Origin: Paramacrobiotus metropolitanus
Lineage: Eukaryota > Tardigrada > Eutardigrada > Parachela > Macrobiotidae
NCBI RefSeq assembly: GCF_019649055.1
Contig: NW_026570459.1
Coordinates: 62,001 to 126,000, forward strand
Length of the DNA stretch: 64,000 nucleotides
Direction of reading: 5' to 3'
The position numbers were made by a program, and so were the translations under genes. Every line of letters starts with the position of its first letter. Position 1 is the stretch's first letter. This document shows positions 1 through 64,000 of this stretch, piece by piece. Under the pieces are notes generated by a model. The model was not told where the DNA came from. It saw only the letters and a program-made list of their open reading frames with translations, and searched no databases.

Positions 1-80
1 TTATACCAAGTTGCGAAGATGAATAAAATCGCCAAGGCAGCCGCATAGCGCGCTGTTTTTACAATTTTTGATCGAAACAT
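1..80 (-). CDS. First exon (partial) of a chymotrypsin-like serine protease, copy 1
   Basis: The ATG is at 80-78 and the reading frame runs leftwards off the window. The visible 26 codons begin MFRSKIVKTARYAAALAIL and form a signal-anchor-like start: a basic N-terminus, then an Ala/Ile/Leu/Phe-rich hydrophobic stretch. It aligns almost residue for residue with the longer copy at 12377-12574, which continues into a protease start. Keeping this ORF through many third-position changes suggests both copies were under coding constraint. The protease assignment here rests entirely on the paralog, because the diagnostic part lies outside the window. Confidence 0.6.
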   Translation of the reverse strand, partial: MFRSKIVKTARYAAALAILFIFATWY

Positions 81-570
81 GGTTGCAGCTTACCAGTGCA
101 ATAACTTTAGGGCAAATGGAAATCTTCAGCGTACCAAGGTACGACTTCAATTGCAAAACAAAGCAGTAATGCTGCCTCGCAAAGAAATGTCGTTATACTC
201 AGTATTTTTTTGGTTTAAACGAATACTCTGCATTTCTGCTATAAGCTTGCGTGGAGCACATGCCATCTTGTTTGTTCGCACTTTGCATGAACTGATTGCA
301 CATCTCTTTATGCGGAAACAATCATCATTGTGACATTTTTTGCTTGATGCTGACCGATATCATGCCGGTCTGGGCTTGTGCTGGAGACGAACCAAAAGTT
401 CATTCTTTAACTTATCGCGTTCTTATGATCTACTAGATATTACTCGGTTCTTAACGTCGGTGATGTGATTCATCGAAACTCTGCGCAGTCGGTACTTACG
501 GAAAACGGCTCGGTGCAGGTCGCATGATTCCAAATTTCTACTGGGACTTTTATCATGCTGTCATAGTAAA
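1..570. repeat. Segmental duplication carrying protease exon 1, copy A
   Basis: Positions 1-570 align in the same orientation with about 12493-13028, from the protease first exon through its upstream region. A block around 334-430 is nearly identical to 12822-12925. Small indels separate the copies, for example extra bases near 433-470. The duplicates lie 12.5 kb apart, which fits tandem duplication of a whole protease gene. Confidence 0.85.
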
Positions 571-1240
571 ATGCATCTCTTGTGTAGAGTACAGCCAAAT
601 ACTATTATGAATAAAAATTTCGTTCGTTCAAAAAAGATTTTTACCGGCATTCTCAATTTTTAACACTGTTACTCTATACTCTATAGTACGACTTTATACT
701 ACAGATATTATAGTTATTACAAATGAATTTTTAATTAACCATTTTTATTTTTAAAACTAACCTGCACAAATTTGGTACGTTAAGAGAACAAAAAATACTC
801 GCTAGCAAAATCAATTTACCGTAAACACGAAAAATATGTCCTAAAAAGTTCTATCCTAGCAGTCGATCGCACCCAGACCAGACACGGCGAGATACTTACT
901 TGTATGATGAATATTGGGATAAATTTACAAGCATATTTGTTTATTTATTTCCTTTTTTGGTAACCTTGGGATTTTTTAATATAATATATCGTGAACGGTT
1001 CTTGGAACTTGTTATTTCGTTTACGACTGTAAAGTATCACATGGACGCATGCGGAGTCAAAGGTGGTTTTGCAAAGGTTGTATTAGGAGAGAAAGGTGGT
1101 AAAAAAGGGGTAGGTATGTAGGGGGTATGGTACAAAGGGGTAGGTATATGTGGTAAAAAAGGGGTAGGTGGTGAAAAGGTGGTATGTGGAGCCTTCACCT
1201 TATTAATTTAATAACCACATTACTGAACTGATTCTTATTT
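571..1240. other. AT-rich intergenic stretch with a degenerate GGTGG/GGGGTAGG tract
   Basis: No supported gene. At about 1070-1195 a purine-rich tract repeats units like aaaggtggt and aaaaaaggggtagg. Similar ggtggtaaaaagg tracts recur at 31935-32005 and 45945-46010 inside the paralogous blocks described below. Confidence 0.5.
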
Positions 1241-1479
1241 TATTAACCCACCAGCGGGCGGTACTCGAAGGAGTACGAGTTTCCTTACGAAAATCGGGAT
1301 TTCCCGATGAAAAAATTCAATTAAGAAAGGGAATTTTTTGTGAGCTCGTGTTGACCATAGGTCAACGGTGGTGACTATGTCGTCTGCTGACGCCAATGCC
1401 CATGGACAGTCTACAGTATAAAGCCACATAATTTTGTAATAATTAGACGAAAAGGAATTAAGTAGAAGCAATTACTTAA

Positions 1480-2376
1480 TTAAATAGTACAAAAAAAGTA
1501 CTTTAAAACAGCACTATAGAAGTGGTCAACACACTGACCACTGGTCAGAAAAAAATTAAAAACTGCTAAAACCCGTTTTCTTGCATTTTGACCACTACTG
1601 CATATATAAAGTTCAGAAAACAAGCGATGCTGATAATATTCCTTCGCAGACTTTTCGCCTTTATTCATATGGCACTTCACGAAGCAGCCTTTGTGCAGTC
1701 TAACATTGCACTTGCTGCATTTGTGAACACCCCGAGCCGCCTTTACACTGCGTGCATCATTCAGACTTAATTGCACGTTTCCTGGTATGGCCGCAGTGGT
1801 GGGTATGGGGAGAGCGGCGGGAATCATCCAGCTGCAGAGGCGATTGGCGCCGAATCAAATATTAATGGTCACTCGCACTTTTTCTAACACATCATCGGCC
1901 GGACGTAACTTATATAAGGCTGCCGCAAAGGTCAACATCGCTAATGTGGTTATTACAGTTTGCAATCGCCAGAGTCTGGTCAAAAAACTCAGAACCCAAA
2001 ATTCACATGTTTCTTTAAAGCTGCGCGGCTCCATAGCTTTGCTTGCCCAAGCGGTATTCGGTATCGAAGGCAGAGAGCAGCAGAATGCGGGGTTGTGCTG
2101 CCATTTCACAGTGCTACATACACTGGCTGTAGAATTATAATCAGGACTAACCGCATCAGGACTACCATGCCGACCGCCCGGGGGGCCGTTCAGCAACCCC
2201 ATTTTCTGCCAGCTTTCAACAACCAAAACCACATGGAACATGTTTTGCCTCAGAACCGACAGTAACTTATTCCGCTTACGTAATGAAAAGAATCTGTCGA
2301 AAGTGCACCCGCCCGTGTATTCATAACCCTTCATGGGCATTGGCGTCAGGAGGCAACATGTGTTTTTGACGGACAA
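1480..2376 (-). pseudogene. piggyBac-like transposase relic, C-terminal part
   Basis: Two minus-strand ORFs in different frames (2376-1855 and 1827-1480) lie end to end. The second contains KCSKCNVRLHKGCFVKCHM, which matches the C-terminal Cys/His-rich zinc domain of piggyBac transposases (spacing C-x2-C then C-x-x-x-C-H). The first ends with an Ala/Leu-rich stretch and ALYKLRP, comparable to the helical region before that domain. The frame change near 1855-1827 and the lack of the catalytic Asp core show it is broken. A second diverged copy lies at 38905-39600 in the same orientation. The zinc domain match is what I see; the rest is family inference. Confidence 0.5.
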
Positions 2377-2716
2377 TGGTCTTGTTATGTTCGACTTTTT
2401 GAAGACACGGTGGATATTTCTGAATAAAGCATCATCAAATGTACCCTGCTGATTTATCTCAAATTTATTGAACCATCGACGACAGAGTTATTGACCAAGG
2501 CATCGGAGAGCTGAGTCAAGTCGAAATTAGCGATTTTTGCGCACCTGTAGTTTTTGATTAACTTGAGACACAAGGTTGAATAATGCTTTTATTGCTGCTT
2601 TAAAGTTCCTCGTTGCTTATTGCGTTAAGGGAAAGCGAAAAACTGTTGCCCAGCCCTTGGGAAAAAATTCCAAACACCTTGTCGTCGTGTGACGCCAATG
2701 CCCGTCAACGGGTTAA

Positions 2717-3700
2717 CTATAAAATCTATAGAACCTTTTTATACGAATTATTGAATTCGTTATTTTTAGGCTGTGGCTATTGTACCCCAGTATTGTGCGG
2801 TGTGCAAAATAGCCTTTTGCTGTTTTACCCTAGTATGGGCGGCCAGATAGCATTCTGCTGTTTTGCCCATTATGCGTTGCAGTAGCCTTTTTCTATTTTG
2901 CCGCAGCATGGTCGGCAGAATATTTCATAACTAATTTGCCGCATTATGAATTACGGTGCAGTGCAGAGTTACGTAGTTGAACGAATTGTACAACTAAACA
3001 ATTGCCGAACACTTTATAATTAATTTTAACGAAAATGTCGCGCGGTCCCGTACCCAGCCTTATGTGCCAGTATGCGACCCAGACCATTTTACGGCTGAGC
3101 TAAAATATCGGACTGTCGTACAGTGCACTGCGCCCCACAGGTTCGAAGTGGTGAGTATGGGAGCGCGCGACTGTTAAATCTCAAAATGATTGTACAACGG
3201 GAAAAGTGTTGAAGTACCGGCTTCCGCTGGACACCGTCACGTGTTTTTTGTTTACGGCTGTACGCTGTGTACTGGGGAGATTGCTGCTAGTGTGTTTCTA
3301 CTCCCTGGCCTTTATTATTTTGAATACATCATTCTTATACAGATACTGAGGTATTTTCTCTCCTGTGGCTGGCGGACTTGATGTTGTCGGCGGTATCCCA
3401 GCGAACAAGTACAGTGCCGTCTAGTCACAGTCATCCCAAAGGAATTCAATGAAGGCATTCTCACTTACATCGACAGCTGTTAAGTAGAAAAATCGCGCAA
3501 TACCGAAGTAGAGTAACACTATCGAAGCCAGCGTGACTGCAATGATTTGAAGCAATAAGTATAAAATCTATAATACCGACTATGTATACTGGGGCAAAAT
3601 AGCTGAAGACTATACGGGCGAAGTGTAGGGCTATTCTGCCGCCCATACTGTTGGAAAATAGCCAGAAGCTATTCTGCCAAAAATCCTGGGGCAAATTTGC
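2717..3700. repeat. Probable transposon with subterminal 'aatagc / ggcagaat' arrays
   Basis: At 2760-2930 and again at 3585-3705 the sequence repeats short words such as aaaatagc, gggcggc and ctattctgcc in both orientations. The two clusters are separated by about 650 bp without similarity. Clustered subterminal words of this kind are typical of non-autonomous DNA transposons. I could not find exact ends or a target duplication. The middle has no supported gene. Confidence 0.4.
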
Positions 3701-3982
3701 CATTTCGCTTAATTAACGCTATTCGTCGACTCCTTGGATGTGACCTGCAGCCTGTACGTACAAACGTTCACCCACTGGGGACATTTCGGTTCGTTTTAAG
3801 GAAGCATCCATGAATTACGTACGCAGCGGACCAGGGAGGGAAAGGTCGCAATATACTCACTAGTCACTACTAACAGCAACGTGTTACAAATTAATAATTT
3901 GCAGTCATACCTATATTGCTCTTCAAATCGAAGTTGTACGTTGCCCATTAGCAGCATGCGACTATAGTATTCAAACTGATTA

Positions 3983-4395
3983 CCGTAAAACCCGAAATTA
4001 ACGCCCCGTGCGGCTTTAAACGCCCCCTCCCGAAGCTCTCGAAATAATAGAAGCCCCCCCCGAAATTATCGCCCCGGGGCGCCTAATAAGTTGCGGCGCC
4101 GCGCTTTTTTAGAGCATTGTCGTTACAGTCTGAATGTTACATCTTGTTAAGTTACGTGGATTCCATTTAAGCACACCTGTTAAACCATGATTTTCTAGCA
4201 AATGTCTTGGTTTCTAAATTATTCCTTTAATGTCCACACATACAAATTTCGTTAAAACTTGAATATCCTGAGCGCGATATTCCTTTGAAATATTTAAACG
4301 CCCCCCCGCAATAAACGCCCCCTGCGGTTTTAAGCGCCCCCTCCCAAACCTCTCGAAAAAATAAAAGCCCAGGGCGTTAATATCGGGTTTTACGG
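3983..4395. mobile_element. Small TIR element (MITE) with TA target duplication
   Basis: The ends are inverted copies beginning CCGTAAAACCCGAAATTAAC (left) and CCGTAAAACCCGATATTAAC (right, reverse complement), flanked by TA on both sides (3981-3982 and 4396-4397). Inside, degenerate 'aacgccccc' words repeat in both halves. No coding capacity. The TA duplication fits the Tc1/mariner superfamily. Confidence 0.75.
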
Positions 4396-6065
4396 TACTT
4401 ATTACGTTTATTATTGTTTCTATACCGTAACAGCAGCCGGTTGGACTACTGTTTTACGGGAGTGGGCTAGCTATTCCACCTTGCCACAATCTGCCGGCTG
4501 TTAGTGTGGACAAGGCTGGCACTAACGTTTACACCGGTGGGTAGTAGCAACCGTTGGGATGCATGCTCGTACCGCTGCGGTTAGAGCAACACAACGCAAG
4601 GTCATTGCAAGAGTTTATTAGCAGTTACACGTAAGCAAGATTCAGTGACCAGATTCAGTGAGCAAAGCAAGCTGATGAGCCAGAAGCGTGGAAGGCGCGA
4701 GACAATATATGTAACAGGAGCAAGAATTCATTAGCAAGATTCTGAGTAAGCTGCAGCAAGAATAATTTCAAGAAGAGTCTGACCGTGAGATGTGGTAGGA
4801 AAATGTAAAGAAATAAGGACTCGTCTTCATTAACAGCACAACTAACAGTCAGAAGAGAAAGGCACCTAACATTCCTACTAGTGGTACATTAAACTTTCTA
4901 TTGCTACAATACTGTACAATGTATGTGCTAGTTTTAGATAATTTTTTTCTCTACGCGTTCACAATACTGATAGTATTTCCAAATAACTTGCTGTATTAGA
5001 GAAAGGAAAATACCAAATGAAAGTGATTGTTCAAAGTGATTGTACATTACTCAGAAAGATCACCAAAAACTAAATGCACTTTGTGGCACGGCAATAAGTA
5101 TGTAAAAAATACACTTCCCTGGAAAAACATAACCGATATACTGTATTTTGGTGCAAAAATGAAAAGAGCATTACATTTCGCGGTGGTACTGGCTCTCGCG
5201 CTCGTGCAGTAATGTGGTTCGCAACCACCGCTAATATCGTACAATTTCAGCAACCCATCAACCGCACTGCTAGATTACCCAGAGTAGCTGCTCCGATTTA
5301 AAATCCTTAAAATATTGTAAAATGGTCTATCAGAATGACTTCGATTTACTCCGTTCGTACAGCTAATACTGCATTTTCGGTCGCTACTCAGAAACCACCC
5401 AGTAGCGTATGGTAACTGTACCGCTTCCCTAAAATGCTCGCTCATCCAAACGATTTTAAACATAGCGCAAATGAAACTGGTGCGGAAAGAAGTAGAAAGC
5501 GTTTGGTTCGAGTATGGAAACTGACTGCTATAACTCGTACAACACCAACATGTAGCAACAGAACGATCCACAGTAAATAAATAAGTACCTCGTAAAATTA
5601 TGACGCCAATCTGAATACATAAAACGCATCGCCAAGCTGAATAAATATCAGGATATAAAAAAACAGAACGAGTGGGGCAGAACATATGGCTGATATCAGT
5701 TACTTCGTTTATTGCGTTAATACAAGTAGATAGAGTAAACATCCAAAAATGATTAATGACTGCTCAGAAAAAACCTAACACATGCTAACTATTTGGTTTA
5801 CTGGTCGCTCAACCGTACTCATTTTTCAAGATACCACAAAAAGAAGTAAGTGTTTAAAAATTTGGAGCTGTTCTGATGATTCTGATGATGAACAGTTACA
5901 GTAACAACTGCACTAATTACTTGTATAACTTGTTAAGTCGACACGACACTGATTCGGTACAGGGTCAGTAGTAATGAAACGCCGGTAATGGGCCAGGTTC
6001 AGGTATTAGGAAAAGCGCTTTCTCCCTGGAAACAGTGACGTCCTGCGGAAGAAGGTTCGTAAACA
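4396..6065. other. No supported gene
   Basis: AT-rich sequence without recognisable domains. A 155-codon minus-strand open frame (5742-5275) exists. It shows no recognisable motif and no clear splice context, so I treat it as chance. Confidence 0.4.
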
Positions 6066-6407
6066 TCATTGCACATAAAAGTTAAAACACAATTCCGTGT
6101 AATGCAAATGTACCCGCACGAATGTATTGCAACCACTTGATCCTTGGACCACAGGGACCGAGCGACAAATGAGGGGGCTGCCACTGTCCCCGGGACCTGG
6201 AAACTCTTGGCCATAGGCGCACCAGTTGAATTCAAAGATTCCTGGATCAAGCGTTTTGCACTCGAATGGTGTTAGAGGAAAAATTTGGCCTTCTTGTAGG
6301 ATCGGCGAGGGCGTTCCATTATGCCCTAGCGAAGAGCCCCATCCCGGCAGCCTACAGGCTTCAGGAAACGGCGGGCTGTGCGCAAAACTGAACGGTGCCG
6401 GCATCAT
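6066..6407 (-). CDS. Serine protease (S1, chymotrypsin fold) exon with the catalytic serine
   Basis: The frame reads a GWG motif, then CAYGQEF, then PGPGDSGSPLICR. GDSGSPL is the S1 family signature holding the nucleophilic serine, and GWG lies the usual distance before it. A likely acceptor, gcgcacag, precedes the conserved part near 6380. The exon may end before the nominal stop, for example at a GT within 6100-6150. The cysteine normally just before GDSG (C-x-GDSG) is replaced, so one standard disulfide is missing. It lies on the same strand as the exon at 12574-12377 and may be its 3' part, but I could not find the His and Asp exons in the 6 kb between. Confidence 0.65.
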   Translation of the reverse strand: MMPAPFSFAHSPPFPEACRLPGWGSSLGHNGTPSPILQEGQIFPLTPFECKTLDPGIFEFNWCAYGQEFPGPGDSGSPLICRSVPVVQGSSGCNTFVRVHLHYTELCFNFYVQ

Positions 6408-7786
6408 CCAGGGAGTGAATTTGGATATTTCCTAGTATCATTTTATTTCATTTTTTCGTGCCAAGGCCAAGGAATCGAAAGACTTCGCGTGAAGTTACTT
6501 TAAATGTGCGAATTATAATGCTTCTAATTATTATCATTTTTTTAAGTTAAATAATTGAGCTTGTAACCGGAACTACTTATTGTTTACCTCTGCTAGGTTC
6601 CAGAGGCAGATATCGTGTTCACAGGCCATTCGATTATATTCGTCATGGCAGTGATATGAAGATATGTTGATATGCACTGCGCTTTGTTCCTCCTCATCTA
6701 AGTTGTGGCGTCCCATCGAACAGCGGATTATGTCGTTATACTCTCTGAATGCGGCACAGATATGCGCTGCCGTTATTACTCTCTTTCCATTGACCTATAA
6801 TTTAAATATGGAAGTAGTGCATAATTATTGATTATTTCAAGAGAATTTCTGATTTGTTTGTGTTTTACATAAGCCTTCTCAAACTAGGGCAAACATGTTC
6901 CCGTAAATTTAACTCGCTCAGCTATCTCTGGGTTCTCCACATCAGAGAGAAAGAACACAGAACACGTGCGTACGTACGTACACTCGGAGATACTGATTGC
7001 ATTATTTTGCGAATAATATCTCAGCGGGATTCATAAGCTGAACATTTTCATAAATATACGAATTCTAGCATGCACCTTGATCGGCGTGCAAATTCCAGCA
7101 TTACGTTTTGGCCGGTAGCAAGTACTGTCAACAGTTTAGAAGGACTACAAACTACAAAGTGAGCGAAAATTACACTGTCGCTTGTACGGAATGTACTGCA
7201 GTGCTACCTTTGGAAGCAGTGATTTTGTAGCAAACAGACAGCTGAATTCATCTATGAAAAGGACTACTCTTGAGGACATCAGAGTTTCATAGACACATAA
7301 TTAATTTTCACAAATTTGATAACGCAGTTTTAGCAACGCAGTATCTATTATCACATAGCTGAAGCTAGGGAGGCCATTTTGGCACAGTGACCAAAATGCT
7401 GAACCATAACATCTAAAGTGCGAACATGATGTAAACACGATGTGTACGGGCAAGGGCGAAAAGGTATATGGTATCACGGAAGAAGATCTCTAATATAGCT
7501 CCAAAAAAATCTGGGGCAACGAGATCGGAAAAACCGTAAAATAATGAAAACAACTGTAAACGCCATTTGATTCAGGATGTTCACAAACATGCATTTTATG
7601 CATGTTCACATGCATTTTATTTCTAAAAAAAATTGTTCTAACCCGTGCCACCAGTGCCGGTTCCGGCAAAACTAGCAGCTGCAGTAAAGCTTTCAAGGTA
7701 AAACTGAAAATAGTACAAAATATCGAGTTGAAATTCTATGGCGATATTAAAGCACCTTTAAAATTTTATTTATACATACTGACATA
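6408..7786. other. Probable intronic or intergenic sequence, nothing supported
   Basis: If the protease exons at 12.5 kb and 6.3 kb belong to one gene, this would be its intron. No exon carrying the catalytic histidine or aspartate was recognised on the minus strand. Confidence 0.35.
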
Positions 7787-8139
7787 AACTTACTATAGTG
7801 TGAAAGGACTGGGAAGCAACCGTTTGACGTCATCACTATCGCATACACGGGAGGGCGGCTGCCATGGTGACAGTTAAGCGTTTTTGTCTGTTTTCTCAAC
7901 AGATTTCTCTTCTCTTTTATTTTTAGCGCACCAAATATTGGTTTCTGTATTCAGTTTGATCTTTTACAATATCAGAAATCTCCCGATGAGAAAGAAACTT
8001 GAGAATATCTTTTAAAAGGTACAACAAAAGCTGTGGAAATATGGCAAGCAATAGCACAGCCGTGCTTTCTGTATGCGATAGTGATGACGTAGTGGAACGT
8101 GGCGCAGTCCGTTCCCAGTCCTTACAGCTATAGTAAGTT
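7787..8139. mobile_element. MITE with ~65-bp terminal inverted repeats and TA duplication
   Basis: Left end AACTTACTATAGTGTGAAAG and right end (reverse complement) AACTTACTATAGCTGTAAGG extend into a longer inverted match containing CATCACTATCGCATACA on both sides. TA flanks both ends (7785-7786, 8140-8141). It has no ORF of note. The ends and target fit Tc1/mariner-type MITEs. Confidence 0.75.
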
Positions 8140-9272
8140 TATGATACTGATGTTTAATCACCATCTTGCTGTAATCAAATTGTAACCCTCAAATGTCTAA
8201 AAGGAAAAAACTATTCAGCAGTGAGACTTTTTTACGCCGAAAAAATGCAAGGAAAAGACAGAGCACAGAAGAATTTAAAGACTGCTCGTCGCAGCGGATA
8301 GATTTCGAAATCTTATTAATTAAAACGCTCAAAAAAGCGTCTTAACAACTACGAGGGAAACTACTGGGAGCTTTTGTTCGGAAATTGACAGCAACAATTG
8401 CCAACAAAGGAAATTGGCATTACGTCTATCGGTCTATGTAACGAAAATTTTAAAGCGGGGTGCTCAAGCTCAGCCTAAACTAACACTTATAATATTATAT
8501 TGTAGCGATAGTATTTGTACGAGTATTTGTACTCGTACAACCGATAAGACCACCCCGTTATGGTTCATCATTCCATCGTGTTATGAATTTGTGGCCATTT
8601 TACCGGCTACTTCTCCTTCTCATGAATTTCTAGAATTCAGTCTTGTACTTAGCTTGCTACAGCTTGAATCTACTTGATTAACCGTGTTGGTCCTACTCTC
8701 TTGCCCTAAAGGGCCTAAACCATGTTCCGTTTCTTGAACGCCATTGTTATTAAACCTGCCTGAGTTACGCTGTTGCGTTTGACCGCTTGGGATGAACCAG
8801 CGTCATCCCCATCGGAGCCACTTGTGTAATTGTGTGAAGTCAGTTAAGAACGTCCTCGGCCAGCATCGTTGCCGGCCGTGCCACCTTTCATCCCAACAGC
8901 CGCATAATCGTGGTAACGGCTAATCACTAACCCACTAGAACAGCAGCCAGATAGGCTGTTGTTACAATATTAAACAGTGAGTAGTCAGTCAGTCGAAGGA
9001 AAGTTCTCAAGAGAACTGACCTTGCATTGCCGAGTAAACGGAGTAAACATTTAACAGAATCTTTAGCTACGTTGGTAATACAATAAAATGCTCGAGGATT
9101 CAGCGTGCAAACGAGGCATCTATTATGGGAACAGCACCACCGGCGGCGAATTTAGACGAAATTGTCTCTATTATTCAACCGCCTTTGCTTGTAGATGTCG
9201 CTGTGTTACTCGCTGTCTTTCGTTTTCTTGCTGCCTTAAAACATCGTAAAATTTGTCATCGGAATTTAAATA
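8140..9272. other. Nothing supported
   Basis: Mixed AT-rich sequence with a short inverted word pair tacgagta/tactcgta at 8518-8540. No domain-bearing frame was seen. Confidence 0.35.
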
Positions 9273-10389
9273 CAGCCCTGCTACGCCAAGTTCGGACAGT
9301 TACATAAAATAAATTCAAAAATAAGTTTCTTCGTCATCATGTTTTTCTTTTAACACTTTTCTAGTGTAACTTTTTGTTGCGGATCTAATGATACCAAAAA
9401 TAGAATCTTCCGGCATGTTACTGAGCAGGTAGGCGGTGATTAAGTGGGTGGGGCTGTGTTGGTTTTCAGGGTGCTTATTACTGCCCCTCTAGAAACTTCA
9501 CGAACCTCAATTTTTAAGTGAGCTGTTCTGGAAACTGTATATCTGCCCGAGAGGTGTTCGTTACAGTTCAACAACTCAGGTCTGCGCAATCGGTCCTCGA
9601 GGTAATCTCAAACCAAAGTTCGTCTCCCATAGACTTGTATGTTATAACCCACCCGATGAAGAACGCGGCTGCCTAGCGTACAGATGTAGATGATTTGAAG
9701 TTGACCGTTTCCATGGGTAAAACACGGGTCAAACTACACGATTTTAATGAATCGACAGCTATCTACCACACAGATGGGAAGATGCAAGTGCCAGACAACT
9801 GGAAGAAAAACCTAACAAAGCAGTGTCTAAAAAATGTTATGATTGATATCATAATTCGTTGGGACTAAACGTATCGGGTTTTTTGTGGGAATGAAAAACC
9901 TGAAGTAGACGCAAAGTCATCTGTAAACCAGATTTTATCCAGATTAGACATCTACGACCGCTCACGGCTGTACGGCGAGCGCCGGGAAAAGGTTATCCTA
10001 CATTTTGACGGTGCCCGCAGGAAGGCTGCAAAGGTCACGTAGTCTTGGTAGAAACAGGGCTCTGTTAGGCATCATCCGGAAGAAAATTGAATGGCAAACA
10101 CCATAAAATTAACTGATTTAGACTAGAAAAGGTGTGGAATTTTTAAACGAATTGTAAAAAGGGAGATGCATCCCAGAACAGATGAGTCGAGCCGTTTTTG
10201 GAAGCTGGTCCGTTCTAGTTTCAACCTCACTGTAACTCGAGGCATGCTTTCAGCGTAAAAACTTTAAATTAAAAAAAGTTGCTGGACACATACGCTGATC
10301 ATATAAAAATGAAATGCGATTCTAATTGTTAACGGGTGACTCGTGATAATTTTTCGAGCAAAGTGTCCGAACTTGGCGTAGCAGGGCTG
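9273..10389 (+). mobile_element. mariner-type transposon, 1.1 kb, decayed
   Basis: Perfect 26-bp terminal inverted repeats start CAGCCCTGCTACGCCAAG at 9273 and end as the exact inverse at 10389. They are flanked by TA (9271-9272 and 10390-10391). The length and TA target are those of Tc1/mariner elements. The interior holds a transposase remnant (see 9896-10039), but stop codons interrupt the rest. The identical TIRs suggest fairly recent activity or conversion. A related element with similar ends lies at 18431-19175. Confidence 0.85.
9896..10039 (+). pseudogene. mariner-like transposase fragment
   Basis: A plus-strand frame reads through VNQILSRLDIYD and VILHFDGARRKAAKVT before a stop. The hydrophobic strand followed by an Asp in H-x-DGAR corresponds to the second catalytic Asp region of mariner transposases (usual form hhDNARPH). 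It lies in the second half of an element with mariner ends, which supports the call. No intact first or third catalytic residue could be assigned. Confidence 0.5.
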
Positions 10390-11599
10390 TAAATACGGTA
10401 GTACAACATAAAATGCTCCTGGTAATCAGGGCATCTTGATTTTCCCAGGATTTTTAACCAGATGCAGATTGATAAGCTACACTTGAACAAACGACATTTT
10501 GAAACTGCAGGCTACGACATTTAAATATCGTTCAACGTTAAGCTTGAGTTTCTACTTACTTACTTTCTGAGTTGGGTTGAGTTTAATGTCCTTGCAACAG
10601 ATCTTCCACCCTCTCTATTGTAGGTTTCAGACAGTACACAATCAATAATCTTGCAATCATGCAATTTGCAGCTCTTTGACAACAATAAAAGCATATTTAA
10701 CAAAGTTAACATTATGGCGTACGCATAGCAGAAGAAAAGTAAATCAACGATTCACATACGTATTATGAATAATCTTTAAATCCATATATTTCCCTAATAT
10801 TTTATTTGAAATCTAGTGACGGAATATATATGTACCTACGAACGTTTATTATTTCTAGTGAAAAAAAATTACTTAAAAGGGCTGACCTTTCTCTGCTATC
10901 CTAAAAGTTTCTAGGATTTCAACTTAAACCGCACATACCCCTTTCAAGATTAAAATGCGTAGGAAATAGTCATAATCAGTACCACGTAATTCAGAATCCG
11001 GCAACATTAATATTCAAAAATAATAAGCTTTACGTTTTCGAAAGATTCAAAAACAGTAGCATGTGAAATCAGCAAGAGTGATCGAACTTAAAAAAAAAAC
11101 TTCATTGCCTCGTCATGAAATTTGTCCGGGCCCCGAGGGATAAGGTTTTTCAGACTATGATCAGCGAGCCGTATGCCACAAGAAACGCGGGCGAAGCCGA
11201 AGCGGTTTCTTTTATGTTACTCGTACTAACACAAAATACTTGTTACAATATTAGACCGCGCACAATGCACATCATGATGCGACCTCGCTTAAACCTTACG
11301 CAAACACCTGACACAAACGAATACAAATCTGCTTTCTCCAGTACTTCAGTTATCCTTCAAAAATTAATAATACCGGCTGTTGATTTCGTACTACATAGCC
11401 TGGCTTCCTCGTAATTTTGTTTTCCTTTATCCTGTTTAAAAATTCTTGTGGACGATTAGGCTGAATGTTTTTATTAATCAAAATTTGCACCATTTCCGAT
11501 GGGTCTACAGATGCTAGCGTCAAGGTGTGTTAGGCTGCTGTGGCTTCAATTCTAAACTTTCTGTGATGCTTTTATTTTTGTAACCCTACTTACTACGTA
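10390..11599. other. AT-rich, nothing firmly supported
   Basis: A 99-codon plus-strand frame at 11115-11414 has locally higher GC (11110-11260) but no recognisable motif. I do not call it a gene. Confidence 0.35.
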
Positions 11600-11640
11600 C
11601 TAGCAGACCCCGCGCAGTTTCGCGCAAACTGCGCGGAAGA
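11600..11640 (-). mobile_element. Helitron 3' terminus (hairpin plus CTAG end)
   Basis: On the minus strand a perfect 11-bp stem CCGCGCAGTTT / AAACTGCGCGG with a 5-base loop is followed by GGTCTGCTAG and then T. A hairpin about 10 bases before a terminal CTAG, with insertion before T, is the standard Helitron 3' end. Two more termini of the same family lie at 27374-27398 and 38492-38516. The 5' end, starting TC somewhere to the right on this strand, was not located. Confidence 0.75.
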
Positions 11641-12376
11641 AGTAAACTACAAATAAGCTACCTTGCGTGTATGATTAAAAGACTACTATCTTTTCTACCA
11701 TCGCCAGTCTATCGAAGTAGGTTATTTTTGAGCGGAAGAGCGGATTGACCACCGAATTATAGAATATACCTAATTTTTACAATGAATGCGACACTTTAAT
11801 TCGGATTAAATTGTGTGCTGTCTAAACTGCACTTAATTTGTAGTATCATAATATCATTCCTTACACCAGGTGTAAATGCTGCCCGGTGCCTTCAGTTGCA
11901 CTATCGGAAACAGCATCCATTCCAGTTTTCCATAAACTGCATATCTACAGTAAATTGAACCCTCATATTAAAAAGTAAAACCCTTTATTAGCACAAGCCA
12001 GTTAGAATACCCTAGTTAAAAAAAAGAAGTTACCCTTAAAGAAGTTAGTGATTAAAAAGTTACCCTTTATAACAAAATTTTATTGTTAGGCCTCAAATTA
12101 GAGACGCGCGTTTTGAATATCTTTGATACGCTCGTATAAACGCTTTTGGGTTTTATCAAGTATGTTGTGGAAGGGGGTAACGATCGGTACAGTACAAAAA
12201 CGGATTACGCGTCGGTACCAAAACAAAAAAGATTTTCTCACTTGTCAACTTTAGAAAATTGCCCGCCAAGCTACGCACAACCAAAAACTGGTTTTCATAA
12301 GTTAAATTTTTGCCGCGCGGAGTCCAAGTGTGTTATAATTTACCGTTGTAAGGAAATTACCGTGTTCAGTACTCAC
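11641..12376. other. First intron or decayed Helitron body
   Basis: AT-rich sequence. It lies downstream of the protease exon donor on the minus strand and may include the body of the Helitron ending at 11600. No gene supported. Confidence 0.3.
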
Positions 12377-12574
12377 CAGTATTCCGGAACCAGTGTGAAT
12401 CCACGATGCAGTCGTGTCGTTCCATCGCTGTACGGAGACGAGGAAGGGATAGCCATAAGCAGCCGCGTCGCGGCCGGAGATGAAAATAGCACCATTATAC
12501 CAAGTTGCGAAGACGATTAAAATCGCCAAGGCAGGCGCATAACGCGCTGCTTTTACAATTTCTGATCGAAACAT
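12377..12574 (-). CDS. First exon of a chymotrypsin-like serine protease, copy 2
   Basis: ATG at 12574-12572. The product starts MFRSEIVKAARYAPALAIL, a signal-anchor-like segment. Around residues 28-60 it reads GRDAAAYGYPFLVSVQRW and then SWIHTGSGIL, the N-terminal beta-barrel of S1 proteases (family pattern x-G-x-x-A-x-x-x-x-P-[FW]-x-V-S-[IV] then H-[FT]-C-G-G-[ST]-[IL]). The usual Cys of H-x-C-G is a Thr here. The exon ends at a strong donor, CTG^GTGAGTACT, at 12377/12376, where S1 genes often have an intron before the catalytic histidine. A near copy lies at 80-1, and a candidate C-terminal exon at 6407-6066. Confidence 0.7.
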
Positions 12575-13028
12575 GGTTACAGCGTACCAGTGCAATAACT
12601 TTGATGCAGCTAGAAATATTTAGCGTACAGAGATACGAATTAACAAAGTAGTAATTAAGCCCCGCAAAGAAATGTTTTTATACTTGGTATCTTCTTTGGC
12701 TATATGTGTACGAGTAATTTACTATATGCCTGCGTGGAGCACATGCTATCATGTTTGTTCGAACTTTGCATACAAGTATACCGACTGATTGCACATCTCT
12801 TTATGCGGAAACAATCATCATTGTGACATTTTTTGCTTGATGCTGACCGATATCATGCCGGTCTGGGCTTGTGCTGGAGACGAACCAAAAGTTCATTCTT
12901 TAACTTATCGCGTTCTTATGATCTAGATGCTGTGATTCATCGCCGCCCTGTGCAGTCGGTACTTACGGCTCGCTGCATGTCGCACGATTCAAAATTTTAC
13001 TGGAACTATTATCATGTTGCCACAGTAG
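12493..13028. repeat. Segmental duplication carrying protease exon 1, copy B
   Basis: Direct-orientation counterpart of 1-570. It includes the protease exon start and about 450 bp of upstream sequence that likely held the promoter. Beyond about 13030 the similarity stops. Confidence 0.85.
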
Positions 13029-13665
13029 ACAGTGGGCTTTTGTGCAGCAAAGCATTATGTTGCACATTAACCAGAATAGAATGTAGTTTTGCTAATAAAC
13101 AGTTGCTAAAAAAACAACCAACATATCTAAAAAAAACCGTAAAAATGACGGGTGCTGCTTGCTGTCTGTAACACGACTTCGTAGCTAACCCGATGCCAGT
13201 TTAGTGCAGTTACAGTAGCCGCTAGATGAAATGGCACCACTTTTAAATCCGGCCGCTGTCTGTCCTTTGCCGGGCTTCCCACACGCGAGCTTCTAGAACT
13301 TTGAGCAGCGTCTGCGTCGTTTTTCATACATCCACATGGTGCCACTTTATCTAGTGGCTACAGTATATAATAGAACTCTTTGGTGCCGATTCGCAAAATT
13401 TCATCCAGTTCTTCAGTTTTTCCACCGCTTCTCGTCAGCACTTCTCAAAAGACAAACGAAGTACTATGGTGGAAATGACCATCAGCTTATAAACGTATAG
13501 CAAAGATTGGTAATTATTGTTTCCGGTTACATACAGAACAACTACTAAAAGGGGCATATTCTTTATTGCAAACGCACAACCGCGTAGCGAAACAACCTCC
13601 AAACCCCCAGGACAGACACGGAGAGGAACATGTGGATGCAAAACGAGCAGGAGATGGCCGACGAG
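13029..13665. other. Nothing supported
   Basis: Intergenic sequence between the protease upstream region and the tyrosine recombinase relic. Short open frames here have no recognisable motif. Confidence 0.35.
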
Positions 13666-14655
13666 TCAGAGCAGCGCGTCGCGAATGGCGTGGCAGAAGT
13701 CCGAACGTTCAAGGAAATCGCGTTGAATGTACTGCTGGTAGCAGTCCCTTTTCCAGTGGCCTTGGGCTTTCAGCGCGAATGCGGAAATCCCCAATTGTGC
13801 TGAAAATGTTGCGGCACCGCTGCGTAGCGAGTGGGCGGAAATGCGGGATGCATCAAGGCCGGCGTGGCGGGCGCACGTGGATAGTAGGCGGTTGTATAGA
13901 CTGGAATACATTGGTGTCAATGTACCATTCTCATAATAAGAAAACAAAGCGCTCGAAGCACTGCAGCGGTTATGCTGCATCAGCTCCTTGGGCGCCGCCC
14001 TAGGACACGAATAGTTGTCCCGTCCAGTCTGGGAACTGGTATATCAATTGTTTTCTTTTGAAAACGATCGGTTTTTAAAACTGTAAATGACAACAAAGCA
14101 CCTCTGTGCGTAAGCCGCACGTCGCGATAAAGCAGATGCGAATTACACTTGCTCTCAAACAGGTTTGAGCTGCGCAACAACGAGAAAAACCCAACCGCTG
14201 TTGCGGCCCAAAAACAACGCCGGAACTTCTTTTCTATAGCGCACATATTTTTGTGAATTTTTAGCAAATCGCTCGGCAATAGCGGTAGGCGTTTATTTGG
14301 CAGCTCAGTACGACTGCGCTGCAGTCCGGCCAATGCTTGCCTGATGACGAAATGGTTAAGGTCAGGTGGGTCAAAATTATTAAATGTGTGAAACGTTACC
14401 AAACTGAAAACATAATTTTTAACAGTAAGAAATTCTAATCTTTTCGATAAGTGAGCAATATACAAGGCAATAGTTTCTTCTGTGGTTGGTAGCGCTCGCA
14501 GGACGCAATTTATACTGCGCACAGAAGGAAACAAATGTTCTCCACTGAGAGGAGCGAGTTCTGGCTGTGCCGGCTGCCATCGATTTCAGGCGAAGTGCCA
14601 ACAAAATAATTGCAACAGTGAATGCTACCTCAGTGCCGAATGTGGCTTCGTACAC
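13666..14655 (-). pseudogene. Tyrosine recombinase relic (Crypton/DIRS type)
   Basis: Three minus-strand frames join into one recombinase of about 330 residues. The N-terminal SAM-like part runs from ~14600 (SSQWRTFVSFCAQY) and continues in a second frame as LPTTEETIALYIAHLS. The catalytic domain has the first Arg in FFSLLRSSNLF, the box-II HSLRSGAAT, GHWK, and the nucleophile region YQQYIQRDF. The frame changes near 14510 and again near 13990, where a TGA overlaps the next ATG. It is therefore a broken gene, though all catalytic residues remain recognisable. No reverse transcriptase is adjacent, which favours a Crypton-like over a DIRS element, but the boundaries were not found. Confidence 0.8.
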
Positions 14656-15451
14656 CTAGCGCACCCTTTGTATACTACTGGCTGCCAACTGGCCACAAGG
14701 GCGATGGTGCATGGTGCTCGCTAATTGGTTACGGTACAGCACACAAACGACAGGAGACAGCACAACAATACAGACATACTCCACCTCCAACAATAATACT
14801 CAGAATATGCGCATAATCTTGCCCGATTATAATGTATGCTGCATTCTCGGTGCATTGCCACGTTAGTAGATAAGTAACTGAAGGAATTCAAAATTTATCA
14901 CATATTCAGCGAAAAAGTAGACTTTACTTTAATAAATTTTCACGTTACTAAATATACCAAATTTCAAAATTATTAATTTGCGTGGAACTTGCGCTATATT
15001 ACTAACTACTGTCGTACTAGCGGTTATTTAATTTCATTGTTAACAAAATCACAGCAAAGTTGCCAAGAAAAACAACATCGGACGCTAATTATTCCCGACC
15101 AGCCAATCTAAATGCTAAAAAAAACATCCTCGTTGTCTCTCATGTCAATAAAAGTTCCAAGGACAGACACTGCACTTCCTCGTCGTACTAGTTATATGCA
15201 CCTGCGCTCACAGTATAAAACCCACGTCAAAAAGTATTTTCTAAATTACATCAAAATACTGCAACATATCGGCACTCTATAACAACATATATCCACGGCA
15301 AAATTCGGGCAGCCGTTTAGAAACCAGATTTTATATCAGCACAAATTTGTGTCGAAGTTACATCCTTTTGCTGGACAAAGCAAAAGCTTCGTAAAAGCCG
15401 TTTATACGTTGTAAATTCATCTGCGTTGTTACAAAATATTAATTACATTTA
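14656..15451. other. AT-rich, nothing supported
   Basis: No motif-bearing frame or repeat structure was recognised. Confidence 0.35.
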
Positions 15452-16036
15452 CAGTAAAACCTCTCCTTAAATACACTTCTTTATTAAATACACTTCTCTA
15501 TAGCATTCAACCTTTAAGGAACCGAATTGGCTCCCATGTTATAACATAGGGGGATTCTCTTTATAACATTCACCTCTTTATAAGCCTTACATACACTTTC
15601 CGCGGAACCGAATGTAGTTGCACCAGTGTATGAAACCTCTGAACTACATTCAGCTACGGTTAAATACCGCTGCATACAGGTAACCGGATGCAATTTGTCC
15701 AATCAGAATATCGTCAAATAATCACGAGTAAAGTTTGTGTAAGTGGTAATAATTGATCTAGAAGTATATTTCAACAGAATATTCTTATTTTATAAGCCTT
15801 GAGATATTAATCCTACTTTAAAATGAACGCTAAACGAAGTTTGTCACTGTCTGTACAAATATTTGCTGCTGCCTTAATGTTGTATTTATAAAGATACTGC
15901 TAGTCTGCTACATTCCCCACCCCCGCCCCAAAATATACAAGTGCCCCCTGGGGCAGTTGCCCTTTATAAAATACACACCGGTATGAAATACGAAACTGAT
16001 GGAACCGTGCCTGTATTTTATAGAGAGGTTTTACTG
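15452..16036. mobile_element. pogo/Tigger-like MITE
   Basis: The ends CAGTAAAACCTCTCCTTAAA (left) and, inverted, CAGTAAAACCTCTCTATAAA (right) are flanked by TA (15450-15451 and 16037-16038). TIRs starting CAGT and containing ACCTC with a TA target are typical of pogo-type elements. The first 130 bases hold several repeats of ataca/acttc words. No transposase. Confidence 0.75.
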
Positions 16037-16594
16037 TAACTGGTAAGTATATAAAAAACAGAAGCTTTGCTAGTCGATTGGCATAAATTGTCTACAAAGT
16101 AGTAATGCCAGAAAATTGATTCAATTTATGTATCGTAATTACTGCGCGCTAAATTTTCACATGATACTGTATAACCTTGATATGCAATCAGTAACGAAAG
16201 TATAGTTTCGGTGCAAAATCAAGTGTCGGTCGACCGACATAAAGTATTAGACACTGCAAAAATAGTCGCAAAATGCAATTTTTAAAGACTTATCGGCTCA
16301 CTTTGCTTCTGAATGCATTGCGAATACAAATATTTACAAATATTTAGCGTGTAAAAGTCCGCGTGACGATAAAACTTTTGCTGCAAAGTTCAGTCAGTGA
16401 AAGCTGCTGTTATGCCTTCTCTGATTGGTCGAGCGGCATTCTGTGTTCAGAACACGTTCACGTTCAGCGCCGTTGTGCCGTCTCTGCTTATGGAAAGTTG
16501 GAAACTAACTTTAAAACCCACAATTATTGACTTTCTAAAAGCCACGCTTTTTAATTATGATTCTTCATAACCATCTCCAAGTTTTCCGTTTTAT
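16037..16594. other. Nothing supported
   Basis: Intergenic sequence before the palindrome series. A weak 68-codon plus-strand frame (16557-16763) overlaps the first palindrome and has no motif. Confidence 0.3.
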
Positions 16595-17597
16595 GGCTGT
16601 CGACAGCCAGATCCTTTTCAGCATTTGCGTGAAAAGTGATGGTGCGGGCATTCTGTGCCGTAACGCTGCTAGACGCAGCACGTCTATGGAAGAACACGCA
16701 AGAGCGCGTTCTTGTCTGCGATGCTGCAAGGAACCCTCGAGTTCTGTAATGATTCTACGGTGAGAATTTCAATGAAATCCCAAATGTTAAACGCCGGTTT
16801 AATAGAAAATCATTTTTTATTTTGGGTTAATGTTTTCAGGTCATTGGAACATGTTGCACAGCGGGAAGATTGTGCATGACGACATGCAGTAGGACTGCAG
16901 GTATACGTTTGATGAATGATCGTAAAAAGCCCGCATTTTAGTGGTGGTTTTATTTGAGATGGGATCGCTTTACGAAACATCGCCAGCACTACAATGATGT
17001 GCAGCCTTGATTTGCTAAAAACGAATTTTCAACTAGAATCTTAATTCTGCCTTTATGCATGTCGACATGCAAGCCTTTAAATAATTGGAGGTTTCAATAT
17101 ATAATAAACAAAAAATTCTATCTGGATAGTAAATAAAACTTTTATTTGCGTATGACTTTAAGCTCCTATTTTTTTTCTTTTATTTTTCAAAAAAATAAAC
17201 TACAAATCGCATAGATTTGTTGCTTGCAGTATGACGATAATAAAATGATAATCGTAGAAACGTTTCCTTTTTCGAAAAACTTTAAATGAAGCCATATGTT
17301 TTTAATTTTGAATTTTTTTTATCCTTTAACTGATTTTTTTATCTGCAACAGCGTTTTAATTTTTCAAATGCAACTGCATGTCAGCATGCATGGATTACAC
17401 GAAATAATTTAAAATTTGCCAAGTTTTGAAAAACATTAGAGAAGAAAACTTGTTGTGTCGAATGCATATCCAGAGACATTTAAATAGCCGTAGTTAAAAT
17501 GTGCTGAATAATTTTTTGCAGGATCGATGAATGAATTCTCTGTTTCGTCGGCTTCCGGAAAGCAGTATCGCCGTGAAACGCATGGATGTCGACATCC
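16595..17597. repeat. Five short palindromes with a shared GTCGAC-type centre
   Basis: GGCTGTCGACAGCC (16595-16608), TGCATGACGACATGCA (16873-16888), TGCATGTCGACATGCA (17056-17071), TGCATGTCAGCATGCA (17375-17390) and GGATGTCGACATCC (17584-17597). Three are perfect palindromes around GTCGAC with different arms. Two have perfect TGCATG/CATGCA arms with an altered centre. Spacings are about 280, 180, 320 and 210 bp in AT-rich DNA. No gene was recognised around them. Confidence 0.7.
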
Positions 17598-18027
17598 AAA
17601 ATTTATAACTGAATGCCACATGTTACCTTTTATTGATTTTATGCTGAGCTGCTAAAAGCGTACTTTTCATGAAATAATGGCTTTTGCGGGATAAACGTGT
17701 AGCGGATTGTGTTTTTATTGTTAATGGCATCGCCGCTGTGCTTTGAAAAACATCGCTGTTACATACCTGAATAAATATATTTTACATCGATTAGGCATAT
17801 CGAAATCGGTCATTTTAGTATAAATCTAAGGGTTATTACATGGTCTCTAATATCTACATTTGATTCAAAAGTTACCAATAAACTATATCACAATTCTGAC
17901 GAGGGAAACTAGCCCGCCATCATCTGCGCAAGTGCTTACCGCCTAAGAAGGCGCATTTCAGATTTAACGCGGAGTGTCGTCATCGGCAGACTCCCAACGA
18001 GGTGGCAGTCTGGTTGTGTTGCGTTCG
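17598..18027. other. Nothing supported
   Basis: AT-rich up to about 17890, then higher GC with a small hairpin (CCGCC-taag-GGCG near 17940) leading into the triple palindrome. Confidence 0.3.
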
Positions 18028-18097
18028 AAACTGCAATGCATTCCTAATTTGAAATTAGGATCTCGGAAATTAGTAATTTCCGAGTTCATTGCAGTTT
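18028..18097. repeat. T-shaped triple palindrome
   Basis: An outer 11-bp stem AAACTGCAATG (18028-18038) / CATTGCAGTTT (18087-18097) encloses two complete hairpins. The first is TCCTAATTT-g-AAATTAGGA (18042-18060, 9-bp arms). The second is CTCGGAAATTA-g-TAATTTCCGAG (18062-18084, 11-bp arms). All arms are perfect. Folded as single-stranded DNA or RNA it makes a three-way junction, like parvoviral terminal hairpins in geometry only. No viral or transposon gene was recognised next to it. Confidence 0.85.
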
Positions 18098-18430
18098 TGC
18101 TATTTTTACTACACTTTTACTTTTACCATAGAAAAGGATAATGGTTGTAGTACGCGCGCGTATTCTTAGCCGGTCCTGCCTGCCAGTCTCACCAACCTAT
18201 GTTCGAGTTGTAATGAATTATGCAAACAAACTGCACCGTCGAATTTGCAAGTCAGGCGGCCGAAATCGGCTCAGGCGGTTTTCCGGTACGTAACAGACTG
18301 AATCCAAGCCGCAAAATCACTACTGATTAATTATAATTTCTGTACGAGTACGCTTAGCGTTTATAAAGTCGCACTTGTAAGTCCTAGAGTAGTACTTATA
18401 AATTTGTTGTATCGACCACAAGTTATACTA

Positions 18431-19175
18431 CAGCCCTGCCAAGCCAAGTTGGGGCAGTCATAAAAATTCCTCAGATTCTGCCACTGAAGTCTACATTTCT
18501 TTGTTATTTTTTCCTGAATGTTCATGGTCTATGGCATCTTTTATAATTACGTTTCTATGCAAGAAGCTAAGACACATGGAACAGGAACCAAAGTTGAAAT
18601 TTCATATTTCTTGCAAAAATCGAGTTGCTTAATGAGAAATCTAGGCTTCAACTCAATAAAATTTTATAAATTATGGGAGGTTGAGAACTGCAAACTGATA
18701 CCAAAGTTTTCTAAAGGTCTCTTCCTAGCTTCCCTTTTCAAAAAAACATTTCGCTAGAAATGATCAGTGTTCTAGGAAACCACATTCTACCGCAGGTCAT
18801 TTCTAACATACAAGTCTATGGGAGACTCAACTTGTTGTAAGGTCACCTCGAGCACGGATCACGCAAAGTAATTCTACTTCACCGTAATGGACACCTTTTG
18901 GATACCTCAACAGTTTTCAATAAAGGCTCTGTAAAAGTTCCGATTTGTGAATTTTTTACGGGAGCGTTTATTAGCATCCAAAAATTCCCTCCCTCCCTTT
19001 CCCCTTAATCCCCTTTTGGCTACATAGTAGCACACCTAGGAGTTACAGTTTTAATGTTGAGTGATCCGTTATAAAAAGTTACACCAGAAAATGGCAAAAA
19101 TAAAAACAAAACGATGAGCACAAATATTTTTAAATTTGTTTTGTGCAACTGCTCCAACTTGGCTTGGCAGGGCTG
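18431..19175. mobile_element. Tc1/mariner-like non-autonomous element
   Basis: Terminal inverted repeats start CAGCCCTGCCAAGCCAAGTT and match for 22 bases before the first difference. TA precedes the left end; the right flank is TG, probably a mutated TA. The ends are cousins of the element at 9273-10389. The 745-bp interior has no recognisable transposase. Confidence 0.7.
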
Positions 19176-19260
19176 TGTATAATATGTTGGTGATGTTTTA
19201 CTACTAGTACGCAAAATCTTAAGTAATGTAAGTGATACAAAATGCCAATATGATACAAAA

Positions 19261-19516
19261 TTTCTACAAGTCTCGCCGTGGAATTATTTTGATGTTGAGT
19301 GAAGAATTTCTCCATTCACCGCACCGATCGTTTAAATTATTTCAACGTTTTCCGCTACTCTATAACAAATGTTGTATATCAGTACATTATAGTATATACA
19401 CTGTACCGAGAACTACAAGCTTGTTCGGTAATTTTGACGAATCTATACAGCGACTTACACAAATTTGCGTGTTACGCCAAACTTCATACTACGGCGCGCC
19501 ACGCCACACTGTTTAA
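19261..19516 (+). repeat. Long inverted repeat, left arm
   Basis: Matches 22048-22328 in reverse complement over its whole length, about 90% or better by eye. The right arm carries an extra ~25 bp of tatagt-type sequence near 22170-22195. A more diverged, shorter relative lies at 20015-20105. The arms may be ends of a large element, or copies of one small element in opposite orientations. Confidence 0.8.
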
Positions 19517-20251
19517 TCACGTAACATGCATTTGGCTGGCTGGTGGATTCGAAATGTTGCGCGACTATCTGTACTGGTGTCACGGTATCTTTCCGCGCCG
19601 GAAATGCAGGATAATGAGTTTTTTATGACCTGTACACGGGGCGCTTGTCACTTGTTGAACGGTGCCGGTACAAACGCGGTTCGTCCGTCGCGACAACGAT
19701 GTTTTCTATGCAGTTATTACCCATTACTTACTAAATTTTTCTCGTATTTATCTCGTATGTTATTATCTCATTTTCTTTTTATTAATATTTTTTTAGTGTA
19801 TAGTTACTGTATATGAATATTAGTTTTGGCGCATTACATTGCATTTTTATAAGATTTGAAATATCTCTTTGAGTTTTTCCGCTTGCATTTCTTTTATTTT
19901 TTTATTCCGCTCATACTTATGTTTAGCGGGGTATTACTTTTTTTACCTATTAAAATTAATATTCCCATAAATTAAATAGCAGAGTGGAAATCCACTGCTT
20001 TATCTATGCATTACGCTCTGTACAAGCTTGTCCGGTAATTCCTACGTAAAGGTACAGCTAGCGCGAAATTTGCGCTTATAACGACGGCCACTTCACTACG
20101 TTTATGAAATTGCCTAAATGCGCTCCGCAGTCACATTGTCACTTACTGCCCCGACCATTTTCTAGTCACTTTCCGCGAGGCAGTTACTTTTATTCTCCTA
20201 AATTATATAGAGTGCAACAAGCCACCAGCCAGCCAAATGCATGTTACGTGT
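19517..20251. mobile_element. TTAA-target element inside the left inverted-repeat arm
   Basis: The inverted ends CACGTAACATGCATTTGGCT lie one base inside TTAA on both sides (19513-19516 and 20252-20255). The related arm at 22048 has uninterrupted gtttaaccc at the equivalent point, consistent with an empty site, though only about 8 bases of right flank match. TTAA targets are used by piggyBac and Kolobok elements. No transposase. Confidence 0.6.
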
Positions 20252-22047
20252 TTAACCCGTTCCACACTATGCGTGTTAGACCGACATGGTAGAGGACTTC
20301 TTCTCTGTAGTCCGTTGTTATGAACACAGATTATTTCTGTTGGTTTTGTTTCAAAGAAGTTATGTTAGACGACAGTTTAAAATATATAACCGTAAGCTGG
20401 GTCATATCCGGAAGGTCCAGAGGGTGACCAAACATGATCAAAACTGACCAAACTGGGCTCCCGGAGGTCCTGCTTGTCTGTACAGCCACCCCCACATCAG
20501 ATAATTACCAAAAAAATCACAGGAAAACTAATTGCGGAGTTTTATAAAAACATGAAGCAAAGTTCCGAAAATTAACGCCCACTGGCTAGTACTGGTTACT
20601 TGAAAATCCCATGTCGGTTATGACACGGTTGGGCACGGTACTATTTTATTAATAAGTGTCAAAAATTCATATTGATTGACAGAAGCGTCCTACAAGATAC
20701 AATAAACAATCAAAATAAAGCTAAAAAAAAGCTGTAATAACTGACTTGTACATAGTGGTCAGTGAAGTGACCATTGGTCAGCGATGACCGGAAATTCGAA
20801 AAACGTAATTTTTGACTAAACGCAGTTAAAATTAATGTGAAGAAAAGGCAAACAAGTTGCGGAATGACCGCTGTGAGTAGCTCTAAAATTGCTATGACCC
20901 GTACTACCGGGAACAATCAGAATTCAAAAAATTTTGCAGTGTAACTGCTTGCGTATAGAACGCCATTATTGCCATGTACTGTAACCTACCAGCTGCTCCA
21001 TTGTTCCAGAGAAAAATCATATATTCTTTGCAGATTATATCGGAGTTACACTGTAGTAATGAGTGTGAAATCTTGCAAAAATTATTAACTCGTGTCTACA
21101 CTTCGCATAGTGAGCATCAAAAACATTTGAACCTTCCGGTTCATGAGCGCTTGTAACCTTTAGAAACCAGTCTGTGCAAAGCGGTTGGTATAACGGAAGA
21201 GAGCATTTGGGAGTAAAGGCAGCCTCCGTTTATGCAGCTGAGCATTATTTAGCAGCGGTGCCGACGTAGACAGTGCAAAGTATAATCAATCACTCCCACA
21301 CAATTTGGATAATTCGTGATGCTTAGGAGTCGGCTAGTCTACCACCACAAGTCCACTAGCAGAACTGCCTTCCTTTGTAAATACGAGCATTTGTTGTTTT
21401 CTATAAAGTTTAAACGTAAGTTAGATTGTACGAGTAGGCTTTTTGGCAGGGCTTTATTGACCCTACTGCGCGATACCCTCGTTTTCTCACAACTGGTCAC
21501 TTGTACAACACTTTGAGAATATGTTGTCTATGATTCCTGCTAGCTATCTCTGCTACGGTTTTCGGTTGCACAACCTGGAATAGTATTACTTCCACTGTGT
21601 AGACGTCACCAGGACTGTGGTCAACAATAGGTCAAGTGACCAATTGTCCAAACCGTAGAGCAAAAGTGACCAACTGTTGCGAAATATCGTAGTAGCGCTT
21701 ATGTACTGGTGAATATTAGGATTTTTTCGTTTCTAAATTTTCCTTGACCACTGGTCATCTTGATGACCATCGTAATGCACCTGTGTTCAAGTACTCGTTG
21801 AGACCTATCGTTTAAGCAATTGGCATATTCTGTGCGATTTTTCTATCGCCTGTTATAAACGGCAATGGATAACATGTCGGAGCAACATGGTTCCCAAGCG
21901 TGTTAGCTCGACATGGTCATCTCCTGCTTGACCTATGGTCGCTAAAATTCTGAAAAAAATATTTTTTTCTTAACTGAATTTTTCTATCCCAAACTACCAA
22001 TTTTCGAAACGATAGTCCCATCCCTTCTAGTACCCGGTTTTCCTGGG
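20252..22047. other. Intergenic, with TGACC/GGTCA words
   Basis: No gene supported. Clusters of tgacca/tggtca words occur at 20755-20800 (gtgaccattggtcagc) and 21610-21780 (ttgaccactggtcatc). They resemble words next to the two piggyBac relics at 1525-1545 and 39185-39205 and may mark further decayed copies. Confidence 0.4.
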
Positions 22048-22328
22048 TTAAACAGTGTGGCGTGGCGCGCTGTAGTATGAAGTTTGGCGTAACACGCAAA
22101 TTTGTGTAAGTCGCTGTATAGATTCGTCAAAATTACCGGACAAGCTTGTAGTTCTCGGTACAGTGTATATAGTATATAGTAAATAGTCACTATATACTAT
22201 AATGTACTGATATACAACATTTGTTATAGAGTAGCGGAAAACGTTGAAATAATTTAAACGATCGGTGCGGTGAATGGAGAAATTCTTCACTCAACATCAA
22301 AATAATTCCACGGCGAGACTTGTAGAAA
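22048..22328 (-). repeat. Long inverted repeat, right arm
   Basis: Inverse of 19261-19516. It contains a local self-inverted insert (tatatagt...actatata) near 22165-22200 that the left arm lacks. Confidence 0.8.
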
Positions 22329-22699
22329 AAACGCATGAGACTATACAATCTGTTGGTTCTTGCAGTTCAGTCATACAACGGCAGGATTGCACGTATACCG
22401 TACAAGCAGCGCGCTGCTTTCCCGAAAGCTGCACTTTCACAAACCGGTCAATAAGCTGGCGCACCAGGGCGTACCGCTATCGGAATAACCGTGACCTCTC
22501 GAAATCGCCCTTTTGCTATGGATACGGCCCGTCAAAACGGAGTTTTTGTTCTACTAACTGCCTTTTTTATATCTGTACAATGTTGAGCTCAGTATCGTCG
22601 ATTCTTTGGTTTCTGCGGCATAAGGTTGGCTGATATTATTAGTTATTGTTTGCGCCGGGCATCAGTCAGGTCTTAGCCGGAGCATGCAACGCACCGAGC
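22329..22699. other. Nothing firmly supported
   Basis: A 119-codon plus-strand frame runs 22274-22633 across the inverted-repeat end. Its start is repeat-derived and the rest shows no motif. Confidence 0.3.
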
Positions 22700-22912
22700 A
22701 CCTGTAGGCTCTTACTAGCACCTGGCTGCCCCCACCGCCACGCGGCACTGCGAAAACGCTGCAACGGAACATGCCGGTTCCTTTTCCAGCATCCTCACTG
22801 ACTGCACATACACTGCATCGTACGCATGTTCGCAGTTCGCACCCGTCCATTCGCGCGATTTTTTGATCAGCCGCTTTTCCCCACCGACGACGGCGTCTGT
22901 TGATCGTGGCAA
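22700..22912 (-). CDS. Possible exon of unknown protein
   Basis: A GC-rich minus-strand frame (start at 22912) contains AYDAVYVQSVRMLEKEP, with cysteines before and after. It ends near a possible donor, CCAG^GTGCTAG, around 22716. The YDAVY segment is reminiscent of periplasmic-binding-like receptor domains, but the match is too short to assign. Coding status rests on composition and the open frame only. Confidence 0.25.
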
Positions 22913-23141
22913 GAATTATAGCATTTTACTGATGCCCGTTGGCTGCGTACGTACATGTCTTGTATGAGTATTGTACATGTAGGTGAGGAGGTACATGAAA
23001 GCAGTACAGCGAATTGACAATCGACCGTTCATACATCAAAGTAAAAGCTTATGTTTTTGTTATACAGAAGGAGGTTTTCACAAGGTTTGTTTTTCATAAA
23101 TGACAAAATTTTGTATGAAAGTTTGTAATTTTTTTATCCTG

Positions 23142-23210
23142 TTATTTGATCATTGAAGCGGCGCAACCCGATGTGCTCCACCGTTCCCCTGTACCGCTGC
23201 CCGCACCCGC
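23142..23210 (-). pseudogene. Truncated paralog of the Ig-receptor transmembrane exon
   Basis: After a good acceptor (gatcttccag) the frame reads AGAGSGTGERWSTS and soon stops. This aligns with SGDGSSTGERWNT at the start of the membrane exon of the Ig receptor (33611-33464), and the nucleotides around ggggaacggtgga are also conserved. The transmembrane part is absent, so it looks like a broken or diverged duplicate. Confidence 0.45.
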
Positions 23211-23443
23211 CTGGAAGATCTGGCACGGTATACTCGTATAAGCGCCATGCTCAGCCCTAACGTCACAAGCCGCATAGGGAAAACCGCGCTGCGGAGTTGA
23301 CAGATCATATGTAGCGCCATGTTTTCCGCGACCGGCATTTCTGCGTATTATATACAGTGTACATGCAAAGGTCACACACTGAATAATGTATGTATACAAT
23401 AATGACTGTACGTAAAGGTCATACATTGATCTTTATTTCGCAG

Positions 23444-23732
23444 GTGTTACTGTGATTCGCTTGCACCGCACACGGATCGCTGGAAGGAGTGTCGAGTACG
23501 GCGCAACACTAGCAGTGTCCCGGATGTGCCGACGGGGAACGCCGTCGTGGTGTACATCCTGTGCGCCGGGAAAGCAGCGAGTTTTGGGCGCTACGCCTGG
23601 GCAGCGACGCCGTGCGAATATAAACACTGCCCCATATGCGCCACTGATTATCTGGGCGACGCTAAAGGCCTGCCGGGACCGCCGTTTGTTCTGCCGGCCA
23701 ACTGGACACGAGACGGCTACAGCGTAGTCTGA
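23444..23732 (+). CDS. Probable terminal exon of a secreted or Ig-like protein
   Basis: A strong acceptor (tctttatttcgcag) is followed by a 96-codon open frame ending in TGA at 23730-23732, in GC-rich sequence unlike its surroundings. It contains six or more cysteines and one N-glycosylation site (NWT). The segment NAVVVYILCAG followed by RYAWAA resembles the B-strand Cys and C-strand Trp of an Ig domain, but the second Ig half is not evident. The upstream exon was not found. The reverse strand also has a long open frame, so the direction is inferred from the splice site and residue pattern. Confidence 0.4.
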
Positions 23733-24524
23733 GTAACGTCTGCATTGAATGCCCCACGATAAACTTTCTATTGTCACATATATATACCTTTCCCATTTGT
23801 TCGACGAACCTCGTAAATCTCCCTGATGTTCACCGGGCAGCAAACGTCGAAAAAGTTCGTGTACCTCGCGCAAAATGCGCGCATCAGATCTGCGACCCAG
23901 AATTCGATACATGAAGTTTTAAGCTCACACTTACAAAAGCAAAGCGTAAAGGTTGATTCAACTTCATTAAAAAATAGTAATAAAACTTAATTATAAAAAC
24001 TGAAACTTAATTATAAAGCTTAATCAAAAATTAGCACGTTCCAGGGTTTTAAAAGCTCGGAACCGGTTTTGCGGCGTTAGCCATGTGAGACAGCTCAGAC
24101 AGAGAACAGAGAGAACACGGTTGCCGCGCTTCTGCTCACAATCAGTAAGCGGCTATAGGGACGGATATGCGGCGCTCATTCATCGTATGCGCTGTAAGCC
24201 GACAGCGGCTAACGGTCCGGAAGCTAATAAATTTTGTCGTCCATTTTACTTGTCCAACCATTGCAGAGGAGAGTCAGGAGAGGTGCTTGAACATTTAAAT
24301 TTTAACATTTGAGCCTTCTCTTATGCTTTGCTATCATTTTCGCAGAGAACTTGTTTCTTTATGAAAAGACATTTCTCCTCGCTGAGTCATGACAACCATT
24401 AATTAAAAGTTTCTGCCCAGCTTTCCCAGTTTGTATCTTCATGGTCAAGGATAAGTGAAAAAAAGTACGGAAAAAAAATCTCAAAACCATGATATTTTTG
24501 ACGGTACTTTATGTACGTCATGGG
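23733..24524. other. Nothing supported
   Basis: Intergenic sequence between the candidate exon and the hAT element. Confidence 0.3.
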
Positions 24525-25710
24525 TAGGGTTGTCAACGGTGGAATTTTTTACCGGTGCACCGGTGAAATTTCGAAAAATCGCGGTGAAATTTTAACAAAA
24601 TATTCATGGCGGCGGTGAAATTTTGAAGAAAAGTCACACCGCAATAAGTCGGTGCGGCAAAAATCTTTCACCGTTCTGCACCGGTGAAATTGCCGATTCA
24701 CCGGTGGCATCGCATTTGTGTCCAAAAGAGAAAAGAAAGCGAATGGGGATGCGCAAGTTTTAAATGAATGTGATTACGGATGTAATATTAACTCTCAATA
24801 TCTCTCAGACTCTCATACATGTCCGATGCAGTTAGCTGATAGACTTCTGCATGTAACAAGGATTAAAGGATTTGGCCCGGTACATAGCACCAAGTTCGTG
24901 TGCTTCCAGGGGAACTTTCGCTGTAGCGCGCTCCCAAACACCTTTTTGCATTGCTTTATGGTATTTTGTAGCCAGAAGAATTGTATACCTAGGTGAAAAA
25001 ACCGTTCGCGCGCGCAACATCCGGTTGCGAAGTTATGAGGATATCAAAATTCCAAAAAGTTTAAATGCATTCAGGTGTACCAAAAGTCTCATTATGGACC
25101 GATCCCTTTCAAATTTCAAATTTCCCTCATTATGGCCAAATCCCTTAAGGATGCGACGCAGTCTAATTGCATCAGTCACTTATAACAGCAGTAAGCTGTA
25201 AGCAATAGAGCAAAGCATTAGCGCTCTGGTTTTTCACATGAATTCTAAATTTTTTAAAAATGTCTTAGCGGTCGGGACTTACACTCGTTCAAGAGCTTCG
25301 TCGTGACCGAGCGGAAAGTGCAGAGCGACGGGCACTGTACGAAGACTCACATATGAGTGATCCCAGCGACTATATACGTTTTCTTCTATGTTGCTGTTTC
25401 TGTTGTTTACAATAAGCACTGTCATTAGCGTTCGTTGTTAGCAGTTAACAAGTCAGCGTGTGGCTGGCGAAAAGTAAAAAAAATGGTTCTATAATTAAAT
25501 TTTTCCGGTGCACACCGAATTGGTTGTGAACGATGCACACCGGCGCGGTACGGTCCGGTGCGGTGAAATGCACCGCGGTGGAATTTTCATGTCCGCACCG
25601 CACCGGCGGTGAAAATTTTGTAGATACACCGTTGTCGGTGGTTCGGTTTTACTTAAAAATTGCACCGTGACTTCACCGCACCGCACCAAATCGCACCATT
25701 AACAACCCTA
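24525..25710. mobile_element. hAT-type non-autonomous element with perfect 8-bp duplication
   Basis: The element begins TAGGGTTGTCAACGGTG and ends with the imperfect inverse (ccattaacaaccCTA). It is flanked by identical GTCATGGG (24517-24524 and 25711-25718). The outer ~180 bp on each side is filled with ACCGGTG/CACCGGT words, the subterminal arrays expected for transposase binding. No transposase remains. A TTAA element is nested at 24867-25144. Confidence 0.85.
24867..25144. mobile_element. TTAA-target foldback-family element nested in the hAT
   Basis: The left end AGGATTTGGCCCGGTACATA follows TTAA (24863-24866). The right end ggccaaatccc precedes TTAA (25145-25148). It is the left arm of the family seen complete at 29058-29747, with most of the right arm deleted. 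GGGATTT-type ends with TTAA favour Kolobok over piggyBac. Confidence 0.7.
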
Positions 25711-26131
25711 GTCATGGGCCCATCCGAACTCTATTTCACATACAAAAAAACGAGTTGTGAACGCAAGGACGTGGCAACCGCACTGGGGGTGTGATAAAAT
25801 TTTGTATAGCGTCAACTTTTTCTTGGCCTAAAAAGCAGCATTCCCGTATAAGTCCATTATGTAAAAAAACGGGCGACACCAACTTAGCTTGCAGCAGCCG
25901 GAGGGTACCATTTTCACGAAATTTGCGCCTAGCACAGCTGACCGATTACGATTCTGATGCTTTTGGTTTTTTAGTGCACGGGTTTGTTTGTGTTTGCTAT
26001 TCTGGGGCACAACAAAAATGTCTGTGGGGACACATTGGCCGGGAAATGCACGATTGCCGGTCTTTCTAGTATTCCTCGGTTTCTTAGTTTGTGTTAGGTT
26101 GCACAAATAGCAGGAGGTCGAACTGGGTATC

Positions 26132-27240
26132 ATGAGAGGAGTGTCAGGTAGCCGCACTATGGTACTGGACATTGTTGGAAAGGTCATTGTTTTTGGAGGA
26201 GATTTTCGTCAGGTATTCCCTGTTGTACGGCATGGATCGCGTACAAAAATCGTGGAAGAAAGTATAAAGCAAAGTCCTCTGTGGCCTGCTATTACTGTCA
26301 GACAGTTGACTATCAACATGCGAGCGGGTCCGGAGCAGCAAGTATTTAGCAAGTGGCTGCTTGAGTTAGGTAAACTTAAGCACGCGCACTGTTAGTACAC
26401 TGCTCATACAGTTTTAAAATTTTGCTGCTGTTTTCACAGGGGAAGGAAGGCTACAAACAATTCCGGAGACAGAAGGCGATATGATTCAAGTCCCCACTGA
26501 CTGTGTGTTTGAGGGTTCTCCTATGGATTTTAGTGAAGGAAATTTATGGCGAGACAATAGGCCCCAGCGATGTTGCGACCTTGGCCGATTGCGCGATTTT
26601 AGCTCCAAAAAACGATCACTGCGCCGAAATAAATGACTATGTCGTCAAGCACTTACTACCCGGGCGTGGACGTTCGTATTTTAGCATCGACTCTGTAAAG
26701 GCTGAGAACGATGATGATTATACAAATTACCCATTGGAATTTATACATAGTCTAACACCCGCTGGACTACCACCGCACGAACTTTTTTTAAAGCCCGGCG
26801 CAGTCGTTATGCTTCTTCGAAACTTTAACGGGAAAGCGGGTTTAGTGAGTGGGACCAGGATGGTTGTTCGGGTGATCCATGATAATCATTTGGATGTGGA
26901 AGTCCTAACAGGCGAATGCGCAGGACAGCGCGTTCTGTTGCCTCGCGTAGTTTTAACCACATCGGACCCAACAATGCCATTCAGCATCAAAAGGAAACAA
27001 TTTCCTGTTCGCGTTGCTTTTGCTATGACCATAAATAAGTCACAGGGACAGACGCTGAAGAGATTAGGGCTTTATTTGCCAGAACCGGTCTTTTCTCATG
27101 GTCAGCTTTATGTGGCTTTTTCTAGGGTTTCTTCATTTTCTGCGATAAAGGTTAAAGCTGTGCCAGGAATGATACGCGGGCGGTCTGGCGTGTATACACG
27201 AAATGTGGTGTTTCCTGAGATTTTGTATATAAATTCGTAA
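26132..27240 (+). pseudogene. Helitron helicase (Pif1-like), C-terminal half
   Basis: The frame reads VIVFGGDFRQVFPVVRHG (a Pif1 superfamily helicase motif), and later [27 protein letters not shown], and [19 protein letters not shown] with [11 protein letters not shown] (motifs V and VI). This block is diagnostic of the helicase half of Helitron Rep/Hel proteins. A 70-base GT-AG intron (26370-26439) interrupts it, and a frame change lies around 26520-26560. The Walker A part and the Rep nuclease domain were not found upstream. The Helitron 3' terminus lies 150 bp downstream at 27398. Confidence 0.85.
26370..26439 (+). other. Predicted spliceosomal intron inside the Helitron helicase
   Basis: Donor G^GTAAAC and acceptor tttttcacag-type tract. 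Joining 26369 to 26440 keeps the frame and produces the expected helicase continuation (LLELG then EGRLQTIPE), as in intronless relatives. Confidence 0.6.
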
Positions 27241-27373
27241 TGAGATTTATAGTGAAAGTTGCGTGCGTAGCAGTAGCAGTGCTATATAGATGCATCAGTT
27301 GTACAGTACAGAAGTACTGGTTTTGATGACTGCAACTTGCGCATTAAATCTACAATCATCTAAGGCAATCTTA

Positions 27374-27398
27374 GCGCAGTTTGCGCGGGGTCTACTAG
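27374..27398 (+). mobile_element. Helitron 3' terminus
   Basis: Perfect hairpin GCGCA-gtt-TGCGC (27374-27386) followed by GGGGTCTACTAG and then T. It shares the sub-hairpin sequence with the ends at 11600 and 38516 and closes the element holding the helicase. Confidence 0.8.
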
Positions 27399-29057
27399 TT
27401 TGTTAAAAAATGTTTAGCACAAACCGGTATATTGATACTGTCACTATCAACTACTGATTCCACTATGGTAACGAAACCCATCGCTTGTGACTGGCGAAAA
27501 CGCCCCCCTCGGATGTTTCTGTAGCGCTGTTTAAAAGCAATAATCTTTCGATCAGATCGGGAAAATGACCAGCGGCCAATGTATACGGTTACCATGCATA
27601 TGTGCGCATCCGGTTGCAAACATCACCGCGCATATGTGCATTTCGTGGCGGTGACCGACGCACAGACACCCCATTTTGCATTATCCTTGAACATAGAAGA
27701 CCTTCGCTACGCTTCGGTCGACAAGTGACACAACCTACGAAAGATTTAACGTACATATGCCGTACGAGTACCAGTGTTGATTTGCATTAATGAGGATATG
27801 ACAGCGCATGCTAAATGTTATCCGTTGTGCGGTAGCCTCAAGTGGCGCCCTCCTTAACTTGTCTTACCGCTCGTCTATAGTATATTTTTATAGAAATGCG
27901 TCAAATGCCTACATTGTGCTGTAAAGACAGTAAAGTGCTGGCTTGTCTTTAAATTGTACCAGTGTGTTGATGTACTGTTAGTTGTTACATTCCGAGTCAT
28001 TCCCGACGAATCAGTTGCCAGGCAGCGGAACCGTTGCCATACAACCAAGCAACTGCTGTTTTTGTCATACCTGTGGATTGGGTAAACGAACAGACAATTT
28101 AATTTTCAAACACGGCTATCGCAGCCCTTGTCCCGATCAGTACTTCTTGACTGCACGTTCAACGGTGCCCTGAAAGTACACCGCAATTAAAAACAGCGCT
28201 GAGCGAGCAATGGTATGCGATGGTATCCAAAGCTGTAATAATTACCAAACCACTGTTCAGGCACTGTGCGAAATGTGCATGAAGACTATTCAGTGTGTGA
28301 CGGTGTGAAGGATCCGCTCTGAAACTGACTGGAAAGCCTTCGGAGAAGAGAAGTTGAAAAACTCCAAATTTTCATGTTGACAGTTTTTATCCTTACAGTC
28401 GCACTTTGTGCGGAAGTATGACGGTCGTCTCCTGGCGGCACTTAATGACTGGCTATTTGCAGACGATTGCCGAGAGTGACCGCAACCCCGCTCTGCTTTT
28501 TAAACCGGAAATCCCGCGGTGTAAATAGCAGACTGGGGCTGCGCGTTGGGCAGTTAATATCACTTGCTGGGGGCTACTATGCCCGTGTTCCTCTCTTGTA
28601 TTTATTATGTCGGCGGTACAGTGATATGCCATGAATGGAAATAATGCGAGGCCTGAGAGTGGATGCTAGCTTTCCCGTTGATAACGACCCGTGGCGTCAC
28701 CAGGACTCCCGAGACGCAGTCCTACGGCTCCGCGAGGAAACGGAAATGCTCGCTCGTTGTATTTCCAAATAAAGTGATCACTTTATATGCGCAATTTACC
28801 TGGAAGCATGAGGGATTGCGTTGGGAAGGCAACTTGCCAACTGACGTTGCGCTCGACGCGCCCGGTAGGTGCGTGCGTCATGGGGTGGTGCTTAACAGCA
28901 TACTGTGCGGCTATTACGGCGAATTCTACAGCATCTGAATGTATTCATTTCACTCTTTTCTGGTTGTAGCGTATTTGAACGAATCTAACTTTACAGGTGC
29001 ATGTACAGGCGTGAAAGTATTGCTGTATATAAGCACCCTGCCGCCTTCTTCCTTTAA
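27399..29057. other. Intergenic with weak exon-like frames
   Basis: A pyrimidine-rich acceptor (ttttatccttacag, ~28398) precedes open frames to about 28527. A 91-codon frame at 28663-28938 contains LYAQFTWKHEGLRW, faintly Ig-like. None is strong enough to call as a gene. Confidence 0.3.
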
Positions 29058-29747
29058 TGGATTTGGTCCGGTACATAGCATCAAATTCGTGTACATCCGC
29101 GGGAACTTTCGCTGTCGCGCACTCCCAAATACTTTGTTGCATTGCTTTATGGTTTTTTTGTAGCCAAAATAATTGTATACGTAGGTGTGCAATCCGTTTG
29201 CTCGCGCAACATCCGGTTGCGAAGCTATGAGGTTACTGTACCAAAATTTTAAAAAGTTTAAAAATGCATTCCGCTGTACCAAAAGTCTCATTATGAACCG
29301 ATCTGTTTCGAATTTTGCACGTAAATGCGCATGACCGCAAAGATCGTTCTTACACCGATCCAATGTTCTAACATGTTTTTCGAATTTCAAAATGAATTGC
29401 AAAAATTTTAAAATTCGTTTTAAAATTCAAAGGAAATTGTGGAAGCCTGGATTTGTGTAAGAACGATCGTCATGGTCATATACATTTACGTGCAAAATTT
29501 GAAGGGGATCGGTCCATAATGAGACTTTTGGTATACCTGAATGCATTTAAACTTTTTGGAATTTTTTAACAGCCATAACTCCCGAACCGGATGTTGTGCG
29601 CGAAAACGGATTTCCCGCCTCTGTATACATATCATCTGGCTACATATCATCATGTCAAAAAAATTTAAAAAAGTGCTTGGAAATGCGCGAAAGCGAATAA
29701 CCCCGTCGATGTACACGAATTTGGTGCTATGTACCGGGTCAAATCCC
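29058..29747. mobile_element. TTAA-target foldback element (Kolobok-like), near complete
   Basis: Flanked by TTAA (29054-29057 and 29748-29751). The ends TGGATTTGGTCCGGTACATA and (inverted) GGGATTTGACCCGGTACATA continue as inverted arms of about 250-300 bp each. The arms include 'aaaagtctcattatgaaccg' and 'cccgaaccggatgttg' on both sides. The element is therefore mostly one large palindrome with a short centre. Family members: 24867, 36737, 40078 (half) and 46661. Confidence 0.8.
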
Positions 29748-30339
29748 TTAATGCCGCACTTTTGCCGATATCAGTATTCTGTATGCGCTGCATATTGTAA
29801 GCATCCGTCTGCGTTTGCGTATTTCGCTCATTGTCAGATTCTTTAGATTCTCGTACATAAAGCAAGCGCTATCAAGTTGCAATGAATTTTTGCCTGGTCG
29901 AAACGCCGGCAGAATTATTTTCAAGGACATGCAAAAATAGGTAGAAGTCTTTACCTAAAGTGATTCGTATCTGTGTAACGTGTACAGTAAAGGGTGTAAA
30001 AGTACAGTAAAGGGTCAAAACATTTCTTATATATTCGTTTCTGCCGGCCTTCTGAGCAGGCAGAAAGCGTACGATGATGACAGTTCTTATTGAAAATTGA
30101 CGTTCGACACATGTTGCCGGGGAACAGGGTTGCATTTGCACTTTGTTTGGTGGATCGTTTAAGCGAATGTTCTTCTATTTACTGTAGTCAGGCACCGACT
30201 ACCTGGCAGTTTCCTTTAACCGGGCCGCCGGCGGGGAACGGCAGCAAGCTGTAGGCTGTACTGGAGTCACCGCAGCTGCATACTTCACCGATTAATTTCG
30301 CTAAACGCCCTATGCTGTTCTGTAGGGTAGCTGATATTT
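29748..30339. other. Nothing supported
   Basis: AT-rich intergenic sequence; short frames without motif. Confidence 0.3.
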
Positions 30340-31397
30340 ATGCACCCTCAAAAATTGGATTAGCGCTGATTTTATCAGCCTAATGAGTGGCTGGAGATAC
30401 GTTTGTCATATAGTGGACGGCGCGCTAAAATTGATCAGATTGAGTGCTTGTAACCGACAGCAGTACAAACTTCCGGCTGTTTAACGTGCTTCATGTACAT
30501 ATGCCCACCTCTTTTTATGTATAATGCTTTAGTATTTTCGTTTTCCGATGAGCGGTTGGCGCTTTCCCTTACTTACATAACTGGGAAATATTCCATAAGC
30601 CGGATTCATGGATTTCAGCTGGAAGCCAGCCGCCGATGCTTGCGTCCTCGCGTCTGTTGGAACACACAGGCATCCGCTGCTGGCTACCGATTGCTGGGAT
30701 TAGCAGCGCTCCTGACGGCCAACAAGTGCGGATGTGAGAGTTCCTGTTGAGAAGGAATTGACGATGGGCGTTCTGCATATTTGCGTGGACTTGCCACTCG
30801 AATATGGGGATCGTTTCTCGTGAACTTTTTTCTCAAAACAGCACAGATGTCTTGTCTGCCTTCCCAACTGGGACCAGCTGGAAGAATTCAGGGCGCACTA
30901 GCTTAGGGGCCGCTGCACAACGCCGCTTACGAGCCCGCATCCGATTCCTCCAGGAGTCAGTTTCGAGGATCATCGGCGGTGGCGCGCAGCCACCGCTGTA
31001 CGGTACGACTTACGTTGCGTCGATCAACTTCCGCGGTACACTTTACTGTTACATTAATGCAGTACCGCCAGTAAATTCAAAGCTGCTAATAAAACTCATT
31101 TAAAAAGTAATTAGCGACGATACTTTGTCAAGTTAGCCGGCACATTCGCGGAGAACCATGTATGCCCACCGCCTCCCACTGCCGTGCGGCTCACCTACCT
31201 AGCCGGCGGCAGTCCGGTGGGAATAGTTCGTGCGCTTTCGGCGGAAGTGGAGAACATGATTCCTTCTTGTACACGCTGTGCACGGTATTTGATTTGCAGA
31301 TGATTATGATAAGCGCATTTCCCTTGTCAGTGTTGCTGCCGTGGTTTGTGCGCCATTCAACGGCTGTTTAATGTTTTAGTAAATACCGGCCCGGAAT
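30340..31397 (+). repeat. Direct-repeat block, copy 1 (interrupted by a hAT)
   Basis: Starts with the shared leader (gattagcgctgatttt...aattgatcagattgagtgc). It continues through an acceptor-like ggatttcag and a frame reading SWKPAADACVLASVG, and then a segment (31060-31397) homologous to 52680-52940. The same order of parts is seen at 51965-52942. A hAT element interrupts the block at 31398. Confidence 0.7.
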
Positions 31398-31817
31398 TAG
31401 TGGTGGGCCAGCCCGGCCCTGGGCCGCGGCCCGAACGGCCCGGGCCGATTTCGCCCCGGCCCTTTTGGGAAGGCTGCGCCGGGGCCGCGGCCCTCGGCCC
31501 GGGCCGTGGCCCGTCGTGGACGTTTAATATGAAAAAAGATGTAAAAAAAGAAAAAATTTCATTGGGGTTTACTGAAATTTAGTAGCTTTCGATGAGTTTT
31601 TTTTAATTTTCACAGCATGTTTCTAGGCGAAAATCCGTCTATTTTTCTTTTTCCGTTAAAATACCCGCTGTAGCCGCTTGAATAATGACATCAGGGAATG
31701 AAATATTACTGTACTGCAAGACGGCCCAGGCCGCGGCCCGGATCGGCCCGCGGCCTGGGCCGTGGGAACGACAGCCCGGCCCTCTTGCTCGGGCCGGGCC
31801 GGGCAGACCCAACACTA
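31398..31817. mobile_element. GC-rich hAT MITE with 8-bp duplication
   Basis: The ends TAGTGGTGGGCC and (inverted) TAGTGTTGGGTC are flanked by cccggaat (31390-31397) and ctcggaat (31818-31825), an 8-bp duplication with one change. Both subterminal regions are packed with GGCCCGG/CCGGGCC words. The paralogous block at 52935-52942 has a single ctcggaat, an empty site. No coding sequence. Confidence 0.85.
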
Positions 31818-31825
31818 CTCGGAAT

Positions 31826-33375
31826 TACTGTATATTAGTTACGTTGGTACTTGGTAGGTACACAGTAAAAGTTTTGAGTTTATTGAAAAGGGATGCATGA
31901 ACACGACAATGTTGTCGCATAATTCAGAGCAAAAGGTGGTAAAAAGATGGTACTAGCAGGCAACGGTGGTATAAAGGTGGTAATAAAGTGGTATTATAAA
32001 GTGGTTCACATAAATTTTTGAATTTCATATTATTACATCATAAAAGAAATGTTTTAAATGCATATATTGTATAACTCAAAAACTCTATCTTTTCTATATG
32101 GATATCACATATACAGTATGTGATTTTCTATGTGGATATCACGTATACAGTATGTGAATCGTACAGTATAAGCATATATAAATAATGTGTGACCTTTGTA
32201 TATACGTATGCAATGTATGCAACTATGCATGCAATATATGTAGACTGTGGTGTATATATAGCAGTATACAGGAATACTGTTCACAAAAGCAGTTGCCTGA
32301 AAATGAAAATTAATGGCAACGTTCGGGGGGTTTACTCGCATTTCTCCTAATTCTTCAGAAAACCATTATACAAGTAGTTATGCAGGCCAATGTCAAAACG
32401 CCGGCAGAGTTTTGTGCCGACCGAATTTTTGTGTGGTCAAAACGCCGGCCGAATTTCCTGCCGGCAGAATTTCCTGTGGTCAAAACGCCGGCCGAATTTC
32501 TTGTGGCCAAAACGCCGGCAGAATTTTTTCAACATTTTCAACTTTAGGCTAAAATAGTAAAAAATATTACCTGCCTCTGGGTACACCTGCCATGCGGTGT
32601 ATAAGAAAGATTTGGGCATTCTACACTTATAATTACACAAGTATCTTCATCGGCACGATTTTAGTGTTGCTTTGACAGCGTGCTTAAAGACTCGCGAAAG
32701 AAAATACAGAAACCGCGCAAAAGATAAAAAAGGTGACAAGGTGTAACAAGGTGATAACAAGATAAAACATAACAAGGTGTTACAGAAATAGATATTGCTG
32801 GTGGTAGCTTGCTGGTCGAAATCTACGGGATAGGAACTTTCGGAAGGAAAACAGGATGTAGCAAAAATCATCCGCAAGATTTTGACCAGTAATGTTGGGA
32901 GCGTTCTCAGAAGTTCTAACTCATCTCAGGTACGATTCAAAAGGGATCAGACTAGCTCACTACGGTTTTATTGCCGCAGTGTCATTGTTGAACGCCTTGG
33001 TTGTCTCTTTTGCACGTCCTTCGTGTTCTCTTCCGAGTTTTAATTCGGCCGGCGTTTCGGTCACAAGAAATTCGGCCGGCGTTTTGACCACCAGAAATTC
33101 TGCCGGCAGGAAATTCGGCCGGCGTTTTGCCAACACAACAATTCTGTCGGCAGGAAATTCTGCCGGCGTTTTGACATTGGCCGTTATGCATACAGACTGG
33201 TACATATACATAACAGACACAGGAAGGGCAATATCACAGAATCGATCCACGGCAGGCTGGGTGCTGCTATGATCAGCAGATGCACTTCCAAGGTCGAAAC
33301 AATTTGGCGGCGGGACTGTTGTTGCATTTGACTACAATATAAGTTGGTAGTGGCACTTATTAACACGAAGCGCTA
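31826..33375 (+). repeat. Paralogous block, copy 1 (with insertion)
   Basis: Once the 32385-33182 element is removed, this aligns in the same orientation with about 45880-46520. The match covers the 'gatgcatgaacacgacaatgttgtcgca' start, ggtggtaaaaagg words, and the tail 'gcggcgggactgttgttgcatt'. Confidence 0.75.
32385..33182. mobile_element. hAT-type element with 'aaaacgccggc' arrays
   Basis: The inverted ends GGCCAATGTCAAAACGCCGG are flanked by a perfect 8-bp duplication GTTATGCA (32377-32384 and 33183-33190). Each end has four or five copies of AAAACGCCGGCmGAATT words, in opposite orientation at the two ends. The paralog at 46331 is uninterrupted. No transposase. Confidence 0.85.
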
Positions 33376-33463
33376 AATGGATATACTTTCAGTAGGCGGC
33401 TCTCAGTACAAATTCGCTATCTTGACTGTTTCTGTTTTTAATCTGTACATTAAAACTACTTAC

Positions 33464-34894
33464 TTTGCCTCGTAGCAAATGACAACAAAGACCGAAGCAA
33501 AGGAGCAGAATTATAAACATAATACTAACAATTATATAGGGGGCAAAAGTAAGCGTGTTCCACCGTTCCCCTGTACTGCTGCCGTCACCAGACTGGACTT
33601 TGACGTTGTGGCTGAACATGGCGCTTACGTACCGCGCCAGATTTAACCATAATATACTATGTACGTAAAACGCATGTTTCATTCATAAAATATGCCAGCT
33701 CAATTGAAGAAATTTTAATTTGAAATTCAGTGCGCAAAGGACGAGTATGCTAATGCAGAATGACCTGTTCGCGCACTATCGGTAGGATAAGTTGATATAA
33801 AGGTGACAGAAGAACTGTTATTTATAACTGAACTTCCGGTCGGCTCCTTCGGTGGATAAGTAAAATGTATAAACAGAAACGTGCACCGAAATCCGGTCGA
33901 GTTGCTGGAACGCTGCTGGTTTGTCGTCCTCACTGCACCGTCGGCGTAGAATGGACGTATGCCGACTGGGTAAACCATTGACCTCGGCGGACATCCGTGC
34001 GCAACCAGCAGTCAACGCGCTGCCGCGGCGACCAGAGGCTTTCCTCCTCGCTCATGCTGATGGTCAGTGTCGTGGCGCAGAACGTTTCCGTAGCACCGGG
34101 CGCCGAAACGTGGAACGTGACGGTGCCGTTGCGCAGACCGGGGATGTGCCCGCCCAGCAGCGCCGTATAGGGCGCCGCAACGAAATGGCCGTTGTACTTC
34201 CAGATAAAATGCAATTGGGGTGCCGTCTGGCTGCAATCCACATTGCGCCCGGTGCACGTCATGGAGAAATGCTGCAGTGACGTGATGACGTCCCGCAGCG
34301 TCGGCACGAAGAAGTCGCTGGCGCGTGGCTCCGGCTGCAGGTAGAATTCGCGGAGGGCGGAAAGGTCACCGTTGTTCGTCTGGAAGCACTCCACCGTCCC
34401 GCCGGAATCGCGGCTGACGTTGTAGATGAACAGGTAGCTCGTGTTGAGGGCCGTCGTTTGCCCGTACTCGTGACCTTTGGTGGAGTGCGGAATTGCGTCG
34501 CCGTGGATGGTGGCGTTGTGGTGGCGCCAGACGATCCGCTGCGCCGCTTCGGGCGTGGCCACTTCGCAGAAGAACGCCTTCCACTCCCCCCACGGGACGG
34601 AAACTGTACCGGGCGGCGCTGGCTGTGTTGGTTGTACGGCGTCCTCCAAGTCAGATAGATCAATGATGTTATTCGTCATGCGGACTTCGGCCCGCCGCGC
34701 CATCTTTGCGGCTCGCAAACGCTGGACTGCAATGACGAAAAATTCAGTAGGTTTAAGGTTGAATGGTTGAACGTCCGCTCACATTCAGGGCAAGATCCCA
34801 ATCCGAAGCAGCAGACACTCACAATAACAACAATTCTCCAGAATACATAGTAATCTCTGTTCGGTGCACACACGGTAGGTTTTCCGGTGACCAT
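33464..34894 (-). CDS. Ig-domain type I membrane receptor, three exons modelled
   Basis: Exon 1, 34894-34783, ends at donor GAAT^GTGAGC and encodes a hydrophobic leader (VFWRIVVIVSVCCFGLG). The intron is 56 bases. Exon 2, 34726-33934, starts after ttgcag and encodes two Ig-like domains. The first has FFCEV, IVWRHHN and DSGGTVECF, the Cys, Trp and D-x-G-x-x-x-C pattern. The second has MTCTG, FIWKYNG and ETFCA. Four N-glycosylation sites are visible (NAT, NTS, NVS, NGT). A phase-2 donor CA^GTGAGG joins exactly to exon 3, 33611-33464, which holds SGDGSSTGERWNT, a transmembrane helix (IIVSIMFIILLLCFGLCCHLL) and donor GTAAGT. The cytoplasmic exon was not identified. The protein is likely a cell-surface adhesion or recognition receptor. 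Confidence 0.75.
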
Positions 34895-35370
34895 AACGGT
34901 AGGCTACCGTCAGGGTTTTCATCACCGTTAGAAGTTTGTGTGTTCGCTAAGCACAACGATAACGCTCGATACACAATTCGGCTCGGGCTCGGTCCGGTCT
35001 CAATAAATAAAAAATTGTGAAGTGAATTTGCAAGAGCGTGACCAACCGCTTGTGAGAGGTAGTTTGAGTAAACAGACGACTTCCGGTGTGTTAGTCCCTT
35101 ACAAAATAAATTGTTTCTGGATGTTATTTCTCTTTTATTGCTTGCTCAAAATATTTTATTAAATAGAGCGATGTTTTAAGTGCTTATTTCTTTTGACAAA
35201 ACGGTAATCCACTAATTCCACGGCTCACAAGAATCTACCGGAGATGCCCAACGATACCAACGCTTTCTATCGTTATCTACGATACGGTACAGGCAGAAAA
35301 ACGGTAAATTTGTGGTGAGTCACACCGTTATCGTCACCGGAAAACCTACCGTGTGTGCCCCGAACAGAGA
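34854..35370. mobile_element. TIR element overlapping the receptor's first exon
   Basis: Inverted ends TCTCTGTTCGGTGCACACAC (left) and TCTCTGTTCGGGGCACACAC (right) continue for nearly 50 bases (cggtaggttttccggtgac). No clear target duplication. The interior repeats accgtta/cggta words. The predicted receptor ATG at 34894 lies inside the left TIR. Confidence 0.75.
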
Positions 35371-36420
35371 CTAGTGTTTCAGATCAAGCTTTAAACAATA
35401 ATACAGTAGCTTCAAACAAGAATGACAACACACACCGTTTGCCGGGAAAGTGCATGGTGGAGCTTACCGGGGTTCTGGCCTCCGAATATAAAGCCGTATA
35501 CGCCGCATCCGGATGCACTGACCAGCGTTATTAGTAAGAGGAAAGTGTAGTGCATACTCGGCATCATCGTTCTGCGAGATGCATCAAAATGCGTTTAAGC
35601 GGTTTAATCGATTTTAGCTATTCGCTTGAATCCCATCACATATCGAAATCTAAGTATATAATTGGTTCCAAACTTCCAATAAAGCAGTCGCCATCGAAAT
35701 ACCATAAAGCGATAAAACGCAAGCGCTCGCGCGCCACTTTACGGTTAAAATTTAAAACTTTGAATAAACAACCAAGAATATAATATGTTTGCACTGGAAA
35801 GACAGTGGCGTAACTGTGCATAATTGTATGTACCTGTGCTCGTGTGCGTGCGGATGTTCTTCTGAATTATTTGATTTCCCAAGCGATCGAAGCGATATAT
35901 TGGGTCGTGTTTGTACGCAAACACGACCCAATATCTCGCACTAGGGAGAAAGCGGTTCGAGATTTCAGTTATCCACAGAAAATTATTGGATGCGTCATCA
36001 CTATCCTGAAGTCTCCCCCGACAATATTGTCATGTAATGATGTAATAGCAGTTTGGGGAAATTCCTAGTTGTTTTACTTAGTAAAAGTAAATAGTAAAAC
36101 CTTACTTAGTAAGCTCTTTTTGGGTTTTACTAATCAAGTAAAAAGTGTCCCTACACAACGGAAGGAGCGAAAAAGTTTAAGGAAGCTTTAATGTTATAAA
36201 AATTGTGATGTTTTTAATTATCTTAAGATACGGTGCACCTCAGGTGAATAAATTACTAGTGCAGTAAAAGGTAAGTAGACTGCAAAACAGAAAAGTTAAT
36301 AGTAAGTAAAAGTAAGAACAGCCGAGACGCGAAAGTAGTAGTAACAGATACAGAATGGAGAAAGTTTAATTGGCAAATACGAGTAATTTAGTTTACTGTC
36401 TGTCAGCAACAAATATAACT
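35371..36420. other. Nothing supported apart from one hairpin
   Basis: Mixed AT-rich sequence; see the hairpin at 35897-35934. Short taagtaaaa words repeat at 36075-36130 and 36255-36330. Confidence 0.35.
35897..35934. repeat. Perfect 17-bp inverted repeat, 4-base loop
   Basis: ATATTGGGTCGTGTTTG - tacg - CAAACACGACCCAATAT. No matching copy was noticed elsewhere in the window. Confidence 0.9.
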
Positions 36421-36528
36421 TCGGCCGACAGCACCAAAACTCTGTCAAACTCTATTTTTAGGCGGCCGACAGTACCAAAACTGTAACGCGGCCGACACTG
36501 ATAGTACCAAAACTCTGTCAAACTCTCT
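36421..36528. repeat. Short tandem repeat of ~35-50 bp, three units
   Basis: The units contain cggccgacagtaccaaaact, and two end in ctgtcaaactct. Confidence 0.8.
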
Positions 36529-36736
36529 AGATTCAAGTTTGCCAGTCCAGGTTTTCTTCTGTAAATTTCGCTGCAGCGCAGACGCTATCGAGCTCATCAT
36601 GTGCGAGTTACTTGACTGTCGGATCATGGGATGGACTGTATTATAATACTTGTAAATGCAATCGCTTACCTGTAGATGAAATGTTGCTAGCAGATTTTAT
36701 TCGCTATCGTGGCACCTGCAGTATTTACATGGATAA

Positions 36737-37403
36737 GGGAAGTGGCCCGGTACATGGTACCAAATTCTTGTACATGCACGGAAACCTTCGCTTTCGCGCA
36801 CTCCCAGACACATCTCTGTTTCGGTTTAAGACATTTTGTTTGTAGCCAGATGATTTGTATACATTGGTGTGAAAGCCGTTTGTGCGCGCAACTTCCGGTT
36901 CGGGAGTTATGGCTGTATGAAAATTCCCAAAAGTTTATATGCATTCAGGTGTACCAAATGTCTCATTATGGACCGATCAACTTCAAATTTTGCACGTAAA
37001 TGCACATGGCCATGAAGATCGTTTTTACATCGATCCAGACTTCCATGATTTTTTTCAATTTTTAAATTTTTGAAATTCATTTTAAAATTTTAAGAACATG
37101 CTAGAACACTGGATCGGTTTAAAAACGTTCTTCGTGGTTATGTGCATTTACGTGCAAAGTTCGAAGGAGATTGGTCCATAGTGAGACTTTTGGTACACCT
37201 GAATGCATTTAGACTTTTTGGAATTTTCGAACAGTCATAACTCCAGAACCGGCGCACAAACGGTTTTCACACCAGTTTATACAAATCATATGGCTACAGA
37301 ATGCCATAAACCGAAACAAAAATGTGTTTGGGAGTGCGCAAAAGTGAAAGTTTCGTTGCTTGTACTGTACACGACTTTGGTACCATGCACCAGGCCACTT
37401 CCC
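36737..37403. mobile_element. TTAA foldback element (Kolobok-like)
   Basis: Left end GGGAAGTGGCCCGGTACATG after ataa (mutated TTAA); right end inverse before TTAA (37404-37407). Long inverted arms share 'cgaaccgg', 'gcattcaggtgtaccaaa' and 'attatggaccgat' with the copy at 29058-29747. Confidence 0.8.
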
Positions 37404-37407
37404 TTAA

Positions 37408-38491
37408 GCAAAACAAAATCGTTTCGACGGAAAAATGCACTACTCGATGTACAAGATTTTCTGCGTACTACTAAAATGGTCTTCAAGTAATGGTCTTTAT
37501 ATTTACCGCTGTGTGAAAACAAAGATTGCATAGAAGTATATTGGTTATTCGTTTTCTGTGGAAATCTAACACGAATAGTAAATATTAGATTTTATTAGTA
37601 ATTACTAAGTTTCTTAGGTATGAGCTTAAAACCAGTAAAAAACGCTTTATGTATGAAGCTTCAAACCATTAAAAATGCTTTTAAATACAACACTGCAGAA
37701 ATTTCCATACCTTCATCCGAAGCCAACAAAATTACAATATTTTCCAGAAGTTTCTTAATGGCTCGCTTTCTAAATCAGAATTAAAATTTCAGCAGTTAGA
37801 AACTTTCACGGGTTTAACGAAAGATTCGGCAGTATGGAACCAGAAAAAAGCCGCCTGGTCTAATTTCTTAGTCCAGCTGTCCGATATCGCAACAGCTAGC
37901 AAAACTACTTCAGTACAATTTCCAAAATTTCTTGGTCGCTTTTGCTTATGTGATGGGCAGGGAATAAAATTCCATGCAACGCTAGTGTTCCAATTACCCA
38001 ATAGACGTTTTCGGAAGGTGCGGCCGCCGGACGCACGAGTCACAGTGAAAAATTATTAAAATAACATTGATCCGAGAGGCTGAATTGGCTTTGGTAGTTA
38101 GCCTGATATTATAGTCATCTGAACCTAACCATGCTTTAGCATACCATACTATGGGTGAATGGGCGTCCCAACATCCTTATAAGGCGTCGTTCAAGTGTTA
38201 CAAAACCGAAAATTTCCAACGTCTCGACCACCACCACCCTTTTGGCATCTTTATCCATTTCTCCGCTTTCGGGGAAAAATTTGCATTTCAGGTCCAATGT
38301 CATATTTGCAGTCAATTAAAGTGAAATGCAAATCTTCTAGAAAATTCCATCGTCAACTGTGGATTGTGATAATATAACAGAATTCTAAGCTTCCTTCATG
38401 AAGCTTACCCGTAGCCGTAAGTCCTATACTTGCAGTAATGAGTTTTAATTTTCGCACTGGGTTGTGATTTGCCCATCGCATTATTTATTCG
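37408..38491. other. Probable body of the third Helitron; no gene
   Basis: No domain was recognised. The 5' boundary of the Helitron ending at 38516 is unknown, so how much of this stretch belongs to it is open. Confidence 0.3.
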
Positions 38492-38516
38492 GCGTAATTT
38501 ACGCGGGGTCTGCTAG
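38492..38516 (+). mobile_element. Helitron 3' terminus
   Basis: Perfect hairpin GCGTAA-t-TTACGC (38492-38504) followed by GGGGTCTGCTAG and T, the same tail as the ends at 11600 and 27398 but with a different stem. Confidence 0.75.
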
Positions 38517-38904
38517 TTCCTTATAACGTATAAAAAAATCAAGATTCATGATAAGAAGGTTTGGTAAATATGGACTTGTCTAAGACCACACTTTACTCAA
38601 ACTCACTACTCGATCTATAAAAAAACAAAGCTAATCATTTTCGAATGGTAAAATTGTATGTATAGTTTATCATGGTTTCTTACGAGTATATTAAAAAACA
38701 GCCGTACTTTGCGACTGCTTTATTCGGCTAGTTATTTCGAAACCTTACTTGTGTTGTTGTTGTTGTTGTTGCTTCCTTACAGACACAATGATATCCATGG
38801 TTACAGTAGGTACGCTTTAGTCTTCACGCCTATTATGCATTGCAATAATTTTTCTTATGCTTTGCTTTGCTTATGCTTTGCAATAATTTTTCAACACTTA
38901 ATTA

Positions 38905-39600
38905 AGCCTCCAGCGGGCGGTACCCGAAGGTGTCCGAGCTTGAAAATCGGGATTACCCTATGGAAAATTTCAGTAAAGAAAGGGAATTTTTTGGGGGCTT
39001 GTGCAGACCATAGGTCAGCGGTGGTGAGTGGTGACTATGTCGTTTGCCAACACTAATGCCAATGGACCGTCTACTGCACACAAGCGTTTAATTCTGTCAA
39101 TGATGAGGCAAACAGGAATTACGTGAAAAGCAATAACTTTATAAATAGCACAAAAAAGGTACTTTAAAACAGGATGGAAGTGGTCAAGAAACTGACCCCT
39201 GGCCAGCAAAAAATTAAAAACTGTAAAATCCCGTTTCCATGTTTTTGTCCACTACTACAGACAGAATATCGAATATAAACGATGCTATCGATGTTTCTTC
39301 CCAAGCCTTTTATTATACTCATTTATGAGACTGCACGTTATTTTTGAAGTTTAACATTACATTTCTGGCGCTTGTATACTGCCCGCAATGTCCGCGCTTA
39401 CACTTTTCTGGGTGTGACAGCAGGTGCCATTGCAAAAAAAGCGGCACAAATGGTTCAGCTGCAGTGGTCATTAGCGCTTAATCGGATATTTGTGGTCACT
39501 AGCACTTTGGGGAATGCGTTAGCGGCCGGAAGTAGTTTGGCTGCCGCTAAGGTCAACATCATTAATGTGCACGCTTCATTGAACCATTACGTAACCTTTT
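38905..39600 (-). pseudogene. Second decayed piggyBac-family copy
   Basis: Aligns in direct orientation with about 1245-1960, including the cagcgggcggtac start, the gaccataggtca region and the stretch before the zinc domain. The frame is broken and the zinc-domain cysteines are not preserved. Assignment is by nucleotide similarity to the copy at 1480-2376. Confidence 0.5.
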
Positions 39601-40077
39601 CAGTACACATGTGCCGAGCGCGAATGCGCGATGCCTACCTTGCCTTAAGATGTATACATTATTACATCTTAATAATTTTGGGAATGGAGAAGTAATTCAA
39701 TATTCGTACGTTAACCTTAAAAATTTGTTTGAAAAATCAGGCACGCGGCAGAATAGATTAGGACGCTCTTGGAAAAAATACTGTAACCCCGAAAAATTTT
39801 TAAAAATCTTCAAAAACCATTCAGTACTGAGCTGATGTAACTAGAATACAACTACGGGTACATTTCTACAGATAATCATTGTATTTCTCATTTATCGACA
39901 TTATTAGCTTAGTAGCAACTGGGGCAATTGTTGCATTACCTGTGTGTTTCAGCATTTCTACGTTTGAAAAATAATGAAAATAAAATTTCAGAAAATTCCG
40001 GCAGTCATCCGGAAGTTAGAAAATTGAATTACTATAATCGACGTCCTTACTTGATTATTGTACAGACTCACTATTTT
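39601..40077. other. Nothing supported
   Basis: AT-rich intergenic sequence. Confidence 0.3.
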
Positions 40078-40422
40078 TGAAATTCATTTTAAAATTTGAA
40101 AAAAATGGTAGAATGCTGGTTCGGTACCAAAACGATCTTCATAGTAATGTGTGTTTTCGTGTAAAATATGAAGAGCATCGGTTCATAATGAGGCTTTTGC
40201 TGCACCTCCGCGCGTTTAAACTTTTGGAATTTTATTTCATTAATAACTCCCGAACCGGATGTTGCGCGCACAAACGGTTTTTCTGCCTAAGTAAGTAATA
40301 AGTATACAGATCCATTGGCTACAAAATGCCATAAAGCAATGCAAAAAAGTGTTTAGGGGTGCGCGGCAGCGAAAGTTCCCGTGTATGTACCCGAATTGGT
40401 ACTATGTATCGGGCCAAATCGC
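40078..40422. mobile_element. Half of a TTAA foldback element
   Basis: Right arm only, ending gggccaaatcgc before TTAA (40423-40426). The left arm is missing. It shares the 'aactcccgaaccggatgttgcgcgc' region with the family. Confidence 0.7.
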
Positions 40423-40499
40423 TTAAGCGGAGGGTTTAACCCAAACGTTTCCAACCGTTCAGTCAAGTTTTTGATTAGTTTAGACAATTTTGTACTTTT

Positions 40500-40740
40500 T
40501 TCGTTTGATTTTATGAAATAAAAGCTACACTTTCCCTGATTACATATCTCGTAGATATGTTTTATTCCAGTCGGAAGCCAGCCGCCGATGTTTGCGACCT
40601 CGTACCTACCGGAAATTGCAGACATCTGCCGCTGGTTTCAGACTGCTGCATCCGGCATATTCAGCCGCGACACTGGCACATTCTTCGAAATAGCATTATT
40701 ACGCGTATTTGTGATGCAATTATAGTAAGTGTTACTAGAC
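40500..40740 (+). repeat. Direct-repeat block with conserved peptide frame, copy 2
   Basis: After acceptor-like ttattccag the frame reads SRKPAADVCDLVPTGN, then LVSDCCIRHIQPRHWH. This aligns at protein level with 48437-48600 (SRKPAVDVCIFIPTGN, QVSDCCVQRNQPKHWH). The leader block is missing here. Confidence 0.65.
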
Positions 40741-41879
40741 TAATTTTATTTGAATAATCCCTTCATAAGATGATGGAAATCAAATTTTTTAATTCACGTT
40801 GTACTAGAAATTCGTGTTCACACGTTTCTCGTATACTGCAGAGAAAATTCTACATCCGCATCAATATCAGTCAGAATTTATATGTCAAGCAAAACTGCCC
40901 GTTTGATATCATTAAGAGCTCCTTTAATAAATCTAGCTGTAAGTCCAGGTATTCGAGCAAGCCAGAACAACGAGTCCGATTAAACGGACGATCAGTCTAA
41001 GTGTCTAATTCACTAGTTGTGGTCGACCCGCATTAAGAACACTGGATCTTGCCCGCAGGGGAGGAAATTATCAAATAAGCGACCGCGTTTTAAATACTCT
41101 GCGATTTGTTCGATAGCGGAAAGGATTAGTTAACCGTTTTTTCATGTTAAAGCTTGTACCTACGCTAATTTCAACAAAAAAAGTCAAATACCATAGCATA
41201 TATAGAATACCAGGTATTATTGGTAATATCAGTGGTATTAACTGGTATACCAGTGGTATAAACTGGTATACCAAAATACCAATACCGTAGAAACGCTCAA
41301 GTGCCTGGTAATGGCTGGTATCAACAACCCTAGATTAAGCAGTACGAGCGAGTTGGAAATGATTCTAGAAAACTTAAAAAATCACGAGCGATATAAGCAC
41401 AAAATTTCCCGCTCGGGCAGGGCTATACGTGCTGGTGTCAGTTAATTGCTCTGCTGCACTAATTAGCCTATTTAATAAAATAATAAAAGGTCATCCTTAG
41501 CCACTCCTTCAGCAAGTTTTCTCATTCCTGGCGCAATAAAACAGTCAATAGCTAGGCGTATATTGCAACAATATTATAATTTTATTAATTTGTATTTTTT
41601 ATAAAAGTATAAAAATGTGAGAAATTTATATAAATAAATTTATAAACAGCTGCTTATGTTTATTTTATAAAATACTGAAATACGTAACTAATTAACGAAA
41701 GTCAACAACATACCGAAATCAAAAATTTAAGTTCCAAGTAAAGTTAGAGTCAGCATGTTCTCTAGATTCTCGTACATACCGCTACTGTTATCCAGCGGCG
41801 GTGACATTTTGAATTTTTTTCCCAATGCCGACTCGGAACTGCTAATGTACAGATACAGTACATATAAAGCACAATTACC
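40741..41879. other. Intergenic with a GGTAT-rich patch
   Basis: At 41190-41300 ggtat/atacc words repeat (ggtattaactggtatacc), ending near an 'aacaaccctag' that resembles the hAT end at 25700. This may be a decayed hAT end. No gene. Confidence 0.35.
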
Positions 41880-42550
41880 GAAAATTAATCAAATTGGATT
41901 GGCTGAGAGCTGATTTCAACAGCTTGATCAGTGCTGAAGATGCGTATGTAGCCCGACTGATGGCGGGCAAAAACTGATCAGACTGAGGTACTTGTGTGTC
42001 TACCGAAAGTTCGAAACGACAAAGCGTAAACTACATATGCAATGTAGTAATAACAATAACGGACAATTTGAGCGAGATTACTGACGAGTGACGACTGTTA
42101 ACTGTTAAGCGTGTTTTTTCCTTGTATGCACTTTCGGGCTGGCTGCAGTTTGTACAAGCCTGCTGTGTCCATTCGTTGATTATGCTCCCGGAAACATTTC
42201 CTGATAATCCCGCGTTGCTTCATCGTGGCCAGACTGCCGGTAACTTAGGTCAGTGTTGTCCTTTAATCGGTGTCATTCGCTTTCTTTGCTTTTTGCATTA
42301 AGTATCTTCCGAGAAACAACGCCAATATGCCTTTGCCATCTGCATACGTACCGGACGAGAGCTCCTACTAAAACAGATGTTACGATGTATCCTCCGCAAA
42401 ACTGTGGAATTGGTCTCCCTGTTTTGTGGAAGGTGCCACGTAAGGCTGTCCTTTTCACCGTTCGCGTCACGTGTCCGAAAGTCAGCCGACCGGAAGTCAT
42501 AGTACATGAACTACATTTCATGGCGCACGTCCGGCCATCCCTGTAACGCC
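41880..42550 (+). repeat. Direct-repeat block, copy 3
   Basis: Leader at 41880-42000 (attggattggctgagagctgattt...aactgatcagactgagg), then a segment 42345-42545 matching 43565-43740 and, weakly, 57790-57910. A 97-codon plus-strand frame spans 42253-42546. Its equivalents in the other copies are broken, so it is not called as a gene. Confidence 0.55.
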
Positions 42551-43249
42551 GCTTACCCGCTAACCAGTCGACCGTGGAAAGATCGCAAGCAACCCAAATG
42601 AAATTTTTTATTGATTCACATTCCGTTAGATAAGGTTTTGTGCGAACCTAACGCTCCAACGGTTAGCTGTCAACACGAAAGTGGTATCATATAATTATCG
42701 GGCCATTTTTTATGCGAAATGTGTAGCGCCGATTCGGCGTTTTTTTACCTTTCTTGTCTTTGTAAATGTTACTACTTAATCGCAAACTGCCCATAAATTG
42801 TATAACTTGTTTACGCAATTTCCTGCCACTCCAGCGAAAATCAAGCTCAAGAAGCTAATTGCAAAACAGCGGTTAAACTTCCTAAAACGTAAAAGGATCA
42901 CGTAAATGAGCGAGCCGCCGAAATATCATTCTAGATAGTTCCACTGTTTTTTATTAGACAATAGATCCACCGTGCATTTAGTTGGCATTACTGATTTTAT
43001 CGGTTAATGTAGTTATGGGATCCGGCGTTGTTATGCTGAGACGTAAAATAAATGAATAAATGATAAAGATTCTACTGGAGCTGGTTGATTATTATTTCTG
43101 TTACATATTCAGTCATGTTCCTTAAAGTCTCTTACGTAGGATAGCGCTGCCGCCATGAAGTGGCGGTTAATATTTTCCAAAAGCCGACGCGAAACTGCAT
43201 CACACTGTAAATTCGTCTAAAGTGCAACAAACCCACGGAAAATCAAATT

Positions 43250-43740
43250 ATTCGATTGGCTTAGCGTCGATTGCATCAGGTCGATTAATGCTGGAGATAC
43301 ATATGAAACACAACTGACGGCGCGCTTAAACCGATCAGATTCGGTAAAAGAGCATTGCTCCCCGACATTTCCGGCTGGCGGCAGTATTTATATATTTATT
43401 CCGGCCATCTTCATTAGTTGACTACGCGGCAACATATACTCGTATTTCTGGAATATAATCCCGCGTTGCTACATAGACTCGCTGTTGCGGCTTACAACTT
43501 CAGCCTTTTCGCCGGGTTTCGGCATTATCTTCAGTATGGCTGTTATAACCTACGATGCGGTAGGCGTAACGGATGAGAGTTCCTGCTAATTAAAAAGGAA
43601 TTTTACGATGTAGGCGCCACAGAATAATGACAGTGTTCAATGCTCTGTGGAGCTTTCGTCGTAAAGCGTGCCTTTTCCTCGCCACGTTACGTAGGCGACA
43701 GCCAAGGCCAACCGGAAGTAATGGTGAACTTTACGAACAC
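43250..43740 (+). repeat. Direct-repeat block, copy 4
   Basis: Leader at 43250-43340 (gattggcttagcgtcgattgcatcagg...accgatcagattcgg), then cttccg/ggctggcgg and a downstream part like copy 3 (gagagttcctgctaa...ttttacgatgtaggcgcc). Confidence 0.6.
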
Positions 43741-43964
43741 CACGCCATACTAATTACGATCTACACGTATTTGGGCATTTAGCGTGGCTGATGCATGGCA
43801 AATATCGATCTAAATTATCAACTAGTTATGTAAATTATAAAATTTTTGAATATATATTTTATATGAATTTGTCCTTAATATACTCGTACATAATTGCCCT
43901 AAATCGTGAGTGAAGTGAATTTGTCGTTGTGATGTTTTCTGATAAATTGTTTGGTTTTCTGATA

Positions 43965-45349
43965 ATTAGAAAGTAATCTAAACACTACGAATACGGAACC
44001 GAATACGAACACGGATTGAAATGGTGTTCGTAACCGCATCCGAGATCTGACAATACATTCGGACAGAAACAGATGTCGAAACGGTTTGGTACCGATGATT
44101 TCGGCCATTTACACTTCGGTTACGCTTATTCGGCCACCACTCACATTCGACCACATTATGTATATTCAGGCAAAATTCCACCAGTGTTAATTATTATCAA
44201 TAATTAAAAAATTTGCAAACTTGCATTTACAAAGAAGATTAAAAGAATGCGTCGATGCATTGTTGCCAACTTTTATCTGTTTCTATAAATTTGATCAATA
44301 CTTACTTTATTAGGAAAGTAGGCAAGAAATAAAGCTGTTATCTAATAACCTAAGCGTATATATGGTTGCGTAATGACGCGTTGCGTTGCGTTGTGTCTAC
44401 TTGATAACAGATCATTTATCAGTTCACATTCAGAAAAAGAAACAAACTTTGTTGGAACAGAACACAGATTACGCCACGTTCACCTGCAGCTTCAGCTCAC
44501 CATTAGCCTCTCATAATAATATTCAAAATTAATGTAACAGAAGAAAACCAAAACGTATGATCTAAGAAACCAAAGATACCTAAAAAAAACTGAGAAAAAC
44601 AAATAGTTTCTCTTTTAAAAAAACTAGAAAGTCTCAGGTCAAGCTGTGCATGTATGGTCCGTATTGTTGTGGCGACCTCGTGGACCCGGGTTTTCTTGTA
44701 AATTGTAAGTAAGCAGCTTACAATTTACAACAAACACTAAGTAACAACTTGACACAAGGAAAATAAAAGCTAAAATGTCAAGTAGCCAAAATAACCGTGG
44801 CCGAAAAGAGGGCGTACCGAAGTGAGCAAGGCGAATTGTATGTTACCGAAGTGATAACAAGTGCCCGAAACGTAGCACGGCCGAAGTGGTCAGGCAAAAA
44901 CTGCTTCAGACCGGAAGCGCTCAACCGCCCAAGTCGGCGACTGCCAGCTAACTAGCTGCACTCGATCCAACTGCTTTTAGAATTTTCCTATTGGTCGGTA
45001 GAGCTCGATGCATACGCCTGTACGACTCGTACAAGTTGCATTTTTTAACGTAATTTCAATCGCGATACCTTATGTCAATCAAAAATTTGTTTTTAAATTG
45101 TGAAAAGAGTATTCAAAAACTTTTTTAGCTCATAAAAAAGAGGAATGTTTTCTCTACTTAAAATCCAAAGCAAACGGAATTCCATCAAGACAGGCAGAAT
45201 CGACAGCTATCCGGAGACACGCTACGATTCAAAGCTTGAATTTCGTGCTTTACGGAAGGTTTACGAAACGAATAGGGCTATGACGTATGCAAAAGAGGCG
45301 GGGATTCGTATTCGGAACCGCATTCGTAGTCTTCAGATTGCTTTCTATT
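43965..45349. mobile_element. Unclassified TIR element, 1.4 kb
   Basis: Left end around TTAGAAAGTAATCTAAACAC and right end (inverted) around ATAGAAAGCAATCTGAAGAC. Both continue through ctacgaatrcgg and ccgaatacga for about 45 bp. The target duplication is unclear. It contains a perfect hairpin TTGTAAATTGTAAG...CTTACAATTTACAA near 44694-44731. No transposase recognised. Confidence 0.6.
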
Positions 45350-45879
45350 GTTTAAGCTGTTTCTAGTTACAAACGTCTTGAACAATTAGAATGCATTTTT
45401 ATTTCATCGGAATAATGGTTTGTTTATTAGTTGCCTTTATTAATAATCATTGCACCGTTCTGGTAGTAAAGAAAGTAACGCACTATATTAATCACAATAG
45501 CAAAACTTCATTTAAACTATCCACTCCGTCCATCGTGCCAAGGATATAGATGCTGCGTTTCCACGCTGAATCTCCAACGATAGTCGTTGTCGGAAAAACG
45601 TTGGTTTGTTTGTAATACAATTCTAACTGATGACGTTACGGTTAAGGCTCATTTAATGATATCGAAATACTTGTAATATTTGTCATACCGTGTAATTTAC
45701 GGCAATATTTTGGAGTTTTATCCGACTTCAGTGATTTTATATGTATGGAATCTACAATATTACATGATGCTTTTACGAGAATTCTGCTGATGAATTTTAA
45801 TGAGTTAAGTCCTGCAGTATTAGTTTTAGTTGACAATATTTCAGTTTCTAGAATATATTTTCATTACTGGCTAAAAGTT

Positions 45880-46520
45880 TGGAGTTTATATAAAAGTGAT
45901 GCATAAACACGACAATGTTGTCGCATCGTTAAGAGCAAGAGTTGGTAATTAAAGTTGGTAATGGGAGGCAACGGTGGTGTGAAGGTGATAATAAAGTGGT
46001 ATAAAGTTCACCATAAAGTTTTAGACCTTATACTGAAGTATATATAATTACATTATAAATGAAATCAGAGACTGTGACTTTTCTATATGCATATCACCCA
46101 TACTGTCATACAGTATGCGCATCGAATTTTGGCGTTGTACAATGTATAAGCATATATAAATTTGTGTATATGTATGCCTATAATGCAGACTGCAGTGTAT
46201 ATACAGTATTATATAGGAACAGTGCTCACAAAAAACACTTGCCTGAAAATGAAAATTATTGGCAACGTTACCTTTTTCACCCGCCTTTTCCCTAAGTAAC
46301 ATGATAATTAATAAAACCTTATTACAAGTAGTTATGTGCATACAGATTTGCACATATAACTAATATAAGTGACAAGACACAAACAAGAAGGGCAAAATAT
46401 CCGAAGATCGACACGGCAGGCTGAGTGCTGATAGGATCAGCTGATGAACTTCCAAGGTCCAAACAATTTAGCGGCTGGACTGTTGTTGCATTAGACTGCA
46501 GAAGAAGTAAATAGTGGTAC
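45880..46520 (+). repeat. Paralogous block, copy 2 (uninterrupted)
   Basis: Same-orientation counterpart of 31826-33375. At 46331 it has one gttatg where the other copy carries the 798-bp hAT-type insertion, so it records the pre-insertion state. Confidence 0.75.
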
Positions 46521-46660
46521 TTGCAGTTCAGTTTTATGTAAAACGGCGGTTGCCAGCGGCGTGCGGCTTTTCCAGTCGCTGCATAATAATATTTTCAAAA
46601 GCCGGTCAATGAACTGGCGTAAATGGGAGTACGGCTTGCCAAATGACCGTGACCTTTTAA

Positions 46661-46740
46661 GGGAAATGGCCCGGTACATAGCGTCAAGAATGGGATACAT
46701 ACACTAAAAATTCTTGACGCTATGTACCGGGCCATTTCCC
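46661..46740. mobile_element. Minimal TTAA element: two termini and an 18-base centre
   Basis: Perfect 33-bp arms at 46659-46691 and 46710-46742, starting AAGGGAAATGGCCCGGTACA, separated by 18 bases. The arms are the outer ends of the foldback family at 29058 and 36737. TTAA precedes the left end (46657-46660); the right flank is ttca. The arms are identical, unlike other members, which suggests recent formation or repair conversion. Confidence 0.85.
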
Positions 46741-46899
46741 TTCAGTCACGCTTTGGTAATGGATATACCGTCCGTTGCAAGTGATAAGGACTGCCTTTGT
46801 AAAACAATATTAGACCAAAGAATGTATGCGACTTCAAAGATTTTCCTCGATTTAATAGTAATTTCCCGTATTGCAAACGGTTTTTCCTCTCAGTAAGTA

Positions 46900-47400
46900 T
46901 ATCTGATCGCTTTCACTTACCAATCCTTTTCAACAGTTCACAGTAATTTGAAAGCATTTCACAAACTGAAATATCTAATTTTCTATTAAAGTTTCCTTGG
47001 TACAGTTGGTTCTAATCTTATTTTACTTTTTCCACAGTGATTTTTAATCTTATCTCGTGCTTTTACGAATACATTTGTACTGGCAATACTTCGAAGTATC
47101 GGCAATTCAGTCTGCTCGTAATCGTAATAATTCTGCTGTTTCACTTTTACGGACTTCGAAATGCCCGGAATAACGTGCTGCTAAAAGTATAGAATTCAAT
47201 ACTTTCAGCAACATTTTATTCAGGACTGTTGTCTTTTTATTTCTTTTCGGATATACATGTACATGTACAAGCAGGTCAGTGATATTCACTTCAACTATCG
47301 AAGCACAAATATTTGTATCGTTTTTATAGAACAGTTTTGAAAAGAGCGGATGAAAAATCTCAAATTTTGGTAGAGGAGTTAATGCACTCAATTGCAAGCT
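46900..47400 (+). repeat. Tandem paralog 'E' block, copy 1 of 3
   Basis: Aligns with 51650-51890 and 55440-55870. Shared anchors are 'ctggcaata', 'ggcaattcagtctgctcgtaa', 'actttcagcaacattttattcaggactgt', and the end around 'gaagcacaaatatttgt'. All copies are in plus orientation at 3.8-4.7 kb spacing, with further direct-repeat blocks downstream of the first two copies. Confidence 0.6.
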
Positions 47401-48044
47401 TGTGTACTTCGAAGTATATGTAGTCCATTCTAATTCGGCACATTATCTCAGCGACTGGATGTTGATGCGCATAAACGATTCTCACGTCGGTGTTTACAAA
47501 GTAAACGTATTCAATTGCGCGCTAATTACAACAACAAACGAGCGCAAATAGTGCCGGCGGAAATTACTATAAAAACATAGGAAAATACTATAAAACAAAA
47601 ACTATTAGAAAACCTAGGAAAAGCTGGAAAGTGACTGGTATCAGCCAGTATCCTCGTGCGTTGGGAGAAACTGACGTACGGAAATTATTTGAGCGGTTGT
47701 TCCGATTTATTTACAAGAAAATGGATAGTATTTTTGTCGCAAAATGGATTCGCGTACCGGCCACCAGAAGCACTATATTCTAGGCTTTTTTCTGCATAAG
47801 AAAACTGTATAATTTTTTATTAATTTTGCGTGCAAGCTGGTATAGGAACACAAATTATTACGTCCTCAATTTTTGACCAGTTCTTTTCATGTAGAACAAC
47901 GCGGAGAATACCGTGCCTCTGGCGTTCGGTACACGAATCCATATTTGGAAAATGTCCGGAATACAAAAAACGTCCAAGTACAGCAAATACCGCTCTCGCT
48001 ATGCCGGTACCGGTAGTTAGAATTTATGTACAATCCAAAATTCG

Positions 48045-48640
48045 ACTGGCTTTAATAGCGCTGATTTAATCGAGCTTGATCAATGCTGGAGACATATAGT
48101 ATTCGTAATATTACTGCCAACGCGCTAAAAAAACTGATCAGATTGGGGTGTTCGTGCACTGAACCGGCCGCAATATAAGGACAGACGACGCAGTGCAATA
48201 ATAGCAGTTTCAGCATGATTAACGGGGATTAAGCGGGTGTGCTATCGCAGGCGTTGCGAAGTGGTCAGTCAAGTTGTTGGTTAGCTTAAAAAATTTTCAA
48301 CATTTGGCATACAATCTTAAAGCCAGACGAACTACCTCCAGGCTCTGGGCAGTTAACATAATAAAATGTATGACTACCTATTTTCGGTTTTCCGCTGAGA
48401 CGCTGGCAGCTTTCCTTAATTGCATATCTCGAGAAGATGTTCCCTTCCGGGTATATTAACGGATTCAGTCGGAAGCCTGCCGTCGATGTTTGCATCTTCA
48501 TACCTACCGGAAATTACACACAACGGCTGCAGGTTTCAGATTGCTGCGTCCAGCGTAATCAGCCGAAACACTGGCACAATCCTCGAAAGTGCATTCATAT
48601 TACTTTTGCTTTGGGAATTTGTAACCATAGTATAATCGTC
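48045..48640 (+). repeat. Direct-repeat block with conserved peptide frame, copy 5
   Basis: Leader 48045-48150, then acceptor-like ggattcag at ~48468 and a frame reading SRKPAVDVCIFIPTGN and VSDCCVQRNQPKHWH. Similarity to copy 2 is stronger in amino acids than in third positions by eye, suggesting past coding. Confidence 0.65.
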
Positions 48641-50010
48641 GTTGTTGAACACGAAGGAAACCACGAAAAAAAAATATTCATATTTGTAATGTAATGTAAG
48701 TATTAACTGCTACTAGGTTTGTTTGCATAATTCACATTTTAAATTCAGCTGTTCTTCGTAATTGACATGTTCGTCGCACTGCAGAGAACATTCTAATGAA
48801 CATAAAGTTTGCACAATATGTAAAAGGTTTGCTTTTATTAATAATCTAAATAACTGCAAACGTTTAACAATTAAAATACTTTACTTCATTATAATGACGG
48901 TGTTTTTTTTACTAATATTGGAATCTAACCACATGCGCTCATTTGATTAATCCCATTTGCAATACTGCATAATTAAGCAATGGCAACGGTTTCGATTTAG
49001 TTTTTTATGTGGATTTTACTAAATTTATCAGCATTTGTTGATCGAATTGGTTTTGTTATTTTGTAACTTAACTAGGATTATGCTGTTGAATTTATTTCGG
49101 TAATTTCAATATCACTTCTGCTGAAGAAATTTTGTTACCTCAATTACTTTCTGCACGTGTTTAGTTTCCATTTACATTACCCTAATTTCTGTTTAATAGT
49201 TTCCATTAATTAGTGGCAAACGCTTACCGCCTACTGTTCTTTGATCTTTGATTTTAATAAATAAGCTAATAACTCTCTTTAATTATCGATATAAAGCGAC
49301 ATGCGTGAAAATGTGCGTAAAACTGGGCTTTTAATTATGGTATTCAATGGACTTCCAGTTCAGCGCGGCACTTCGGTAGAACGACAAGAACGCGACACTG
49401 TGCGAAGCTATTATACTGATAAGCGGAAGTCACCTACTCGGTACGAGTATAATTACGATTAGAAGAACTGACCGCTCAGTAATCACGAAGTTTCAATTTC
49501 ACGTTTGATTACGTACACAAATTTGCAGTGCACGTACTTACATAAATTGCATAAATCGGACGTATACCAGCTATCCAGACGTGTGACCGTGGCTATGCAT
49601 AACGTAGCGCATCCGGTTGGAATTCAATCTACAGATGTCTTTATTAATATATAATCATTAAAATGTAGTTTTTGTACTCGTATAACCAGCCGTCGGCTTA
49701 CCGAGGAGACAGCTCCGTTTGAAAAGGACTTTACGATAAAACCTCAACAGAAAATTCGAGTTTCCGCCTTGTAGTGTGGATCATTTATCGTCAGTTGGTT
49801 TTTAGTCAAGCACACATCATTGTTTTCTTGATATTCATTAGTTTTATGTCACAGATTTATTTCACAGTTATATTTCACACTCTTAAATTTCACAGATTGC
49901 ACTACACTTATTATTTTTTTCCAAGTACTCTTTTATTATTAAAATTTTTCTTAATATTGACTGTAGTGTTTTTGTGAATTTTCATACTACAAAGTATATG
50001 CATATTTTCA
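48641..50010. other. AT-rich, nothing supported
   Basis: Hydrophobic short frames (for example 49774-49977) reflect T-richness. No splice or domain support. Confidence 0.4.
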
Positions 50011-50355
50011 AAATATTAAAGCGTATGAATGTTGTCTAAGCGGTTCACCATGTGTGGCTACCTGTTCTGACCAGCTCACCATGCGAATAGCATGACTAGA
50101 CACATTTATCGGAAGGTGCCCATTCTGTTTCTAAACCTGATTTTAGTTTTGGACTTTCGTCCGTTCGTACGGGACGTAATAATAAAGTTAGGCCTGGATC
50201 TGGCCGCACAGTAAACTGGTGTTTCTCGATTCTGGTAATTGTAATCATAGATTCTTCGTGACCTTGCATCCTTTTCCAACCTGAACAGTCGATTGCTCCC
50301 TGGAAGCGCTGTATAAGCAACTCCAGTTGAGATGCTTTAAGAGCATCGTTTTAAT
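50011..50355 (+). repeat. Recent 345-bp duplication, copy 1
   Basis: Nearly identical to 51302-51650 in the same orientation, 1.3 kb apart, from 'attaaagcgtatgaatgttgtctaag' to 'gatgctttaagagcatc'. It is the least diverged duplication in the region. Confidence 0.9.
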
Positions 50356-51080
50356 ATCCATATTGAAATCCTGGAAGTCCATTAGACGGATTGTTCTGCT
50401 CGGCATTGTGACCGCAGCGATCCACCTGGTGGCTGCTACCCGGCGTTTCTGGCATTTATTCGCAAAGGTCACCAAGACAGTCTACTGCAGCTGCGCTTCC
50501 GTACACAGCGCGACCATAGGGCATCCACAGGGTGGCGATGTACAGATATAACGGCGGGGAGACTTTATTTCGGAAGTGCAGTGCAGGTGTAAAGTTCCGT
50601 AGCCACAGATTCTATCTGTCCGGCGGGCTGACAATTAACGCTGATATAATCAGCGTTAAAGTGTTTCAGTTTTAACGCTGCTCGAATCTGAAAAGGATAA
50701 TCAACGGCGTCCTAAACGTTGATCAGATTTACGCGTCTGTAATTATAAAAATTGTAATGGCAGTTGTGCAAAGCACGCAGTTGTAAATCTGTAATAAGCC
50801 ATGTGAGCAGATTACAAACTGTTCAATGAGTGTTTTCCTTTCCGTTGTAAGATTTGGGCATTTACTCAGTAATATTTACTCAGTCCTGATTGTTGTAGAC
50901 GTTAAGCTGATTAAACAAACAAACAACAAACAATATCAGTAAATCATCTCGGGAATAACGGTGTCTCTGCAGCATACGTGATGAACCCGACCACTGACGC
51001 TTGTGTCATCTGCACATCAATGCACATAACGCATCCGTCAGAGGCCGGGTGCAGATGGCTTCATCCAGCGTGATGCCCGC
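50356..51080 (+). repeat. Direct-repeat block, copy 6
   Basis: 50375-50700 matches 54640-54975 (attgttctgctcggcatt...cgcagcgatccac; tctatctgtccggcggg). It ends in a frame reading MNPTTDACVICTSMHI and GCRWLHPA before a stop near 51060. The paralog at 55220-55320 reads NPAADACIICTSMHI and GCRLLHPA. Confidence 0.65.
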
Positions 51081-51301
51081 TTAAAAATAATAAGGTAAGA
51101 GCACTAGAGTGCATTTGTACTTTAAATAATCAGAATTGATCTCTTATTAGTCTTCAACGAAATTCATAATTAATACAAGCCATTATTGTAACGGTTATTT
51201 CTTCTCAGTACAGACTGTATGTGCACATCATAATTAATTGCTTTCCATCATTTTCAGTAAACCATAAATAATTTTGAAAGCGTTTGCACAATTAAAATAT
51301 G

Positions 51302-51650
51302 TAATATTAAAGCGTGTGAATGTTGTCTAAGCGGTTCACCATGTGTGACTACCTGTTCTGACCAGCTCACCATGAGCTTAGCACGACTAGACACAGTTAT
51401 TCGGAAGATGCCCATTCTGTTTCTCAACCTGATTTTAGTCCTGGACTTTCGTCCGTTCGTACGGTACGTACTAATAAATTTAGGCCTGGGATCTGGCCGC
51501 ACAGTGAATTGGTGTTTCTCGAATTTTTTATTCGTAATCATAGCTGTTTCGTGACCTTACATCCTTTTCCAACCTGAACAGTCGATTGCTCCCTGGAAGC
51601 GCTGTATAAGCAACTCCAGTTGAGATGCTTTAAGAGCATCATTTTACTAT
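51302..51650 (+). repeat. Recent 345-bp duplication, copy 2
   Basis: Counterpart of 50011-50355. It is followed directly by the second 'E' block (51650-51890). Confidence 0.9.
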
Positions 51651-51890
51651 ATTTCTCTAAAGTTTCCTTAGGTTTTGTAGCGCAATTAAACTTCTTATGT
51701 AATCATCGAGTGATGTTACCGAATACTGGCAATAACGGCAAGATTCAGTCTAGTCGTAAGCATTTATTTTGACGTTTTATGGTTTTCAATGGTTTTACCA
51801 GGATTTTGTGAAGAGCGCTGCCTTTGTTATTTTAGTAAAGATTGGCTTCAATTAAACTACTGCGTAGTGAAGTACAAATCTAATTTCGCT
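51650..51890 (+). repeat. Tandem paralog 'E' block, copy 2 of 3
   Basis: See 46900-47400. Shorter than the other two copies, with internal deletions. Confidence 0.6.
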
Positions 51891-51964
51891 GAACGCCCTA
51901 TATACAGATACCAATATGCCGATCTGTACGGTACTCTGTAGTTTATCTGTGCACCATAAAAAAC

Positions 51965-52942
51965 TCGACTGGCTTAGCGCTAATTTAATCAGCTTGAAAA
52001 CTGCGAGAGATGCATTAGTTGTAAATAATCGCCGGCGCATCAGAACTGATCAGACTGGGTGCGTGTAACGAAGTGTTCCAGTCGATAACAGTATACACTT
52101 CCGGCTGCTTAACGTGCTGTTGCGGCATTATGCACGCCCAGTTCGTTGTATTCCGTATTTTTTATTTTGTGTGTTTCTGCTGAGAAGTTGGCACCGTCCT
52201 TAATTGCATAACCTGGACGGGATGTTCCAGTCCGGATGAACGGACTCAGTCGGAAGCCAGCGGCCGATGCGTGCGCCTTCCTATCTGCCGAATCGGACGG
52301 TGCGCGGATTTGCCGCTGCTTTCAGATCTACAGTTATCGCGATAATAATTATTAATGGCTTAATAATTTATTTTTAATTCAACTTGTGAAGGAAGTATTT
52401 CACACGTAAATCAGCAAAGAAAATATAATAAATATGCCTACGATTTACGAAGTATATGAATATTTGACGTGCGTTAGCCATGCCTGATTCATATAACGCG
52501 CAAACAATGTGGCGTGACGAGCCGGGATATGTTGGTGCAGTGGAATGCACATTAATGTGCATTCTTCGCTGTTTTCATGCGCTCATAATTTCTCGACAAG
52601 CTTGTACATGTGACGAAGGTACAACACTCTATAACCCATATTAGCTTTCAATTGTAAAGTGCTTTCAAAATTAGAACTACAGCCAGTAAATTCTAAGCTG
52701 CCTAAAAATTATTGAGCGGCGACACACTGCCGCTCAATAGGATAACCGGCACAATAACTGAGAAAGCTGTTGCCCTACGCTGGCGGCAGTCAGGTGGGCA
52801 TGGTACATGCGCTTCCGGCGGAAGTGCATAATATAGTGTAATTATTGTTATACGGGCTGTGCACGTTAAATGATTTAAAGCAAAGGGGATTTTCGGTACA
52901 CGGCGGCTCTTGATGATAGTGTAGTAAATACCGGCTCGGAAT
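51965..52942 (+). repeat. Direct-repeat block, copy 7, with hAT empty site
   Basis: Leader 51965-52060, acceptor-like ggactcag at ~52250, then SRKPAADACAFLSAE, then 52680-52942 homologous to 31060-31397. It ends at ctcggaat (52935-52942), uninterrupted by the hAT present in copy 1. Confidence 0.7.
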
Positions 52943-53014
52943 TATGTAAGTGGCACCATAGGTTGGTAGTGCAGTTACAAAGGTCGATATATACAGAATA
53001 TCTGTTCGGTGCCT

Positions 53015-53450
53015 AGCGCTGCTTTAATTCATCTCCGCTAAATCTCTCTATCACCGCTTTAATCTCGAGTCGTTGACCTTAAATCACAATTCAAGGCTTG
53101 TTAAACTGGATCCGATTGCCGTGCTTGTTATGGAACGACCGTTGTAGTACTAGAGTCCGATTCTGACCATAGGAGACTTCCGGTTATTTGAATGCGCTGT
53201 TGCGGCTCACTCATCCACAGTTCCTTGTACGCAGCATTAGCTATTTGGTGTTTTCCGCCGCTCTTCGCGCGTAGATTGGAATTGTTTGTTATAACGGTAA
53301 TATCCATCGCCACCCAGCTGCAGGCGCTTTTGCACCTTCATGCCAAAATTCGGGTTAATTGGGACAAAAGAGTCTGCTGCTGGCATTCGACGGATTCGTC
53401 CAGCTCCATAGCGCGATCAGCCATGACGGAGCCACCTCTCTAGTCGCATC
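53015..53450 (+). repeat. Direct-repeat block, copy 8
   Basis: Leader-like 'ctgctttaattcatctcc...actggatccgattgccgtgcttg', then 'cttccggttatttgaatgcgctgttgcggc' as in copies 4 and 7. The peptide frame is decayed to HPAAGAFAP. Confidence 0.5.
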
Positions 53451-54585
53451 GAAGTTTGCACTGCAAGTATTTGAATGATTCTTTGGCAAGATTGTTCTAT
53501 TTTATTACTAAAATACAGTAATTAATCAATTACTGAATATTGATTAACATAATAATTATCTAATATTGCCAATCTGTTTTGCTGAATTTGTACCGCATAC
53601 TATATTAACAATTTTTAAAGACCATCGTTTAACGGTTTCTAACTGAAAGGTGTTTCTTAGCCAGAATACATCTGTTTCACCAAATTTTTCCAGAAGTCTG
53701 GTGAGTAATGGAGATTTTTTATTTAATAAAGGGTAATTGTGCTGACAGACTACAGATTGCGATCAATTTTATCTGTATTTTTGTACTTGCCAGTTATTTT
53801 ATATACCTCAGATAAAATACTCTTGCCGTCATAGGCTTAATTTATTTTTTCTCCCTGATTTATTTATGTTTAACAGGTGCAATATTAATAATTCTACCCA
53901 TTTATTAACATTATTTATTAGTCGTCTTTAGCATCATTCCAATGAGCAGAGACGTTTCGTAATGAAGTTCCCGGACTGCCGTACCTCGCTTTATTAAATA
54001 TGCAATGTGGATTTCTGTACTTAATAGTGATTATAGCATTTCCAAATTGTATGGCTTCTTTTGTCCCGTGGATCATTCATCTTGACCCAGCCGGAAATGA
54101 CTTTATCATCGTTATTTTAATACTTATGCTCGCAGTTGCTTTCCGTTGCTTCGACAAGCTGCACCGCACAAACCTACGCACAACAGTTGAAACTGCACTA
54201 ATTTTGTAATTTTATTCAAGTTGAATTGTTTGAATAATTTTTCCATCCGACTGCTACTCTAGATTTGATTCTTCCAGTGAACGAATGATGTTCCCCGTAC
54301 CGCAAACGGTTTCTGCTACGTATACAGTTCTGCACAGCTTGCGCTATCAGAAAAGCACAAGTTTACGAGTAAATAAATATAACATTTACAGTAAATAAAT
54401 ATACCATTTAAGAGCAGATTTTCTGGCGCACTTCCGGCGCACCAGGAACGCCGGTTACCAGCTGCCCAGCCCGGGCATCCGGCGCAGCATCGCCTACGGA
54501 ATGCGTCGACCGTGCCAACGGGGCGAGTAGCCCGATTTTATTCATTCACAAAAAGTTTTATTATTACAATTTTCCTTATAAACAA
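53451..54585. other. AT-rich, nothing supported
   Basis: A GC-rich patch at 54420-54530 (cttccggcgcaccaggaac) may be a decayed repeat part. No gene. Confidence 0.35.
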
Positions 54586-55330
54586 TTGTGGTGTTTTTAT
54601 ATTTTTTTCATAATATGTGTTTTCGAAATTTCATTACTAAAACCCCGGAAGTTCATAAAAGGGATTGTTCTGCTCGGCATTCCGACCGCAGCGATCCACT
54701 CGGTGACTGCCACCGGCGTTTCCGCCAAATATATTCGCAAAGGTCACCAGTGCGGACAGTCTCCTGCAGTTGCGCTTCCGTGCACAGCGCGACCATAGGG
54801 GAATCCATAGGGTGGCGGAGTGTTGCGGCAGTGGAGTGTTTATTGTGGAAATGCCGGCGCGGAAATGCTGTGCAGGTGCACAGTTCAATAGTCACAGATT
54901 CTATCTGTCCGGCGGGCTTACAATTAACGCTAATATAATCAACGCTAAGTGGTTTCAGTTTTAACACTGCTCGAGTCTGGAAGAGGGTAATTGGCGGCGT
55001 CCTAAAACCTGATGGGATATTCGTGTTTGCGGTTATAAGAATATTAATGACATAACCGCAGACACGAAAATCCCATCAAGTACGCAGTTATAATATCGGC
55101 CATGTCAGCGAGATTATCAAGTGCTTAATGCGTGCTTTCCTTTCGACTGTAAGATTTGGTCATTTTTCTCAAGAATATTAGTACACCATCTCTTCCGGAA
55201 ATTAACGGTGTCTGTGTTAATAATTAATCTGAACCCGGCCGCCGACGCCTGTATCATCTGCACATCGATGCACATTTCACAGGAGTCTGTTGGCGGGTGC
55301 CGATTGCTTCATCCAGCGTGATGCCCGCTG
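54586..55330 (+). repeat. Direct-repeat block, copy 9
   Basis: Matches copy 6 from the 'gttctgctcggcatt' part to the terminal frame NPAADACIICTSMHI...GCRLLHPA. It contains an imperfect ~27-bp hairpin at 55003-55070 (ctgatgggatattcgtgttt... and its inverse) that copy 6 lacks. Confidence 0.65.
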
Positions 55331-55439
55331 AAAAAATGGTACGAGTACAATAGTCCGTTTCTACTTGAAATAACCACAACTGGTCTCTTATTAGTTTCCA
55401 GGGAAATTCTGGTTATAACCCTGGAAACGTTTTTTTCTC

Positions 55440-55870
55440 AGTATTCGATTTAAAGAAACCAAATAAGTTTGAAAGCGCTTGTGCTTGAAATATCTACTAA
55501 CATATTTATTTTATTGTTTCCTTCGGCTTTAACGCTATTATACTTCTACATATGTTATCTTCTGGCGATATGCCCAAATACTTGCAAAATCGACAATTCA
55601 GACTAGCCGTAATTTTTTTTACGTTGTACTGATTTCAACACTTTCAGCAGCATTTTGTTAAGGACTTTGTCTTTATCATTTTTATTAGGATCTTGGTCAG
55701 TGGCATTCTGTTATACGAGTGATGTACAAATAATTGTGCGGTTTTTGTAGAAATATTTCGAGAAGTTGGAACAATAACGCTGAACTGTGAACTGCCTAAA
55801 TAGTTACATAATTCGTTGCTTGTCTGTGAGTACTTATTACGTAATATGTAATGTAATTCTGTAATAAACA
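55440..55870 (+). repeat. Tandem paralog 'E' block, copy 3 of 3
   Basis: See 46900-47400. It shares gacaattcagactagccgtaa and actttcagcagcattttgtt. Confidence 0.6.
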
Positions 55871-56439
55871 TGTCTATACATTCATACAATCTTACCGTCA
55901 AAACGCGTAATTTCGTGGGTTATTATGGAAAAACCAACGCACGGACAGTTTTAGTCCAGCTTAGTCTGGAAATGAGCCTTATTTTCCATAGGTATTTACG
56001 CTGAATTTAATTGTCCCTAGAACTGCCAGGTTTGAAAACTCTCTTAGTCGTTTTAAGTATAGGAAAGCCTGAATCTCCATGGATTACAATACGAGGTCAT
56101 CCAGAAATTTCGTAAGGACCATAGCAAGAAGTGAGGGGCGGATAAAATTTACGGCATCTTACATTTAACATACTTAGAATGTCAACCACCGTGGGGGACG
56201 GGTGAGAATTTTATCTTAATTAGTATTCCTGAGATTTCGGAACGATCCAGACAAAGTATTGTTTTACTTAAGTGCTTACAGTATTTGAGAAGCCTGACAA
56301 CAACATTGCGTAGAACTCTGTAATTTAAGTATGTATGACATTTGAAGTAAGGACAACTGTAACCATGGATCTGGGACAACATGCATTAATGTAGTTTGAA
56401 CTGTACGTTGAGTGTACGCTAGTCGATTTTTGCGATAGC
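55871..56439. other. Nothing supported
   Basis: Intergenic sequence leading into the minisatellite. Confidence 0.35.
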
Positions 56440-57415
56440 ATAATAATGAGTGACTGACTGTCCCGTGAACAAAATCTGTAGGTAAGTGAGTGACCGAGCT
56501 ACCACGACTCATGAGAAAATGTTCTAGATGAGTGAGTGAACTAGCTACAACGACTTATGAGCAAAATCTGTAGGTGAGAAAGTGACCGAGCTACCACGAT
56601 TGTCCATTGAGGAAAATCTGTACGTGAGTGAGTGACCGAGCTACCATGACTCATAAGCAAAATCTCTAGATGAGTGAGTGAACTAGCTACCACCACTGTC
56701 CCGTGAACAAAATCAGCAGGCGATTAAGTAACCGAGCTACCACCCCTCATGAGCAATATCTCTAGATGAGCGAGTCAACTATCTACCACCACTGTCACGT
56801 TAGCAAAATCTATAGGTGAGTAGGTAACCCAGCTACCACCACTGTCCCGTGACCAAATCTGTACGTGAGTGGGTGACCGAGCTACCATGACTCATAAGCA
56901 AAATCTCTAGATGAGTGAGTGAACTAGCTACCACCACTGTCCCGTGAACAAAATCAGCAGGCGATTAAGTAACCGAGCTACCACCCCTCATGAGCAATAT
57001 CTCTAGATGAGCGAGTCAACTATCTACCACCACTGTCACGTTAGCAAAATCTATAGGGGAGTAGGTAACCCAGCTACCACCACTGTCCCGTGACCAAATC
57101 TGTAGGTGAGTGAGTGACTGAGGTACCATGACTCGTGAGCAAAATCTCTACTCTAGATGTGTGAGTGGAATAGCTACCACCACTGTCCCGACCGAGTTAC
57201 CACGACCCATGAGCAAAATCTATAGGTAAGTGAGTGATCGAGCTACCAACACTGTCCCGTGAGCAAAATCTGTAGGTGAGTGAGTAACCAAGCTACCACG
57301 AATAATGAGCAAAATTTGTAGGTATGTAAGTGAGTGAACTATCTGCCACCGTTGTCCAGCAAGCAATCTGTAGGTTATTGAGTGACCGAGCTACCACCAC
57401 TGTCCGCTACCACGA
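56440..57415. repeat. Minisatellite, 46-50 bp units with a ~240 bp higher-order period
   Basis: About 20 units of the type gtgagtgagtgaccgagcta / ccacgactcatgagcaaaat / ctctagat. Five consecutive unit types form a block that repeats almost unchanged at 56621, 56862 and 57102, i.e. every 240-241 bp. The flanking units are more diverged. Units hold frequent stop codons, so it is not coding. Confidence 0.9.
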
Positions 57416-58239
57416 CTACTGTCGTTAACACAACTGTTGTATCTCGTAACAGTCCATAAATTCAAGCTTGACCTTTCCAATACACATTTGCCGAGCGCGG
57501 AGCGCGAGGCTTACCTTGTACTGTAATAAAGCAACACAGATACTGCCGGCCAAAATGTTTTTGTAATTACCGCAATCAAAACCATTAAAGGCATATTTTG
57601 GCCAGTACGTCAACTTTCCACTGTCAAATATTACGCAATATTGACCGGTGAAAACTATTGAGGCTACTGTACAGTTTTGATTGATGCCGTAATTAAACAC
57701 GGGAAAAATCGAGTCAGAAATTAATGAAGTTGCGCTTATATGCATCACTAAAATACATACTACTGAAGCTGGTATATCGTCGCCTGAGATGATAAGAGAG
57801 TTCCCGTACTAAAAGCGATTTTACGATAAAGGCTCCACAAAAGAACGTTGAATGTCCACTTTGTTTTGTGGAACGTGGATCGTATTTCGTAAGGTTCTAT
57901 GAGCGTGGACCTGATGAAGGTTCACGCGCAGGAACAGAATTGACGGAATTCTGCCTGCCAAACAGATCTGGCAATGCTATACAGCGCCTACGCTATGGAA
58001 AGCGAGAAACGGCGTGATTGCTAGAAATTTATAGACAAGACTAAATTCGATAGAATTTCCTCGTGGACAACTCCGCATTGCTGACTGCAACAAGCGTGAA
58101 AAATGCGCACGTAGCCGCCACATGATGCGGGTGCGCGCAGAACACCATGCTTTCGCCACACGTAGGCGGGCGTGCAACAAAACACAACAGACTGCCAAAG
58201 CGAGGGTGTACGCATGTACGCCTGCGCTCACATGCCTCT
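57416..58239. other. Decayed repeat and intergenic sequence
   Basis: 57780-57910 resembles the downstream part of the direct-repeat blocks (gagagttcccgtacta...ttttacgataaaggctcc). No gene. Confidence 0.35.
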
Positions 58240-58346
58240 GGGAGGGAGGCTGAGCTCCGTCGAAGCAAAATCCACGTCCAATTCCTTGGGATTCTTGACG
58301 GCTCGTCTGTGCGCATAAAAGAACATCGAGATTTTATCTCCTTTTA
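58240..58346 (+). pseudogene. Possible Harbinger (PIF) transposase fragment
   Basis: The frame reads VQFLGILDGSSVRIKEH. The pattern F-x-G-[IV]-[IL]-DG-[ST]-x-[IV]-x-I surrounds the first catalytic Asp of PIF/Harbinger DDE transposases. Only this short piece remains, ending about 35 bases before the octamer-rich island begins, so it may mark a junction. Confidence 0.35.
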
Positions 58347-58550
58347 ACATCACAAATTCCAATTACATGTGTGAATAAAGAGATCTCGAAACAAAAGTAA
58401 AAACAGTAAAAAATATCAACAGAATTCATTATCAAAACGACTAGGATCCTCCGACTCGTAAAGGTCACTGGGTCCTGTCAACCGTAATCCACTTTGGTCC
58501 ATTCCGCTCTATTGAGCAATCTTTTTCATCACAATGAGAGATCCGCTTTA

Positions 58551-58631
58551 GGAATAGGTGCGTATCAAGTACGACTTCTGAATACTGCTTCTTCATCTTT
58601 GGAATAATTGCGTATCAAAGTACGACTTCTG
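58551..58631. repeat. Direct repeat, two ~30-bp units 50 bp apart
   Basis: ggaataggtgcgtatcaagt / ggaataattgcgtatcaaag, each followed by acgacttctg. It lies inside the 3' region of the island. Confidence 0.85.
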
Positions 58632-59002
58632 TCAAATGAGATTCTTCCTCTTGGACATGGAGGGACGTCTTGAAAGACAAGCTTAATGCTTCCTCCCTGG
58701 TAAGGTCATTCTCTTTTTCTCGATGACTCTCTTGAGCAGTGAAGTTCTCAAAGGTCATCCTTTCTTTTCCGATGTGCGACTCATTTGGGCAGTGACGATC
58801 CCAAAAGGTCATCCATTTTCCTTCGTAAGTTCCATATTAAAGGTCATGGAGGAACTTAGCCGATTTTTGGCTTTCAAGCAATTCTGCTTGCCTCCCTTGT
58901 AAAGGTCATCTATCTTTTTCAACCATTTTCTTCTGTCGCACATCCTTTCCTTTCTTTTAGTGCCAATTGACGCGCACCTTTCTTCTTTTCCTTACCAGGT
59001 TC

Positions 59003-59408
59003 GAGGGCCGGTTAACGCCGTAACTCCTCTCTTCTGAGGCCGGTTGTCGCCGTAACCTCAACATCTGAAAGTTTTTACCCCTATTTTCTTGAACTCTTTC
59101 TCTTTTTCACCCTTGTGGCTTCTGACATTCCTTAAGAGTGTGCCGACTAGGTAGGCCGCAACTACACTCTAGAAGTGACGTTTAAATGTAATGAGGAAGG
59201 CCGGTTAACGCCGTTACTCTTCCTGCTTCGAGGGCCGGATGACCTCCGTAACTCCCCATATTAAAGATCACATTGATCCCCTGCAACAAAGTTCTGCAAA
59301 CAACAATACACAAACGGTATGACAATTCAATACGTTATGTCTCCTTCGCCCTAATACTGTACCTTCGTTACCATTCTCGTGCTGCCGACTGATGGCCGTA
59401 ACTAGCAC
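59003..59408 (-). promoter_or_regulatory. Six hairpins with one conserved asymmetric internal loop
   Basis: Units at 59003-59029, 59035-59060, 59135-59170, 59195-59223, 59230-59257 and 59379-59408. On the minus strand each reads outer stem, (AG), TTA or a close variant, CGG(C), a 5-7 base loop, (G)YCG, G, outer stem. The core is like TTACGGCGTTAACCGG. Outer stems differ but pair: TGAGG/CCTCA, GGAAG/CTTCC, GTGCT/AGCAC, AGAGTGT/ACACTCT. Sequence change with pairing preserved argues for RNA (or single-stranded DNA) structure. They lie within 430 bases after the stop codon of the gene at 59431, so a 3'-UTR protein-binding array is the natural reading. Not a family I recognise. Confidence 0.7.
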
Positions 59409-59430
59409 ATCAGCGATGCCCTAAAGGTCA

Positions 59431-62128
59431 TCACTGATCATTTGAACCATCGTCGCGGTTCCGATCGAAACGTCTTTGTTTTTCATTCTGATCAGACGTT
59501 CGATCTCGAGGTTCCATTCCCCTCTCTTGCAGCTCGTCTCCTTCGCTCCGGCTGCTAGCACCACTGTGCCGATTTCGGTCACGTCTGCGCTGAATACGGA
59601 TCAGATGATCTCGAGCGTCAACCATTCGCGCTTTTAATCCTTCATCGTATGGATTATCCCGTGACCTCTTGCACAATTCGACATAGTCCAAATGCAGCTG
59701 TTGGTTTCTTCGTCCTCTTCGTTTCATTTCATTTTCCTGCGGCTGTCTCGCGAGCTCTGGACGGTAGCTGCCTCTATTTACGCTGATTTCTTGGATGAAA
59801 TCATAGAAGAAGTCGGATGGCTGGATGAATCTTGTTCCCATCGTAATCCTGATTCGCTCTGCACATCGGTGTGCGTGCATCTTCGCCTGACGTCTCAGAC
59901 TTTCATCGAAATTCATTGCTCTCTGGACGTCTTTCAGCTGCCTCCTGGCCGTTTCCGAGGAGTTAAAGTTCTTAACAGGCATTCCCAGCTTTATAACTTG
60001 CGCGGTCAGTGCTGGCGGTATCTCTATACCTCTTTGGGCGCTCTTTCGCAGCTGGTGATGCGATTCGTAATGGCCGAGCCTTGCTGCAAAAATCTTCTGA
60101 ATCGTGGCGCGATGATCGGGCGGAGAATCTGGTTTGACCAACAATCCTAACGCAGCCCTTCCTGCGAGGAGTCTCAACGCCGGGTTCACATGTCGCAACA
60201 CAAATTGTGCTACGTGGAGTCGTCTTTCCTTGATGTCTCTGTATTGGAACTGCGTCATTCCTGTTGGATCGGGAGTGTCCAATGGTGTTTCCAAGAGACT
60301 CAGGTCAATCAAACTGACAAGGCCACATTCTCTCGTTGGGAAATAATGAAGATTCGCCGATTCTTGCGTAATGATAAGGTCTTCCCATTGGCCATACTCG
60401 TATTCCTTCGCGTATCCCGAGTCGTTAATGACCTGGCGCAAGTTCATGAGAAGCCAATAAACTTTGTCGAATTCTTCTTTATTATCCGGCGCGATGCCCA
60501 CCGAACGGCAAATCTCGTTCGTCTGCTCCATGATATCATTCATTTCGTATACCAGCTCGATGGTTTGGAGGGAATGTCTCCTCGGAGCGGTGACCCTTGC
60601 TTGACCTTTCTGGTCGCCCTTCTCTGAATCTGATTCTGGCGGTGCATTACTCGCCGTCTCTGCGCTTGTAAGTTGTCGCTCCAGATCGAAGATGATGTTT
60701 CGTCTCGACGGTCGCATGTCCTCGTCTCCATGGACTTCAATGACATTTGAGGATGCTGGACTACATTCCATGACCTCATCCATCTGCTGTGCCGGTTGTT
60801 TCTCGGCTGACTTGAACGTTGAACAAACAGAATGAACTACTGATTGCATTCTGCGCGGGCTCTTAGGCGTGCGGTGGCTTTCTGAGCTGGATGACCTTTT
60901 ACTGTTGTAAGATTTATCTCCAAACTCATAATCATCCATATTCCAGTTATCCTGGACCCACTCTTGATCATATGGCCCCCTTTGAGGATGTTGATTTACT
61001 CGAGCCCTCACTTCTTCCTTCTCGATTCTGTGAATCGCGATTCTGCGTTTCCTTAGCAGCCCGTTCCTTCTCCTGCTGCCTATTACAGGTTTCGTTGATT
61101 TTCCTGTATTCCTCCGCCAAGCGCTTTTCTTCCGCTTCTTCTGGCGGCGCTTTTCTCTTTGTTCTTTTTCACGTCGGATACGTTCTTCATCCCTTCTCTT
61201 TTGCTCCGACGTACGCGTATCTCTCGCATATCCACTGTATCGGTCGTTATGATGTCTTTCCCATGACCTTTCTCGGGAGCGGTCTGATGACCTTTCATAG
61301 CCGCGGTTGCGATCATCCCTTTGAGGCGATTTTGGGCGTTTGAACTCCTCTTTCTTGAAGTTCCGAAGGGCCTCAACCACATCTTTCTCTCGTTTTCGGA
61401 AGTTTCGCATCCTGTCGATTCGTTCCTCAATCGCAATCTTGATGACCTGAGACGGCCTATTTCCTTTCGTTAGGCTGACCTTTTCGTCCAAGAATATCTT
61501 GTATTCTTCTTTCGACACGGCGAGTGGATCTTGCAGGATGGTGTCAATTTGCTGTATCAGTGACTGTCTGATCACCGCTGCTTCTCCCTCGTCTTGTTTC
61601 TTCAGTATTGCCATTGGGATAGGTGCGTGACCTTTAGCTGCTTCGGCTAAACCCTTCTCTGCCGCAGCTTTCTCCTTCTCTTCTAAGCGCTTTCTCTCTG
61701 CTTCGCGCTTTTCTTGTACCATTCTCATTGTATCTTCTTCAAACTTCTTTCTGAAAGCGTCTGCTTCCGGCGTTCTCGGCGGTTCCAGGGTGATATCCCA
61801 TCCCGGTCTGCGCCCGACCCACATTCGGTATTTATCTTCCAGAATCATCCGATCTTCCGGTGACAGTTTCTTCCATGTGTCTCCCGTAACCAAATGTCGG
61901 AACACATCGAGGTTACCCTTCTCGCCTCTTCTGGTACTACCACTGCTTGGTTTGGTACTGCGACCACACAAAGCCAGCATGGGAATCGTTCGTTCGACAG
62001 GATGTTATTCCGCTTGCAATCTGGGCAGTCCTCATTGTAATTCGTCAGAGGATCTCCGGTCACCTTCTTTATTGCTGGTCTTTGGCCCTTTTCGCCGCAT
62101 TCTGGTTAGGTTGGCTCCGTTCAGCCAT
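59431..62128 (-). CDS. Large charged protein of unknown family (~900 aa), frame-interrupted
   Basis: ATG at 62128 (MAERSQPNQN), stop at 59433-59431. The main frame is open from 61980 to the stop (849 codons). The first 50 codons lie in two other frames, with shifts near 62070 and 61985 at short homopolymers. Order of parts: a Cys pair (NEDCPDC, ~62025) followed by LALCGR, possibly a zinc ribbon; a helical part around KLSPEDRMILEDKYRMW; a long Lys/Glu/Arg coiled coil; an Arg/Ser/Asp-rich stretch (~61330-61150); an uncharged middle domain (~60560-59700); and an Arg/Asp-rich tail. Between about 61140 and 60990 another frame reads as a better coiled coil, so two compensating shifts probably lie inside. 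No known family was recognised. RNA or DNA binding is inferred from charge alone. Confidence 0.6.
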
Positions 62129-62490
62129 TTTGACCTTTTCAACCTGCAATCTCAAACAATATAATGCTATGGCCTTTACGTTAACCCTTCTCAACGCCTA
62201 GTTTACGCCTATGATAACTAGGCTATTCAGTGCTGAGCTGAGACTTTTCGCTGCTCTTTCACGATGACCTTTGCCATCCTTCTTTGACTAAACCCTTTTC
62301 AACTGTCTATGTGACCTTTCTCATCTTAGCCCATTCGCTAAGTACTTTAGTCCATTCGCTAATTCAACTCTTCTTGCAGAGTGTGGTTCGAAAGTAATCT
62401 GAGAACTACGGTCTGCTCCTTTGCTTGTCTTTTCTGATTCTGTTTCTTCATCTTGTGTGGTGGACCTTCCTCCCACACTTATTCTTTTCT
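62129..62490 (-). promoter_or_regulatory. Intergenic region between the two island genes
   Basis: It holds three exact octamers in coding orientation, AAAGGTCA on the minus strand (at 62131, 62265 and 62312). The last copy, at 62131-62138, ends two bases before the ATG. It also has gaaaaggg/gagaaggg words at about 62180 and 62290. It probably contains the promoter or gene junction. No TATA box is obvious. Confidence 0.4.
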
Positions 62491-64000
62491 TTATGCCTTT
62501 GCGATCCAGTCATAACGGTCGATTCCATTCCTCTTCCATGTTCTGAGAGTTCCGTCTTTGACCAGGCTATCCAGTGCGTTCTGGATTTTGAATCGATCTC
62601 CGTTCATGTTTTCCTGACCAGAGTCGTATTGGACCGCCATATAATTGGACACATCTTCTTGCGTAACCCCATTGGTTCCACCGATATTCTGCAGAGCATC
62701 TTTGGTCAGGGCATCTTTCCACGCTTGGGGACCTGGCTTCGGCCTCTGCTTTCGTTGATCTTCAACCGGAGGGATGTAATGAATCGGCATATTCGTATTT
62801 GTGTATTTCACACCGATTTTCCTTCCTTGTATGCCCTTTTCATGATTTTATTGACTTGTGTCCTGGTGATTCCGGCGTCGCTAACTGCTTTAGCGATTTC
62901 CGTCTTATCCATTTCTCTTGACGGAACTGCACCAATCGCAGCGCAAATCATCATCCACGGGACGTTGGTTTCAGAAAGGTCATCACCAATCATATAACTT
63001 GGTTTGCCGTCGACGATATCCTCTTCCAATAATTCGAAAGGTTGTTCTTTTCTACTTTTGGTGAAGGTTGCGCTTGTTGTGGCACCTCTTTCGGTGGTTG
63101 CGGTACTGATGACGGAGCCGGATTGCCTTGACTCGAGCTCGGGTGACCTTGCTCCCCTGAAGCTGAAGTTTGGTGACCTCTCGTTGTGTCCTGAGCGGCT
63201 TGACCTTTCGCGTCTTCTTTGCCTTGCGTCGCTTTTTCGTGTGCTGCTTTTAACGATGTCAGTGCTGTTGTCGATCGGTGGATCTTTTGGGTATCCACTG
63301 CTGAACTGGATCCACTTGCCCTTTGACTTCGTACGGCGGCAAGTGCTTCCTGTACCGACATCGGTTTCGGTGGTCCCACCAACGCAATAGCCTCTTCAGC
63401 CGATTTCGGCGCATGCAGTTTCGGTTCACCCTTCTCTACCGTTTCTGCCTCTTTTTCTTCAACGACATTTTCTTCAACGACCATTGATTCCTCTATTTGC
63501 TCTTCTTTCTCTTTCTTCGATGAAGTTGCCGCTTTTTCACTATCCAATTTGATCTGACTCAAGATGGGGCATTCCGCATCGAGTCTCGGATCCAATATAA
63601 TGGTGATATCTTCGCTCATCTCTTCATTCTTATATTGTCTCAATTCTTCTGGGACGGCGTTCAATGAGCTGTATCTGATGGTAACACCTTTGTGTGGATT
63701 TGTGGTGTGCAGCTTCTTTTCCGCCACCATTTGTGTTAGCGCTCTTCCGAGTGACCTTTCAATGGCTGAAGCGTTTCCCTTCTCTTTGCTCCAAACTCCA
63801 TTGATGAACTGCGCCATACGGTGTTTCGTCGTGCCCATGGGGCTGCACATCCCGATGATGGCGCGTTCAATCCGTTCTCGGATATCTGCATTTGCTGTAG
63901 CCAACTTCCGCTCATTATTGTTCCCGGTGATGTACAGCTTCGCTTTGTTGCCGTATTTCGGGTGTTTCTGGAGAACTTTTCCTGTGCTCCTTGCGTATTC
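62491..64000 (-). CDS. Protein with repeated winged-helix (linker-histone-like) domains, partial and frame-interrupted
   Basis: Open from the window edge (64000), so the N-terminus is missing. Three frames follow one another: 64000-62990, 63029-62808 and 62811-62491. Both changes are one-base shifts in the same sense, at AAAA runs. The first frame has RIERAIIGMCSPMGTTKHRM with LGRALTQMVAEKKLH, and the last has GVTQEDVSNYMAVQY with NALDSLVKDGTLRTW. Both are helix-turn-helix plus wing patterns like the H15 globular domain of histone H1. The middle frame has MDKTEIAKAVSDAGITRTQV, another winged-helix-like helix pair. A Glu-rich and then Gln/Ser/Pro-rich linker (63500-63080) joins them. The likely role is chromatin- or DNA-binding. 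The H15 match is by pattern only. Confidence 0.5.

Follow-up and report, generated by a model that had tools for sequence, protein, structure and literature searches.

Results

The octamer-rich region belongs to a giant LTR retrotransposon

The window, by which we mean the whole stretch of 64,000 nucleotides from the tardigrade Paramacrobiotus metropolitanus, ends in a region rich in the octamer AAAGGTCA/TGACCTTT. This region forms the 3' portion of a giant minus-strand LTR retrotransposon of the Ty3/gypsy type, and what an earlier sequence-only reading called an island is this element. Its 3' LTR (57902..58236, minus strand; C239:119902-120236), which matches the LTR pair of a copy on contig C1, is free of the octamer. 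The adjoining 3' non-coding region (58237..59430, minus strand) holds six exact octamers on the plus strand, all antisense to the element (58460..58467, 58750..58757, 58804..58811, 58839..58846, 58901..58908 and 59423..59430). An accessory ORF of 849 aa (59431..61980, minus strand) has six exact octamers on the minus strand that, as claimed earlier for the genes here, are read in three frames (frames 0/1/2 = 2/3/1 by frame check), giving K-G-Q (60602..60609), K-R-S (60892..60899), E-R-S (61264..61271 and 61288..61295), K-V-S (61476..61483) and K-G-H (61628..61635). A spacer between ORFs (61981..62490, minus strand) contains three exact minus-strand copies (62131..62138, 62265..62272 and 62312..62319) and is followed by a 106-aa ORF (62491..62811, minus strand) with a weak linker-histone H1-like match (PF00538, E 3.3e-4, 21.3 bits, below the cut-off of 22.4). 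One exact plus-strand copy lies between ORFs (62975..62982), and the ORF that leaves the window's end (62990..64000, minus strand) has two minus-strand copies in two frames, as K-G-Q (63201..63208) and E-R-S (63752..63759; both exact, frame check). With 8000 candidates scored for each, searches with two accessory ORFs found relatives in P. metropolitanus only; the one found for the 849-aa ORF, besides itself, is a "caldesmon-like" protein (57% identity over 29%).

In the C1 copy, two LTRs in direct orientation (C1:201729-202068 and C1:220024-220362) are 97.9% identical and 18.3 kb apart, and nine further LTR pairs of the family are 17.1-24.7 kb apart; the copy number from this search, in which 40 of 89 candidates were scored, is a lower bound. 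The window copy has a single LTR, as the contig stops before any second one. Pfam matches identify reverse transcriptase (RVT_1, E 3.4e-25) and aspartic protease (gag-asp_proteas, E 2.3e-10) in pol of the C1 copy and RNase H (RT_RNaseH, E 9.3e-35) in the window copy (L001). An 89% RT match spanning 54% of the query placed the sequence in P. metropolitanus. Downstream of RNase H, integrase-like peptides were recognized by eye, while the piece L008:103-978 is without Pfam match.

The octamer is dense throughout the element body

All 18 exact copies previously claimed between 58381 and 64000 were recovered on recount, with one start corrected from 58840 to 58839. In dinucleotide shuffles of the whole window (n=100), the mean was 2.68 octamers and the maximum 6, which corresponds to about 0.24 in 5.6 kb and agrees with the chance level of about 0.2 given by the sequence-only reading. 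For the rest of the window (1-58380), its figure of about 10 was too low, and we count 14. The cluster continues past the window's end, with 61 more octamers in the contig's last 15.1 kb (L001 38, L002 23). In total, the window copy has 79 octamers and a relative on another contig 87 (3.7 and 4.7 per kb); 13 element pieces, together 57.4 kb, have 4.75 per kb, and 2-kb samples of five more copies contain 9, 15, 11, 4 and 6. The octamer count is 274, whereas the 839 remaining words with the same composition average 2.9. Its 24 single-mismatch variants occur 0-12 times each, compared to 166 exact octamers in two element copies. A second word, GGTGGCCA, is also enriched in the element (18 vs 0.4 expected).

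Octamers occupy both strands and the ORFs as well as the non-coding parts of the element. They are absent from all three LTRs examined, the LTR being where a promoter is normally expected. Among the 166 octamers of the two copies, 124 are sense (1.9 expected) and 42 antisense (0.3 expected). Spacing is near random with no helical phase; we found no fixed spacing, same-strand neighbors being separated by many spacer lengths with peaks that stem from tandem repeats, and opposite-strand neighbors at most 60 bases apart are few (11 pairs). Some octamers lie within local tandem repeats (C1:203.5 kb and the leader of the family L063). On their 3' flank, sense copies and copies outside the element prefer C then C/G, and antisense copies T/C then C/T.

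Selection acts on the nucleotide word, and its positions turn over

Fourteen ORFs, some of them mutually homologous, contain 81 octamers in all five stop-free frames, while 300 synonymous-codon shuffles of the same ORFs gave a mean of 9.9 and a maximum of 19. Similarly, shuffling codon order in 12 ORFs gave a mean of 1.5 and a maximum of 7 compared to 96 observed. These two controls rule out an origin in a protein repeat or codon bias and bear out the earlier claim that it is the DNA word that is selected, independently of frame. The octamer also encodes 30 of 38 [EKQ]RS and 16 of 23 KG[HQ] peptides. Thus, selection for the octamer in this element acts at the nucleotide level, and the element bends its codons and proteins to hold about 80 of them.

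As the sequence-only reading had asked of homologous genes, those at other loci carry the octamer too, both in the relative on another contig and in L063. L063 is not an independent origin of octamer loading but a distant sister family of the giant element with a Gag that is 39% identical. The two gag genes have 14 and 13 octamers with two columns common to both, which leaves 12 of 14 at different positions. Two sites are codon-exact between L063 and the C1 copy, and in its putative leader L063 carries 14 octamers. Octamer positions therefore turn over while density is kept, and it seems that density rather than place is selected. Between the two copies of the giant element, octamers are kept only moderately more often than adjacent 8-mers (39/62 and 39/51, where sums made by hand put the expectation at about 32 and 26). 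Finally, blastn aligns no part of the C1 copy to window 62.5-64 kb, and yet this copy has an equal octamer density.

The octamer is used beyond the element

Genome-wide (169.8 Mb), the octamer occurs 42,562 times and the reversed control word 15,522 times. In 179 kb outside the element, we found 32 octamers where 5.3-10.3 were expected, a three- to sixfold excess for part of which repeats account; these copies cluster on the same strand. Ordinary DNA does not, however, approach the density of the element (0.18 vs 3.7 and 4.7 per kb). The wider use of the octamer includes one putative host gene, the one examined, with copies at -59, -96 and -141 from the ATG. Two octamers, one of them joined to TATATA, lie in the LTR of what is probably a small LTR element with no blastn match to the giant one, and a DNA-polymerase-B (polB) gene intron and a TIR element also contain the word. 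Blastn did not relate the octamer clusters L010 and L011 to the giant element. Three candidates for independent adoption remain, namely the probable small LTR family and, with weak evidence of convergence because their octamers sit in short tandem units, the TIR element and the polB intron. The polB intron also suggested a splice signal, with TGACCTTT as branch point followed by a pyrimidine tract; this is disfavored, as by eye few of 48 contexts have a nearby CAG and in the ORFs of the element most octamers read AAAGGTCA on the sense strand.

Discussion

Based on these data, the explanation that we favor as a whole, and to which we give about an even chance, is that sites for a host protein, most likely a nuclear receptor, are kept along the element for activity or protection against silencing. 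The octamer is identical to the NBRE, described as AAAGGTCA (PMC3386274), to which nuclear receptors of the NR4A group bind as monomers. The genome contains an NR4A-like exon (a 46-aa piece at C45:297.5 kb comprising the second zinc finger; best match NGFI-B 1cit, E 1.9e-21). It also encodes what we take, by their signatures, to be FTZ-F1, two ERR-like receptors and an HR39-like receptor. The strict A at the octamer's first position is the one feature that favors NR4A over these other receptors.

In this model, the octamer would be a double-stranded DNA site for a sequence-specific host protein, with a nuclear receptor of the NR4A (NGFI-B/HR38) type, which binds as a monomer, as the most likely candidate. 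The element would have gained about 80 sites scattered over its body without fixed spacing, and the host factor on these sites would probably recruit activators or exclude nucleosomes and heterochromatin. As a result, the integrated copy might remain transcribed or evade silencing. The enrichment of both orientations argues for a DNA rather than an RNA site, and the excess and clustering of octamers outside the element argue for a host factor. Thus, of the previously proposed binding site for an island-encoded protein, the binding site is the best supported option, while its being island-encoded is disfavored by the enrichment outside the element. Several observations count against this model: enhancers need far fewer than 80 sites, the LTRs examined are free of octamers, other receptors are encoded as well, part of the excess outside the element stems from repeats, sense and antisense copies differ in their flanks, and octamers are retained only moderately better than adjacent 8-mers between two copies.

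A tentative and less likely alternative is that the octamer is a genome-wide expression license, recognized by a host protein such as a nuclear receptor, on which several unrelated classes of mobile elements have converged, the giant retrotransposons recoding their genes in all usable frames so as to display the word over their full length and appear as self. Some elements would then place the octamer in a promoter or an intron. It is rather unlikely that the octamer is instead an architectural or licensing word of many host genes that several classes of mobile elements copy in order to pass as self, a parallel being PATC DNA in C. elegans. The enrichment outside the element, the one promoter-like cluster and the spread of the word over the giant LTR family, its sister, the small LTR family, the TIR element and the polB gene would fit this, but its position relative to host genes rests on a single putative gene.

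We consider it unlikely that the element encodes its own octamer-recognizing DNA-binding protein, the H1-like or another accessory ORF, that counters silencing in the manner of the VANC proteins in plant VANDAL elements. The accessory ORFs with relatives in this species only and the weak linker-histone-like match of the 106-aa ORF are consistent with such a binder, as is the precedent of VANC21, whose sites are described as dense in its own element and rare elsewhere (PMC5735166). However, the octamer is in excess and clustered outside the element, it is present in the blastn-unrelated small LTR element and in the polB gene, and the C1 copy is equally dense without an alignable counterpart of the window's last 1.5 kb. 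A signal in the element's transcript for export, stability or packaging, the last also raised by the sequence-only reading, is highly improbable: the preference for sense copies points that way, but an A-rich sense strand alone predicts a stronger bias than that observed, antisense copies exceed their expectation by more than sense copies do, and the word is enriched outside the element. That the octamer is an unselected by-product of amino-acid motifs (KGH/Q, ERS), tandem duplication or composition is barely credible despite the local tandem repeats and the two codon-exact sites, since it occurs in five frames, on both strands and in non-coding DNA, dominates the spelling of these peptides and far exceeds the codon-shuffle controls and the words of equal composition.

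It is known that mobile elements borrow sites for host factors in their promoters or leaders; in this element, the need for a single host-like word dictates codon and amino-acid choice over some 20 kb. The element would thus be a natural record of selection for the density, not the placement, of binding sites. If the nuclear-receptor explanation is correct, it offers a candidate tardigrade factor and a handle on possible resistance of retrotransposons to silencing in a little-studied animal phylum.

Other giant Ty3/gypsy elements include Ogre in plants and Burro in planarians, which are in the same size class as this element; neither is known to carry a comparable motif. A literature search covering titles and the beginnings of abstracts found no report of a mobile element loaded with AAAGGTCA or of the octamer in a tardigrade element. 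In Arabidopsis, VANDAL21 is marked by a short high-density motif, as is the element here; the motif bound by VANC21 is described as YAGTATTAY, its density matters and its targets evolve through tandem repeats (PMC5735166). However, VANDAL21 is a DNA transposon, its binder is element-encoded and its sites are described as mainly non-coding, whereas the octamer fills ORFs of an LTR retrotransposon in five frames and is over-represented outside it, which makes a host binder likelier than one of the VANC type. In C. elegans, PATC DNA is a sequence feature described as able to prevent transgene silencing (PMC7725773), but it consists of periodic A/T clusters rather than a fixed octamer. The Drosophila gypsy insulator, described as 12 Su(Hw) sites within 340 bp of the 5' untranslated region (PMC2374998), is likewise a cluster in a retrotransposon of sites for a host protein, in that case a zinc-finger protein with further sites in the genome, and it resembles the 14 octamers in the putative leader of L063; the word is different, and here about 80 sites extend over the whole body. 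NBRE sites of NR4A receptors share with the sites of the element both the identical word and the lack of fixed pairing.

Results

The window is a stretch of contig C239, and from 57902 to 64000 its minus strand carries the 3' portion of an LTR retrotransposon; RNase H and more pol peptides of this copy lie in the 10 kb beyond the window end. A related copy on contig C1 (the C1 copy; L007-L009) contains protease and RT domains, and its two LTRs are 97.9% identical. In the genome searched (169.8 Mb in 533 contigs, P. metropolitanus), the LTR search, in which 40 of 89 candidates were scored, gave nine LTR pairs besides the C1 query copy, each on one contig and one strand and 17.1-24.7 kb apart, with distances in two size classes of ~18 kb and ~24.5 kb. 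The RT of one relative of this element shares 89% identity with a predicted P. metropolitanus protein (54% query coverage), and the NCBI models 'caldesmon-like' and 'trichohyalin-like' match accessory ORFs (57% over 29% and 84% over 35%, respectively). These P. metropolitanus models (P0044 and P0045), together with LOC129586861 (P0001), all match the giant retroelement family. Within the window copy, a 106-aa ORF (62491-62811) has a weak linker-histone H1-like match below the cut-off, and the start of the ORF at 62990-64000, which has no Pfam hit, resembles it by eye. A minisatellite array with row periods of 46, 96, 145, 169 and 241 bp lies just outside the LTR (56457-57357).

The sequence-only reading had claimed 18 copies of the octamer AAAGGTCA between 58381 and 64000, and a recount recovered all of them. 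Counted on both strands, the window copy, which is cut by the contig end, carries 79 octamers over 21.2 kb, the C1 copy 87 over 18.6 kb, and 13 family pieces (57.4 kb), the distant sister family included, 273 or 4.75 per kb; 2-kb pieces of five further copies hold 9, 15, 11, 4 and 6. The word is sharply delimited, with 166 exact octamers in the two copies versus 0-12 for each of 24 single-mismatch variants, strands summed. Among the 12 commonest octamers of the 13 pieces it ranks first, the other 11 being shifted parts of it, and its count of 274 (overlaps counted) compares with a mean of 2.9 for 839 other words of equal composition. A second outstanding word in the two copies is GGTGGCCA (n = 18). 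The octamer is absent from the three LTRs examined. Among the elements examined, only the giant family and its sister are loaded with octamers over the whole body.

The octamer had also been described as independent of reading frame, and this holds: the 81 octamers within 14 ORFs, some of which are homologous to one another, occupy three sense frames (16, 30 and 21 in frames 0, 1 and 2) and two antisense frames (3 and 11), while in the third antisense frame an octamer would create a stop. In the shuffled-codon control, synonymous shuffles of these ORFs gave a mean of 9.9 and a maximum of 19 (n = 300) versus 81 observed. Shuffling codon order in 12 ORFs gave a mean of 1.5 and a maximum of 7 (n = 200) versus 96 observed; the octamer thus shapes the amino-acid sequence too. 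Among tripeptides able to hold the octamer, 30 of 38 [EKQ]RS and 16 of 23 KG[HQ] spell it exactly. In the two copies, 124 octamers are sense and 42 antisense, whereas composition predicts 1.9 and 0.3; because the sense excess is below this prediction, the antisense octamers are the more enriched.

Sequence comparison suggests that the density of octamers, and not their place, is maintained. Octamers are spaced almost at random along the window copy; those of the C1 copy, which includes a short tandem array, are somewhat clumped. In blastn blocks that are 73-93% identical between these copies, 39 of 62 and 39 of 51 octamers are retained, compared with ~32 and ~26 expected from a hand calculation on the fraction of 8-mers conserved in each block (0.14-0.61), pointing to a moderate excess only. 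By hand count, most lost octamers are one base off (18 of 23 and 9 of 12), and in two of the 23 the loss seems to be an artefact of where the gap was placed, the word being intact. The Gag of the sister family (L063) is identical to that of the C1 copy at 311 of 791 residues; its ORF holds 14 octamers and the compared C1 piece 13, of which two columns are exactly common, in equal frame, and a third pair is offset by 3 columns. This comparison is the stronger evidence for maintenance of density rather than place.

Outside the giant element, 32 octamers were found in 179 kb versus 5.3-10.3 expected (Markov orders 1-4). This sequence comprises window 1-57901 and all or part of 13 other loci, and as a sample it is non-random: six of the loci are next to elements on C239 or C1, and L012, which contributes five of the 32 octamers, had been selected from a hit list. 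L010, L011 and L019-L022 had been selected for their clusters and were excluded for that reason. In the 179 kb, the octamer ranks fifth among octamers with 12 or more occurrences and ties first of 823 words of the same composition, and two pairs among the 32 each lie within copies of one repeat. With 16 octamers from L010 and L019-L022 added (48 contexts), each single-mismatch variant occurs 0-16 times. Base counts immediately after the octamer are C 24, T 13, A 7, G 4 (next base C 20, G 16, A 8, T 4) in these contexts, C 65, A 30, T 24, G 5 (next C 53, G 46, A 15, T 10) in element sense copies and T 24, C 15, A 3, G 0 (next C 20, T 13, G 6, A 3) in element antisense copies. G is avoided next to the octamer in all three sets; the other flank preferences may reflect local composition. 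The first 832 kb of C1 hold 76 forward octamers outside the element, with eight neighbour pairs within 100 bp versus 0.7 expected, or six versus 0.6 without a TIR element. At L010, a putative gene, identified by eye as an ORF, has octamers 59, 96 and 141 bases upstream of its start; a fourth overlaps the start and a fifth is inside in reverse.

Three octamers with gaps of at most 30 matched the genome 848 times versus 2 for the control, a number in which overlapping array matches are counted separately and places are known for about the first hundred. Besides the giant family and its sister, the matches listed include a TIR element (L011, 5150-7806; L065) whose ends are inverted and whose 21-bp subterminal repeats read AAAGGTCATCCACCTTTCTGC; L065 has no ORF above 100 aa. 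Also among them is a DNA_pol_B_2 gene (E 9.9e-19) with an inferred mini-intron that in L068 (~2740-2862) and L069 consists almost wholly of GGTGACCTTT units, their number differing between the two copies; the 5-kb locus has one octamer outside it. On C58 (L055 and L056, at 106.5 and 111.6 kb), a probable young LTR element of ~5 kb, its LTRs 99.7% identical over 377 compared bases, carries two octamers per LTR, one joined to TATATA as TATATAAAGGTCACC; 1.5 kb of its internal sequence has none. TATAAAGGTCACC also occurs in pairs ~5 kb apart on C12, C25, C48 and C101. A further locus (L071, C2:312301-313100) has five octamers in small repeated units holding inverted GGCGACCC/GGGTCGCC stretches. 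Large, mutually related palindromic repeats in the window (29054-29751 and 36734-37407), which have further related copies at 24863, 40073 and in L003, are perhaps a TIR or foldback element.

Discussion

AAAGGTCA is the NBRE, which Nur77 (NR4A1) binds as a monomer (PMC3386274). The zf-C4 profile has 63 matches in the genome, and of 32 places fetched, 31 gave a readable peptide, one of them an NR4A-like exon with NGFI-B as best PDB match. From their signatures, we take others to be FTZ-F1, ERR-like, HR39-like, RXR and COUP. A is required at octamer position 1 in element and outside copies alike. ERR and FTZ-F1 sites read TCAAGGTCA. This strict first position thus fits NR4A better than ERR or FTZ-F1. 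We infer that NR4A reads the octamer, a role in which any protein of equal specificity would serve.

We suggest a model in which, by binding over the full length of the element, a host factor would label the copy as active chromatin. That such a receptor-like factor reads the octamers and activates or protects the element has, in our estimate, an even chance. The octamer is unlikely to be a more general host licensing word; that a protein encoded by the element binds it is more doubtful still. The chances given to these three readings follow mainly from counts.

Two known systems offer precedents for such a mechanism. The gypsy insulator has 12 Su(Hw) sites within the 5' UTR (PMC2374998), and for VANC21, the anti-silencing protein of the Arabidopsis VANDAL21 element, dense short motifs are described through which silencing is reversed (PMC5735166). 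Compared with both, the octamers of the tardigrade element reach further and use ORFs; unlike the VANC21 motifs, the octamer is not confined to its element.
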